NCBI GenBank assembly: GCA_964036155.1 | Contig: OZ038423.1 | Location: 59,597,249 to 59,661,248, forward strand | Source of the DNA: Diploscapter coronatus | Lineage: Eukaryota; Nematoda; Chromadorea; Rhabditida; Rhabditidae | Length of the DNA: 64,000 nucleotides | Reading direction: 5' to 3' | Shown: piece after piece, positions 1 to 64,000 of the stretch | How the letters are laid out: every line of letters begins with the position of its first letter | Position numbering within the stretch: position 1 is the stretch's first letter | Notes under the pieces: generated by a model | Told to the model about the DNA's origin: nothing | Databases searched by the model: none | Seen by the model: only the letters and a program-made list of their open reading frames with translations | Program-made: the position numbers and the translations under genes

Positions 1-944
1 TCTTAGGAAACGACTTATCAATAGAAAGGACAAAATTATACACAAATTATCAACCAGAAGATCGAAATTTCATACATTTATTGGGAAAAAATAAAATATA
101 TAAACAGAGAGTGCAAATGCTCGCATTCGAATATGGTGAAATTGCAATTTTTCTAACCGGACTCCTACAAAAGCTTGAAACTTTTGTGAAATTTGAAAGC
201 TGGTTTTAGGAAATTTCAAGCTCTATAAAAGTCCTCGTTTAATTGATCCTAGAAAATCGACGAAGCCACTGTTTTTGGAGTCCAAAGGTCGAAAAAAAAA
301 AAAACCCGAAAATTCGTTCTGATGGACGCACGTTTTATACGCTTGATATGTTGTTTCTATTGGAATGAAAGTAATATCCTGGAAGTTTAAAGTTCCAAAA
401 ATGATAGCACACAAGCGCACAACCCGGCAAAGTTTTCCTCTTCGAATACATAATTTGTGAAAATTAACAAGTTGCATATGTAATTCACCATTTAATCATT
501 TGTGAGCACAATTTATGCTCATTTTTACAACTCACCGACCGACATGAATCCCAACCATTTGAGAAATGAGTGAATTTTGAAAAGGAAATGATTGGTTTTA
601 AATCCAAATTCTTCAAAATGCGTAAAAATTCTAATTTTCATTGATATATGATCTAGGACATTGGAAAGGGTAGTTATCTGTTTATCTGGGGAGTTTAGAC
701 TGAACCAAATTGGAAAAGTCGGTTTGATTAAGCTATTTGAAAGACGGCCCTACAATATTTCTACCGACTCCAATTCTCACTAACATCAAATTTGGAAAAC
801 CATTTGCGCTCTCTATATATAAATAAGGAATTTTGCATATATCTCATTTTATCCCCGATTTCCACAATTTCCAAAAGAGCACATGACTCCGAACCTCGTT
901 CCAATACTAACGTCATTGCTCGCGATCTAAAGAATATGCTAATT
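1..944. other. noncoding, no gene seen
   Basis: A+T-rich sequence. The short open frames here have no splice structure or recognisable domain. It includes the 3' flank of the secreted-protein gene that ends at 945. Confidence 0.5.
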
Positions 945-1378
945 TCAAAAACCGGTAGGCATATAAAAATTAAATTTGACCTGATAGGTAATAACTCCCA
1001 TGCCTTCCAGAAAGGCCTGAGTTTGTGCGATCGGTTTGTCTTTGACTGTCGTTGTTTCGTTCCAAATCTGAAGGTTTTTGAATTACGATATTTTAGTTAT
1101 ACTAATTTACCCTGACTATAGTTGGTTTCAGTGCACAGAAAGGTCCCTTGATATGAAGTTTTTCGGTATCAGGTCTATCAAACACTATGCTAAAATGAAG
1201 TTGTTATTTTGGATGAGAATAGAAGAGGAACTTACTAATCAGATTTTGTTCCATTGAAAAACTCAACTTCTACAGTCACTTCATGGTAGGTTTGGCTATT
1301 CAAGACCATGGTGAAGTCGCATGCTAACACATAAGAAAAGGTAGCTACGACTCCGAAAATAATAGTGAAAAGTAGCAT
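945..1378 (-). CDS. small secreted protein, nematode-type, unknown function
   Basis: Three exons (1236-1378, 1111-1189, 945-1067) join in phase to give 114 residues. The start is the ATG lying three bases after a TTTTCAG acceptor, a likely trans-splice site; an ATG further upstream would require translating through that acceptor. The first 20 residues are a hydrophobic signal peptide (MLLFTIIFGVVATFSYVLAC). The mature part has only two clear cysteines, one at the mature N terminus (CDFTMVL) and one in GPFCAL, and alternates hydrophobic and polar residues, suggesting a small beta-sandwich. Donor and acceptor sites are canonical. I do not recognise the family with certainty; small secreted proteins with a CDF-type N terminus occur in nematodes. 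No neighbour points to a role. Confidence 0.65.
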
Positions 1379-2793
1379 TAGCTGAAAATTATAAGAGTAA
1401 GCGATGAAAGATGAAAGACAAATAGTAAGTTTGATACAAAACTGCAATAAATGATATGACAAGTGTCTGGAACGATCCTTATAAAGCTGAAAAGATAAAA
1501 GATCCCCTATTTAGGTCAAACTTCGTCGCTTTTCTATGGGAGAAGCTTCGTCTTCTCTCTTATTAGAGATTTAGATTTATCATCGATTTTTCAAAGCTTC
1601 ATTTCTCATTTATCAGTGAGAAATCAAATTTTATTATTTTTTTTTTTTTCGTATTCCTAACTTTTAGATTTTATCGGCAAATTTTGTATGGTACAAGATT
1701 TTTTTACAAGAAAATACCGTATTCCCTATAATTGAAAGGGGTCGTGCCCTTCTATTTTTCAACCCCCTAACTTTTGGAAAATTCGATTTTTCAAAGCGTC
1801 ATAACTCATTGTCTAGTGATCGTAATCACTCCAAATCAAGAATAAATCCACTCTATACGCTCTAAAGAACATTGCAAAACACTTCTTGAGAAGATTTGAG
1901 CAGGGTAATGGGTAGTTCTGGCACTTTGTGATGCCTTGCTAGAGAGTGTCCTTCAAGTGGAAATGCCCTTCAATTAGAGAGAAATTTGAATTATACAAAA
2001 ATTAACATATGCTATTTTTTAATGTATTCTTGAAACTTAACATATGTTAATTCTTTTTATTAAAATTAGCATATATGTTATTTTATGAAATATTCTTCGT
2101 CCGTAAATTCGCACTACAGCACAGCTCTCTCCAGCCATATCAGAAACCGGTTTCCTTCTCATCTTCGACTAAGCGAGTCTTGCTACGATTCTTCGAGAAT
2201 TGTCAAAGTTTTCGCATCTTTCTTGAATTCTATTATGCTTCCACGCTATTTCTATTTTCTTTAGCTCCTGTTTTCCATGCTATTTTTTCTTTTTTCCACT
2301 CTTTTCCTATGGTGTTTTTCTCACTATCACTAATTTACCTCTAATTTCTAAGGAGTCGTGGCTTTAGCTATTCTTCATACATTTTTTCAGATTGCTAATC
2401 GCGGGATTTATCGATTTTCTTCTGTGAGAACTAGCATAAATCACTTTTTCTAACGCTACTGTTAGTTGTTTAATTTTTCTAACAATAAAATGAACACCTA
2501 GCGCTCTCTCCATATTTTGTATCTAGCGTCGCGCACCTTTCCTTCTTTCTCTCCCAAGTATACAGGTCATCTCCATCCTTCCCTGCGCTCTCTTCATCTT
2601 CGAAAACTATTTCGCCGGACTTCTCTATCCCCTTTCTCATCGATTTTCTATTGACAGTCGTCTAAGTTTTTACGAGATCTCTTACCTGTCCTTTATTTTG
2701 GTCATACTTTGGCAACTTTGTCGATTTCCAATAGAATTTTTTACATGTTTCTTGAGAATATTATGCTAACTTTTAGATTACGGTACTTTTAGA
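1379..2793. other. intergenic between divergent genes
   Basis: Separates the secreted-protein gene (-) from ERp44 (+). It holds two copies of a CGATTTTTCAAAGC-type sequence (around 1584 and 1785) and three ACATATGC/T boxes between about 2005 and 2080. It ends in TGCTAACTTTTAG at 2764-2776, a branch-point plus acceptor just before the ERp44 start, as expected for trans-splicing. No gene seen. Confidence 0.5.
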
Positions 2794-4479
2794 ATGGCCG
2801 CTTTTGAACGGTACTTTTTCTCGCTTGCGGTATTCTTCACTATCGTCGTACAATGGCTTGAAGCGAGGGGCGCCGTGCAACTGACCTCTCAGAATCACGA
2901 TGAAGTTATCAATGGGGCGCAGGTAATCTAATTAACATTTTTATCTATTTTTATGCTACTTTTTAGGTAGTCTTCGTAGCGTTTTGCGCCGATTGGTGCC
3001 CATTTTCGCGACGACTAAAGCCGATTTTCGAACAATCGGCGGAAGCTTTTCACAAGGAAAACCCGAACGCTTCCGCTGCATGGGCAATAGTAGACAGTCA
3101 GCAGAATGTGAGTTTTTTTATCTCTCGATGAAGATCAGCTTTTTCCCAATTTAGGCTGATATAAACGATAAGTACCTCGTCACAAAATATCCAACGATGA
3201 AGGTTTTCGTTAATGGAGAATTGATTCAGAAGGAGTATCGGTAGGAACTGATCTCTTTTCAAACATTTTGTGAAAGTGATCAAGTTTAGGTCCTCCCGAT
3301 CTGTTGAAGCCTTGACTAATTTTGTGAAATATCAACTATCCACAGCTATCAACGAATTCGGCTCTGACAACGAGGTTGAGGCAGCTATTGACCGAACTAA
3401 GCGAAATATTATTGCACGATTGAACAAGAATGGACAGGAGTATGCTAACATGAAGGTATTTGTTAAATTGTTATTTTTTTAATAAAATTATAATTTTAAG
3501 AAAATCGGCTCAATTCTTCGAGAAGAGTGTACTTTCTGGGTCCCATCTGATACTCTCGCCCAAACCATGACCGGCAACTCTGTGGAATTCGTCGATCCTG
3601 ACACTGGTGACAAACAATCGGTAAGATTACCATTTTTGGTATCGTTACCGAAAACCACCATTTCAGTTCACCGGTAACATGGCTGATTATGAATTTTTGA
3701 AGCAGTGGGTGACCGATAAATGCATCCCTCTTGTTAGGTATGAAAATTGACCTAAAAACTCGGAAAGAGCAATTTCAGAGAGGTTACCTTCGAAAATGTC
3801 GAAGAACTAACTGAAGAGGGATTGCCATTCCTCCTGTTCTTCCGAGATCCAAACGATAAGTCCGTTGATAAAATGTTCACGGAACAGGTTCCGAATTTGC
3901 GAAATTTTTTTTGGAAACGACAACTTTTAGGTGTTGCGAGAACTCTATGATCAGAGATCCACGATAAATCCGTTATTGGCAGATGGATTTAAGTTCGCTC
4001 ATCCTTTGAGACATCTTGGAAAATCCACGAAGGACTTGCCAGTTCTTGCAATCGACTCATTTCAGCATATGTTTGTCTTCCCCGACATGAACCAGCTAAC
4101 TGTACCAGGAAAATTGAGACAGGTACCAAATTTTTCCTTGCCAAAACGGTATTCTTACCATTTAAAATTCAGTTCATTATGGACCTGCACTCTGGCAAGC
4201 TTCACAAAGAATTCCACGAAACTCTCGATCAAAAATTGATTGACCTGGCGAAATTCCAAGCTGATAATCCCGAAGACCCAGAATTCCATGAAGCACACAA
4301 AGAAGATGGACAGGGGAAGGTTTGCTTGTGTTTTAAGTTTGCTCGATTTCTATCTAACTTTGTTTCAGCCCAAACCTCCCGGGGCCAAACCTTCTGATAC
4401 GACCCCTCCCCCGTCCGTGTTCAAAGAGCTCAAGCCTTCAGAAAAACGATACTCATTCTTACAAAAAACCGAGCTATAA
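2794..4479 (+). CDS. ERP44: ERp44, ER thioredoxin-family chaperone
   Basis: Ten exons (2794-2922, 2967-3107, 3155-3240, 3290-3455, 3501-3620, 3667-3737, 3779-3887, 3931-4122, 4173-4319, 4369-4479) give about 423 residues; human ERp44 has 406. The N-terminal hydrophobic stretch is a signal peptide. The first thioredoxin domain has FCADWCPFSRR, placing Cys54 in the single-cysteine CxFS site that forms mixed disulfides with Ero1 and immature secreted clients. Later segments LVREVTFENVEELTEEG, LAIDSFQHMFVF and DLHSGKLHKEFH match the b and b' domains and the regulatory tail. The C terminus is KTEL, an ER-retrieval signal. ERp44 cycles between Golgi and ER and retains unassembled oligomers. The start follows a TGCTAACTTTTAG acceptor by 17 bases. 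Confidence 0.95.
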
Positions 4480-5200
4480 TCTCAAATTGAAGCTGCCATT
4501 TGGGTATTTAAAGTGGGGTGATTTCATTTAATAAGTGGATTTTTCATCCATTGAAAATACCAAGCGAAGAGTATTTTCGTCTTTCTCGAAATGTTACTAA
4601 ATATCGAATCCTTGTTTTTGTCAAATCGGGTATGAAAAATTTGATTTTGTTCGTGATAATTTTCAAACATCTGTCATAGTCAAAGACGGTGTTTTAGCCA
4701 TTTTAATTCAATCTCAAAATCGTCAAAACACCGTTAGAAATATGAAATTTCGCATAAATTATAAATCACTAGAGAACTGAAGATAATAAATTTATTATTA
4801 TGCTAATCCTCATATTTTACATCAAAAATCAATATGTCAAACTGAGATTTAAATTCAAAAATACCTCGAAAATTATGATAAGTTTTGTTAAGTTAGCAAA
4901 TCTAACATGACATTAGTAAGATTAGTAATATTTACATATAGGTACAAGTTAATACGTTTCAGGTATCATTACGGGCCTTCTAGTGGGAGATGGAGTCTAA
5001 AAATTATACTTCATAATTTCGAAATGTAAAAGTGGAATACCCGATATTTTGGTGGGAATACAAATCTGACTCGTGAAGATATTGACTCCACTTCGTCGTG
5101 ATGATTGCTGTTATCAGGCTTATCGCAGTATTCTGGAGGTGCCAAAGAGTTCATGACCGCTGGAATTTTGCAATGTCGCAATTTGCGTAAATCACGTTGG
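4480..5200. other. intergenic, with an overlapping frame at its right end
   Basis: A+T-rich 3' flank of ERp44, with AATAAA-type signals near 4787. From 5011 to about 5209 on the minus strand an open frame continues the adjacent membrane-protein gene in a shifted frame (see that entry). Confidence 0.4.
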
Positions 5201-5627
5201 CTAAAATTCACCCGTCTGATATTGTGGTGGTGGATCTAAAGGATTGGAGAATGCGTGGGTGGTTAAAATTGAGATATGCTGAGGAGGTATCAACGGCCTT
5301 ATTGGGGCTGCATTTCCGAAGAAGTCATAAGCTATGTTTGAAGAAAATGGACCTTGAAATTTGGAGAGCCTAAAATTTGTTTCAAATTGAGTAAATTCAG
5401 ATGATCCAATTACTTGTAGAAGCAATATCTCAAGATACAAGAGGCTAATAAGAAAATGAATAATAGTGGACATGCCACGACCAATATGAATTCAAACAGT
5501 TGGGTAGATGGTGTAAATTGACCGTCTAAAAGTAGATTTTTATCGAGCTTAAAAATATTAAATTACCGGAATAACTCGCCACAGAATCAATGTCTTCAGA
5601 GGAAGTAGTGGGTTTATTTAGATACAT
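5201..5627 (-). CDS. small single-pass membrane protein with proline-rich tail
   Basis: Exons 5567-5627, 5414-5525 and 5201-5369 join in phase. A short Ser/Thr-rich N terminus (MYLNKPTTSSEDIDSVASYS) precedes one strong transmembrane segment (FILVVACPLLFIFLLASCIL). A cytosolic-type tail follows, rich in prolines and ending DPPPQYQTGEF with a stop inside a TTTTAG. PPPQY is a WW-domain-binding PPxY motif. Just past the stop, a second frame to 5011 runs 60 more codons, contains LAPPEY, and looks equally coding. Either the last exon is spliced differently, or there is a frameshift, or the second frame is chance. It lies about 270 bp downstream of the repeat-protein gene in the same orientation. 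Family not recognised. Confidence 0.5.
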
Positions 5628-5895
5628 TTTTCACGAAATTAGGCAAAAATCGAATTTTAGATGAATGTCAATATTTTGAGTAGCAAAAATTCGATATTCA
5701 GATCGGTGAAACGGAGGATTATATAGGCTGTTGGAAATATGGCCGCAAAATAATCCTCCATTCAAAGTACTATTGATCATGACGAAATGATAGTTTTATC
5801 AAAATATTTATTCGCAAAAAACTGAGATTTTCCCAAGATTTGTTTTATACAAATTGCATAGTGTTAAATTAAAGCTAAATCAAATTTAAATAACG

Positions 5896-8800
5896 TTAGA
5901 AAACTCTTAGGCTGACAATCAAGGTAAAGATCATCGAAAGAAGATAAGTTATCGGTGAGGTGTCACTTGTAGTCGACATAATCATGGAGTTAGTTGTTGC
6001 TGAGTTGCTGCCCAGGGCTGTGCAATCTGAATTTTTAAATGCCGCACAGGTTTTTCAACTCTCCCCACCTTGCAATCGTCCGACACAGACGTTAGTGTCG
6101 ACGCTCAGAATAATTTGCTGAGTATTGCAGATGAATCCTGAAACGTTTTGACTTTCTTAGAAAACTGAGCAGAGGAATTTACCTCCGACTTGAGATCCAC
6201 AAGTTTGAGTATAGACATTTTCCATACAGGTGATCGCTTGATCGTATGATGAGCAGAATGCGGAGCTAGTCGTGTCGTTAATATTGCTGTAGCAATTGGT
6301 GATATTTGCCTGGTCCAGATTGGTCAAGTTGTGAAGGCACAAGAAGTTGTCCTGAGCTAGGCTCTTCGCGGGTCCGCACTCGTAGTTGAATCTGAATTAT
6401 CGTCTTTGTTGGATTTAACCAATTCTATCTACCTGTAGTAGGTCTCCCTGAATCTCCAGGCATCGTCGAAGGGCGTTCCGAACCATTCGAACCAAGAGAT
6501 CGGCACGATACAATTGTCGAAGTTCACGTTCGCATTGTTCAAGCAGGACGTCAGCGCATTTTGCCATCCACACTGCTTGTTGAAACCGTCAACTCCGGTG
6601 TTGAACAGATTGACCAGAGAATTGACGAAGGTTCCAGTAGCTGATAAGTTACCGAATTGATATGGTTGTTGAATGTTGAAATTCGTGTAGTAGTTGTTGA
6701 AGCACACCTTGGCAGCATTGTACATATCTGCAGGACAGTCAGCGTAAACAGGCACTGAGAATCGCGTGCAATCAGGAAGCTGGCCTCCGCAGGCAGCCGT
6801 ATTCACAGTGAGAGCTAGCTCTTCGACATTACAAATGTAGCCTCTGACGCCGATGCCACAAGATTTATCGTAGATTCGTTCAAGACATTCGATAGTTCTG
6901 TCGTATCCTCTGCAGAACTCTCCGTCGTTATCGGTATTGTTGATGAATCGGTAGCATGACGTTACATTGTCGCGCTCGAGGAAGGTGCTATTCCTGATAC
7001 AATTCCAGTTAGCTCGTACGGTTTGTATGGCTGGTCCACAATTGTAGTTTTCCACATAATAATTGGTTCTGAAGTTGTACGAATCGTCCCAAGTCGAGAG
7101 AAACCAGTCCATCCACGTGTCGGGTCGAATGCATACGTCCATTGACATGTTGATTCTTCGAAGGCACTGATTTAGGGTCTGTTGCCATCCACAAGTCATA
7201 TTCAATGCTGCTTGTCCATAGTTTTGGTAGATTTGTCGTCGTTCCCACATGTAACTGCCTGGTACACTTCCGTTTCCAAAGACGAATGGAGCCTGATTCA
7301 TGTTGAAGTTTCGATAGAAGGCTGCGAAGCACTCTTTGGCTGCTCGGTAATGCTCAGGCAAGCAGATAGCTGTGGAGTCTTCAGAGCAATCCCTCAGCCT
7401 TCCGGTGCATGCATCGGTATTCAACTAAAAATTAAGCTTTTCCTATTTTTAAAATTAAGGTTACTTGAAGAGCCATGTTTTCAATGGTACAAGTGTATCC
7501 TCGGACGTCCCATCTGAAATTATAGCGCTCTAATAATTGCTAATTTTTGATCAAAAATAGTACCCGCAATCTCTTGTCAGAATTCGTTCCAGACACCTTG
7601 TACCATTGTTGAACGCGTGGCAAAATTGAGAAGCATCCCTTGTATCGTTCAATTGTGCGTAACAATCGATGTACTCTTGTTGTTGCCTAAGTTTGTTGGT
7701 AACGTTTACCATTTTGGTAGCGTTATTTTCTCTTACTTCATGGTATAGTTCATCAGGCAGTTATAGTTGTCTTGGACCACTGAATTTGTGTTTTAATGGT
7801 TTAGACTACAGAAATCTCAATTGCAGAGAACAATAGATCAGCAACATGGCCGGGCGGTAGTCGTTTACGACTCATTAAAATCAATTTTCGCCAAAATGTT
7901 TCGTTCAATGATTAAGATCGGCAATAAAAGCCGCTATTCATATTTGGAAATTATTACTCATTTACAATCACATTGCCAAGCTTTCTAATTTGATGCAGAT
8001 AATAATGGCGATTTTATGCGTTTCTGATTTGTACATGATTTTGAAGAATAAGCGAAAATTGTCACGATTCGTTTTCGTTTTGATACAGAATTAAAGTTCA
8101 GGTTCGGGATCATTTCAAAGAAAAGTGATTTTGAAATTTACGAACCTCTGTTTGCCGGACCACACTGGTACTCTAAAATTAAAATATAATTATGTTAAAA
8201 GTAAATACTGCATACCTTGAATATAATAACTCGTTCTGAAGTTGAAGGAGTCATCGTAAGGCGATCCAAACCATTCTCTCATCGAGTATGGATTAATGCA
8301 ATTGTCATAGTTGATGTAGTACGAATTCAGACAATTAGTGAGCGTGAATTGTCTCCTTAATTAGCATAGTTATTTAATCACCCTCTAATTATCTCCATTT
8401 AGTTACTGGCAAATCTGATCCCATCCTGATCGTCCTTGGCTCATCAACATGTCCATCTCAGCCTTAGAGTAACTGTTCGGGGTGGTGTTATTTCCGAAGA
8501 TGTAAGGGGCAGTGAGACCGAAGCTCTTGTAGAACGTGTCGAAGCACATTTTAGCGTTCTGAAAGGTTATTAACATCATTTTTTAAACTATAACATCATA
8601 TTTACATTGTACATTTCGGGTCGGCACTCGGCGTAAATGGGTACCGCGAAGAGTGAACAGTCAGGCATATTGCCGGCGCATTGAGCAGTGTTGACCTAAA
8701 TTTTTACCGATTTGCAATGCAATCGATTTTTAATGATCTCATACCGACATTCCAAGCTCTTCAATGTTGCAAATGTAGCCCCGCACGCCAGGACCACACT

Positions 8801-11165
8801 CCCTAACATAGACTTCCTCTAAACACCTGATTGTTCTATCATATTCCGGACAGAGATTTGCGTTATTGGTGTTATTCAGGAATCGGTAGCAATCTTGGAT
8901 TTGTTGACTGTCTTTGATGGTGCTGTTGTACAAGCATTGGAAGTTGACTCGAACTTGTTCCCTAGCTGGTCCGCAGTTATAATTGTGGATGTAGAAGTCG
9001 GTTCGGAAATTTGAAGAATCTGGAAAAGTCGCGAGAAACCAGTCCATCCACGAGCCTGGATTAGCGCAGAAGTCGAGGTTGATGTCGTGGCGCCGGAGAC
9101 ATTCGTTCAACTCAGATTGCCAGCTGAAAGACGTCATTTATTTTTCGATAACGCCATTTTGTAGTCTTTTAGAATGACGTCATAAAACTTACCCGCAAGT
9201 CTGATTCAACGCCGCTTCACCCGTACTGTTGAACAGCTGGCTTCGAGCGTACATGTAACTTCCCGGCGTTGAGGAGTTTCCGAAGACGTAAGGAGTAGAA
9301 ATTCCGAAGTGGTCGTAGAACGCTTTGAAGCATTGCTTGGTTTCCTCAAGTTTCGGAAACATTTTTGGGAACATTCTTTGGGGCATTTTCTTACATTGTA
9401 GGATCTAGTGTTGCACTCTGGCATAGCATCTTCCACACAGTCGCGAAGTCTTCCGGTACAAACGTTAGTGTTGACCTAAAATTTATGCTAATTCTTAGGA
9501 GTCTTCTAAGAATCGTACCATTAATGCGATCTCTTCAACCATACAGATGTATCCTCTTGTATCGCGTCTGAAATACTTTTTCTATTGCCACCCCTTCATT
9601 CTTTTATAGGCTTTAAAAATGACGTCATTGTTAAAATCTGACAATAATGCTTAAACTCAGTTTTAATTTTTGCGGGTGTTAAATTTGATACCCGCAATCT
9701 CTGGTGATGATGGATTCTAGGCATCTTGTCGAATTATCGAAAGCCAGGCAAAATTCGGTTCCGCTTTGAATGTCTCCATTCAGAACATTGTAGCAATTCA
9801 TGATAGCGTCCTGATCTCTGAAAATGTTCATTTTTGGAATCGTTTCGGCTTTAACGCTCAATATTTGAAATTATACCTCATACTATCATTAAGCAAGCAC
9901 TGCCAGTTATTGATAACGGCTAAAATTAAAATTTAATTTTTAAACTTCTACCAATTGTTTATTTTTTATCCTTAACTATTTAATGGCCCTCTTCATTAAC
10001 GATTTTGGATTGGCAACTTTTATGGGTCGTTAAATTAGTCTTAACATGGCGATTTTATCACCAGGGAGCTTAAACTGCTGAGAGGATGGGTAATTTTGTG
10101 ATTTGTTAAATGAAACTCGAATATTTTCTAAGTATACATAAGGCATGGTATTATATTTAGTAATGTAGGACTCTTCTATTTTTGGCATCCTAGATCCTGA
10201 TCACCTTCTAATCTTTCCACCAAGTTTACAAAAGGCACGGTTTGTGCGTCCAAGATTTTACGATCATTCGCCGAGCGTATTTGGCAGCGGCAATTTTGCA
10301 TCAAAATTCAGCATCAACAATGATAATTATCAATTTTTGGTCGAGATAATTTTAGGACTGGCTATTTTTTCGCTTTCAAGGACAACTTTCAAATTTTAGA
10401 AATTGAATTTAAGTTTAGGCTTAAAAAGAATTTGTGATTCTATCTTTGGATTTCAAGGGAATTTTTGCAATTTAACAATTAAACTGAAACTTCATACTTC
10501 GGTAGGCCGGGCCACATTGATAGTTTGTAATGTAGTAGTTAGTCCTGAAATAATAAGTTTAAAAATCAGCATAATTAAATTTGACTGACCTAAATTCAAC
10601 AGAGTCGTCATCAGCGGATCCAAACCAATCCTTGTACGAATTTTGCGTTATGCAAGCATCGAAGCTAACATTCGCCGCATTCAAGCAATTAGTCAGTGTA
10701 AATTGCCAACTAAAGATTGGCGCTTTGAAAAATATCGTCAATTTTTAGAGTTTACCTGCACATTTGGTTCCATCCATCGATGCCCTGTTGTATCAGCAAA
10801 TTCATGATCGCTTGGTTGAAGCTTCCTAGAATTTAACAGATGATAGCAAGTTATAAATTGCTAATTATAAATTTTACCTGGAGTGGTATTGTTTCCGAAC
10901 ACATAGGGTGTGTTAATGTTGAAATTGTTCATGTACGTTTGGAAGCAATTTTTCGTGGTCTTAATTTAAATTTATGTACACTAAGTCTGGGTTTAACTTT
11001 ACCTGATACGAGTTTGTATCGCACGTTGGGGCATCTGGTAAGACGATTAAAGACTTTCCGAATTGTAGAGACTCTAAAATTATCAATTTGAGAAATCAGA
11101 AATTTGTAAAAATTACCGCAAATACAACAAACTAAAACTAGAGCCGAATAAAATTTGGCACCCAT
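5896..11165 (-). CDS. secreted/GPI-type protein with five tandem cysteine-rich units
   Basis: Twenty-three exons join in phase into about 1,057 residues. Exon 1 (11117-11165) encodes a signal peptide, MGAKFYSALVLVCCICG. Five repeats of about 190-210 residues follow. Each carries CF..FY..F....PY.FGN, then C.WQ..L..CL....V..D.CI....W..WFG....DS..FR..YY, then CGPA, then CY..N.......FC...D.T..CLE......CG...RGY.C. Two joins span long introns (10497-9920 and 8145-7780) and keep phase, so this is one gene and not several. The protein ends in a Thr/Ser-rich stretch and a hydrophobic tail (TYLLSMIFTLIVSLRVF), suggesting a GPI signal or membrane anchor. N-glycosylation sites (NxT/S) are frequent. The cysteine pattern recalls the nematode DUF19/T20D4.11-like extracellular family, but I cannot confirm that. 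The role is probably extracellular, possibly intestinal given upstream TGATAA sites. Confidence 0.85.
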
Positions 11166-12792
11166 GTTGGTGCGCTACTTTCTTAAAGTTTTGCACCTAA
11201 AAATTCAGAATTACTGTAAACTTTTATATCTTTTAAAAATTATTTAAAATGTAAAGCCACTAGATAAAATTTGAAGAATACGAGTTTCGATGATTGGAAG
11301 ACAACCTGAAGATTTCGATGGGTCTGGGGTTTGCAACTGTATTTTTATTCCTTTAAAAACGGTGCTTATCATATCACAAATAAGATATCATTTTCGTTTA
11401 TTTGCGTACGCTCGTCTGCATTGCACAATTATATTTTTCCCGATGCGACCAAGAGTCGTAAAATGCAATTATTACAGACGATCTTAGATTCCTATCCTTA
11501 ACTATGCGGATAAGAATTTTCTAAATTTATAACAACAGTGCTGCTTTTGACGTCGTACTTGATATTTTACTGGTTCTTATCAGATCTCCAATTTTTATTC
11601 TTCTATCAGTGATATTTCTCATTTTTATTTATCCTTTACCAACGCTATTTCCACACTGATGTTTAATCTGGAGTGATAATTTAATGGCATTATATCACTT
11701 CGGATGATTATTTGATAACCACAATATTGTGAAATTTCGGGACTTTCAAATATGATTCATCCATATGATTTCCGCTCGGAATGTTGTTAATTTTGATAAG
11801 CAATGATAAAGTTGAGATAATTTTTAAAGGTCTATCTTTAGATGCAAGAGTATTCACCTGCTAATAATTAGAGTAACTTAGAAGTTTATATAGCAACCAT
11901 TTTGTTGACCTATCTTTCTGTTGCGACCAGCAACTTAACAATTGCTTGTTAATTATAGCTTTGTATTTGGTCAATCGATAACCAGGGATGTTTGCGGTGC
12001 GGTGTGCGATTTTCAAAATTCATAATTTTTAAAAGCCATTTTTCTCACGAAAACTATGCATACTTCAGCTCAAAATCATTAGATTATGTATTTAGAAGCT
12101 ATCTAGAGGCTATTTGAGCACTTTAGAAATTTTTTTTTCTTTGTAATTGAGTTTGAAAAATCTTTCTTGCGGCACAGTGAACATTTTACTGCACCGCCAA
12201 CATCCCTAGTGATAATCAATAACTTCAACTGTTAGAACTTTCTCTAATTCGACTAGTATCGCCGATGTTAGTTGATTTGTGAAACATCGATTTGCATTTG
12301 AGCCCACAGAGGTTTTCACCTGTTTAGGATTCTTTCATGAACGATTCTGTTTCTCTCTAGCCTATTCACTATTTCTCATGGGCCTAGTTCGTATAAATAG
12401 GTAGACACGAAAGAGGCAGTGATTCTTATTCAGTATTACCCGGGTATTCTACGATACCAAAGACGCTCTATTGTTATTAAAATAAACCTTCAATAAAAAG
12501 CACTATCTATTCCACTTGGACACGACTTTTATTATATGGCTAGAGTGTACTCTATTCTGTGCATTGGCATTGCACTCTTGAGAAAGCGCCAATATTGATT
12601 CATTTCTTCTATTTGCCCGTTGGTAAGAACTTGCAAAATTTGTCAACATTTTATTTCAAAGTTCTCCATGATAACTAATTTTATTCACTATTTTTTCCTG
12701 AAAATCCACAATAACGTTATTGTTCTTCTTTTACTTGAAAAGCTACACTGAAATTTCATTTACGGTCAATTGTCCTGAAAATTCAGATTTCC
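11166..12792. other. intergenic, putative promoter with TGATAA sites
   Basis: This lies upstream of the five-unit protein gene (-) and upstream of NAPE-PLD (+). TGATAA or its complement occurs at about 11578, 11674, 11713, 11794, 11804 and 12211. GATA-factor sites of this form drive intestinal genes in nematodes. A MITE-like repeat sits at 11983-12209. No coding exon is seen. Confidence 0.5.
11983..12209. mobile_element. MITE-like element with long terminal inverted repeats
   Basis: The left end CAGGGATGTTTGCGGTGC matches the complement of the right end, TAGGGATGTTGGCGGTGC, at 16 of 18 positions. The element is about 227 bp, A+T-rich inside and noncoding. Ends beginning CAGGG/TAGGG fit hAT-type MITEs. 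The flanking octamers TCGATAAC and GTGATAAT match only partly, so the target-site duplication is decayed or the ends are misplaced. Confidence 0.6.
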
Positions 12793-14442
12793 ATGGATTC
12801 GAACGAAGAAAACAGCCTTCTGAGCGACTTCGCAGAGCCGGTCTTCAAAAATAACAAGTAGACAAAATTTCACTTACCTAAAAATTCTAGCAATAAAACA
12901 GGTACGAAAATCCACCGACTTTCAAAAACTGGAATGGACTTCCAGGAGTTCTTGCGCTTTTCAGATGGTTGATAATGGAAAAGGACGAATCCAACATACC
13001 GAAGTGTGTAGAGGTAATTTTTTGATGGCTTTCTTCAACTTAGCATATTTTTCAGGAACTCGAAAGGAGTTTGCCCGTGACTTTTCTGAAGAAATTCGAG
13101 CCTAAGAAGTTTTCCAAGCTCTACGCCACTTGGCTCGGCCACGCCACCGTTCTAGTCGACATAGAGGGCATCAAGTAGCAGATTTCTAAAAATGGCCCGA
13201 GAAAATTCCGGAAAAAAGTTCAGATTCATCACGGATCCGTTGTGGTGCGATCGTGCGTCGTTCACGAGCTTTGTCGGTCCGAAGCGGTATCGGCCCAGTC
13301 CGCTGAACATCGAGAACTTACCGGAGGTAGCAATTTTTCGACTTACCTAGAAGTGAATTTCTTGGGTCTGACTTATAAAAGAAAATATTTCAAGTTGGAT
13401 TTCGGTGTCATTAGCCACGACCACTACGATCACCTCGACGCAGAAGCAGTGCAGAAAATCGACAAGTTTAAACATTTGTCAGATTTACCTAAAAAAAAGT
13501 TTTCAGATTGCACAACGGGAAAATTCGGTGGTTCGTGCCGAAGGGCTTCAAGGAGTGGATGGCGACAATCGGAATTTCGAATACGGAGGCGAGGCCGGAT
13601 AAAGTCACTGAGATGAAGTGGTATGGAAATTACGCATCTTTTTGATTCATAAAATTCCATTCTAAAACTTTCGAATAGTATATTTTAGATCACTGAATTT
13701 TTATTACATTTTAAACCTTTAGGATATTGCATATTCTCATTGTTTTATCCGAGGGTATTTTGCATCGTCCTATTTTCCATATTTTCAGGGGTGAGAAGGC
13801 AGACCTTAAGATCGGCGACAAGACCTGTACCGTTTGGTGCTTACCGGCCCAGCATTGGTGTCAGCGTAGTACGTTCGATAGGAATAAGGTGAATTTTACA
13901 ATTTTTCTAGAAAAAGGGTGATCGTTAAGACCTTTAAGAAAAGTGGTAAACTTTACTTTTCAGCGCCTTTGGTGCAGCTGGGCGGTGAAGTCGCCGGAAA
14001 AGTCGTTCTATTTCGCTGGCGACACGGGATTTTGCGATTCGGAATTCGAGAAAATCGGCAAAAAGCTGGGACCATTCGACCTGGCCGCGATACCAATTGG
14101 GGCATACGAACCAAAGTATGATACCATTTTGGCAACTTATACCAAAAGTTACCATTTTCAGTTGGTTCATGAAGTCGCAACATATCAACCCGCGAGAAGC
14201 CGTACAAGTGCACAAATTGATTCAGTCCAAGTTCAGCATCGGGATCCACTGGGGAACCTACCATATGGGATCCTACGAGGTTACCAAATGGTACCATTTT
14301 GGTAACATAACACCATTTTCAGTTTTACCTCCAACCGCGAGAAGACCTGAAGAAGTACGCACAAGAAGAGGGAGTTTCGAATTTCGTCACAATGAGTCCA
14401 GGAGAAATTTGGGGAGACCAAGAAAATCAAATCTTTGAATAA
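12793..14442 (+). CDS. NAPE-PLD-like N-acyl-phosphatidylethanolamine phospholipase D
   Basis: Ten exons (12793-12857, 12902-13013, 13056-13174, 13224-13326, 13395-13465, 13507-13620, 13789-13888, 13964-14115, 14162-14279, 14323-14442) give 357 residues. The fold is a metallo-beta-lactamase. Visible metal ligands and motifs are [19 protein letters not shown] (the HxHxDH site), [13 protein letters not shown] and [11 protein letters not shown], in the NAPE-PLD order; GAYEPNWFMK is close to the mammalian segment. The enzyme would release N-acylethanolamines from membrane NAPE. All expected catalytic residues are present. Nematodes often have two paralogues, so I give no symbol. It converges on the bZIP gene with 166 bp between stops. 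Confidence 0.93.
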
Positions 14443-14608
14443 GAATGACTAAATTAACAATGGGTTGAAACGTGTGATCTCTTCTTAAATCTATTTATTC
14501 TCAAAAACCTATGAACCTTAAAGAATATAAATACCTGAGTTATTTACAAACGCCAAGATTTGTATGTTTACCGTAATCATTTTAAGGAATAATAATACAA
14601 ACTTAAAA

Positions 14609-17137
14609 TTAAACTTGTTGAGCTTGATTTGAATTTCGCTGGTTTTCATTTGGTTCTTCTAGGATCGGAACGGATTTGTTCTCTTCCATACTGAAAATAA
14701 CTGTTCATTATCAAATATTGCGAAACACGGTGAAATTTAAGATAATGACTAATCCATATGAAAGAGGAATATGAATCAATATCAGATATCAGATATTTAA
14801 ATTCAAATATATGAACCTTAGATACATAAATTTAAATATGTGGACCTTCGAGTTAACTTAAAACTTTAAATCAAATATTGATATATTGAAAATATATCCT
14901 TACTCTTCCATCAGCATCCTTTGCTTGAGCAGGCTAATCTGGGTTTCAATTTCAGTCGCCGCCTGTCGGAGTTTCGTATTTTGTCGCTCCAAATCCCTCA
15001 ATTCAGATTCCGCCTTTTCTTTGGCTTCCTTTTGCCTTTTACGGTATCTGGCGGCGGCTTCGTTATTCTAAAACTGAGATATAAAAAGATTTTTCTTCTA
15101 AATAAAAATGCTAGAAATTGAAGATAACTAAAACACTAGATTTAGAAATAAAATATCTAGTGACAATATATAATAAAGAAGATCAAAGATAATAATTATT
15201 AATTGGAACAAAATAAGAATATCGTAAATTTTAATAATCAAAATATTTAAGTTATATAAGATGCCTGTACCTGTTTCCTTTTCCTCTGCAAGATGACTTG
15301 GGGGTTTTCGTCTACTGGTGGTGATTGACTACTCGGAGTGGGCGTCGACGGGCTGACGGACACATTTCCGATGTTTGACTTCTGCAGCGCTTCAACGACT
15401 AATCGAACGATGTCTTCGATTGCCATCGGGTTCTGAAGTTTCCAAATTTGAGGATTTTTAAGAAAAAATAAACACCCATTCATAGATTATAGTAAATAAA
15501 TTTGGACAAGTGTATGAGATATAAAAAGTCGAATGACGACTACCATTTGAAATGTCTCGACAAACAGTGTCATTCTAAACTTCAATTGCTCAAACCTAAT
15601 ACACAAATCCGAAATAATGATATTCAAATGATTTTCTAAATTTGGAAAATAAATATACTCATCTAGGATATAATGAAATTTTAAAGATTTAAAAAAAATT
15701 AATTTTGATAATAAAATATTCATGGTATTTTTCGATTTATTACCTTCAATAGCTCAGGTTTAATTGGGATCATGGGCGATGGCGCTTCGTTTTGATGGTT
15801 ATGATTTTGGTAGTCGACGACGGACATGCTCGGGTAGAACATGGATGAGAGTGCCGGTGAATAGGGGGGCGGGGCCAGCAATTCGGCTGTAAACGATTGG
15901 GAATATGAATGATGATGCAATACAAAGTGATTGCATCATAGGGGTGGAGTGATGCAAGAGGAGATCTTTTTCTCTCCTTCTTTCTTTCTTTCCCTTTACC
16001 TTTTTCTTTCTCTCTCCCGGGTCACTCTGCGTCTCTATCTATATAGAAATAAAATATGAGAAAGATAAGAAGATATAAAAAAAAAAACGAGCGAAAACTA
16101 TAAATTTGAAAGATTTTTTGAAAGTTCGCAAGGTTTTGACATATTTTAATGAAAAGAATGAAGGCGATTTCGAAATTTCGGAAAATGATGCAATCGGGCG
16201 AAAGGAGTGAGTGAGACTAGCGCCCCATATCGATTTTTGAGGGGAAACTAAACTGAAAGATAGGGTCCACCTCTTTTTACTTAATAAAAACAAATTATTT
16301 AAATATTTTAAACAAAAACAATCAAATATATCTAAAAGAGAATCTTTCTCACTTCGGATAAATATACGACCTGACCTGTCGCACCTAGAAGATAGGGAAA
16401 AATCAATATATTAACCCCTCCCAATTTATAGTGTCTCAAAATGACACCAAATTTGGTTTGTAGTTCATGTGCCTTCCTCCAAAGACAATAAATTATCACT
16501 CCTACCATTCTTCTCTCAGGAAAGTTCTATCTCACACACACAGTTATGATGCAACTTGATAAGGTGATTAGAAATTCAATAAAAAGTGAAATTTTAAAAA
16601 ATCGATACGTGACGTAATCGTTAAAATGTTGGTTAAAATGATTACATAACGGGAAATCCGCATTAATTCCCTGTAGATTCTGGTAAATCTGGCCTAAATT
16701 CGAAGTGGGCGGAGCTAAATTGTCTCCCATCTCAGAATAAGGACTTGGTGACACTGACGGCGATAGTAAAGGTGTTACCTAAAAATCAGTATTTTTGACG
16801 TCATCTAAACTGACGTCATACCACATTAGACTCTAAGCGCTCAGCGTCTCTCACGATCTCTCGATAGATGTCGAATTGAGTTCTCTCGTTGCTTATCGCC
16901 GTCGCCGTCGGGACTTCTGAAGTCACGACGACGGGTGGCACAGTACTTGGACGACTTGACGAGGACTCAGGAGCCAACGACGACTAGAGTTATCCTTTCG
17001 AAAAATAAATACTGTAGCTTTCTTACCGTATCCTCTGCTCTTGAAATTTGAGGATCTCGTTTCTTCTTTCGGAAAGAAATTAAGGAAGACAAAAATGATC
17101 GTCGAAATAAATCGTCAGCATCGAACGGAGACGTCAT
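14609..17137 (-). CDS. bZIP transcription factor, ATF4-like
   Basis: Seven exons (17027-17137, 16822-16983, 16646-16778, 15744-15886, 15271-15432, 14904-15067, 14609-14690) give 318 residues. The N-terminal two thirds are Ser/Pro-rich with no known domain (SPSVSPSPYSEM, LLAPPPYSPALSS), as in an activation region. The bZIP starts in exon 5 with QRKRKQ and continues in exon 6 with NNEAAARYRKRQKEAKEKAE, then a leucine zipper (LRDLERQN, LRQAATEIETQISLLKQRM). The N..AA.RYR core is typical of ATF4/ATF5-class basic regions. Two perfect TGACGTCA (CRE) palindromes lie at its second intron (16796-16803 and 16811-16818). ATF4-class factors run the amino-acid and integrated stress response; that role is inferred here. 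Confidence 0.85.
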
Positions 17138-18669
17138 TCCGGGACGATCCGGAATTTAACCGTAAATCCCGTCAAAATCGTTGGACTTTATTCTAAAACA
17201 ACTAATAGTGTATAGAAAAATAGTTAAGCGCGCTATCAAAAAATCGATAGTATCCCATGTCAGGGTGGCCTTTAATAAAGAGGTTGATAACAACGTTAGC
17301 ATCAAAAATACGAGGTCTTTGTGTGCAATTAACAAAAATATACGATTTTCATAAAATAGCCCGGCTATTCGATATTCAGACGTGAGCAAAATCAAAATAC
17401 CAAAGTTTTAATCGGACCTTGACTCTGGTTTGATGCTTAGAAAATAGGTAATTTATAGGCAATAATTTAATAAGCAATAGCGCTTGAATCTAGGAGGGTG
17501 AAGAGAGGATTATTTAGATAACCGTAAATTTCGCAGTCAATCAAATTGATAAAGTTGGGGGTAGCTCCTCGAAAAAATCGACGCAAATCAAGAGTTTTCG
17601 TGGATTTGTTGAAAATAAAAATGCCGCTCGGAAGCTCTAATTTCTTATCAACTATCAGGCTTTTTATCAATATATGCTAAAAAATAGAGATATAAATTCA
17701 TCTGGTCCATTTTTGAGCATGGCACTAAACAGGTCAATTATCAAAATGCATTACACTTGAAATGAAGCGCAGAGCGGGAAAAATGATAAGTTTTTTTTCC
17801 AAATGTGAACTATTCAATTTAAATTCTATCTAAGAACCCCCCATATATAGGCAAATATTCATGACTCGTCTCCCGTAACAGTTGAGTAAGAGATTTCGAT
17901 TTCCATCGTATTATTGGGGTCAGAAAATCGTATGCGACAAGTTTCAGTTCGATCCGACCTCTTGACACATGATTTTCAAAAATTTCCATATCGTGGACTC
18001 TACACATAGACGAAATTTGGATTTTTGAGACATTCATATTTGTCAAGTCCAATTTAATATCAAAATTTGGTATTTTACGAAATTTATTCAACAATTAAAT
18101 ATTATGTTAAGTTTACATTATGATTAAGTACATATTATGATGAAGTAGGGTATAAAGCACGAATACCGCCTTGCGGCTCTCGGATTTAAGTTCAAAAGTT
18201 CAATTTCGCATTTTGAGCACGTTTACATGCCTATGCTAAATGTTTAAATGAAGAATTATTAGGTTCTAATGAAAGACAAGTGAAAATTGCATGATCATTA
18301 ACCATCAGTCGACGAAATTATCATAAGCTTTTGAAAAAAGACGAATTATTTGTGATCAATCATTTGAAAGTTAAAAATGCTACAAAAATAGTGAATTAAA
18401 AGTTGTACTATTGAGATCCAATGTAATTTGATTATTTGATCTGTTTTTCCGGTACTTCTTCTTTTAGGTTTTTCACCTGCCGCATGCTACTGGTATCCAC
18501 TGTATTCCTATATGGTCTTCTAAAAAGTTACTTTAAAACAACGCTATATTGTCAACGACCTTTAACTTGAGATGAAGTAAATGGCAGACTATTCATGCGC
18601 GTGGAATTATCGCGCTGTTTGCAGCATACTTTACGCTATTACATCATATGCAAGGAATGAGTCAGACGA
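17138..18669. other. intergenic, possible degraded gene on minus strand
   Basis: Two minus-strand open frames (17819-18094, 91 codons; 17467-17670, 67 codons) have weakly LRR- or F-box-associated-like composition (FDIKLDLTNMNVSKIQIS; TKTLDLRRFFRGATPNF). They cannot be joined with canonical splice sites, so they may be relics or chance. The rest is A+T-rich with no signal seen. Confidence 0.3.
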
Positions 18670-20991
18670 CTATTTGCAAATACGCAATGCACACGTTGCA
18701 GATTCGAATTTGTGCGTCACTTCTTTTGTCTCAAGTTGTCGACCATTGAAAATAACCAAAATTACGTACTTGTAATTCACGGTTTGTCGGTAATTTCTCA
18801 TGGTGCTTGACTGCTGTTGCGGCATACGAATTTGGCGGTTGTCATCCAGTTCAACTTGATTTACGCTTTGTTGATCCGAATAAGGATCAATTTGATTCGA
18901 CTGCTAAAGCTCTTTCTTCCTTTTAAATTAATTTAATTTAAACCGGTTGATAGTCGTCGTGATTTTGTTCGATTGCCTGACTCTGATCCGAGCTCATCAT
19001 GTCTCCGTTTTGTATGATGACGGGGTAGAATTCTCGCACGCCGTTGTCTGAAGGTTATCACAAATTTTCAAGAAAAGATCGAAATTTCCCACTGTCATAG
19101 GCAGCATAATATTGTTTCGTGGCTGGATCGAGATAGATTTGCATCGTCTGACCCTGTGCCTCGACCACCTGTTGGCCACCGTAATCCCCGTTCATCATAA
19201 CTACCGTATTCTGATCCTGGGCCTAAAACCTCTTTCAAAAATAAAATAACCCAGACCTAGAAGCACTTTTCGTCGGACAAAAATAACCTATAGGAGCTAG
19301 GTCGCAAAAGCGAAGTCCTAGCTATGACACTACCTCGCAGACGAGTTTAAATTTTCTCTAACAAGATTAATGATGGAAATTTGTAAAGAAAATGCTCAGG
19401 GGGTAGGTCACAATGGGTTTCTGACGATCGTCTTCCCTAGATCTGAATAAATAAACCTGAAATACCGTGTTCTGTTGATTTTCCTCGCTCATCTGAGTCG
19501 TGTAGTAAGTGTGGGTCGGTTGCGACGCTGAGGGTTGTTCTATACTTATAATTTAGGGAGTACTATAATTGCACTATACCATTTATCGTCGTCGTTGAGC
19601 GATTCTGATTTTGACGTCGATTTGACAAATGACGTTGCTCGACGTTTTCAACGATTTCGCAGTACTAAACATTCGTATTTTCTCACTTTTAAAGGCCTAT
19701 TTTCTCACATCCATAGAAGGCGATCTATTATTTTCCGGATTATTCGACGTTGTAGCAGGTGGTTGTTCCTGACCATCCAAAAGCCCCGTCATTTGACATG
19801 TATTCGAAATGGTTTTATGGGCCTATAATTTAACAATACACTGATAAGGGGTAGACTGGGAAACCTCTTTGTATTTAGCGAGGAATGTGTGCATCGTATC
19901 TGCGTAATTATCGAATCCGGTTGCTTTTAGAGCTTCTAATAGATCGTCCGCGGTTACCGTACGACGGCGCTCCTAAAGTTGATTGGTTTTTAGCTAGTTT
20001 GGATTTAATAAACACCAGGGGTGGGCCGGGACAGACTTTTACAAAAAATCAGAACCGGGATCGGGTTCGGGACCGGGACCCCCGGTCCACCCCTGATAAA
20101 CATAGATATACGCAAGTTTCTAGAAGAATAGAGAAAAATGTCTTGTAATTTTCTTTTCCAGCGTTTTTATTGATTTTTCAATAATTATAGACTTTGGACT
20201 TACACTAGCACATTTATCGTGAGCTTCACTCGTTACGAACGATATAAACTCGGATACGCATTCCTGCACGCACTGTTTAGCTTCCTTAGCGATTTTCCCA
20301 TTCGATGGTATCATTTTCTTCATAATTCTCGCTATATTCGCTAAATTTATCAATTCTCTTAGCTTTCCTAACCTTTTTCGCTTACCGATCGGTAGAAACC
20401 GTTCTTGATCCAGTAGGACTTTACTATGAGCGTGGTTGTTTTGAATATGGTTGATAACCGGCTAAAATTAAGGGTCTGAGGCGATTTTAACCAGGGTTGC
20501 TGACGGGCCCAAATTTGCGGGTCCAGGGCCCGCACAAATGTTTATAATTTTTCACTCCCTACAGACCCGGACTCGGCCCAGATCTAAAAAATGCGGGTCG
20601 GACTGAGCCGGATTGGGTCTAGAAAGTGACAAGTTTTTGGAAATCTGTACGGATCCGGGTCTAGGGGGTGGAAAGTTGACAAATTTGTGCGGGCCGGGTC
20701 CGGGCCGGGCCCTCACAAATTTGGGTCCGTCAGCAACCCTGATTTTAACAAAACTTAGTTAGGTATCCCCTTAAATCTTGCAAAAATCACCCTAGATAAA
20801 CACATTAAACAGAAAATTGATAATTAGTCGGGGCTTAAACGTACTCGGCTATCGATTGTAGGAGCTTCTTCGTAGTATTGCTCGTGATTCGCATCGTAGT
20901 TTGGTTGATGAGATATAGGGTGTTGGATATTGTGATCCTCTCCGAGAGTCAAATAAGTAGGTTCAGGAGACACCACTGGCTCTCTTTCCAT
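18670..20991 (-). CDS. NFYB: NF-YB, CCAAT-binding factor subunit B
   Basis: Ten exons (20845-20991, 20386-20461, 20204-20340, 19865-19972, 19709-19822, 19580-19664, 19457-19539, 19093-19222, 18944-19047, 18670-18903) give about 405 residues. Residues 66-155 form the histone-fold core: [73 protein letters not shown] pairs with NF-YC and NF-YA to bind CCAAT promoters. Vertebrate NF-YB is about half this long; the extra 250 residues are Gln/Asn/Tyr-rich ([23 protein letters not shown]), as expected of an activation region. ATG follows TTTTTAG directly, so the transcript is probably trans-spliced at the start codon. The last exon is less certain; an earlier stop just after 18944 would give ...DDYQPV. 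Introns 1 and 3 hold MITEs. Confidence 0.92.
19402..19445 (+). repeat. dispersed repeat, GGTAGGTC...CCCTAG family, copy 1
   Basis: Lies in an NF-YB intron. It reads GGTAGGTCACAA, GGGTTTCTGACGATCGTC, TTCCCTAG in order. Close copies lie at 28429-28473 and 53367-53408. A weak inverted partner (CCTAGAAGCACTTTTCGTC) sits at about 19257, suggesting a hairpin element. Confidence 0.55.
20016..20095. mobile_element. 80-bp GC-rich MITE, hAT-like
   Basis: The left end CAGGGGTGGGCCGGGA and the complement of the right end, CAGGGGTGGACCGGGG, form terminal inverted repeats. The flanking octamers ATAAACAC and ATAAACAT match at 7 of 8, as expected of an 8-bp hAT target duplication. It sits in NF-YB intron 3. 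The interior repeats CGGGATCGGG/CGGGACCGGG and resembles the element at 53591-53726. Confidence 0.75.
20492..20741. mobile_element. 250-bp MITE, hAT-like, perfect 8-bp target duplication
   Basis: Terminal inverted repeats: left CAGGGTTGCTGACGGGCCC, right complement CAGGGTTGCTGACGGACCC, extending to CCCAAATTTG. It is flanked on both sides by ATTTTAAC (20484-20491 and 20742-20749), a perfect 8-bp target-site duplication. The interior is markedly G+C-rich compared with the host intron and noncoding. The ends and duplication length indicate mobilisation by a hAT transposase encoded elsewhere. It sits in NF-YB intron 1. Confidence 0.9.
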
Positions 20992-21847
20992 CTAAAAAGA
21001 TTAGAATATGGTAGTTTACCAAAATGGTATATATTTTACCATGATATGGTATATTTAAATTTAATGAGATATTTTAACCGTATTATAGCGGTTTTAGTAT
21101 AATTGTTTGAATAAAAGAGGCCCAAATGATTTATTCAATTATAGAACTGAGGAATGTGAATTTAATAGTACTAGGTGTTTGCAATTTGCGTGATGTTCAC
21201 TCAACAAAAGTGGAATACTGACAGAGTTCTTATGAAAAGAATGAAAATCCTAAAATACTTAGGAATATTTATAATTTTAAAATCCCTACAAAGCTCAATT
21301 ACCTTAGAATTATTTGAAACTCGAAAATCACAAGAAATTTTCCTGTTTAAAGGCACTTTTTGATCTCAGAATTGAAATATTATAACTATGGCTAAAAAAC
21401 GTAATTTCATCACAACCCCTTGTTTGAAAAAAAATTAGAATAATGGTAAGAGTCAACTTTTCAGGAAAGTTCAAATTTGAATTGAAAATTTCCCGAAAAG
21501 TCGATTCGAACCAGAATAATACCTAAATTTCCTAGAGATATCATATGAAGAGGCTTAGCTTTACGAAAAAATGGGCGACTTGGAAACCACATGACATAAG
21601 CAAATCAACGTACGCGAGATATACCTTCTCTTGTTTAATTATAATTTTAAAAAAAAATATATATGTCATGTGTTATAATGAGCAAACAGAAAAATGCATT
21701 CCAATGTATCAACATTTTAAAGAGAATAGCATAGAAAATGCAGAGAGAATTTCTCTATAAATTCTATCCTAGCTCTGGTATATTGGAACGTCTTTTCCGA
21801 ATAACCAAAAAATAGGCGTGGTGTAAAACCGTGCACCGATTACAGAA
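20992..21847. other. intergenic / NF-YB upstream region
   Basis: A+T-rich. Near 21011-21052 are repeated GGTA...TTTACCAAAATGGTA segments of the same kind as in several introns. The short frames show no domain. No gene seen. Confidence 0.4.
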
Positions 21848-24174
21848 TCAGTGATATTTGCAAGTGTCTGGCGTGGTGCAGCCCTGCTTCTTGATGATCT
21901 CGCAGGCCGCGTAGCAGCCGCACTCCACGCACTCTTTGATCGACTTGCCTTGGATGTACTGGGCTAAGAATCCTAAAGACTTTATTATCAAAAAATTGTT
22001 TAAAAATTAAGAAAAATGGAAATGAACTTCTTGAAGCGACTATTTTTTCTGTACTAACACTTTTAGACTAAAATATGAGCTTTATAAAGAAAATTTAAAA
22101 ACCATACCCCCACAAAAGGCGTCGCCGGCCCCATTCGTGTCAACGATCTCGTCCTTCTCCAGTCTGTGGACCGGGAACTTCGTGACGTCGTTTTCGTTTT
22201 TGACGACGATCACCGGCTCTGGCCCCTGCGTGAACACCACCATACGGGGCTTGTTCGAGACCTGCAAATTTTAAAATTATGGAAAATATTTTTAACAATA
22301 GATTATAAAATTCCTAGAAATTAAAATAAGGAGTTGTGACATCAAATGAGAACTTAGATCATGCTTTAAATAAATTTTTTTAAAAATATTTTAATTGAAG
22401 TGTGTAAATGAAATATCATAAATTAGCCTCAGTCTATTTTTTTTAATTAAAAAACCTTACATGAGGCAAAGCGCTGGCCTTTCTCGCGATTTCTTCCACG
22501 TCTTTCGTGTTGAATCCCATGGCTTCTAAAAATAAAAAAAATAAATAAAAGACAACTTGGAAAAGTAGTTGCAAAAGTTGCCGCGTTGCATATGAAATAG
22601 TAAAGGGAGAGAATCTTCTCCCTAACAAATACTGCACTATTTTGCATGCGACGATATGCTACGATGCAGTTAACTTTTCCACAATGCCATAAACAAAAAA
22701 GACTTGTACAAATCTTAAAAATAAAAAATACCCGAAAAAGCGACCGCCTCATCTTCGTTGCCAAACAAGATGTCCACGTAGAAAAGGACATCTCGTAGCC
22801 GATCCGTGAAAAACTGCGAGATGAACGGTGCCGCCAGATTGAACATGAAGGGCTGCAAATTTAAACTTTTATGTTGTTCTAATTTTAAAGAATAAATAGA
22901 GGACTGAGAATTTTTCAGGAGATGTGCTCTAGCCTGTGGGTGGTGGAAATTAAAATTTCGATATTTTCTTCTAGTAGAAATTAAGACAAAATACTTTAAC
23001 ATGTGGGTAAAATAAAACATATTTTGATATCATAAAATTAGAAGTGTTTCTATTAAAAATGGAAATATAAAAATTCCTACCTTCCCACTTTCGTGAGCAT
23101 GTTTGGCGACGTGTAGAATGGCTTCTGGGCAAACGGTCAAAAAGAACCCGGCGATGTAGTAGAAGCTGGCCGAGTGGATAAGCTGCTGGTTCTCGGGCTT
23201 CAGAATGTGGTCGATCGTGAACGTGTTAGCTGCAGCGAGGTGGGCGCACAGTGACCTGGAAATTTGTTTCCAAAATTCGTAAAATTGAGAATTGAGAAGA
23301 AACATAAAAATATAAAGTAAATGAAATTCTTGCTAAAAATGGGAAAACCAATTTTCCTTCAAACAATAAAAGGAAAAATGAAAATAAATTGAGGAAAATA
23401 TATAATTTATCTAAAAACAATCAATTTTAAATACCGATGAGTTTCAGTAATCAGCACAGCGCACGTACCGGTTTTGACCTCAGGGTTGACCTAAATTAAA
23501 AAAAACTAGTAATCCTTAAAATTGGCATAAAATGCAGCAAATACCTGATATCTAACATTGACACCAGCCTCTCTGGCTTTTTGCTCCAACTGTTCACCGA
23601 ATTGGTCTTTGCCGACTGCACCAAAGAAAACCGTGCGATTCGGGGCGGCTTTCGGGTTCAGGATCCACTAAAAATGTGTATATGATGGAGGATAGGATTA
23701 AGATAGATTTTATACGGCACAGGATATTTGAAAACCAGAATACCTGGCAAATTCTGAGCGCATTTTGCGTGGCGCCTCCCGGGACGTATTCGACCTTGTA
23801 TTTTTCGATCATTTCGTGGAACCTGAAAGCTGTATCTTGTAAAAACATTTGAAAGTGATGAATTGAAAAACAAATTAAAAAGTGGTATATTTAGTTTCTT
23901 TTCCTTGAAAAAACTCACATCGGTACATGCTTTTCGTCGCACAAAATCGCGTCGTTTTCCTTCAGCTCCCATTTGCCGAGGAACGTCTAAAAATTTTAAT
24001 TTCCAAAAATGTATTTATTTAATTAAAATTTCTATTTCTATAGGAATTTTAATAAGCTTGGAAAATGTCTTAAATAGATTTTTTTTTTTAAATTCCAACC
24101 TTATCAACCACAGCCTGAATATCCAACAGCGGATTGCCACATCCGAGCAGGTGTCCTTCCGGTAAGTGCGCCAT
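21848..24174 (-). CDS. ADK: adenosine kinase (PfkB family)
   Basis: Ten exons (24100-24174, 23919-23986, 23744-23822, 23545-23667, 23435-23490, 23081-23255, 22732-22852, 22461-22525, 22108-22261, 21848-21972) give 346 residues, the usual ADK length. Motifs: LGCGNPLLDIQAVVD near the N terminus, the PfkB signature VPGGATQNALRICQ, FFGAVGKDQFG, FMFNLAAPFISQFF, GNEDEAVAFS, and the catalytic DTNGAGDAFCGGF with the expected aspartate. It phosphorylates adenosine to AMP in the cytosol, clearing adenosine and supporting the methylation cycle. Start: ATG seven bases after TTTTCAG, a probable trans-splice site. The C-terminal part has a run of cysteines (ECVECGCYAACEI). Codon use is G+C-rich at third positions, as in highly expressed genes. 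Confidence 0.96.
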
Positions 24175-25173
24175 CGATTTTCTGAAAATTATTGATTCTC
24201 GAAAAAACCGATAAATTTAAAAGTCACAAAATTTCAATTGAAACGCGTTGAAGATACGTAGCAAACGTGGCGCGAAAACGAGATATCGAATGAAACGTGG
24301 ATAGAGAAAAGAAAGAAAAATTAGACGAGAGAAAGTTGAATTTTGGGATTTTCTTTTTAAGAATCTGGCGGAAATTTCAGCTCTGCCGATTGTTTGACAA
24401 CCACATTGAATCGTTCACAGAAAACGAGAGCTCATAAAAAAGAATCAATAAAAATGAAGAGAAAAAGAAAAGAAAAAAGCAGACATTTCTAATAGAGATG
24501 GATCAAAATTCGATCATCACCCCATGTTCCTGCCCGAAAAATTCCCAAAAACCGCTTATCATGTATTTTCATTTTCAAGTAGCCATAAAAACTACTACTG
24601 ATAAGAAATAATAGCGCGCTTTCAGAAAGTCGTCTAAAATACGGCGCACACGTTTTGAGACCATTTGCCAAAACAGCGATCAATTTTCACTCTTACCGAA
24701 AGCAATGCTATAAAATTACCGCTAGATCACTCAGTCATGTCTATTAACGGAGGCCTTTTGCTTGCGAGAAATTCTTGCAGATTTCAATGCATGGGGGCGG
24801 GGCGAGTCTGCGCCATACTATTTCCAAACTACCGAACTTCGATGTTAGACGTCTTTTAGTTATCCTTTTTTCACGCAATAAAAAATATTATTATGTCCTC
24901 ACAGGCAAGAGGGATTTCTCTCTATGGAAATAAACCGAACAAAAGGGAAAGGATGCTACGCCGTCTGGAATATATTTGAAAGATTTCTTCTCGATACACA
25001 TATTTTTGGTGGAAAGAAGGTGTGGCTTGCCCTTGTTAATGAACATAACTGAACGTTAGAAAGATTTATTTCGAGTGACGGTCGCGAGATGACGTATTTT
25101 GAAGGAAAAGTTGGGAGGGAAAAGAGGCGTTGGAATTGGTTATCTCATTTTTGCGATGACGTCGTGGCGTTAC
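24175..25173. other. intergenic / adenosine kinase upstream region
   Basis: Purine-rich near 24300-24480, otherwise A+T-rich. No coding exon, RNA gene or repeat is recognised. The far right may hold an additional 3' exon of the upstream gene, because a consensus GTAAGT donor overlaps that gene's stop codon. Confidence 0.4.
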
Positions 25174-25778
25174 TTACGCGGTAACGTTTCGCCACGGACC
25201 GCCGTTGACGGAGACGCGCTGCGGCTCGTAGTTGGGGCACTCGATGGCGAGACGCATCTGAAAAGCCGTTATGAAGTCTTGTTAAAGACGATGTCCCTCA
25301 AAACTAACGTTGCGAGGTGGCTTTCCGTCGGGCGGACGAATGGTGACGTTCATCTCGACGACGACGCCCGTTATTTCACATATCGGCGTCAGAATCAGCT
25401 GAAAAAACCCTTTTGATTCCTACGTCAACTGGCGCCACTTACGCCATCGGCTTTGATCGCTGCCTTCTCCTTGTTGTAGCATCGCCCGGTCATGTTGCAG
25501 ACGGCTTGCACCTGATTCTAGAAATAATCACGTCATGACGTCACTCACTTGCTGACAGGTGACGACGTCCTTGGTGGTGCGCGAGACGTACTTGCTGGGC
25601 TGGGCGCTTGAGAGGTTGATCACTTCGACGTAGTCGCCCTCTTGAGGCAGATTCCTCAGAATCTGAAGTGACATTCAAATTCAGATGACGTCATGACATC
25701 GTCCACCGTTTCGACGTCGGCCATGGTGTTGGCGATGATCTGATTGACTTGCGCCTTGGTGCCTTTCATGTGGGCCAT
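25174..25778 (-). CDS. unrecognised protein, five exons, strong codon bias
   Basis: Exons 25707-25778, 25549-25662, 25443-25517, 25309-25398 and 25174-25257 join in phase (all boundaries phase 0) to give about 144 residues. No signal peptide or transmembrane segment. The sequence begins MAHMKGTKAQVNQIIANTMA, has GDYVEVINLSSAQPSKYVSR, then a Cys-containing part (CQQ, CNMTGRCYNKE, PICEIT, IECPNYEP). I do not recognise it. Codons are G/C-ending like those of RPS23 and adenosine kinase, suggesting high expression. It starts 256 bp downstream of the contactin-like stop on the same strand, a spacing compatible with an operon partner, and an ATTCAG acceptor lies 11 bases before the ATG. Two introns contain perfect TGACGTCA palindromes. 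The stop overlaps a GTAAGT, so a further exon is possible. Confidence 0.75.
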
Positions 25779-26033
25779 CGTGCGGGATTCTGAATCGCGT
25801 TTGACGTCACTTTTTGATGACGTCCTTTTCTCGCCGATTTGAAAATCGACTGAGCGTTCGAGTGAAGAATGAGTAATGGCGCTAACTAGTTGTTTCTAGA
25901 CGTTAGATTTAATGCACGCTACTTTGACGCTTACTTAGTAGAAGTGAAGATTTATCCTTGTCGAGATTTTAGGGCTTATTTTTTCGAGGCTGGCTTTGAA
26001 GGTTCGGATCTTTCTATGGTGTTGGTTGAATTT

Positions 26034-29000
26034 TCAGGGGTTTTCAGATTTGTTCGTTTTCGAGCTGTTTTCCGACTCATCGATGGCGGGATACTTGGAT
26101 TTGAGGGATTTTAGCTGTCGGATGCCGGGGTTTCTCGCGGTCCTGGAGAAGTACCTGTAAAATTTCGTAGATAATTTTTTTTAGATAAGTAGAAGATTGG
26201 ACGATTTGTAAAAGACGCGATGACTTAATGGCGAAACGCTTTCTTGGGAGGGCGAGCGTTATTCACCAAAATTTTTGGTGAATAACGCTATGGACCCAGC
26301 ATCAGACCCGCTCTTTTATAGAGGAGTGGTTCTGAAAATTTGTTCAAATTAAAATTTTAGTAGGAGTAGCTCTGGAATTTCTTTTTATGAAATCTCACAT
26401 AATGCACACAAATTTTCCACGTAGTTTTTCATAAAACTTCAGGATGTACTCGAATTTCTTTATTTTCTGAGGAAATCAAAATAAGAAATCATGATTTTTG
26501 ACTATTTGTTTAGTTTACCCGTAATAGCTATCAATATTTTGTTTCAAAACTGAAAGAAAATGCATTTTGGCAGCGAATTAAAGGCTAATCTTCATGTTAG
26601 AAATGACAAAATTACAAATATCAAAGTGAGAAGTAACGATTTTCGGCTTGAGAATGAGATAAACGAATCATGAGATCCTAGTCGAATGGACTTGGGCTGA
26701 GATTTTGGTCCTAGTCCGCCGGGACTGAAAGCTCGTACCCTGCAAGGTTCTCGATTTTGTCAAAACTCCCTATTTTCCCGACAATTTGGAAATAACTTGA
26801 AAACAAAACATACAAAAGGGTATGAAAAAATGTCTGTTCCAATGGCAATTTGGAAACCGCGAGACCGCGAGACACGAGACATTGAGAAATAGTGTGGTAA
26901 AAGAAATCCTATCATCCCACACCCCTACCCTAACCCTGTACTATTTCGCCTATATCTCGTGATCTCGCAGTCTCCAAATAGCCTTTTCCAATGAGATATC
27001 TTTCAATCGCTTTGCTGTCGTTTATTTTCCAATTTGCCATTTCTTACCTAATTGTGTACAGGAACATTAATCTAAGACCGTCTAGTCTAACACTTGGGTG
27101 CTCCAGAGATGATAATTTTGATAGAGGCACTCTCAGAATAACTGGACTAGACGATGGGGCTGACGTGGAAATCTCGATCTAAATCATTTTTTCCAACGCT
27201 ATTTTTCAGAGTACGCTTGGACCTCGTATCCGATTTCGTCAGAAGTGTAGGACGAGTTGGGAAAGTCGGATGGGGTCCATTCTAGAATTGTCGTGTAAGA
27301 ATCGATTTCATCCTTCATGTAGAGGCTGGTGATGATGGGCAGGGTTAGGGGCGGGGCTGAGGGTGTGGAAAATGCAAAAGAGTGGCTCGCCTGAGAAATC
27401 GATATTTATTTATTTTTTCCTTTATTTATTATCTTTTTAATTTAAAAAAAAGAAAAAGACGAAAAACTTTCAAACTTACACCAGTCTCTTCCGACCCCAC
27501 ACTACATCTGTAGTAAGTGTTCGGCCTGAGGTTAGGAATAACTTTATAGGAAGAAAACGGAGATATCGTTATCGGGGCAGGTAATATTGGTGAGGGCTGG
27601 CAGGTAATCTAAAATTTACTTTTCGATCTTAAAAAATTTGCACCCTTAAAATTTTCTGCCGCTAGTTTGTTCCCAACCTACCGAAAATCCTACTGAAGTA
27701 GGGCAGAACCAGGTGACATTGACATGAGTAGAGTTTATTACTGTTACATTCGGCTTTAGAACTTCTTTAGGGTCCGCTAAATTTAACTTTTCCTAAGTTG
27801 GGGATAAAATTAGCATACCATGAATGAAAGCTACAGTGTCGGTGGAAATCATTGATGGTCCCTTCGAGTTGAAGGGTCTAATCGAAATCTGCACCGAGTT
27901 ACAAGACACGTTTGGAGAGAGCCTTATAATCGCAGGGGGGTTAGCCACGTCTAAAATTGAATATAAAAGGCTTTTATTTACAAAAAAAAAACAAAAAATA
28001 GAAGTACCCAGAGAACGCTGCTTGTTTTCTGAATTGTCTTGCCACGAAATGTGATATCTCGAGTGCTCATTCGCAGAGGTGTAGGCCTAAATTTGAGATA
28101 TTAAAAGTTGCCGAAACTTGAGAAAGTTACTCAAACTGGAAAAATTACTGAAACCTAAACAAAAGTTCTAAAACCCTTACCTGTTCAATAGGAGTCCAGT
28201 TTATCAACAAAGTGGATTTATTCAACTCTTTCCACTGGATATCCTTGACTTCTTCGATAGGTGCGGTTAACGGGGTCTGAATCCAGTTTGAGGGTGCCGA
28301 TGCTAGTCTCGAGCCGTCAGATAGAGCTAATCGAACTCGAAACTGGAATATGATAATTTTTAACATAAATACGTTGGTTATATTTTAAACAGCTCTAGGG
28401 AGAACTTTCGTCAGGCGAAGAAAAACGGGAAGTAGGTCGCAAAGGATTTCTGACGCTCGTTCTCTCTAGGTCGGATTTAAAAATAAATATGCTAATTTCT
28501 AACCTGATACTCTTGGTTTGGCATTAGATTCTTGAGATAGACGCCACTATGCTCGATTTTTTCCGTCATTCCGTCAGCCTTTTTCCAAGACCGATCCTTT
28601 TTCATACGAAACTCGATGGCTTGGACCTCGTGAGGCTTTTTCTGAAATTAAAAATTTTAGAAAACTTGGGGGAAAACCAGATTGTTTGAAGGAAAAGGGT
28701 TGATCATCGTAAAAATTTCCGATGGTTAAATCTAACTAAAGGCAAAAAATCAAACAAAAAAGCTGATCTTCACCGGTTTTTAATTCTTACCTCATTCCAC
28801 GCCAGTCTCCACTTGTCATTTCTCTTTTCCACTCTGATTTCCAAGGGTATCGTACTTTCTCTGCCTACTCGTTCCATGCCCTCGCAACCCCTCGAAACCT
28901 CGCCGATTTCGTTATCCTGGATTTCGAATTTCGTTTTTATCAACAACTATATTTTCGTTGGGAAGTTCGCCCTTTTTAGAATTTTTAAATAGGAAAATTA

Positions 29001-32000
29001 GTAAATTTTTCAAAAATAAAAAAACTATTCCAACCTCATCATCACACTCTTCCCTGCATTCGATGTGGCAATTTTTCGTAATGTTTGATTTCTCTGAAGG
29101 AATAATATTCTTCTAAATATTTTTTTTTTTACTTTTATAATATGAAAATTTTTTTATAAATAAAAAAAGTTAGTTTTTAATATTATATTTTTCTCTAAAA
29201 ACCATACCACTCACAACCAATTCCACCCTGGTACTAGCCCTTCCAGCTCGATTTGTCGCAATACAGAAATAGAATCCGGAATCGACTGCAGGTGAAATTT
29301 TAAACAAATCGATATTTTCAACAAATCCCTACTTTTCTCCACTCGATCAATATACAAAGTCCCCTTGTCTTGACGTTTCCTTCCTCTGGCCAAAATCGCG
29401 TTTCCGTCTTCATCGCGCCATTTTCCCCTAACATAGGGTAGGCCTTGGACTATGCATTCGATGTGCTAAAATGTTCGCTTACTTTTAAAGTCTACCCTCT
29501 TTTGATATCTTAAAATTCGCTTATTTTTAAATATCCCACTTTTCAAAACATACAATTTTTCATCCAAATCTGAACCTGACTCTTATTCTTCTAGCTTCTC
29601 ATTCGCTTTCTCGCTTTCAAACGGTCTCTCGCCTCTTTTTCCAGAGAAGTCTAACTAAAAACGGAATTAATGACAAGCAATGTTGATAAGTGTTAGTGAG
29701 TTGAGTATAAGCAAGTCAACCGGCAAAGGTCTCGACTCTCATCATTATTAGGGGAATTGTTGGCCTAACTTGCTTCAAAAACTAGTGTTTGAAAGTGAGA
29801 GTGAAAAGAAACGAAGATGAAAGAGCCAGAACCAGATTTTGGCGAAAAACAGTAAATGAAATCTTACAATGCCGCACAACTTTATGGGCGTGATCTTCTC
29901 CGCCCACAAAAGTTTGTATTTTTTTGCAGGGGACTTACCATATTTTTCCCCTTCCTAGCCTCGATTTTTGTCGGTAAAGTCTGAATTTTCGGCGCAATAT
30001 CAGCAACTTTCACTGCAGCCGTCGCATAGGCCGCCCCTAGGTCGTTCGACGCCATACATTCATAGATGCCAGAGTCAGATACCTCTGCGTCTCTTACCCA
30101 TAATCTAAAATATTAGAAATTAGCACATTCTAAAAAGAATGAACATATTGTTAAAATTTCCCACTTACTTGTTATGCTTAACAGTGATCCGTTTCCTCTG
30201 GCTGGAAGGTAACAATAATGGTACTAGCGGTTTGGAATCCTAAAGAATTAGCATTGCTTAAATTTAAAAATTAGCATACTTACCTTGAACCACTCTACGA
30301 TGCTTTGCGCGTCGGCGGTGGCTAGGTGGCATACGAAGTGGAATGAGCCGTTTAACTGCACAAGTTTATCATAAAGGGGTAGCACGATGACGGGAGGACC
30401 TAAAGTTCAAATCTTAGTCGGCTGAATTTTTTTTTGTAAAAGTTCATAGTCTGGCGATTTACCACTAGACTATTACGCCATTGGGAAATTACCTTTGAGA
30501 GTGACCGAAATCTCCCCCTCAGCATTTCCGAGTTGGTTTTGCGCGGTGCATCGATACCTTCCAGAGTCTTCATGCGTGGCTTTTTCGATCTTCAAAATCC
30601 TTCCGAAATTCGAAATCGACGCTCGAGAAGACAAATTTTTCCCATCTACCCTACTCCAGTCATAGGTCGGAACCGGACTAGAAAAAAGTCAATAATTTTG
30701 AAAAATCTCATTGTTTTTTTTAAATTTTAATTTGTTTTAATAAATATTCAGGATAAAGCATTGTAGTCCCAAGAACAAGAATAGATAACGTAAATCTTAA
30801 GAAGAAATGATAGTTTAAATTTAGACGATTAGGACTTAAAATATCTTACTTTCCATAAGCAAAACATTCGATGAATAAGGTTTGTCCCAACGTGGGTACA
30901 TCCGGGAAAATCTGAGGCTGAGATTCAGCAAGTCTAGGAGCAAAAGCGGCGTCAGTGGATGGTACGAAAAGTCGGAAAAATGGGCCGTATTGCCCCGATT
31001 GGGTCGAATAAACGCATAGGGAGCAGGAATAACTAAAATTTAGGTTTTTTTTCTAAAATTTTGCTATTTATCTCTAAATTTTTTATTCTTATCCAAATAT
31101 CTAGAATTTTAGCTGAGTTTTTCATCTTTTCAGCAGTATTTGGCAATCTTTTCTCAAGTACTCTTAAATTGAAAATTTTCAGGCTTCTTTCATATATTGC
31201 TTTAAGCAAATAAACCTGTGTATTGCACGCCTATTTTCAAAAAAAAAGATAGTTTTTAAATGTAACGCCCTAAGAAATTGTTGTGACGTCATTTTTCGCA
31301 CCTATTTTCATCCTCGATTTTAGCGTAGGAGAACATAAGCGAGCCGTCCGAAGAAATGAAAATTCGCTCATTTTGGGCCACCAAATTAGTTGTCGACGAG
31401 GCGAAATACCACGAGAAAGTTGCTGACTCTGAAAACCCGATTTAGAGCTTAACTACTCCAATTTAGTTATCGCAGCCTAATTATCTTTTATATTTAATTA
31501 CCTAATTGTCTTTTCTAGTTAGAGAATATAGAATATGCCCTAAATTGTTACGAGTGCAATTTTCTACATGCTTATTTTGCGTGTGAAATCAACAAAATCG
31601 TGAATTGCAGTGTTGAAAGGTGCATTCTCATTCGAAAAAAAACCATCGAAAATACGGCACTTCAAATTTGAAGCTTCTATAGATCAGCCAGTGCATGTCA
31701 GAAATTGCGAATTACCTCTGGGGGTGGTAAGAAAGTTCCCTAACGTCCCAAGAATTTTGAGTTCATGCCTCGAGAACTGATCACTCTCTAAAGAATATGC
31801 CAAACTTGATGTTAGACTTTCTATGTTAGTGAAAATGATTTTTGATAAGTGCGAGTGTTTTTGTGATATCGGTGCGAGTGTCTGGTGCAACTGAATCATT
31901 GTGCTTAACAAAGGAATAAAATGACGTCAAGCCTTCTGAATCCCGACGTCACATCTAACAAAGGATATTGTAAAGGCATACAAACTTCTAAAGTGTGCAA

Positions 32001-35000
32001 AATGTTAGAACTCAGAATATTTTAGTCTAGGAGGATTAAAAAAGTGAAAACACCAGTATTGTTGTCGGTTAGAATAAAGAGAATGCATGAGAGTATGAAG
32101 GGGGGTGGGGCTTGAAAAATGACAAATTTTGGCATGCACAAAATGCAAATCTCGTGGATTTGTCTAGGGATTTAATAAACGAAAGCACAAATGTGAACAT
32201 TTTGTGGGTTTTCTTGCAAGTGAAAAATTTTACATGTGACTTAAAAATACGGATAAACTTAAAAAAAACTATGAAGATCAATTTTTAAATTACACAAAAA
32301 TTAATTAAATTATAGGTAGACCACAAATTTCATATTTTTAACGGACAAAGGACGGAAATCAGCTCTTTAATGATGGAAAATTTTGATTAAACCAAGTTTA
32401 TCGTTGATTAAGTCACGAATTTTGTGGTTTATGCTAGTGCAAGTGTATTTTTGTTTCAACATATCCATGCAGTGCTTAAAAATGCTTAAATTTAAACATC
32501 CAAATATTCGATAGTACAAAAGCTCAGGTGTGAAATGTTTATCTAGCATTCTTTCCAACGGTGTGAAACCAAAACAAAGTCTTATAAGAAGGTAGGAAAC
32601 ATCAAGGTGGTTCCAAGATATATCAGCCGGAATAAACACTTTAGTTCCCTATTCTCTAGCATTGGAGCCATCTTGATTCAAAATATCCATGCTAAAGCCT
32701 GGAGAAGTTGTTCAGTGATATGGTGAGTGCTAGTGCATGAGTGATTTCAAATGTGTGAGGGGCCTGAGATGAAACTGCAAAATTAGGCCGTCCAAAAATT
32801 TTAGACCCCGCCTCTTTTACAAGCGTTTCATCTCAAACTAAGATCTAAATCTAGAAGTGCAATGCCTATATGAGTGAAGGTGCAAGTTCCGAAATTGTGA
32901 AGGGTGGATCCTGAAAATTTAAAAATAAGCTTGGAAACGTGACAGGAAATTTCAAATCGCGAAAAAGGGGCGGGGCAAAGAAATTGGAGCACACATTTTT
33001 GACAGGCCACACCACGAGAGTTTGAGAACGCAAGAAAAATCGGGCTGAAGACATAAATAAACAGAAATTTAGCGGGATTAAGATTGATATATGAAATCTG
33101 AAATGAAGAATTTAATGAGGATCAAGGTTTATAGGTTTAAACTTGGAGATTATATGAAAAATCCATAGGATAAAGTAAAATATGCAGGCTTATAAAGGAT
33201 ATATGAAATTTGAATGAAGATCAGTTTTTTTCCTAATTAAACTTGAAGTCTCATAAAAAATCTATGGTGGAAAGTAGTAAAATTGATACTTTCTAAGGGA
33301 AAAACTGAAAAGTTTTCGCCATTTTGAAATATGAAAAATCGGCGTAGAAATTCTAGGTTTTGGTCATGCGTATTGTTTCAAAAACGTTTCGCTTCTTTTG
33401 CCGTTTTATACCCCCTAGAGGGAGGGGTATTTTCTAAGAAGGAAAGGAAAAGCTTGAAAGTGAGGCTTTCTCGAGAAATAGTACGAATTAAAGATAGTCG
33501 AAAAAGATGTTAGAGAAGGAGAAATAGTAGGAGACAAGAACTAGAAGGGTGAATACTATATCAAAATGAGAGATGAAAAAGAGGCTAGAAAAATCGAGAA
33601 ATAGAGAGTGACCATAACATAATGCGTTAGAGAGGAAAGGAAGAAGAGAAAAGTGGAAAGTGATGCCAAAGGCAAGAATTTGATAAGAACTATTCGAGAT
33701 CCGATCTGATAAGTCTTTTATCAATCAACTTTTTCGTAATGCAATCTCCCAGTCAAAACACAGCTAACAAGAGAAAGTGGGCAAATATTTCTGATAAAAA
33801 TCCTCGGATATCGAAAATCGTGACTGATCATGGAAAAATAAGTTCATCATTAAAACTATAATGAGGATCAGCTTTACTTTAGCCTAAAATCAGATTTTTG
33901 ATGAAGACCAACTTTTTCTTGCACATAAAAATAAGAGTTTATAAATTAGATGACAGGGATGAAAGATAGCGCCCTGTAAGACTGCACCTAAGGCGGAAAC
34001 TTACGCCAGTAAAAGCCTAATGAATGAAAGAATCCTGAATCTAAGCGTCCAGGAGTAAGTGGAACCGTCAAACCCCATGTTCTGCACTCTGCAAATGGTG
34101 GAAATCTTTCCTTCTCTTAGCTTTCTTTCTCTCCTTTCCTCTCTCCCCCTCTCTCTCTCAATTTAATGCACTATTTTCCAGCTTCATTCAAATCTAGAAA
34201 CACGCTTTTCCTCTTTTGCAGAGAAAAACGTTACGTGCGTAAATCGTGTAAAATAGCATTAAAAATCAAGAGACAAAAAAGAAAGTAGAGAAAAAACTTT
34301 ATGGTTATTCATTGGCGTTTATCCACAAAGACGAAGATCCGACTTTGGAATGAGGTTTCTGCAGAAAAAATCCAAACCACGAGACATACAACTGTACCAT
34401 TTAACCATAAAATAGGATCTTTAAAACGATTTCTTTTGCAAAACTTTCAGACCGCGAAACATACCATTATACTAATTTGCCATAACGTCGGGAAGATATC
34501 AAATTGCTTAGAGAAATGAACTACGAAAATCTTTGAAATATGTCTGCCAAGCATATCAGCGAACATGTGTTAAAATGTCATTTCTGACTGACAGCGGGGG
34601 AAAAGATAAGATGATCAGAAAAAAGAATATCCCAGCCGAAATTACAAGATATCTTTTGCACAGCCAAAAATCACTCATTTTCTCTTAAATCCTCATGCTA
34701 TTTCTACCAGCTGCTCAAACAAACGATAAATCTAATGCAGTTATTACGTGATTTTTCAACTTTCGATTTTAATCAGCACAATTTACGAAAAGACGAGCTT
34801 GTAAAAAATTAACGAAGAGACTAATGAAAGGCCCTCTGGACATCATTTTAATGAGGTATTAACGAGGAGGCTTTTTTCCAAAAGAGAGCTAGAAGAGAGG
34901 CTTTTATAGGGAAATTCACATTCCACGAATAAAGCCTTCGTATCAAAACAGAATTATACAATTTTCTCAAAAATGGGGAGATATATGAAAATGTTTCGGA

Positions 35001-38000
35001 CCTTAAATAGCGCTTCTAACAATGAAGATCAGTTTTTTTGTTCGATAAACTCAAATACTCCAGCCTGATTTCTGGTCCTGTGCTTAAGCATAGCGCTAAG
35101 ATAATTCTATCAGTGGCAAGAGGTGAATTAAAAAAAGTGTTCGAGAATCAGCCAAACTCCAAAATATCATCGTTTGGCAATAAAAGGCGAAAACTTTCGC
35201 TTTTTGCCGCGATGACGAAAAAATTTCTCCTTCTCAAATGAAAAGGAAATTCTCTTAGCATTTAATCATTATATCATTGCGGGGCATATTGTAAAGTGTA
35301 TTGATGGAAGTTATATTGAGAGTATCAAATTAGTAAAATACCGATAGCGAATTATGATGGAACGTGATAGGATAAAAATAATGAAAACTGATTTTTAAAT
35401 GGTAAAAAAGCTGATCTTCATGGAAATATTCTTCTTAAACTAAACCTTTCCAGAGTAATAATAAAGTGAATTCTAGATCCGATTATTTTATGATATATCA
35501 GCCAGTTTTACCATATGGCTGGAAAAGAGATAAAATGATGTGAATCCGATTTGATCCTTGTTGATACATACCCTCGAAATGTTGGGTAGGGATAGAACTT
35601 GGACATGAAAAAGTTTGAGAGGGGAAATAGAGAAATAGTAAGTTCTTCTTTAGAAAAGTTTAGAGGGTTAAAGAAAAAGAAGGAAATAGTATGGGGAAAT
35701 AATAGACGGAAAGAAGAAAAAGAAGCTTCACTCTTTGAGTTGCGCACTGCCCAAATGAAATTAGCCTGGGCATGATATGAAAGCTAAAGAAATAGTGAGG
35801 GATTTTGAGAGGGCGAAAAGAAAAATAAGTGAGATGCAAAATTTGCCGAGACATACACACAAAATATGGGTAAACGAATCTAGGAATTCCCAGGACCCGG
35901 CCAAATTTGGCTACTTTGGGAAAAATAAAGAGAAGATAAAATTTTTGCCAAATTTTGATAGAAAGTATGATTCAGAATGGGCAAGTTATAGAGAAATGAA
36001 AAGGTTTGTTCCACCTAAAGAAAACAGTTTTTACTAATTTCCACCTTAGAGAAAGATAACATCTTTCTCGGTTATAGAAAGTTTTTCATAACCATAAAAT
36101 TGCGCTATCGATTTATATTGTAATAAAGGGTAAAGATCACTACCTGAAAACTTAGATCACTATCTAAATTGCAAACAAAACTCATAAAATTTGGTTTCAG
36201 TTTATATTATGTGCAGTTTCATGCAGAATATCATGCGTTAAAATTGAAATTTAGGCATATTCTAAAATCTTAAACCTAATAATTTAAAAAGCATATTTTG
36301 AAACTTACTTGGTTGGTGATCCGGCGCTAGACACGGCAGATGTATTCCCCCGTGAACGAAAGGGAAGGAGGGAGGTCGGAATACCGGAAATGGATCTATG
36401 AAAGATGGCTTCAAAAGAACGGACGAGCTTCTAAAACATTGAATAATTATTTTAATTTATATGTTTTTATTTAAAAATCAAACTTCTATACCTGATTGAC
36501 CCAAATTCAGTTTTCGCCAAGCAATGAAAAGACGAGTATGAAATTGCCGGAGTCGAAGATAAGAGCAAAGTTGCTCCAGAAAATAGCACGGAACTATCAC
36601 CTTTCGAGGCGTCTATCTAAAAAATGCAAATTTGTATGAAGATCTGTTTTTATTGAATAAAATTACAAACTAAACGGAGTTTTCAAATTTCAAGTGAGTT
36701 TATATCTTTTAGAATGGTCTATCTGATAAATTTTGATGAAGATCAACTTTTCCTATTGAATAGGAAGGAAAAGTACAATTTTAAGTTCCAAATTTAAAAT
36801 TAAAAAAAAAAAACCCCCACCAATCTCATATCATTCTGATACCATTGAATATTCGCTGAATGTTGCGTGGAAATCGGACAAGAAATCGGTAAAAAGTCAG
36901 CATTTTCCCGCGCGTGAAAATATATCACCGATTGGGACGTCGACGTGAAGAATGGAACATCTAAGTTTTTGTTTTATTTTTCACTTTGCCTAACTTTTTT
37001 ACTCTTCGGTAAGAGTTGCTGTTGAAAAGCCAGGCTTTTCTTGGCGTTGCTATCCAAGTGACAGATGAACGGAAAAGAAGAAGTTAGAGGCACGGTAACT
37101 CTGAAGTTTTAAAGTTAAATTTCCAAAATTAAATTCAATTTTTGAAGCTAGAAGTTAAACTTTCAAAGCTAAGATTAAATTTTAAAATGAAGTTAATTTA
37201 GCTGCTCCTTACAATCTAAAGGTTCCATTATGTCTCTGTAGAGCTCTCCCCTTATTTACTATCCAGGTCGATTCTTGCAGACCCAACTCGAAAGCGTCCT
37301 GAGATTTCATATATCCTGATTTCAAATACTCCTAGTTCTTACATCGAGGAAATTTATCAGATCATCCTTCGCAGCGATAGGGCAAGCCAGGTATGAGTTT
37401 TGGGCTTCGCAATGACTCTGAATTTTAGATTGGTATAATTTTCGAAAATTAACATAAAGATTACTGTGGCTTCCTCAGCGGTATGCGTATTGGTGTGGAG
37501 CTTCACGCACTCGTCGCCTACTGTATGCCATCCGATAGGACAATCTCCTGAAATATGCTAATTTTACAATTTTTAATAAAATGAATAGCTCAAGTCGTTG
37601 ATATTAATTTTTTGAATAGTTGTATTATGTCATGTTTTATTCCATTTTTTTTGCTTTCTATTTTATTAGTTGCTAATTTTTAGTATTCCCTCAATTTTCT
37701 TCCTTTAAACAATTATACATATCTTTCCTTAATTTGATCTCACATTATTTGAACCCTATAATTATACCATTTGCTCTGAAACTATTGTATTCAATGCTTA
37801 AATAAATTGGCTATTATCTAAACTTCCTCAGATGTTATATTTTTGTTTAGATAGTTATGGGTCATTATCTCGTATTTTTTCTTTGGCATTTCTCTTAAGT
37901 GTTCTGATTCTCTATGCCCTCGTAAATTATTTGATCTCTAATGTTTGAAATGATCTTGACATAGATCTTCAGAAAAAAATATATATGATATCTTAAATGA

Positions 38001-38275
38001 TAAGGCTCAGAAAACATAAGCTTAAACAAATTTAGAAATCTGAATAAATAAATTTAATTTGACCCATATTTTCTCTTTCTCCTAAATGTCAATAACTTTG
38101 ACATCCATTCTTTCATTATCCTTTACCTATCACTCAAATGTCAAATATCAATGCTAATTGTTAGAGCGTAAACCTAATTAATGTCGTTGGTTAGAATTAA
38201 ATTAAAATGTCTAAATTTCATACCTGATACAATTAAGGCAAGTATCTGTAGAGAAAAAAGTATCAGTAACTTCAT
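26034..38275 (-). CDS. contactin-like adhesion protein (C-type lectin-like, Ig, FN3)
   Basis: About 27 exons. Exon 1 (38224-38275) gives a signal peptide (MKLLILFSLQILALIVS). Next is a C-type lectin-like domain: GDCPIGWHTVGDECVKLHT, SHCEAQNSYLACP, and FICHLDS. Then come Ig domains with typical C...W...Y.C pairs (ISCPIS/IQWYQN/FHCLAKTEFG; HLPCLAP/FSWYFAS/YSCS; FIECFAYG/YDWSR/GRYRCTAQNQLG; FVCHLA/VEWFK/YECMASNDLG; HIECIVQG/GKWRD/FYFCIATNRAG). I count five. About four FN3 domains follow (FRVRLALSDG, YHISWQDNSEN, YRCSVGSEETG, GYEIEISTSA). A lectin-like domain followed by Ig and FN3 is the arthropod contactin plan; RIG-6 is the C. elegans contactin. Such proteins act in axon and glial adhesion. 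The model's C terminus is hydrophilic with no GPI signal, so the last exons (27048-27178 and 26034 to about 26151) are uncertain. Confidence 0.85.
26255..26289. repeat. perfect 35-nt palindrome
   Basis: AGCGTTATTCACCAAAA, one central T, and its exact complement. It lies in the last intron of the contactin-like gene and can fold as a 17-bp perfect hairpin. No T-run terminator context and no target duplication is apparent. Confidence 0.9.
28393..28473. repeat. hairpin repeat, CTAGGGAGAAC...GTAGGTCGC family, copy 2
   Basis: CTAGGGAGAACTTTCGTCAG on the left pairs imperfectly with TGACGCTCGTTCTCTCTAGG on the right. The right half (from 28429) is a copy of the repeat at 19402-19445. It lies in an intron of the contactin-like gene. 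Probably a short nonautonomous element. Confidence 0.55.
31429..36308 (-). other. 4.9-kb intron inside the second Ig domain
   Basis: The flanking exons (ending LAPDHQP; starting KSATFSWYF) join exactly in phase, so this is one intron, about 100 times the usual length here. It contains purine-rich stretches (33410-33720, 35540-35860), many GAAATAGTA motifs, six or more GAAGATCAG motifs, and one possible nested ORF (32367-32639). No RNA gene recognised. Confidence 0.7.
32367..32639 (-). pseudogene. possible nested ORF or gene relic in contactin intron
   Basis: Ninety codons with ankyrin-repeat-like and alpha-helical composition (FGFTPLERMLDKHF, CLNLSIFKHCMDMLKQ, INHKIRDLINDKLGLI). The frame continues upstream across one TAG (just beyond 32639) into MDILNQDGSN, which could be a disrupted or spliced start. 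No clear exon chain. It could be a relic of a nested gene or a chance frame. Confidence 0.25.
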
Positions 38276-40667
38276 TTCATGGCGCCAAAAACTAAATGCC
38301 GTATTCGAGCCGTTTTTGTAGTCGTATATTTAAGTATAGTCGAAAGTATTCGGCGGAGATCTAGAAGGAAAAGTTATCGGAATTAGTCAAATACGAAAGA
38401 ATGTGAATTCGTGAAATTTTATCCGTTTTGGTTCAGGATTGGAACAAAATCGAAAACGGAAAAGGAAGCAGAAAAACGAATAAAGTGGAAAAAGTTGGGA
38501 AGGAAAGATAAACAAATAAGAAATTTTATAAATTTTCGAAAAAATTACTTTTTAAAAGATTTATATGAAAAGTAAATCCTCCACAAATTTTATGCCTATC
38601 TTAAACCCCAAAGTATATGCTATCTGGCAACTATTTTCATTGGGAAATGAGTGTTCTGGTGTGCAAGAATCTCAGATAGCATTAGATTCTGAGAGACTTA
38701 AAGGAAAATAAACGAAAGGGATTAGAGGTTGTATAAATCGTATGGTACATAGAGAAAAATGGCAGAACTTTCAGGATTAGAAATTCTGGAATTTTCGAAA
38801 AAAAATAATATAAAATCTTAAAAGTATGCTTTTCTAGATCAAAGTTAGTAAAATAATAGTACTACCTACCCGAGAAAAATTTTCGGTAAATATGCTCCCG
38901 AATTTCTTATGCAAAAGGTTCATAAAACATGCACACACACAAGTAGATATAAAAAGTGGCTTTTCTTGAGAGAGAAGAAAGAGAAAGTTATTAGAAAACT
39001 CTGAGACTAATATTCTCATTCGTTAGGTATTCAGTATAATTTCTAGGTTAAGCTGAAATGTATAATTACTAGTTTGGCTTAGAGTAAAATCAAAAATTCT
39101 GAGTACTTAGCTACCACCGTTTTGATGAAAAGTATCCGAAATAAGATCAAAATAATCCCGCACTCTGCTGCGAGTCATTAATTATGGTCACTCGACTAAG
39201 ATAGCAAAGAGTTTAGGACAATGATTTGTAGCTGAGAAATATCGTTGGTTAAAGAGCGAGAGAAACTCTTACTCCTACCCTCAAATGTAATAACAAAATA
39301 TCAAAAAGTGATGGGCTCTCTACCCACTCGGCTACCCTGACAAATCAGATATGAGAGATATCTTTCCTTCTCTCCATCTTTTCCCATGCTATTTCTCTTC
39401 CTGAAATCAAGTGCTAAAAGGATCTTTTCCCGTTGCAAGACCTAAGTGAAAACATCCACTCAAAATTCTGCAACATAGACGGCAAAACAAACTTTCACTT
39501 CTCATGTTATAGAATAGGCGGAGAAAAATGTCTGGATAAAAATTAGCAAAACTGAAACTCGTCTGATGTACGACATCGAATAAACTGAGGTCAGGATGGC
39601 AGAAGCATAAACAAATAAAAATGAGCCGCTCTTGGTGTGGAATTAAGAGGGCTCAAAATCATCGAAGAAATAGTACAGTCTGTGAAAACTGAGAAGTGAG
39701 AAAATGAAGAAATAGCGTGGAAAATCGAGAGAGAAGGAAAAATATGCGGCATGTTTCAAGTAAAATCCTATGCCCAGATGGTAGGCTTAGATCTAGATAG
39801 ATGTGCATATCCTGTGAGAAAAAGGGGCGGGGCTACAATTTTATAATTAGCAAACATTTTAAATCCCACCCCTTTTTAATCAAACTCAGGTAGCGCATAG
39901 TATTTACGTAGAGATGTAAAGAGCTAATAATATAGGGGAAAAGCTCTGAGCGGTAAGTGGATAGTTTATACAGAAGAGATAACGGTTAGATACTATGTGA
40001 TTTCTAGAGAGAGAAAGACGGAAAGACAGCCAGAGTACGGCACATTAGAGTGTGTTTGCTCTCTATATATGGGGAGAGGCGATGGTACAATTGCTAAAAC
40101 GCAAAATCTAAAAATAAGGGATATATTAATCCCTTGCGTAGCGATTTTTGTATATCATGCAGATTTCGCGTAACAGTACCTGATTTGAAAACGAGTTTCA
40201 ATAAATTTCATGTGGGATATATGGAGTCCCGAGTTGAATGATGGTGATTTTCATGAAATATTCATCTATGAACAGGGAATATATATGAAATCTGGGATGA
40301 ATAGAATGAGATATGTCATAGTACAAAGGATTAGGGCAATATCCCGAAAGAAAGGAGAAGGTTACTTATTATTGGCCTTAGGTGCCAATTATAGCCAGTA
40401 GGTAAATCAGGTATATTGCAAAATAGACGAACTTTCTTGTAAATTAATAAAATTTATTGATTTTAAGTCTTTAGCAAAGTGAGTTTCAACCCCTGAATAA
40501 CATATCACATATGTATGGCGGTGATAAAGCTGTCTACACGATTTTGGATCATTTTATCAGGAAACTGGGAGGAGGCGGTAAAATATTTTACATCACTGAT
40601 AAGAAAATGATAATTTAAATGTCGCTGATAAAATGATAGAAGTACTACCGGTGATAAGAACTTCTTA
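38276..40667. other. intergenic / contactin upstream region
   Basis: A+T-rich with purine tracts and several GAAATAG/CTATTTC motifs (for example 39384 and 39706-39724), plus a GGGGCGGGGCT box near 39824. Short frames have no splice context. It ends beyond the DPM3 stop. No gene seen. Confidence 0.4.
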
Positions 40668-41228
40668 TCAGTCGATGATTTTTCTCTTCCTCAGCTCCTT
40701 CTTTGCCTCGTCGATTTCTTTGACCAACTCGTCGCGATCCTTCTGACAGTCGTTGAACGTCGCCACGCCGTAAACCAAAGACGCGAATGCGTAGAACTGC
40801 AATTTACAGCGCACTGATGGATAAAATCGTTGGTTTCTATTATTTCATCGATTTTTAGCACTAAATCGTTTATTTTTAAATGAGGTTTATACCGTACTGA
40901 TGACTAATCACGATGGCTTTGACATTTTATCACTTTTAGAATTTAAACAAATTTCTAAAACTTACCCCGAACAGAAAGACGGCGAGCACGGGGGCCTGAA
41001 TATAGCAATTTCTTTTTTGACTTAAAAATCTAACCTAATTTTACATCATTTTCGATCTATTTTCTTGTATAAATAATTTTAAAAAATAAAATGACTTACA
41101 TAAAGAATGGCCCAGTGATAGGCTTGGGGGACTTTGTCGAAAACTGGCAAAATGTTCAAAATTATCGCGAACCATACAGCGATCAGCGGCAGCAGCCGTG
41201 TCGCGTAAATCATCAATTGAGTTGTCAT
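40668..41228 (-). CDS. DPM3: dolichol-phosphate mannosyltransferase subunit 3
   Basis: Three exons (41100-41228, 40966-40995, 40668-40796) give 95 residues; human DPM3 has 92. Two hydrophobic N-terminal helices (LLPLIAVWFAIILNILPVF; WAILYAPVLAVFLFGFYAFA) are followed by the conserved VYGVATFNDCQKDRDELVKE and a basic helical tail (KKELRKRKIID). DPM3 is the ER membrane anchor that binds the catalytic DPM1 through this C-terminal coiled coil. The complex makes Dol-P-Man for N-glycan, GPI and O-mannose synthesis. An acceptor (TTTTCAG) lies two bases before the ATG. Confidence 0.92.
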
Positions 41229-42077
41229 ATTCTGAAAATTAAAAAATATATATTTTAAATTCTCTATTAAAAAAATAACTAGAAAATCAAGTAGGAAATG
41301 AAGTGAGCTTCAGTTTAGAACAAAATTCCCAAAATTTCCTATAGAAAATAGAAAGGCTACAGAAAGATGTAAGTTTCTAAGTTTTAAAATAGAAATTTGA
41401 GAAAAACAGACTTAAAACGCGAAAACTCGACGATTTCCAACCAATTTATAGGCTGAAGCATAAATTCAAACCCGAAAACGGGGTTATCGATAAGCTTTTA
41501 TTATTTCAGACAAAGGAGAGTGCATAAATTGTGCCGGGTATAAACCAGAAATTCGAAGAATAAACCGAGTCATATATCGAGAACACAAGGGGGCGTGGTC
41601 GTCGCGAAACTTGCAATGATCCCGCGCACTTTTCCCTCCTCTCACAACGAGTGCCTATCGTATTTATTTTTGGGCCATCTTTTATTTCTCCCCGGTAATT
41701 TTCGATTTTCTCGTGAAATCTTTTATTTTCCTCATTCTAATTTCTCAAATATAGACTCCGGGTCTTCTAAATCACATTGTATGATCCGATTTTCAAAAAT
41801 TTAACCCAAAAACTTGCTATTTTTTCAAAAATCAAGATAATTATTTTCAAAATCGAATTTCGATCGAGAATTTGTATTTTATTTGAGGAACTACAAGACC
41901 CGGATCTTCTAATTTTCTATAATTTCTGAATATTCTTATGTGATTGAGATTACGTGAAATTTAACAAATTTTCGACATTTTAAGGCCAGACTTGCAACTT
42001 TTTTTTTTCTCTCGAAAATTGCAAGTCTACTTAGGTGCTGACCAGTGTTTAATTTGTTCGAAATTTCAGAACAAACC
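41229..42077. other. divergent intergenic region (DPM3 / RPS23)
   Basis: An 850-bp shared upstream region with polypyrimidine and poly-T tracts near 42000 and a TTTCAG acceptor eight bases before the RPS23 ATG. No gene seen. Confidence 0.5.
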
Positions 42078-43308
<1,231 letters not shown>

Positions 43309-43697
43309 GCATAGGACGGCAAGATTTCCGAAATCCTCTCCAAGTATACATTGTTTTTGTTTGTTTTCATTTTCTTTTAACTTTCTAAAATAAATTGTTG
43401 GCCCTAATTTGTTTATTGTTGAAAATCGAATATTTACAGATATGAAGGTGAATAACTCTATCACAATACTTTTGAATATGACTATGTTTTGGAGATTTTG
43501 TCGAATCAACATCAAGTTTTGAAATTTTGAATTTAAAAATGACGAATTATAGAGGTCAAAATAGCACCGTTTAAATCGCGAACTTTAGAATAATACAAAT
43601 CAAAGTACTGTATGAAAGAATGGATATGTGTCAATGATATCTAGAGATTTTGGAAATGGCGTTACAAAAATTACCTTTAAAAGGCGTCATTTCAAAA
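43309..43697. other. short convergent intergenic region
   Basis: 3' flanks of RPS23 (+) and the receptor-like gene (-). It includes the AATAAATTGTTGG poly(A) region near 43389. Nothing else seen. Confidence 0.5.
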
Positions 43698-45780
43698 TTA
43701 CTTGTGAATACACGGGCAGAAAATCCGGAAGAAAGTATTACGGTATGACGTCAAGAAAAGGAGTGCGGTAATCGGTATCAGATACGGTCTGGCGACCATA
43801 GTGAACACGTGGTGTTCAAAGCAAACTGAGGCGAAAGGCACAGGTAGAGAGTTAGGTCTTGACAATCCGGTCAACCTTAGGAAATCATCAGCCAGGGAGA
43901 TACAGGACCAGACTAAACTTTAAACCTAAGTATGGGGTCAGTTTCAATTTTTAATCGGCGATATATACTTGGATTTCAAAGATATTATTCCTTAAATTTG
44001 AATTTAACCATCACTATCTCAGTAGGAAAATTAAGCCATCAAATTTTTTCTTTCGAACTTTAAAATTAAAGTCATTTTTACTGTCTCTAACTTTGAAAAT
44101 CCAGTTATGCGATAAGATTGAAGTTGAAGAAAAGTGAGCGTGACTTACACGTATATGGGAATGCTAGAATTAGCACTACGACGGCAAACAAAATGAAGAA
44201 AAAGAGGCGTGACTTGGAGTGCCGCACAAACGAGTAGGCGGAGCATGTCACATGTTCGTCCCGGAGTCGAAGAAATAGGAAGAAAGACTAAAATTAAGCT
44301 TGGTTAAAAAATTTTTATTTAGCCGGAAACTTCAAATTAATCTAATGATTTAATTTTTTTAAATTTAGCATTAAACTTGAAGTGAATTTAATTTTTGTTT
44401 ACCGCAAATATCTGAGTGACCAGCGTGAAGTAGAATATGGCTACCGTAATCCTGAGAAGCACAGAAATTACCAAGTACAAAATATAGTGGGGCATCTAAA
44501 TCTCAAACTAAATTGGCTTCGATTCACTTTATTGTTACCTCTACGAAGGCAACTAACGTATCCAATCCACCCAGAAGGACTGCGATGATGAAGAATTTCA
44601 GGAAGGTCGGGCTATAATTGGGCAATTAAATACTTAATTATGACAATTAAGTCGGTTAATTACATGTAATTAGAGTAGACGATATCATTTGGGCTAACTA
44701 CGGCTCGATGCAGGTAGTAAAATACCACAGTGGAGGAAATTAGTAGTTGCCAGAATAGGGTCGACAAAATCAGATAGGAAATGGGTGGAAGCCACCAAAT
44801 TACGCTGAAAATCGAAGATCCCGGGTCTTGTATTAAATTTAAAATATAAGATTCCGAATCAAAATATAAAATGAAAGTCTCTTTTAAATAAAAAAAAATT
44901 AGCAGAACTCACTTGTAAACTGTATAAGTCGTATAAGACCCCAACATGATTTCGAAGATTTGACCGGCATGGGAGTGATGGTAAACGATGCTTTCGTTGA
45001 CTGGAAGGGGTACCAAAACGTAGTCCCAATTGAAATCGCTGAATTTTAGAATTAGAGGACCTGGTTCTTATATTTTTAGAAGCTCAGGCTCTAATATTTC
45101 TTTAATTTAAATTATATCTTATTGAAGATCTTGTTCTAATATTGAAAATTTTCTTTTGGATTGCTTTGAATTTCATGGCCCTTTTATTGTTGCGTTTTAA
45201 TAGAAGTACCTCGATCCTAACTGATTCAAATGAGTTTTGACCTCTGAGAAGGTATCAAAAGATAGATCCAACACCATGATCGACAACAATAACAAAACGA
45301 AGACTCGGTAAAAGTCGCGTCTAAAATGTTTCCAATTATTTTTTATTTAAAAAATATCTGGATTTAAAAAGCTTATTTTGAAAATATCGGATAAACCTTG
45401 AAAATAACGGGAAAATATTAGCTAAATTAACATAAATCTCAGGAAGACTACCTTATGACAAAAGTAAGGGTGAATAGAAGCAGGATGAATAGCGCTTTGA
45501 TCGACATCAGTGCAATGCGAAAATAGTTGGTCGAAAATTCGTGGTAAGCTGAAATACGGCAAATTTTTGAGGTTATTCAATGAAAACCGGTCAGAAAATG
45601 GAGTTGTTTCGGGAAAAAGCTGATCGTTATCAAAATTCTAAGAATACCCGGTTTGATCATGATGAAATCGTTAGGTAGTGTGTCATTTTGAAGAAGGGGG
45701 ATAGTATCAGCCTCGTTGTCTGGCATAATCAATTTCGGCTCTTCTCCGGATAGTTCTATCAGCTCATCGTTAGGATCCAT
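43698..45780 (-). CDS. multi-pass membrane protein, chemoreceptor-like 7TM
   Basis: The N terminus (45648-45780) is hydrophilic and acidic (MDPNDELIELSGEEPKLIMP). Hydrophobic segments follow in separate exons: ALMSIKALFILLLFTLTFVI; FVLLLLSIMVLDLSF; a loop DFNWDYVLVPLPVNES; VIWWLPPISYLILSTLFWQL; FLKFFIIAVLLGGLDTLVAF; ITVAIFYFTLVTQIFA; SRLFFFILFAVVVLILAF; and PYLIPITALLFLTSYRNTFF with a Cys-rich end (RIFCPCIHK). Seven or eight spans, with a polar Tyr-Arg after the last one, fit a nematode serpentine receptor. One junction (exon 2 to exon 3, 45452/45321) is out of phase in my reading, so a small exon is missing or the site is misplaced. Loop residues do not identify a family. Confidence 0.65.
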
Positions 45781-48089
45781 TATCTAAATTTTCTAAAATT
45801 AGACGTTCTGAAAATTTGTAAACCCCAAAAAATCTGCTGTTTAAACGTGGAAAAATCTATGGAGACCAAACGCATACGAAATGAATTAGACAAAACGAAA
45901 AGAAGAAAAATGTGAAAAATGAAGGAACATCTCTTGAAAAATTGGCTACTCTCTTTCAGAATCAGGTTTCTGAATAATAGACACTTGTAAAATTGAGTTA
46001 TACTCTCAATGTACCAGGCGGTTTTCAGGGCCTATTCCTAAGCGTTACATGAAAATTTTTGGGTAAGAAGTTTCGTAACAATAGGTTCTCGGGGGTTAAG
46101 TTTATAATGATTGTATCAAATAAAAAAGGGCTTGATGATAGGATAAAATATGACAGATGGAAGAAATTGGAGAGAGTTAAAAGAAGCAGAAAATAGAATA
46201 GGCTTAGAACCGTGACAAATAGAGAAAAGAAATGGGGAAATGCGACGTTTTCGGTTTTTTCAATCTTCTATCTATCTTTTTCCATTCAATATCAATATCT
46301 GAATGATAGAAAGATTTGATGATAAGATAGGAAAAAGCGCCTTTAAGTAATCAATTAATTAGCGCTAAACTATCATGACGGCCTGATAGATAACGATGAC
46401 GCAATGTATCGAGTTATGGCAAATTGAATGGTTTATTAGTTTCGTCGAAGCTAAAGTTTCAAAAATTAAACTTAAATTCAAATGATCTAAAAGCTAAGAT
46501 ATAACTTTAGTTAAGTAATTTAAAACTTAGGGATTAACTTAAATTCAGATTCCTAAAAACCGCGGAAAAATCGTATAAATCGAAAATTTAGCACAAGGAC
46601 GAAGGAGGAATCTAAATAGCAAAAAACCGCGAAAAGCGTAAAAGCGAAAGCCCGATTTTAGGCTAAAATAACAAATTGAATATCGATTTTTAATGACTCT
46701 GAAAATGTTTTTAAACTTTATGACTAAGTGAAAAGTTGTGTTTGGGTGGTCATAGGGCATATGGTTAGTGATGTGAAAAAGTGAAAAATGATCCGTAAAA
46801 TTGCGTCAGATAAACAACCTTCTGAAACGAATTTGTAGAGCGAATTAAAAAGCTATCGAACTGTATAATCTCTTCTCTGAAAGTGAAAATATTCTATTGT
46901 TAGAGAAAACCAAAGAAAAAAAAGTAAAAAAATCAAGAAGTCTTCATTTTATTACAATACCACCACCCAACCTTTAACCTTATCGTATCATCGCATGATA
47001 AAACATAGGTTAAAAAACCAGCTGATATAATTAAACCGTCTGCTAAAATCTATATTATTGTCAGAAGCTGATTGTAGTAACTCTGAGGCCATAACTTAAC
47101 CGCTAAGTTTTAGAGAGTGTGTAATAAAAATGAGATTGGAAGAAATCGAATACGGTTTAGAGAGTATGTAGAATATGAAAGTTAGAGAAAAATATATGGA
47201 GAAATAGTATGGAAAAGAGAATAGTTAGAGAAAGAAGCAAAGTTTTCCAAGAGGTCGACTGGAAATGAACATATGACGTTAAGCTCGGACGATAGGTTGT
47301 TGGCCCTCCTAAACTCAGAGATAACTGAAAATAAGGAGGGTGGGAAAAGATAACAGACGAAAAAGATAAATTGATAAGATCTGCCATATCATTTATCAGT
47401 TGGGTGACCGTCAAAATGACACTTGCTAGCAAGCCACGCCCTCTTCTATTAATCTTCAAAAAACCGGCTGGCATATTTTTCTTATCTTTTTTCTAGTTTT
47501 TTCAAGAGTTTCCTGAAATTTTATATTTTTTCTTAGTTTTGAAGTGTAAGAAATTTGCAACCCCTCCCCTCTGTGGCAAATTTGATATTCTTCTCTTCTT
47601 CTGCGTCTATGTCTTTCCTTTTCTTTCTTTCCCTAACCCGTGCTATTTCTCTCTTCGGACTCTAGCCATTTATCCAGTCTATGGAAATTCGATAATCTTT
47701 CACTATTCGATTCGATTTTTGCAACATTTTTGAAAGTCCGCATTTTTAGCGGTTTTTGAATTTCGCAAAAAAATCGCCCTGCGTTTACCACTTTTTGTCA
47801 CGAGCCAAATTTGCTTGTTGTTCCCTTCCAACCACTTTATTGACAGCTTTCAGATTTCGCTTCTATTTCCACCTTTCAACTTTTAATTTATTGATTTCTT
47901 CGAAAGTTTATATTCTTTTAATTAAATAGCTGACAAATTAAAATGGGGATTTACTTCCTGAATTTATTGTAAATCAACTGTATGGACTTTCAGAGAATTT
48001 TCTCATTTTCGATTGATTTTCAATTTTTCAATTTGTATTTTTATTTTATTCTAATTTTTCAGGTCGTCGATCCTTCAGAAGACAAAAAC
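45781..48089. other. divergent intergenic region (receptor / atlastin)
   Basis: About 2.3 kb upstream of both genes. GATA-like TGATAA/TTATCA sites are scattered (for example near 46318 and 47394). GAAATAGTATGG occurs at 47202 and its complement at about 47640. The short frames are not supported. Confidence 0.4.
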
Positions 48090-51000
48090 ATGGCTGACGG
48101 TTTTCAGGAGCGAAACGCTGAAGTAGGAAGTTTCAAAATTTTATGAAAATAAATAAATTTTCTTGAAAGCCTGAAAATAACATCTTTAGCAATATATAAA
48201 ATGATAACATTTTAAAAAATAAAAATATTTTTAAAAATTTAGGGATTCGTCGACATTTCGCCCTCTGCCGTGCCCCATGCTATTCGAATCGTCGATGTGG
48301 TTGAAGACGGAGAGCACTCGTTCGAGTTGAACATTCAGGTGCGGGATTTAAGAAAATTAGGAATTTAACAACTCGATTAAAAATTTTGAGTTTTATTTTA
48401 TTCATTTCAAATAATAAAGAATATGATTTCAGGCCCTGGAGCAGGTTCTGTTGGATCCGTCAGTGGCTGATAAGAAAGTAATTAAATTTTAATTTACTTT
48501 TTCTGAAATAGAAATATTTCTTTTGTGGTTTTTTCAGAAAGATAACCTCTAAAAGCGACTATTTTATCTGCCGGATTCGTTATGAATTAGAAGAAAATTT
48601 TTTTAAAGCTATTCTTTTTTAGGTTTCCGTAATTGGCGTTGCGGGTGCGTACCGCAAAGGCAAGAGCTTTCTGCTCAACTTTTTCCTGCGCTACCTGACC
48701 TGGAAGAGCGAGCATGATTGTAAGTTGTTTAAATTTAAATAAACATAAATTCAGCCCATACCACATTGTCGTCGTTTAAATCTAGTTTTAAAAATTAAAT
48801 AAAAAATGCAGAGATAAAATAATATTAAATAAAAATATATTTTAAGCAAGTACTCACCAGTCGTCCGATGGTGATTGGATGGCCCCTAACGAGCCGTTGC
48901 GTGGCTTCTCCTGGAGAGGAGGCAGCGAGCGCGAAACGAACGGCATCCTCATCTGGAGCAAACCGTTCATCGTCAAGAATCGGGCTGGGGAACAGGTTAG
49001 CGCGTAATTTTGATTGGAGATATTAGCTAAAATTCGAATTTCTTTGAAAATAAGCGTACTGATAGCTAAGAACGCTGTTTTAAAATATGCTTTTTATTAT
49101 TTTTAAAAACGTACTGATTGGAAAGTCGTTGTTGTTGAAAGTTAAATAATCGACTTCTTGTAGGTGGCCGTGATTCTGATGGACACGCAGGGCTCATTCG
49201 ACTCTCAGTCCACTGTCAAGGACTGCGCCACAATTTTCGCTCTATCTACCATGATTTCGTCGGTTCAGGTGGGAGTTTATGCTATTGTGCTAAACTCTAT
49301 CATTTTATGATAATTTCTAAGTAGGAGTATTTTTTCCTAAAAATCTGCTAATTTTAGTATATTATTTGTAATTATATTCTAATTTCTACAGCAATCTTTA
49401 AATTTTTGACTTTTAGATCTACAACCTGTCCCAAAACATCCAGGAAGATGATCTCCAGCATTTGCATTTGTTCACGGACTACGGTCGATTGGCGATGGAA
49501 TCGTCTGATAGTGACGCTAAGCCTTTCCAGGTATTTTAGTTGATTTAAAAAATTTTATTATTATTTTTTTGATTCTAGTCCCTCCAATTTCTGGTGCGCG
49601 ATTGGTCGTTCCCTTATGAGGCGGAATTCGGCTTGGAGGGCGGTCAGACGATTCTGGACAAGAGGCTGCAGGTAGTTAACTTTTAATTACCCCAATTAAA
49701 TTAGACATTTAATTCCCCTTTTAATAATTATCCTAATTAAGATTTCTGATAAGCAACACCCCGAGCTTCAGCAACTGAGAAAGTATATTCACTCCTGCTT
49801 CGGGGACATTTCCTGTTTCCTGGTAAGCTTTTTTAGGTTTTTAAATATCCGAATTTCATCTGGGTGCGTTCATACTTTTGAAATCGTCAGTGTCAAAGTA
49901 AAGAAATAGTATGAAAAAGGGAGAGGGGAAAAGGTAGTGTCGACACAAGTGTTAAATTTAGGCGAATCGTGTCAAAGTTTCTTGACATCGAACGGTTTTG
50001 ACCTCAAATTTCACGACCTTTTGCCACTTTGCGAGATCCATTGTACTTCTCTCGCATTTATGCTTGCTATTTTTTGACATTTGACATTGACACGATGTCA
50101 AAAAGTATGAACGCACCCTATATCCTTTTTTTAAGTCTGGGATTTCATGTATCCATTTTCAGATGCCTCATCCTGGTCTGAAAGTCGCTACCAATCCTCA
50201 CTTTGATGGTCGAATGCATGGTTAGTTTTTCAGCTCCATTTATTTTTAAGCCCCGCCCCTTTTCAGATATCGAGCCCTCGTTCCAGGAAATGCTGCGCGT
50301 CCTCGTGCCCAGACTGATGGACTCCTCGAATCTGGTGATGAAGGAGATCAACGGCCAGAAGATCACCTGCAGAGAGCTCGTCGAATACTTCAAGGTTAGG
50401 CGAGTGGACAGTGTGGAGTCGACATTTTTTGGCAAAAATGAAAATTATAAAATTTTATTTTTCTGCAAAAATAAAGAACAAAATTTAGGAAAATGGATAA
50501 GTGAATAAGAAACATGATTTTATTTTTGACAAAAAATTCCAAAAACGTTTTCAGGCCTACATCAAAATCTTCCAAGGCCAAGATCTTCCGGAGCCCAAGT
50601 CCATGCTATTGGCTACTGCAGAGGCCAACAATTTTGCCGCGGTCGCTAAGGCAAAGGCCGTTTATCAGGTAAAATTCTTATTTTATTTTTAAATTTATTT
50701 TTTTTACTTTCAGAGGATGATGGAGGAAGTTTGCGGTGGCGAGACTCCGTACATGAGCACTGCTGAGTTGAACGATGAGCACGAGAAATGCAAGGTTCGA
50801 ATATTACTATTTTTTTAAAATTAGTTAAATTTTTTTCAGAATGAAGCCGTTCGTGAATTCCGAAACACGAGAAAGCTGGGCGGAGTCGAGTTCAGCATCC
50901 AATTCTTGGATAAACTCGAGAGCGATTTGGCGGTAAAATTATTATTTTTTTTTTTAATTTAAGGAAGTACCCTTTTAAAAATTGTTGAATCTACCTCTCT

Positions 51001-52214
51001 TTCAAAACATTTTGAGGGTACCCTTTTCAAATACTTATCAAATCACCCCCTATTTTAGGACTCGTACGAACACTTCCTGAAGGTGAACAACGGCAAGAAT
51101 CTGTTCAAGTCGATGCGCACGCCGGGTAAAATTTTTTGAGAATTTGATCCTGGACTATAAAATTACACTTTTGATTTCTAGGAGTGAAAGAACAAAATTT
51201 ATTAATTTTATTTCAGCCGTCCTCGTCTCGTTGATGATTGGCGACTACATTTTCCAGGAATTCTTCCAGATGCTCGGATTGAATGGAATTGCGGGTACAT
51301 ATTTTTTTAATTTTCAAGAAATTCTTAATTTTAGTCTTTTATTTTTATACGAGAAATTAGATTTATTTTTCAAATTTCATTAGTATTATTTTTAAAAAAG
51401 CTCACATGAAAGAAATTAGTTAAAAAGTAGCATATTTACTTTATGTATTTGTTTTTATTATTTAAATTGAATTCTTTTAATTTGCAGGAATTTTCTCTTC
51501 GATTCTCGTCATTGTCATTGGCGCTCTGTCGGTTTGGGCCTATTCGCGATATTCGGGCAGTTTGAGGGAGGTCGCCAGTTGGGTAAATTTTCTAACTGCT
51601 TAGTGTTTTTTTTTAATTATTAATTTTTAAACTTTTCCAGTTGAAAAGATGATAAATTTAGATCGACGACGCTGTGACGTATGTCTGGACGAATTTCATT
51701 TCTCCAAACGCGGGAAATATGGGCGCATTGGGAGGCGCAATTCAACTTCAGGACAGGATAGAAAATGCTACCTCGGGTAATTTTTAAAATTCAAATTAAA
51801 ATCATACCTAGGCGACTTTCAGTCATAGACGTTTTAGGGGACGGGGGTACAAAAGTAAAATGAATAAATACAAGGGTGCGCATCGAGATTTAGCGAAATA
51901 TTTTGACTTGAGGGGGTACGCTCGAACGATCTAGCTTTATCTTAAGATTATCAGTATTTTAGACTTAGGGACTAATAGCAATTCAATCCTGAAATTGATT
52001 CAAATGATAGGATTCACGATGTTTTAAACTTGTAGTTAACTTTAAAACGGAGTTTAAAATCAACTTTAAAAAATTGAAGGTTCAATAGTTTTTAAATCTG
52101 AATATTTAAACATTTAAAATTTTAGGTTCGTCCCAGAAAAGAGCTGGAGGCAATACGTCGGCCAGTTCGAGTAATCCATCCTATTCCACAGGCAGGAAAG
52201 TGAAAAATTACTAG
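48090..52214 (+). CDS. atlastin, ER membrane-fusion GTPase
   Basis: Nineteen exons all join in phase to give 576 residues (human ATL1 has 558). GTPase motifs: G1 [15 protein letters not shown], switch I region [16 protein letters not shown]3 [11 protein letters not shown]4 [16 protein letters not shown]. The middle domain is a three-helix bundle ([30 protein letters not shown]). A transmembrane hairpin follows: [20 protein letters not shown] and [20 protein letters not shown]. The cytosolic tail has an amphipathic-type helix and a Ser-rich end. Atlastin tethers and fuses ER tubules by GTP-driven dimerisation; the C. elegans orthologue is atln-1. Intron 9 carries a MITE. A candidate alternative last exon lies at about 53736. 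Confidence 0.97.
49862..50118. mobile_element. MITE-like inverted-repeat element in atlastin intron 9
   Basis: The left end GGGTGCGTTCATACTTTTGA and the complement of the right end, GGGTGCGTTCATACTTTTTG, begin inverted repeats of about 38 bp that continue through TGTCAA-rich sequence. About 257 bp, noncoding. No clear target duplication. It contains one GAAATAGTATGAAAA motif. Confidence 0.75.
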
Positions 52215-53590
52215 ATTCCACCCCAAATTCCGGGGTAACCTTGATTTTCTTTTCAAAAATTTCTGTAGATACCCCACTCAATTTTCCTAGCAATATGTAC
52301 GGATACCTTATCCCCCTTACCCATTATTATTTTGGTGCAGACTTTTCGTAGACTTATTACTGTACCAAACGAGAATTTTTAGTTTAACTTCCAGAAATTT
52401 TAGGCTCATTTGTAAAATTCACCTCTCGATTAGAAAAACCTCCTTTCAAAGGGTGAATTTAATAAATGAGTGGAAATTTTTGTTAGTTTTTTCGGCTTGT
52501 TGTAAAAACCATACACTAGCAAAATAGGGATAAGAGTAGGAACTCGGTAGGTTAGGCTAACTTTTCTAGAAATACTCTGCACACATGATGCTCATCATTT
52601 TGAGACCAAGCATAGCCTACCTTTCCCTACCCCTTCTCTTGTATACAGTCATCGAGATTTTAAAAGTGCACGGTTTTTTATAAGAAGTCGTTTTTCAATC
52701 GAGGATTTTCTGAATCCATTCGTCACACACATATGAGTAATTTGACGTTTCAGTCAATTATGGATTTTTTGAAATTATGCTTTTTGTCGTAAGCTTACTC
52801 GTTCTGGTTCCACACATACATCTTTTTCGATGCACTTTTAGTCGTCTTTTTCCATATTCAGGTTTTTCTATGATTGTCCTTGAAAAAGTCTTCTATAAAA
52901 TGCTATTTTTATTTAGTTTTATTTGAAAAATATAAGGTATGGTCTATATTTCCTAAGAAAAATGATATTATTTTATTCCATATTTATGAGATCAAAAATC
53001 CTAGAGAATTTCGTATTTGACAGATTTTTTCAGTAAGAAGTGAATTTTGATGGCCAAACAGAATAAATTTTGAAGAAAGAAAATAATAGTTCAATTGGAC
53101 TTGATTCGTTTTCAGTTTTTCAGCGTGCTAAAAGACTGAGAAACTTTTGTGAAGACACCTTCGAAAGATTACCCTCCCTGAGGGCTCCAGATTGAAAAAG
53201 CTGAAAATCCTATTTTACGTTTAGGAATTTTTCTTTCGAAAATTTCTAAAGTGCGGTAAAATTTAATGTTAGAATGAAGCTTAGAATACGTAGAATGTCT
53301 GAGGTTTTTGGAGTCATTTGGAAACATTTCAAGTTAGAGATACAAAACTGTAAAGAAAATTATGACGGGTAGGTCGCAGAGCAATCTTGACTTAAGTCCT
53401 CCCTAGGTTTGCACGTTCTTAAGCACCCGGTAAAGTGACTGACATCATCATTTCATCTACTGCTGTTGTGCCTGCTTAATGATCTTTCAAGTCTGATCAG
53501 CACAACATAAGTTTATGAAATTCAGAACTTTCATTTTTCCACAATCTAGATCCGTTCAATTCTACTTCATTCATACTTGCTAGACTCTAG
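52215..53590. other. 3' region of atlastin / intergenic
   Basis: A+T-rich. Holds one copy of the dispersed GGTAGGTCGC...CCTAGG repeat at 53367-53408. No coding exon seen. Confidence 0.4.
53367..53408 (+). repeat. dispersed repeat, GGTAGGTC...CCTAGG family, copy 3
   Basis: Reads GGGTAGGTCGCAGAG then TCCTCCCTAGG, matching the copies at 19402-19445 and 28429-28473 at both ends. Confidence 0.45.
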
Positions 53591-53726
53591 CAGAGGTGGG
53601 CCGAGAGTCCCGGTCCCGAATTTGGAAGTTTCGATCTTTTTGGCGATCCCGATTCCGGTGGTTCGAGAAATTTTTGTCTCGATCCCGATTTTTTTTTTTA
53701 AAAGTCACTCCCGGCCCACCCCTTGT
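53591..53726. mobile_element. GC-rich MITE-like element, same family as 20016-20095
   Basis: Left end CAGAGGTGGGCCGAGAGT; right-end complement CAAGGGGTGGGCCGGGAGT. The interior has CCCGGTCCCG and CGATCCCGATT as in the 80-bp element. No clear target duplication, so it is probably older. It lies directly upstream of a candidate exon. Confidence 0.6.
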
Positions 53727-53735
53727 TCGCACAGC

Positions 53736-53851
53736 CATACAGGCTCTGGACGACAATTCCTCCCAGACAGACAACCAGCTGATATCGAATACAACTCCTG
53801 CTATTTGCAGTTCAAGACGCTCAGTTCCTACAACCACAAGGCTGCACAGTC
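53736..53851 (+). other. possible alternative last exon of atlastin
   Basis: An acceptor (TTCGCACAG) is followed by an open stretch beginning AIQALDDNSSQTDNQLISNT, which would join atlastin exon 18 exactly in phase in place of exon 19. A GTATG donor closes it, and a further candidate exon begins after GATTTCAG near 54130. The composition is hydrophilic Ser/Thr/Gln-rich, like an atlastin tail. The acceptor lies about ten bases past the right end of a MITE. There is no proof of transcription. Confidence 0.3.
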
Positions 53852-53949
53852 GTATGTTGTTTTTTATTTAATTCTGGGGTGTGTCCAGTCCAGTGCGAAA
53901 TTACTATTTTGCCGATCAGCACTAGTTTATTTGCACTGTTAATATTTCT

Positions 53950-55035
53950 GATCTTACCCATCAATTTCATAGCTTTTATTGGTGTCATGATTTATAATAA
54001 AATGACCCATTTTCCAAATATTCTAACCTGAGATTGGTTAATTTCGAAGATAACTTTGACTTTACTACTTTACTACCGTCTATCTATAATTTTATCTCTG
54101 AAAAGCGAGTGAAATTCCTTGATTTCAGTTGAGTGCAATCAAGAACGCGACAAGGAGTGGAATGGAATACGATTCCTCTTCTGCTTCAGCCATTTGATAA
54201 CGATGAAACAATGCATTGGTATTCTCAATAAATAACCAACTAAAAATAAGAGTTTCATCGATTTCATATTGTGACACCATGTAATGTCAGACAAAAATAT
54301 ATAGAAAATTGTTAGAGATCGATTTGTCAGAAAAGAAGAAATGGTGTGATAGTAGAAATCTAACTGAGATACATATGTGTTGAACTAATCATAATTGAAA
54401 TGAGACAGACTACAAATTATGGGTTTTATGATGAGAATTCTTACGAACCTTTGGATCTTACTTTATAAGGCTTAGTTCATAGTTCGTGGGCTTTCTTGGA
54501 AAATAGTATGACTCAGACACAAAGCCCGCGAACCACGTCCTTCAATCCGCTGTGAGGAAGAACATTTGTTGCACTCTGTAGATTTCTAATTTTCGATTTT
54601 CCACTTGAAATATGCGTTGATTTCTTTACATAGGGAATTCGTGTGATTTAGTTGGTTTCAAGTAATCAAGCTTTAGCACGATTTCTGTTTCATCAATTGT
54701 ATTTGGTGAAGAAAGTTATGCCAGCTAGATTAGTCATTCACAATAATCCTTACAAATTGAAAACATTTCTCTTAATAACTATAAAGCTTACAACTAATTG
54801 AGATGCAGTAATCTAAGCTATGACAGAATGAGTTCCTAATAAGTATATTTCGTCATTCCTATCGAAAACTATTTCAAAGAATACTTATTTCAGTTGTAAC
54901 TATTTCTCATCACTTTTGAATGTCTTCGAGGGTTGTCTGTATCATGTTTATTGGAATATTTAACAATAGTCGAATAAAGATAAAATTCATAAAATATAGT
55001 ATACCGAATAAAAGGGTACATGGTATTAAACTGCA
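53950..55035. other. intergenic
   Basis: A+T-rich 3' flank of the Hsp70-Kelch gene. Possible terminal exon sequence of the atlastin variant near 54130-54230, with an AATAAATAA at about 54226. Otherwise nothing recognised. Confidence 0.4.
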
Positions 55036-58000
55036 TTATTCCAAGTTTAGTGTTCCGACTTCTCGCCATCTATTTGTTTGTGGATCGTATTCCTCGATTG
55101 AATTACAAAGATTTCCAGAGTTTTGAAATCTAAGTTAACAAATATTTCGTATAAAGATATGCCAAATCTCAGCTCACCCTCCGATTGCATACAATTTCCC
55201 GTTAGCGACAATGAGCGAATGAGCCTTTCTTCCATAATTCATATCAGCGATCTCAGAAATTCGACTGTCAACTGGAGCTGAGGGGTCGAAACACAGACAG
55301 GATTTTAATGTTAATATCCTTAATCTCGCTTCACCTCTACTATATTTATAATCATAACTAAATACATAATTATACATTATTTATCATACAACATTAACGA
55401 CCTCACTCCTCCAGCTATGTAAATGTTTCCATTTAACGATGCAACTTCGAAACAAATTAGTCTTTCTGGAATCTCTCCAATTTCAACCCATTCTCGCTCA
55501 TCATCTGATAATCGGTATATCTTTCTATTATCAATAACTGAATATTCATAATTACAATAATGAATATGCTATAATGTGACCGTATAAAATTCCATCGCAT
55601 GCTATTGTTTGAGCCAATCTAATTGGAAGAGGAAAAGCAGGTCCTGATTGCCATTTTCCATCTATTAAAACCTGAATAGATTATTTAATGGACTTTCATT
55701 CGATCTTCTTACATCAACACGATTCGTATCTTTCTCTGTTTTAGGATCCTCTCCACCCAAATAATATAATTTCTCTTTGAAATAAGCCACAGATGCACAT
55801 TTACGCCATTCAGGAGGATCTGGCCCTGTAAAATTCTTTGAATCAATCATTCATGGATTTGTTGACCAGACCTCTTGAAATTTGTCGAATATTCAAATCA
55901 TATATTTCAAATGATTTATTTGCACCATCAATTCCAAAAATCTGAAACCTAAGAAATTAGTCAAAATAACGAACATAGGGAGTTTACTTTATTCTGTGTA
56001 GTTGCTACTTCATAGGTAGAATAATTTCTATAAAACTTGGCAATATTTTCGGCAGAATAATTCCGCGAGTCAAACAGACAAATTCTTCTCTCCCAACTAT
56101 CATTCTTATTCTTATAATCCACTAAAAATTTCAAGTAAAACGAATTCATTACCTTTTATAACATTTTACTTACGATAGACCAGAGTTTTATTTTCATTGA
56201 CTTTTAAAGAACTATCAAACTCCTGTCTTAATGCATCTATAGAACTGTTAATCAAAGGCAATGGATTTCCTTTCTAAATATTTAATTATTTTCTTTTGAA
56301 AATATCTTCATACTTCAATGGCATTAGCAACAATTGCTGCTCCGTAAGCAACGGCTTCGTCTGGATTTATATCGAATTGAATTTTGGAATTACGAAATTT
56401 GTTCTTTATATTCTGTTCAATTTTGGGTATTCTTGTCGATCCGCCAACCAAAATCTAATTATTAAAAATAAATTAGATTTTGAGATTTATATTTATAATT
56501 TTTACCACATGATCTATTTTCTCTGGTGTTAGCTGTTCCATATTCAAAGCTCGATCAACGAATGTCATCGCTCTTTCAAATAAGTCGCTGCACAATTCAT
56601 TGAATTTCTCCTTGGTTAATCTGACATTAATTTCGAGATCATCGTTTATATCCAGCTAAATTATAAAATAATAATAATCTTATTAAATTACTATTCTTAC
56701 ATGAACATTAACAGGATGTTGCGAGAATGACAACGATTCTTTTGCTTCTCGGCACTCAATTCTCAATCTCTTTAGTAGTTTAGGTTTTTTGTAAATATCA
56801 AAATCTGGAGATGATTTTTTGAATTCATCAATCACGAATTTCATAATTCGACTATCCAAGTCTTGTCCTCCTAAATTTGGTATTTATGATTTACATTTAC
56901 AAAACCAAAAATCAACCTAAATGAGCATCGCCAGTAATGGCCTTAACTTCGAAATTTTTGTTCTTAATTTCAGCAATGCTTATGTCGAGGGTACCTTAGA
57001 TTAAAACTATTTTAGAATTTCAAAATTAAAAAAAAATCTTAAAACCTCCTCCAAGATCAAAAACAAGAAGTTTCGAGTTTCCTAATTTCTTCTTCTCATT
57101 ATAAGCTATGGCAGCAGCCGTAGGTTCTTGCAACAAACACTTCAATTTCAGCCCGGCTAATTCAATTGCTTTCTTGGTTGCCGCGATTTGGTCAGGATGG
57201 AACATTGCTGGTACAGTAACAACCGCTTCTGTCACTTTTTGGCCATTGTATTTCTGAAAATGGAGAAAATAAAGAATTGTGTATGATAAGAATGTAAAAG
57301 AATAACATTTAGAGTGTAGAACAAGAAACTTTAGCTTTCGTAATTTGTACGGTAAATATTATCTACGTTTCTATTTTGCAACATTTTCTCAAACTAAAAG
57401 AAAACTTACTTCTGCACGAGCTTTCAAACTCTTCAAAATCTCGGCGGAAACTTCTTCTGGTCGGACAAATCTTTCATTTCGAGTTCCTTTATTCAAAATA
57501 TATCCAGCACAATTCTAAATTTCTTGATTAATTTGGCTAAAAATGAATTTTTCTACATTTTTGGTGACTGCATTGAATGTCCATAATTGACGATCTTCAG
57601 CAATGGGCAAATCAACCAGAAATTTCCAGCCGATCAAACGTTTTGAATCTAAAAATTCTTAGTTTCAGAAAAATCAGACATATTCCAAAAGTTGTATTAT
57701 CGTATTAGTACAATTTACGAGTTCTTTGAGATTTTTGAGCTCAATTATGAGTAACACTGACAGGTTAACGATATGTGGATGCAAACACAACAGTTTGTAC
57801 CGAGTTGCCCTAGAATTATCTAAACTTGCCATAAAGAATATTCGCCATGTCGGTGTCACACTTCAAAGCTGGATTTCCAACCAGAGTCTCGCCATTGTTA
57901 AATGCCACTACTGAAGGAATTGTTCGCTTGCCTAAAATTTTAGAATATTCTTAGAAAATAATAAAAACCGACCATCGTCAGAAATAATTACAACAGGATT

Positions 58001-58063
58001 TCCGTTTACAATTACAGAAACGCACGAATATGTCGTTCCCAAGTCGATGCCGATATAGACCAT
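55036..58063 (-). CDS. Hsp70 ATPase domain fused to Kelch propeller
   Basis: Seventeen exons join in phase into 682 residues. Residues 1-379 (exons 1-9) are a complete Hsp70 nucleotide-binding domain: [11 protein letters not shown] (phosphate 1), [51 protein letters not shown] (phosphate 2), [14 protein letters not shown] (adenosine) and [18 protein letters not shown]. The usual linker and substrate-binding domain are absent. Residues 380-457 are unique, Asn/Tyr-rich ([20 protein letters not shown]). Residues 458-682 are Kelch repeats with the GG doublets LYYLGG, IYIAGG, LYAIGG and the last blade [18 protein letters not shown]. About four full blades and one partial are seen, fewer than the usual six. 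Exon 2 ends in a GC donor (GCAAGT at 57824-57829) and one intron is only 31 nt (55525-55555). Inference: an ATP-switched protein that recognises partners through the propeller. Joining within single exon chains and the absence of any stop or second start at the junction argue against two genes. Confidence 0.88.
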
Positions 58064-59815
58064 TTTTATTCTTTAATTTTTTAAAATAAAAAGTTTGTAT
58101 TGATTTAGAAAATAAATCATATATTCATGCGTAAGTGAATAAAAAATCAATAATCACTAGGAGCAAGAAGGCAAGCTTTCATTGAATGAGAATTGATAAG
58201 AGAATAGTACTTCGAATATTTTGTGAGGAGAAATTTTATCACAAAAGGAATAATTTTGGCAAATGATTAGGAATAAACAAATAAAGGAATTTTTGATTGG
58301 TTGAACAATAATCTGCTCAATTTCGAATGCCATCTCGCATTCAAAAGAAATAAGCTCAGAAGGAAGAGAGAGTAAGAAGCTTTAATGAATATTAAAAGCA
58401 GGGCTGTTTGAAAATTGAACTTTAACTTAAATCGGAATATGAAAATGAGGAGAAATGAATATTGAAAAGTAAACAGAACTTTTCTTCTTAAAATAATTAT
58501 TTCGAAGTGAATGTAATCCTATTTAGGCGACATGTCAAGTTGAGATTCCGTTTCGAAAATATCCAAATTGAAGCTGAAAGTAAGTGAGGAATAAAAGGAA
58601 AAATGATCATTCATGGAAGACGAGAATTGAGAACTGAACGAGAAGGGTAAAGAATTTGATAAGTGGATCTTTGGGTCACTTACTCGGTATTTTCTGTATC
58701 TTTTCATGCACTATTTCTCCCTTTCCTCGCTCTCCAACGCGACATTCTGTCATTTCGTAATTTACAGGTTGCCCTTTCATGCTTAAAATGATGAAAAATA
58801 AAATGCAGTCACTAATATAAAATATCGACAACGAAGACCAGTCTTTTAGAGTTTCGCTGTTATTTTCTGGATTGCAACACATACACATGCTTTGGCTTAT
58901 CTTAAGCTCATCATAGTCTCTCTACGTAAGTGTCTTTGCATATGAGATGCGATCCAATGGTCAGAGTCTTCTTCTCTCTCCTTCCTTTAGAACTTCCAAG
59001 CTTCATCCTTTCCCAGGAAAGGCAATCTATTTTTCTTTTCCATCTCTTTTATTCCTTTGTTCTTTCCTTATCTTTTCTTCACATTCTGCTCACTTTCGAA
59101 TTCAATTGAACTATGCGCGGGGCTAAAAGCACCACGCATTTGCACACATTTTTGGAAGCTTTTAAGATATACGTTTCAGAAATCTTCCCACTTTCTTAAA
59201 ACTTTAGAAAATTTCAAGAAACTTTCCAAAATTCACTTTAATTATCTTCTCTAATTTGGAAGTTTTATAAAGCTCCTTGAAATTTGTCATATTTTGATCG
59301 TTGAGACTTTATGAAATTTTTATTTTTATTCATTTTTTAGAAAAGAAAAAGTTCTTAAATTTCAGGTCGAATTTACAAATTCCGGGTCAAAATTCGAGAA
59401 AATGCGAAATCCCACCCTCTAAATTCAATCATGCAACGGGGATAATTTAATATTTCTGCGGTGGATTTTGGAGATCCGATTTCTGACATTTTTGGGATGG
59501 AAAACATGCCGCTGGCCGACTTTATTCAGGTATTTTAAATATCGATTTTTTAAATTAAAAAAAATATCTTTCATAATTCTTTTCTTACTTAAAATTTCTA
59601 TTTCTACTTCAATTTTGCCACATTTTAATCCCAAATTTAGATTTATTTGTCTTTATTCTACTAGAAATTTGATTTTATCTTCTTTTAAATATTACTTTAT
59701 TTTATATTATTATTTTTATTTTCAATTCGGTTCAAATTATTTATTTTTCATACCTCGTGAAAACCGGCTCATAGTTTACAAAATGACATTTAAAAATCAT
59801 ATCGTAGATGGAAGA
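58064..59815. other. intergenic / Hsp70-Kelch upstream region
   Basis: A+T-rich. I looked for arrays of GAA/TTC heat-shock elements near the start and found none convincing. A CTATTTCTC motif lies near 58710. Some plus-strand frames around 59468-59899 have no splice or domain support. Confidence 0.4.
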
Positions 59816-62588
59816 CTAATCGGTCCTCAGGCGATATTGATTTACGATATGCAAAAGTTGAGGGAATGCCTCCCTAAATTTAATTGGTCAATCATCTGAG
59901 TTACTACCCTGATTATCCTATAATTAAGACTTAATTACCTGATCATTTGTATGACTCCAAAGCAAACGCACACCACTCTCAGCTCATTATCGCATAACAT
60001 GTCCCAATCGACCTTAATTAGCATAATTAACTGCTAATTGCCCTAATATCTCGTGAGTTAATTACTCTAATCGAATTCTCGTCGAAGAACGATCTAACTG
60101 GCGCTATGGTGGCAAAATTTTGGTCTTCCTTCAGTAGCTTCCAGACTTCTTTGCTATAATTAGTTAATTAGGGTTAATTAAGTAGTTAATTATGCCTGTA
60201 TAGACACCCGCAGGTTAGCAATAATCCAGCTAAGGAGCTATTTTGCGTTGCTATCCTATATCCATTCATATAGTCGGTATTCGAGTTGACAGTGATTTGA
60301 CCGCCTAGTTTAATCAATTCATACACGGTTATGCCTAAAATGGGTTCATTTAAAGAAAAACAAATTTTGTATCAAAAATAATAGATTTTCATTGAAAATC
60401 TAGCATAGCTTATGATTTTTGTCTTATATTAATGACTGCATTTTGAAAAAAAAAAACAACGAATAGTACAATTTATAAGAAAAAACCTTGTACATTTTAT
60501 TATTTAAAAAAAGACTATTTCGAAAGAATAAATTAAAGTAAAATATTTATAATGTAATTTTTTACCCGAAACTGGATGTTTTATCCTAGCAAAGCAAGGC
60601 TGATCTTCTATGATCGAAATTTCGCATATCCTTTTGGGGCCGTCGTGCAAAATTATCGATTCAGGAAATAATGTCGCTAAAATGTATCGTTATTTTTATA
60701 AATTTAATTTGAAAAAAACCCTGCATAAATCGAATGTTTTCTTTGTCGTATAGATCAAATTCGATGGCGTCAAATTGGACGCAATTCCGCAATACGTACT
60801 GTTCGATTGCTTGCTGCATCTTAATCTACGACATTTTTAATTTTAAGATATTTTATTTAAATAGTTTTATTTAGAGATAAGATATTATAATATTTTATTT
60901 TATTTAAACATACCTGAGAGATGTCGTTAATCTTGATACGGACATAATTTATCTTTTGCAACGACGCTACCGACTCGATTTTCGTTAATTGTGGTGCAAT
61001 GGCGGTAGAAAATCGCCTAAATCATGACATTTAAAATATACTTTATTTTAGGCTTTATATTTTTATCTTAAAGTTTATATATATTCCAAAAATTTCGAAT
61101 TTTATTTTAAGCCATATTATATTTTCACCGAAAACTTCTCATCTTTCATAAATCATTTGAAAATATGCTTTCTTGCTGCTTGAAATTGTTCAAGATGTTT
61201 TGGTCTTTGAAATGCCATAACTTAGGGATACTTTAAAGCCCTAAAATTTAGGAGGTTTTAAGAAATATAGAAATTTTTGAACATTACTTAAGAGCTATTC
61301 TTTGAAGTACCATTGGAATTCGCTATTTTCAGACTCGCGTTTTGTTTCGTAATTTCCTCTTTTCTTATATCTTATTAATTTTTTATTCGTTTAACGAAAA
61401 CTGAACTGCTTTTTCGTTTAATTTCCTGTTTCGCCGCCGTACATTTTGGACCATTTATAATTAGAAACATGTGAACTTTCCATATAAATGTGCATAAGAT
61501 ATGAGATGATTTTCTGATCAAAAAACGGATTTTTGCAGACAATTTAGCATCGTTTAAAATATCATAATTTACTTAAGGAAATTTCTAAAATCATTATCCT
61601 TTTCAATATTATTAAAGTAATTTCCCCCTGATAAATTAACACCACTTAAAACTGTTTCAAAACAATTAAGCTTACCTTTATTATTATTATGTCTATTTTT
61701 ATTTTAAATATGAAATTTTCTTAATTTTCAAATTCTATAATTTAAAAAAAATATATTAACTTTGAATAATTTACCTAGCCTGTCTAGATATTTGAGCGGC
61801 CACCGAACCTGAGCTTTTCCTCGAAGCCATATTCCTAAATTTCTAAATTTAAAATTGGTCCGCTCCTTTTAAAAACTTATATTAAGGGCATTAACTAAAA
61901 GTAGCAAGCAAAAATGAATGATAAAAATTTTCCACTTATAGTTCTGCTTACTACCCTATCAGCGATTTATGCTAGATAAAGCTATTTTAAAACTGGAGAA
62001 ATTAAACCAAAGCTAAAAATACGAGACGTACAGGTGTGTTTGTTAAGAAAATCTAGCGGAATTGACAGTTGAAACTAATCTAGCAAATGTCTATAGCGAC
62101 ATGAAATAAATCATATTTGAAAACTCATAAAATAACAATGAAAATGAAATGCATATCTCTCAATAGAATAAAATCATGGAGATATAAAATATCGATTTTT
62201 GAGTTGCAAAATTCGACAACCTGTATATTTCGTAGCTTCGTAACCTGCGAAACAGTATAGGAAACGATATCTTCCTACCTTTCCCTGTACCTTTAACTAT
62301 GAGGTTACGAAGATACGAATTAGCCAAATTGCCAAAATTTTCAGGTCATTCAATAAAGTAGTACTGCATAGTTAAAGGAATTAGCATATTTAGAATATCA
62401 TAAAGTACCCTCTAGACTTAAACGTACTACTCTTATTAATTGTTTTTTTTTTCGAAATTTAAAATTCAATCTTACTTTGACACGACGAACAGAACCTGAT
62501 AGGAGTTATTAAGCGCCGCTCTAACGTTAACAATTTTGGTCCTTTCGGTCGGTGGGAGCGAGGCCTGTTTCGGGATTTTGCTAGTCAT
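59816..62588 (-). CDS. unrecognised protein, nine exons
   Basis: Exons 62476-62588, 61775-61834, 60914-61016, 60720-60825, 60566-60676, 60208-60334, 60066-60153, 59939-60012 and 59816-59873 join in phase to give 279 residues. Only intron 2 (about 760 nt) and intron 1 (about 640 nt) are long. The N terminus is basic, Ser-rich (MASRKSSGSVAAQIS begins in exon 2 and may be an alternative start). The body alternates strands and helices: KINYVRIKINDISQIKMQQA, FDAIEFDLYDKENIRFMQ, ILHDGPKRICEISIIE, VYELIKLGGQITVNSNTDYM, WKLLKEDQNF, FPQLLHIVNQYRLRTD. No signal peptide or clear transmembrane span. It resembles an F-box-associated or repeat-poor cytosolic protein only loosely; function unknown. Confidence 0.7.
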
Positions 62589-64000
62589 TTTTAGGAAAAT
62601 TAATGGATTTTAGGAAGTAGCGCGAAATTTTCAACGGAAGCAACTCGATAATAAACTTTTTCGCCGACCACCTTGCAAAAAGCGTGAAATGTTCGCCGCT
62701 TCTAAGAGGCGTGAAAGAAATTTCATTTAGCTTTCTAGATTTAATGAGATTCAATCTAGCGTCAAGTATTTCGAGCGATGTTGAAGCGATATGCCCGAGC
62801 ATAGGACGGGAGATTTTAAAATCTCGCACACTTATAATTCAGCAGCATGACTATGCGAAATTTTTGGCAAATTGCAAATTCATGCACATACTTGAAATTA
62901 GCTTCGTTAGCGTTAAATAAACGCCTAAACAAATATAATCTTTAGATCATGGAAAACCTTATAAATATGCAGGCGTGAAGGCAAAAGATATATTCATATA
63001 TGAACGAAATTAACATCGGTATGTAAGGGTGAAAGATTAGCCCTAAAACCTAATTATTATATATACCTCATTAAATAGGGCTTTTAAATGAGATCTAATG
63101 GGATATATGAGACCCCTCCTTAAAATGCATATGTCTTAATTCAGAAATATTTTTCCCATGATTAAGAATAGGGGTGAAAAGTCATCTGGGGGATATATGA
63201 AAGCTCATCTCTTTTATAAGGGGAAGATTAAAATGGGGCTAACTCTTGGGATTTCGTTGCAAATTCAGTAGCGATGATGAAATTATTCCCTCATACAAGC
63301 GCTTTAACTTGTAGCGAAAGTAATATAACGAAGTTTCTGCTTTTATGAATAGAGCACGCTAAGATTTGACGTGAGTTTGCAAGAAGTTTTGGAATTTTAT
63401 TTACTAAAAATGGAAAGATATGACGTTAAGATGTGGATATCTGTATTTTAAAATCGCAAATTTTAGATTAATACTTTCAAAAAATTCGTACTGGCTGTAT
63501 GATTATTGAAAATGCGTGCATATTTCATTAAAATAAAAATTGCTAAAATAATGCCAAATTAGAGTAATTTGCCGCCAAAAGAGGACAAATTTATGGTAAC
63601 AAAGTACACATTTTTCAGAAAAAAGTATTTATACTTCTAATTAATTGAAAATTCTAGTGTTTTTCATCAGACGCGATGATCATTTGTGTGGGAAATTCGC
63701 GCGATTCGTGAAAGTTGTCGAACATGGGGCGATAAAAGAAAATTGGAAGAGAGAAAATTGAGCGGTCGGACTTTGAAAAATTCTTTCCAAAGGCATGATT
63801 TGGATATCCAGGAAAATAGTATTTTAAAAATGGAAGGTCTAAAGAGTCAGAGAGAGCTAGATAGTGCGAAAATTATAGAGACAAAAGATGGAGAAAGAGA
63901 AATAGTGTAAAAATCATAGAGAATGAAAAGGCAGAAAGCGAAATAGTATGAGAATTAATTAGGAAAAGAAAAATAGATATGTGCGCGAATTAAAATGAGC
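62589..64000. other. no gene seen
   Basis: Upstream region of the preceding minus-strand gene. Overlapping short frames at 62581-62920 on both strands have no splice context. It becomes purine-rich from about 63680, with two GAAATAGTRTG motifs near 63897 and 63940. Confidence 0.4.

Follow-up and report, generated by a model that had tools for sequence, protein, structure and literature searches.

An Hsp70 nucleotide-binding domain joined to a Kelch propeller in Diploscapter coronatus, with signs of a large and diversifying family

We confirmed by sequence analysis that a gene of the nematode Diploscapter coronatus encodes an Hsp70 nucleotide-binding domain (NBD) fused to a Kelch propeller. 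The reading that we favour, and whose chances we regard as evenly balanced, is that the gene belongs to a large Diploscapter family in which a constant, apparently ATPase-competent NBD would carry a diversifying Kelch recognition surface. The gene occupies 58063-55036 on the minus strand of the window, by which we mean the whole stretch of 64,000 nucleotides that was analysed, and its 17 exons code for 684 amino acids from start to stop codon. A sequence-only reading of the same DNA had proposed that the NBD runs in one phase-consistent exon chain into the Kelch part and that the substrate module of Hsp70 had been swapped. Both proposals held. The Hsp70 motifs quoted there were found on the minus strand and in phase, Pfam detected both domains in the 17-exon model, and the HSP70 profile stopped at position 374 of 599, with the Kelch propeller following in the same frame. 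The features of the gene and its flanks are as follows.

58491..58722, minus strand: upstream block, common to several Kelch genes without an NBD in the fetched piece (81-88% identity)
58064..58393, minus strand: 5' flank, putative promoter, wholly or partly common to other NBD copies (about 73-82% identity)
55036..58063, minus strand: whole gene, 17 exons, 684 aa (gene model, spliced alignment)
56314..58063, minus strand: exons 1-9, Hsp70 NBD, residues 1-379 (Pfam and PDB matches)
57649..57829, minus strand: intron 2, GC-AG; GC donors occur in 10 of 336 introns of 24 aligned copies
56274..56313, minus strand: intron 9, 40 nt, phase 0, module boundary
56174..56273, minus strand: exon 10, residues 380-412 (KGNPLPLIN...), a replacement linker that lacks the canonical DLLLLDV pattern
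55036..56121, minus strand: exons 11-17, predicted six-bladed KLHL-type Kelch propeller, residues 413-684 (Pfam and PDB matches, KLHL alignment; fold via a D. pachys relative, P0001)
54867..54957, minus strand: 3' block common to many copies, with AATAAA at 54952-54947 as putative poly(A) signal

The 16 introns were AT-rich and spanned 40-181 nt; 15 were of the GT-AG type and intron 2 was GC-AG. Our own spliced aligner recovered the 16 introns from the gene DNA with no stops and no frameshifts, a consistency check, since its query was the gene model itself. Pfam HSP70 matched residues 4-377 at 4e-111 and Kelch_1 matched two stretches of the C-terminal part at 1.2e-19. In the PDB sequence search, Hsp70 ATPase domains were closest to residues 2-377, and designed and natural Kelch propellers were closest to the C-terminal part, whose first strand starts inside exon 10. 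The coverage of the HSP70 profile indicated that the peptide-binding domain is absent, the protein lacks an EEVD end, and neither BTB nor BACK was among the Pfam matches of the gene. When the window was searched by tblastn with the protein of this gene and nine D. pachys proteins, all 58 matches fell within the gene. Elsewhere in the window, long open frames on the minus strand at 6429-7424 and 8739-9137 contain cysteine-rich units that look alike by eye; Pfam gave no match for the frame at 6429-7424.

The assembly that we scanned comprises 169.7 Mb in three contigs, the two large ones being named C1 and C2 here. The gene DNA matched nine further places from the NBD through the Kelch part with 77-83% identity, and at 24 fetched loci, this gene counted, NBD and Kelch stood in one spliced alignment. 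As both parts recur at other loci, chance is excluded, and so is a misassembly joining two genes, the objection that the sequence-only reading had raised against itself. No frameshift or stop was found in 18 of the 24 copies, while six carried one or the other; a chimeric alignment with two stops (C2:19406497) was excluded from the 24-copy counts. Pfam recognised both domains in all three of the other copies that were tested, out of six. From the fetched loci we obtained 85 aligned pieces, of which seven were classed as canonical Hsp70 loci for their low identity. Forty pieces were Kelch without NBD and nine were NBD without Kelch, numbers to be read with the knowledge that single-domain pieces were often truncated where a fetched stretch ended and that some Kelch pieces were second units after an NBD-Kelch copy. 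Searches with single exons reached both large contigs: the best 150 of 1,856 first-look candidates for exon 13 all matched, and so did the best 150 of 328 for exon 5, so that the counts given here understate the family. At twelve places units were closely joined, across gaps of 3-118 bases, and at two of these the joint came immediately after an NBD-Kelch copy, which suggests that chains of propellers may exist.

In six of the nine NBD-only pieces (C1:27273812, C1:43450414, C1:64867718, C2:50981788, C2:55918987 and C2:65936440) exon 9 was followed by a stretch similar to the C-terminal tail of D. pachys P0119. This points to the P0119-like tail as another C-terminal partner of this NBD.

HSP70 and Kelch occur together in five annotated D. 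pachys proteins, the outcome of the proteome search that the sequence-only reading had suggested. Among the 91 matches of the Kelch part, seven had Pfam HSP70 and four of these also Kelch, all from D. pachys; the fifth protein, P0098, came from the NBD search. The matches listed included 23 D. pachys proteins, of which 21 matched the NBD and 16 the Kelch part, and exon matches to D. pachys proteins reached 100% over short stretches and were mostly lower. Pfam assigned a kinase domain, HSP70 and Kelch to P0003. Beyond Diploscapter, the fusion was found neither among the 91 Kelch-part matches nor among the best 120 of 7,996 NBD matches. A further query, residues 372-610 of P0098, returned only itself among 348 candidates and missed its D. 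pachys kin too, which makes it a weak test.

The kinase part of another D. pachys protein, P0045, had 39 matches in the assembly, 27 of them nearly full-length and in a single frame (for example C1:60186369-60187166 and C2:20629086-20629919), and some lay shortly upstream of Kelch copies on the same strand, about 0.5 kb at C1:60185842. On inspection by eye, several D. pachys WR25 models, P0101, P0103, P0110, P0111 and P0045 among them, seemed to leave out exons or to translate a Kelch exon in a different frame at the same position. GC-AG introns may have caused this, and the Kelch ends of these models look truncated.

To characterise the ATPase half, we compared 30 NBD copies, among them some with lesions and some that are NBD-only, with 85 canonical Hsp70s, the top NBD-search matches. 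Residue columns were located by alignment and are given in what we take to be HSPA8 numbering. All tested positions were invariant or nearly so in the canonical proteins. D10, T13, Y15, K71, E175, D199 and D206 were present in all 30 copies and T204 in 28. The tested positions for coupling and J-protein contact fared unevenly: P147 was kept in 30, K159 in 29 and T177 in 25 copies, whereas R155 and N174 occurred in none, R171 in two and D152 in three, each of these four being found in 85 of 85 canonical Hsp70s. This gene has Cys at the R171 position, a J-domain contact. The adenosine-site pair was also altered, with E268 replaced by R, K or Q in all 30 copies and R272 by E in 29. We take DnaK R151, R167 and D148 to be the equivalents of R155, R171 and D152. 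Passages in PMC6843406 and PMC13012618 report these DnaK residues as coupling or J-domain contact residues, and R167 is the J-domain contact arginine in a passage of PMC13012618. The canonical hydrophobic interdomain linker pattern was found in 0 of 24 copies vs 69 of 82 canonical Hsp70s, and the linker of the copies was mostly PLIN-like. In D. pachys P0002 the ATP site itself is degenerate.

We concluded that the NBD is apparently ATPase-competent and that, as far as sequence can tell, the canonical linker and most of the tested coupling and J-protein residues are lost, though P147, K159 and mostly T177 stay. The sequence-only reading had suggested that nucleotide state could gate the propeller. 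A simple transfer of Hsp70's own gating was not supported by the comparison, given the linker counts and the replacement of several coupling and J-contact residues in nearly all copies. Loss of the coupling residues makes the classical route less likely, and ATP gating of the propeller, if there is any, probably takes a route other than Hsp70's own.

Selection was estimated from pairwise counting (NG86, piN/piS), in which the pairs are non-independent and recombination may distort the counts. The median omega of the NBD was 0.21 (40 pairs with dS<1) and that of the Kelch part about 0.60 (99 pairs). Against this gene, NBD omega was 0.07-0.25 wherever dS was computable, the largest dS being near saturation. 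We regard the NBD as constrained, with an omega of about 0.2 by these counts. The synonymous divergence of the two halves was uncorrelated (Spearman -0.08, p 0.39; 105 pairs of 15 lesion-free copies), NBD dS ranging from 0.07 to saturation and Kelch dS from 0.11 to 1.27. C2:76720600 and C2:77011901 diverge by 0.13 in exon 1, by 0.00-0.06 across exons 2-9 and by 0.17-0.25 across exons 10-17. The contrast runs the other way between this gene and C2:9331784, where exons 10 and 11 have diverged to the same extent as the NBD. Because dS is uncorrelated and steps at the exon-9/10 boundary, the modules seem to have been exchanged between copies. A topological proof of exchange was attempted and failed: the Kelch tree was poorly resolved and the AU test left the NBD clade unrejected (p 0.165), so that the case for exchange is built on dS together with a single clear breakpoint.

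The Kelch half was examined by way of D. pachys relatives. P0001 aligned with KLHL proteins over six Kelch blades in blade register; it is without the end of blade 6, which is present in this gene. The AlphaFold model of P0001 has a good Kelch half, with block pLDDT values of 75-97 from residue 281 on and a weaker blade 1 at 53-73, and a poor, partial NBD. Foldseek placed the Kelch model with designed propellers, the nearest natural folds being KLHL20, KLHL17, KLHL3, KLHL12 and Keap1. The NBD was usable in the AlphaFold model of P0098, whose identity to the best-matching Hsp70 ATPase structures was 38-42%, and the Kelch half was poor. Through the P0001 model, the Kelch part of this gene is predicted to be a six-bladed KLHL-type propeller.

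Variation in the propeller was followed at the two residues after the arginine position of a blade (R+1/R+2) in blades 2-6, which gives 10 sites in 53 Kelch copies; these sites were picked after a first look at variability, the blades were aligned by eye, and three of the five arginine anchor positions are non-Arg in this gene. Mean entropy at R+1/R+2 was 2.91, vs 0.76 elsewhere outside the post-GG loops (Mann-Whitney p 1.8e-7). The piN/piS ratio was 1.52 (site bootstrap 1.21-1.98) vs 0.51 (0.42-0.60) for the rest. The post-GG loops, which read ID in two blades, had an entropy of 1.90 and a piN/piS of 0.91 (0.70-1.17). When the anchors were shifted from -20 to +20, entropy was lower at every other offset, and the entropy contrast held both in 18 NBD-Kelch copies and in 35 other Kelch copies. 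We take R+1/R+2 to correspond to Keap1 Ser363, Asn414/Arg415, Ser508, Ser555 and Ser602. Ser363, Arg415, Ser508, Ser555 and Ser602 are reported as ligand contacts in a passage of PMC6891428. By our alignment, Kelch variation thus peaks at positions presumably equivalent to Keap1 ligand contacts.

The locus was also compared between the large contigs, which were treated as homologous chromosomes on the strength of matching flanks and of canonical Hsp70 loci that seem to occur in pairs. On C1, the sequences flanking the gene have counterparts with 87-94% identity. The points 53494 and 58900, which lie 5.4 kb apart in the window, are 24.6 kb apart on C1 (C1:63676116-63700696). There, two Kelch units follow each other in tandem, on the same strand, beside one flank, and an NBD exon with 59% identity lies near the other. 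By this comparison the haplotypes differ at the locus, a single gene in the window facing 24.6 kb on C1.

Outside the coding part, the upstream block at 58491..58722 recurred in two NBD copies as well (79-81% identity). A simple exact pattern scan of the 937 bases upstream of this gene found no heat-shock element of the form TTCnnGAA or GAAnnTTC, and heat-shock control of the gene was dropped as a candidate. Downstream lies a repeat of about 1.1 kb (window 53725-54843, an extent taken from one copy). Its sampled part, 53725-54500, has 38 other places with 83-94% identity, many of them near Kelch copies; clear terminal repeats were looked for and none were seen. The C1 counterpart of the interval 53494-54876 holds only about 190 bases, and the repeat is therefore probably an insertion on C2.

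Several other explanations have to be weighed against a diversifying recognition family. Production of the NBD and the Kelch part as two products, either because intron 9 is retained or because they are neighbouring genes, is in our estimate very improbable. Intron 9 opens with GTATGA, so that a transcript retaining it would gain a Val codon and a stop, ending the protein just past exon 9; D. pachys P0104 does end just beyond the NBD-Kelch boundary, and the single-domain pieces (nine NBD only, 40 Kelch without NBD, in the same alignment) fit as well. Yet a 40-nt intron leaves little room for the start of a second gene, the intron stands at the same residue and in the same phase in 23 of 24 copies, and the D. 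pachys models P0001, P0002 and P0098 read through the boundary. Spread without function, in which duplication and mobile DNA multiply the modules, many copies decay and Kelch variation reflects relaxed constraint, we judge quite improbable. It would account for copies dispersed over both large contigs, for lesions in six of 24 copies and for a repeat family near many Kelch copies; against it stand the low NBD omega in comparisons with this gene and the conserved introns, and under relaxed constraint one would not expect a piN/piS greater than 1 at ten defined sites alongside 0.51 for the remainder.

KLHL Kelch domains act as substrate adaptors, and the propeller might likewise select targets, for example for a ubiquitin ligase, with the NBD as a plain dimerisation or docking scaffold replacing BTB. 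The KLHL-like propeller agrees with such a role, as do the kinase, HSP70 and Kelch of P0003 and the Kelch residues that follow the kinase domain in P0045 (by BLAST; Pfam shows the kinase only). The absence of BTB and BACK from the Pfam matches speaks against it, and the main catalytic residues, kept in 30 of 30 copies, would be needless for a plain scaffold; we find this explanation rather unlikely. A stress chaperone is also unlikely. The copies would then be heat or stress Hsp70s in which Kelch replaces the peptide-binding domain for fixed clients and copy number provides thermotolerance, and PMC6872716, in the part available to us, does describe a 59-gene Diploscapter Hsp70 cluster with positive selection on its root branch and ties Hsp70 expansion to heat tolerance. 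The altered linker and the several altered coupling and J-contact positions point the other way, as does the lack of heat-shock elements upstream of this one gene, and variation on the binding face is unexpected for fixed clients.

In the recognition family that we favour, the propeller of each copy would bind its own, different target, and the NBD would act as a nucleotide-dependent switch, a scaffold or a docking unit outside the usual J-protein cycle, with modules being exchanged between copies. Diversifying variation on the propeller face suggests changing targets, and the diversity would most likely serve their recognition, as in defence or genetic conflict, rather than general folding. 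A more far-reaching version, which we offer tentatively and consider doubtful, would give the Hsp70 ATPase the role of constant chain in a combinatorial system of recognition, with hypervariable propellers swapped at one intron, a J-protein-free ATP switch, haplotype-specific repertoires, and Kelch also placed on kinases and in strings of propellers.

The Hsp70 expansion of Diploscapter was already known; the family size, the interchangeable modules and the hypervariable propeller face seem to go beyond the sequence-only reading. The 'Cluster III' Hsp70s of Diploscapter, 59 genes with positive selection in the part of PMC6872716 available to us, share with the present family the genus, a divergent Hsp70 expansion and evidence of positive selection, and are probably the same gene group. 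The word 'kelch' is absent from the main text of that paper, and a Kelch fusion, module exchange or a hypervariable face was not met in the part available. A term search of the main text of the D. coronatus genome paper (PMC5483258) finds neither kelch nor Hsp70. The sequence-only reading had stated that no Hsp70-Kelch protein was described. Our search of the open-licence literature, judged by title and the start of the abstract, agrees in that no paper on such a fusion was found, although D. pachys has unnamed entries that combine the two domains.

With canonical cytosolic Hsp70/HSPA8 and DnaK the gene has in common the NBD fold and the main catalytic residues. It differs in lacking the substrate-binding domain, the canonical linker and EEVD, and R171, R155 and D152 are mostly lost in the copies. 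Few proteins are as conserved as Hsp70, whose NBD is generally regarded as bound to a single type of substrate domain and to J-proteins. HSPA13 (Stch) and HSPA12 have Hsp70-like NBDs without a classical substrate-binding domain; to our knowledge they have neither a Kelch propeller nor a large variable repertoire. The KLHL/Keap1 propellers share the six blades, the blade register and the fold of the relative P0001, and the variable sites found here are presumably equivalent to Keap1 ligand contacts, whereas BTB and BACK are absent here and the propeller is carried by an Hsp70 ATPase domain. The MATH and F-box adaptor families of nematodes likewise combine a constant part with a fast-evolving recognition part in many copies. 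They are named as Caenorhabditis expansions in a passage of PMC6872716. Their constant part is a ubiquitin-ligase adaptor, in contrast to the ATPase found here. Here selection has preserved the engine and shed much of the coupling, and in many copies it has added another kind of binding domain, one that diversifies fast. Should the propellers prove to bind distinct targets, the family would amount to a recognition repertoire assembled on a chaperone ATPase and would offer a natural experiment on what an Hsp70 ATPase can drive in the absence of its customary partners.
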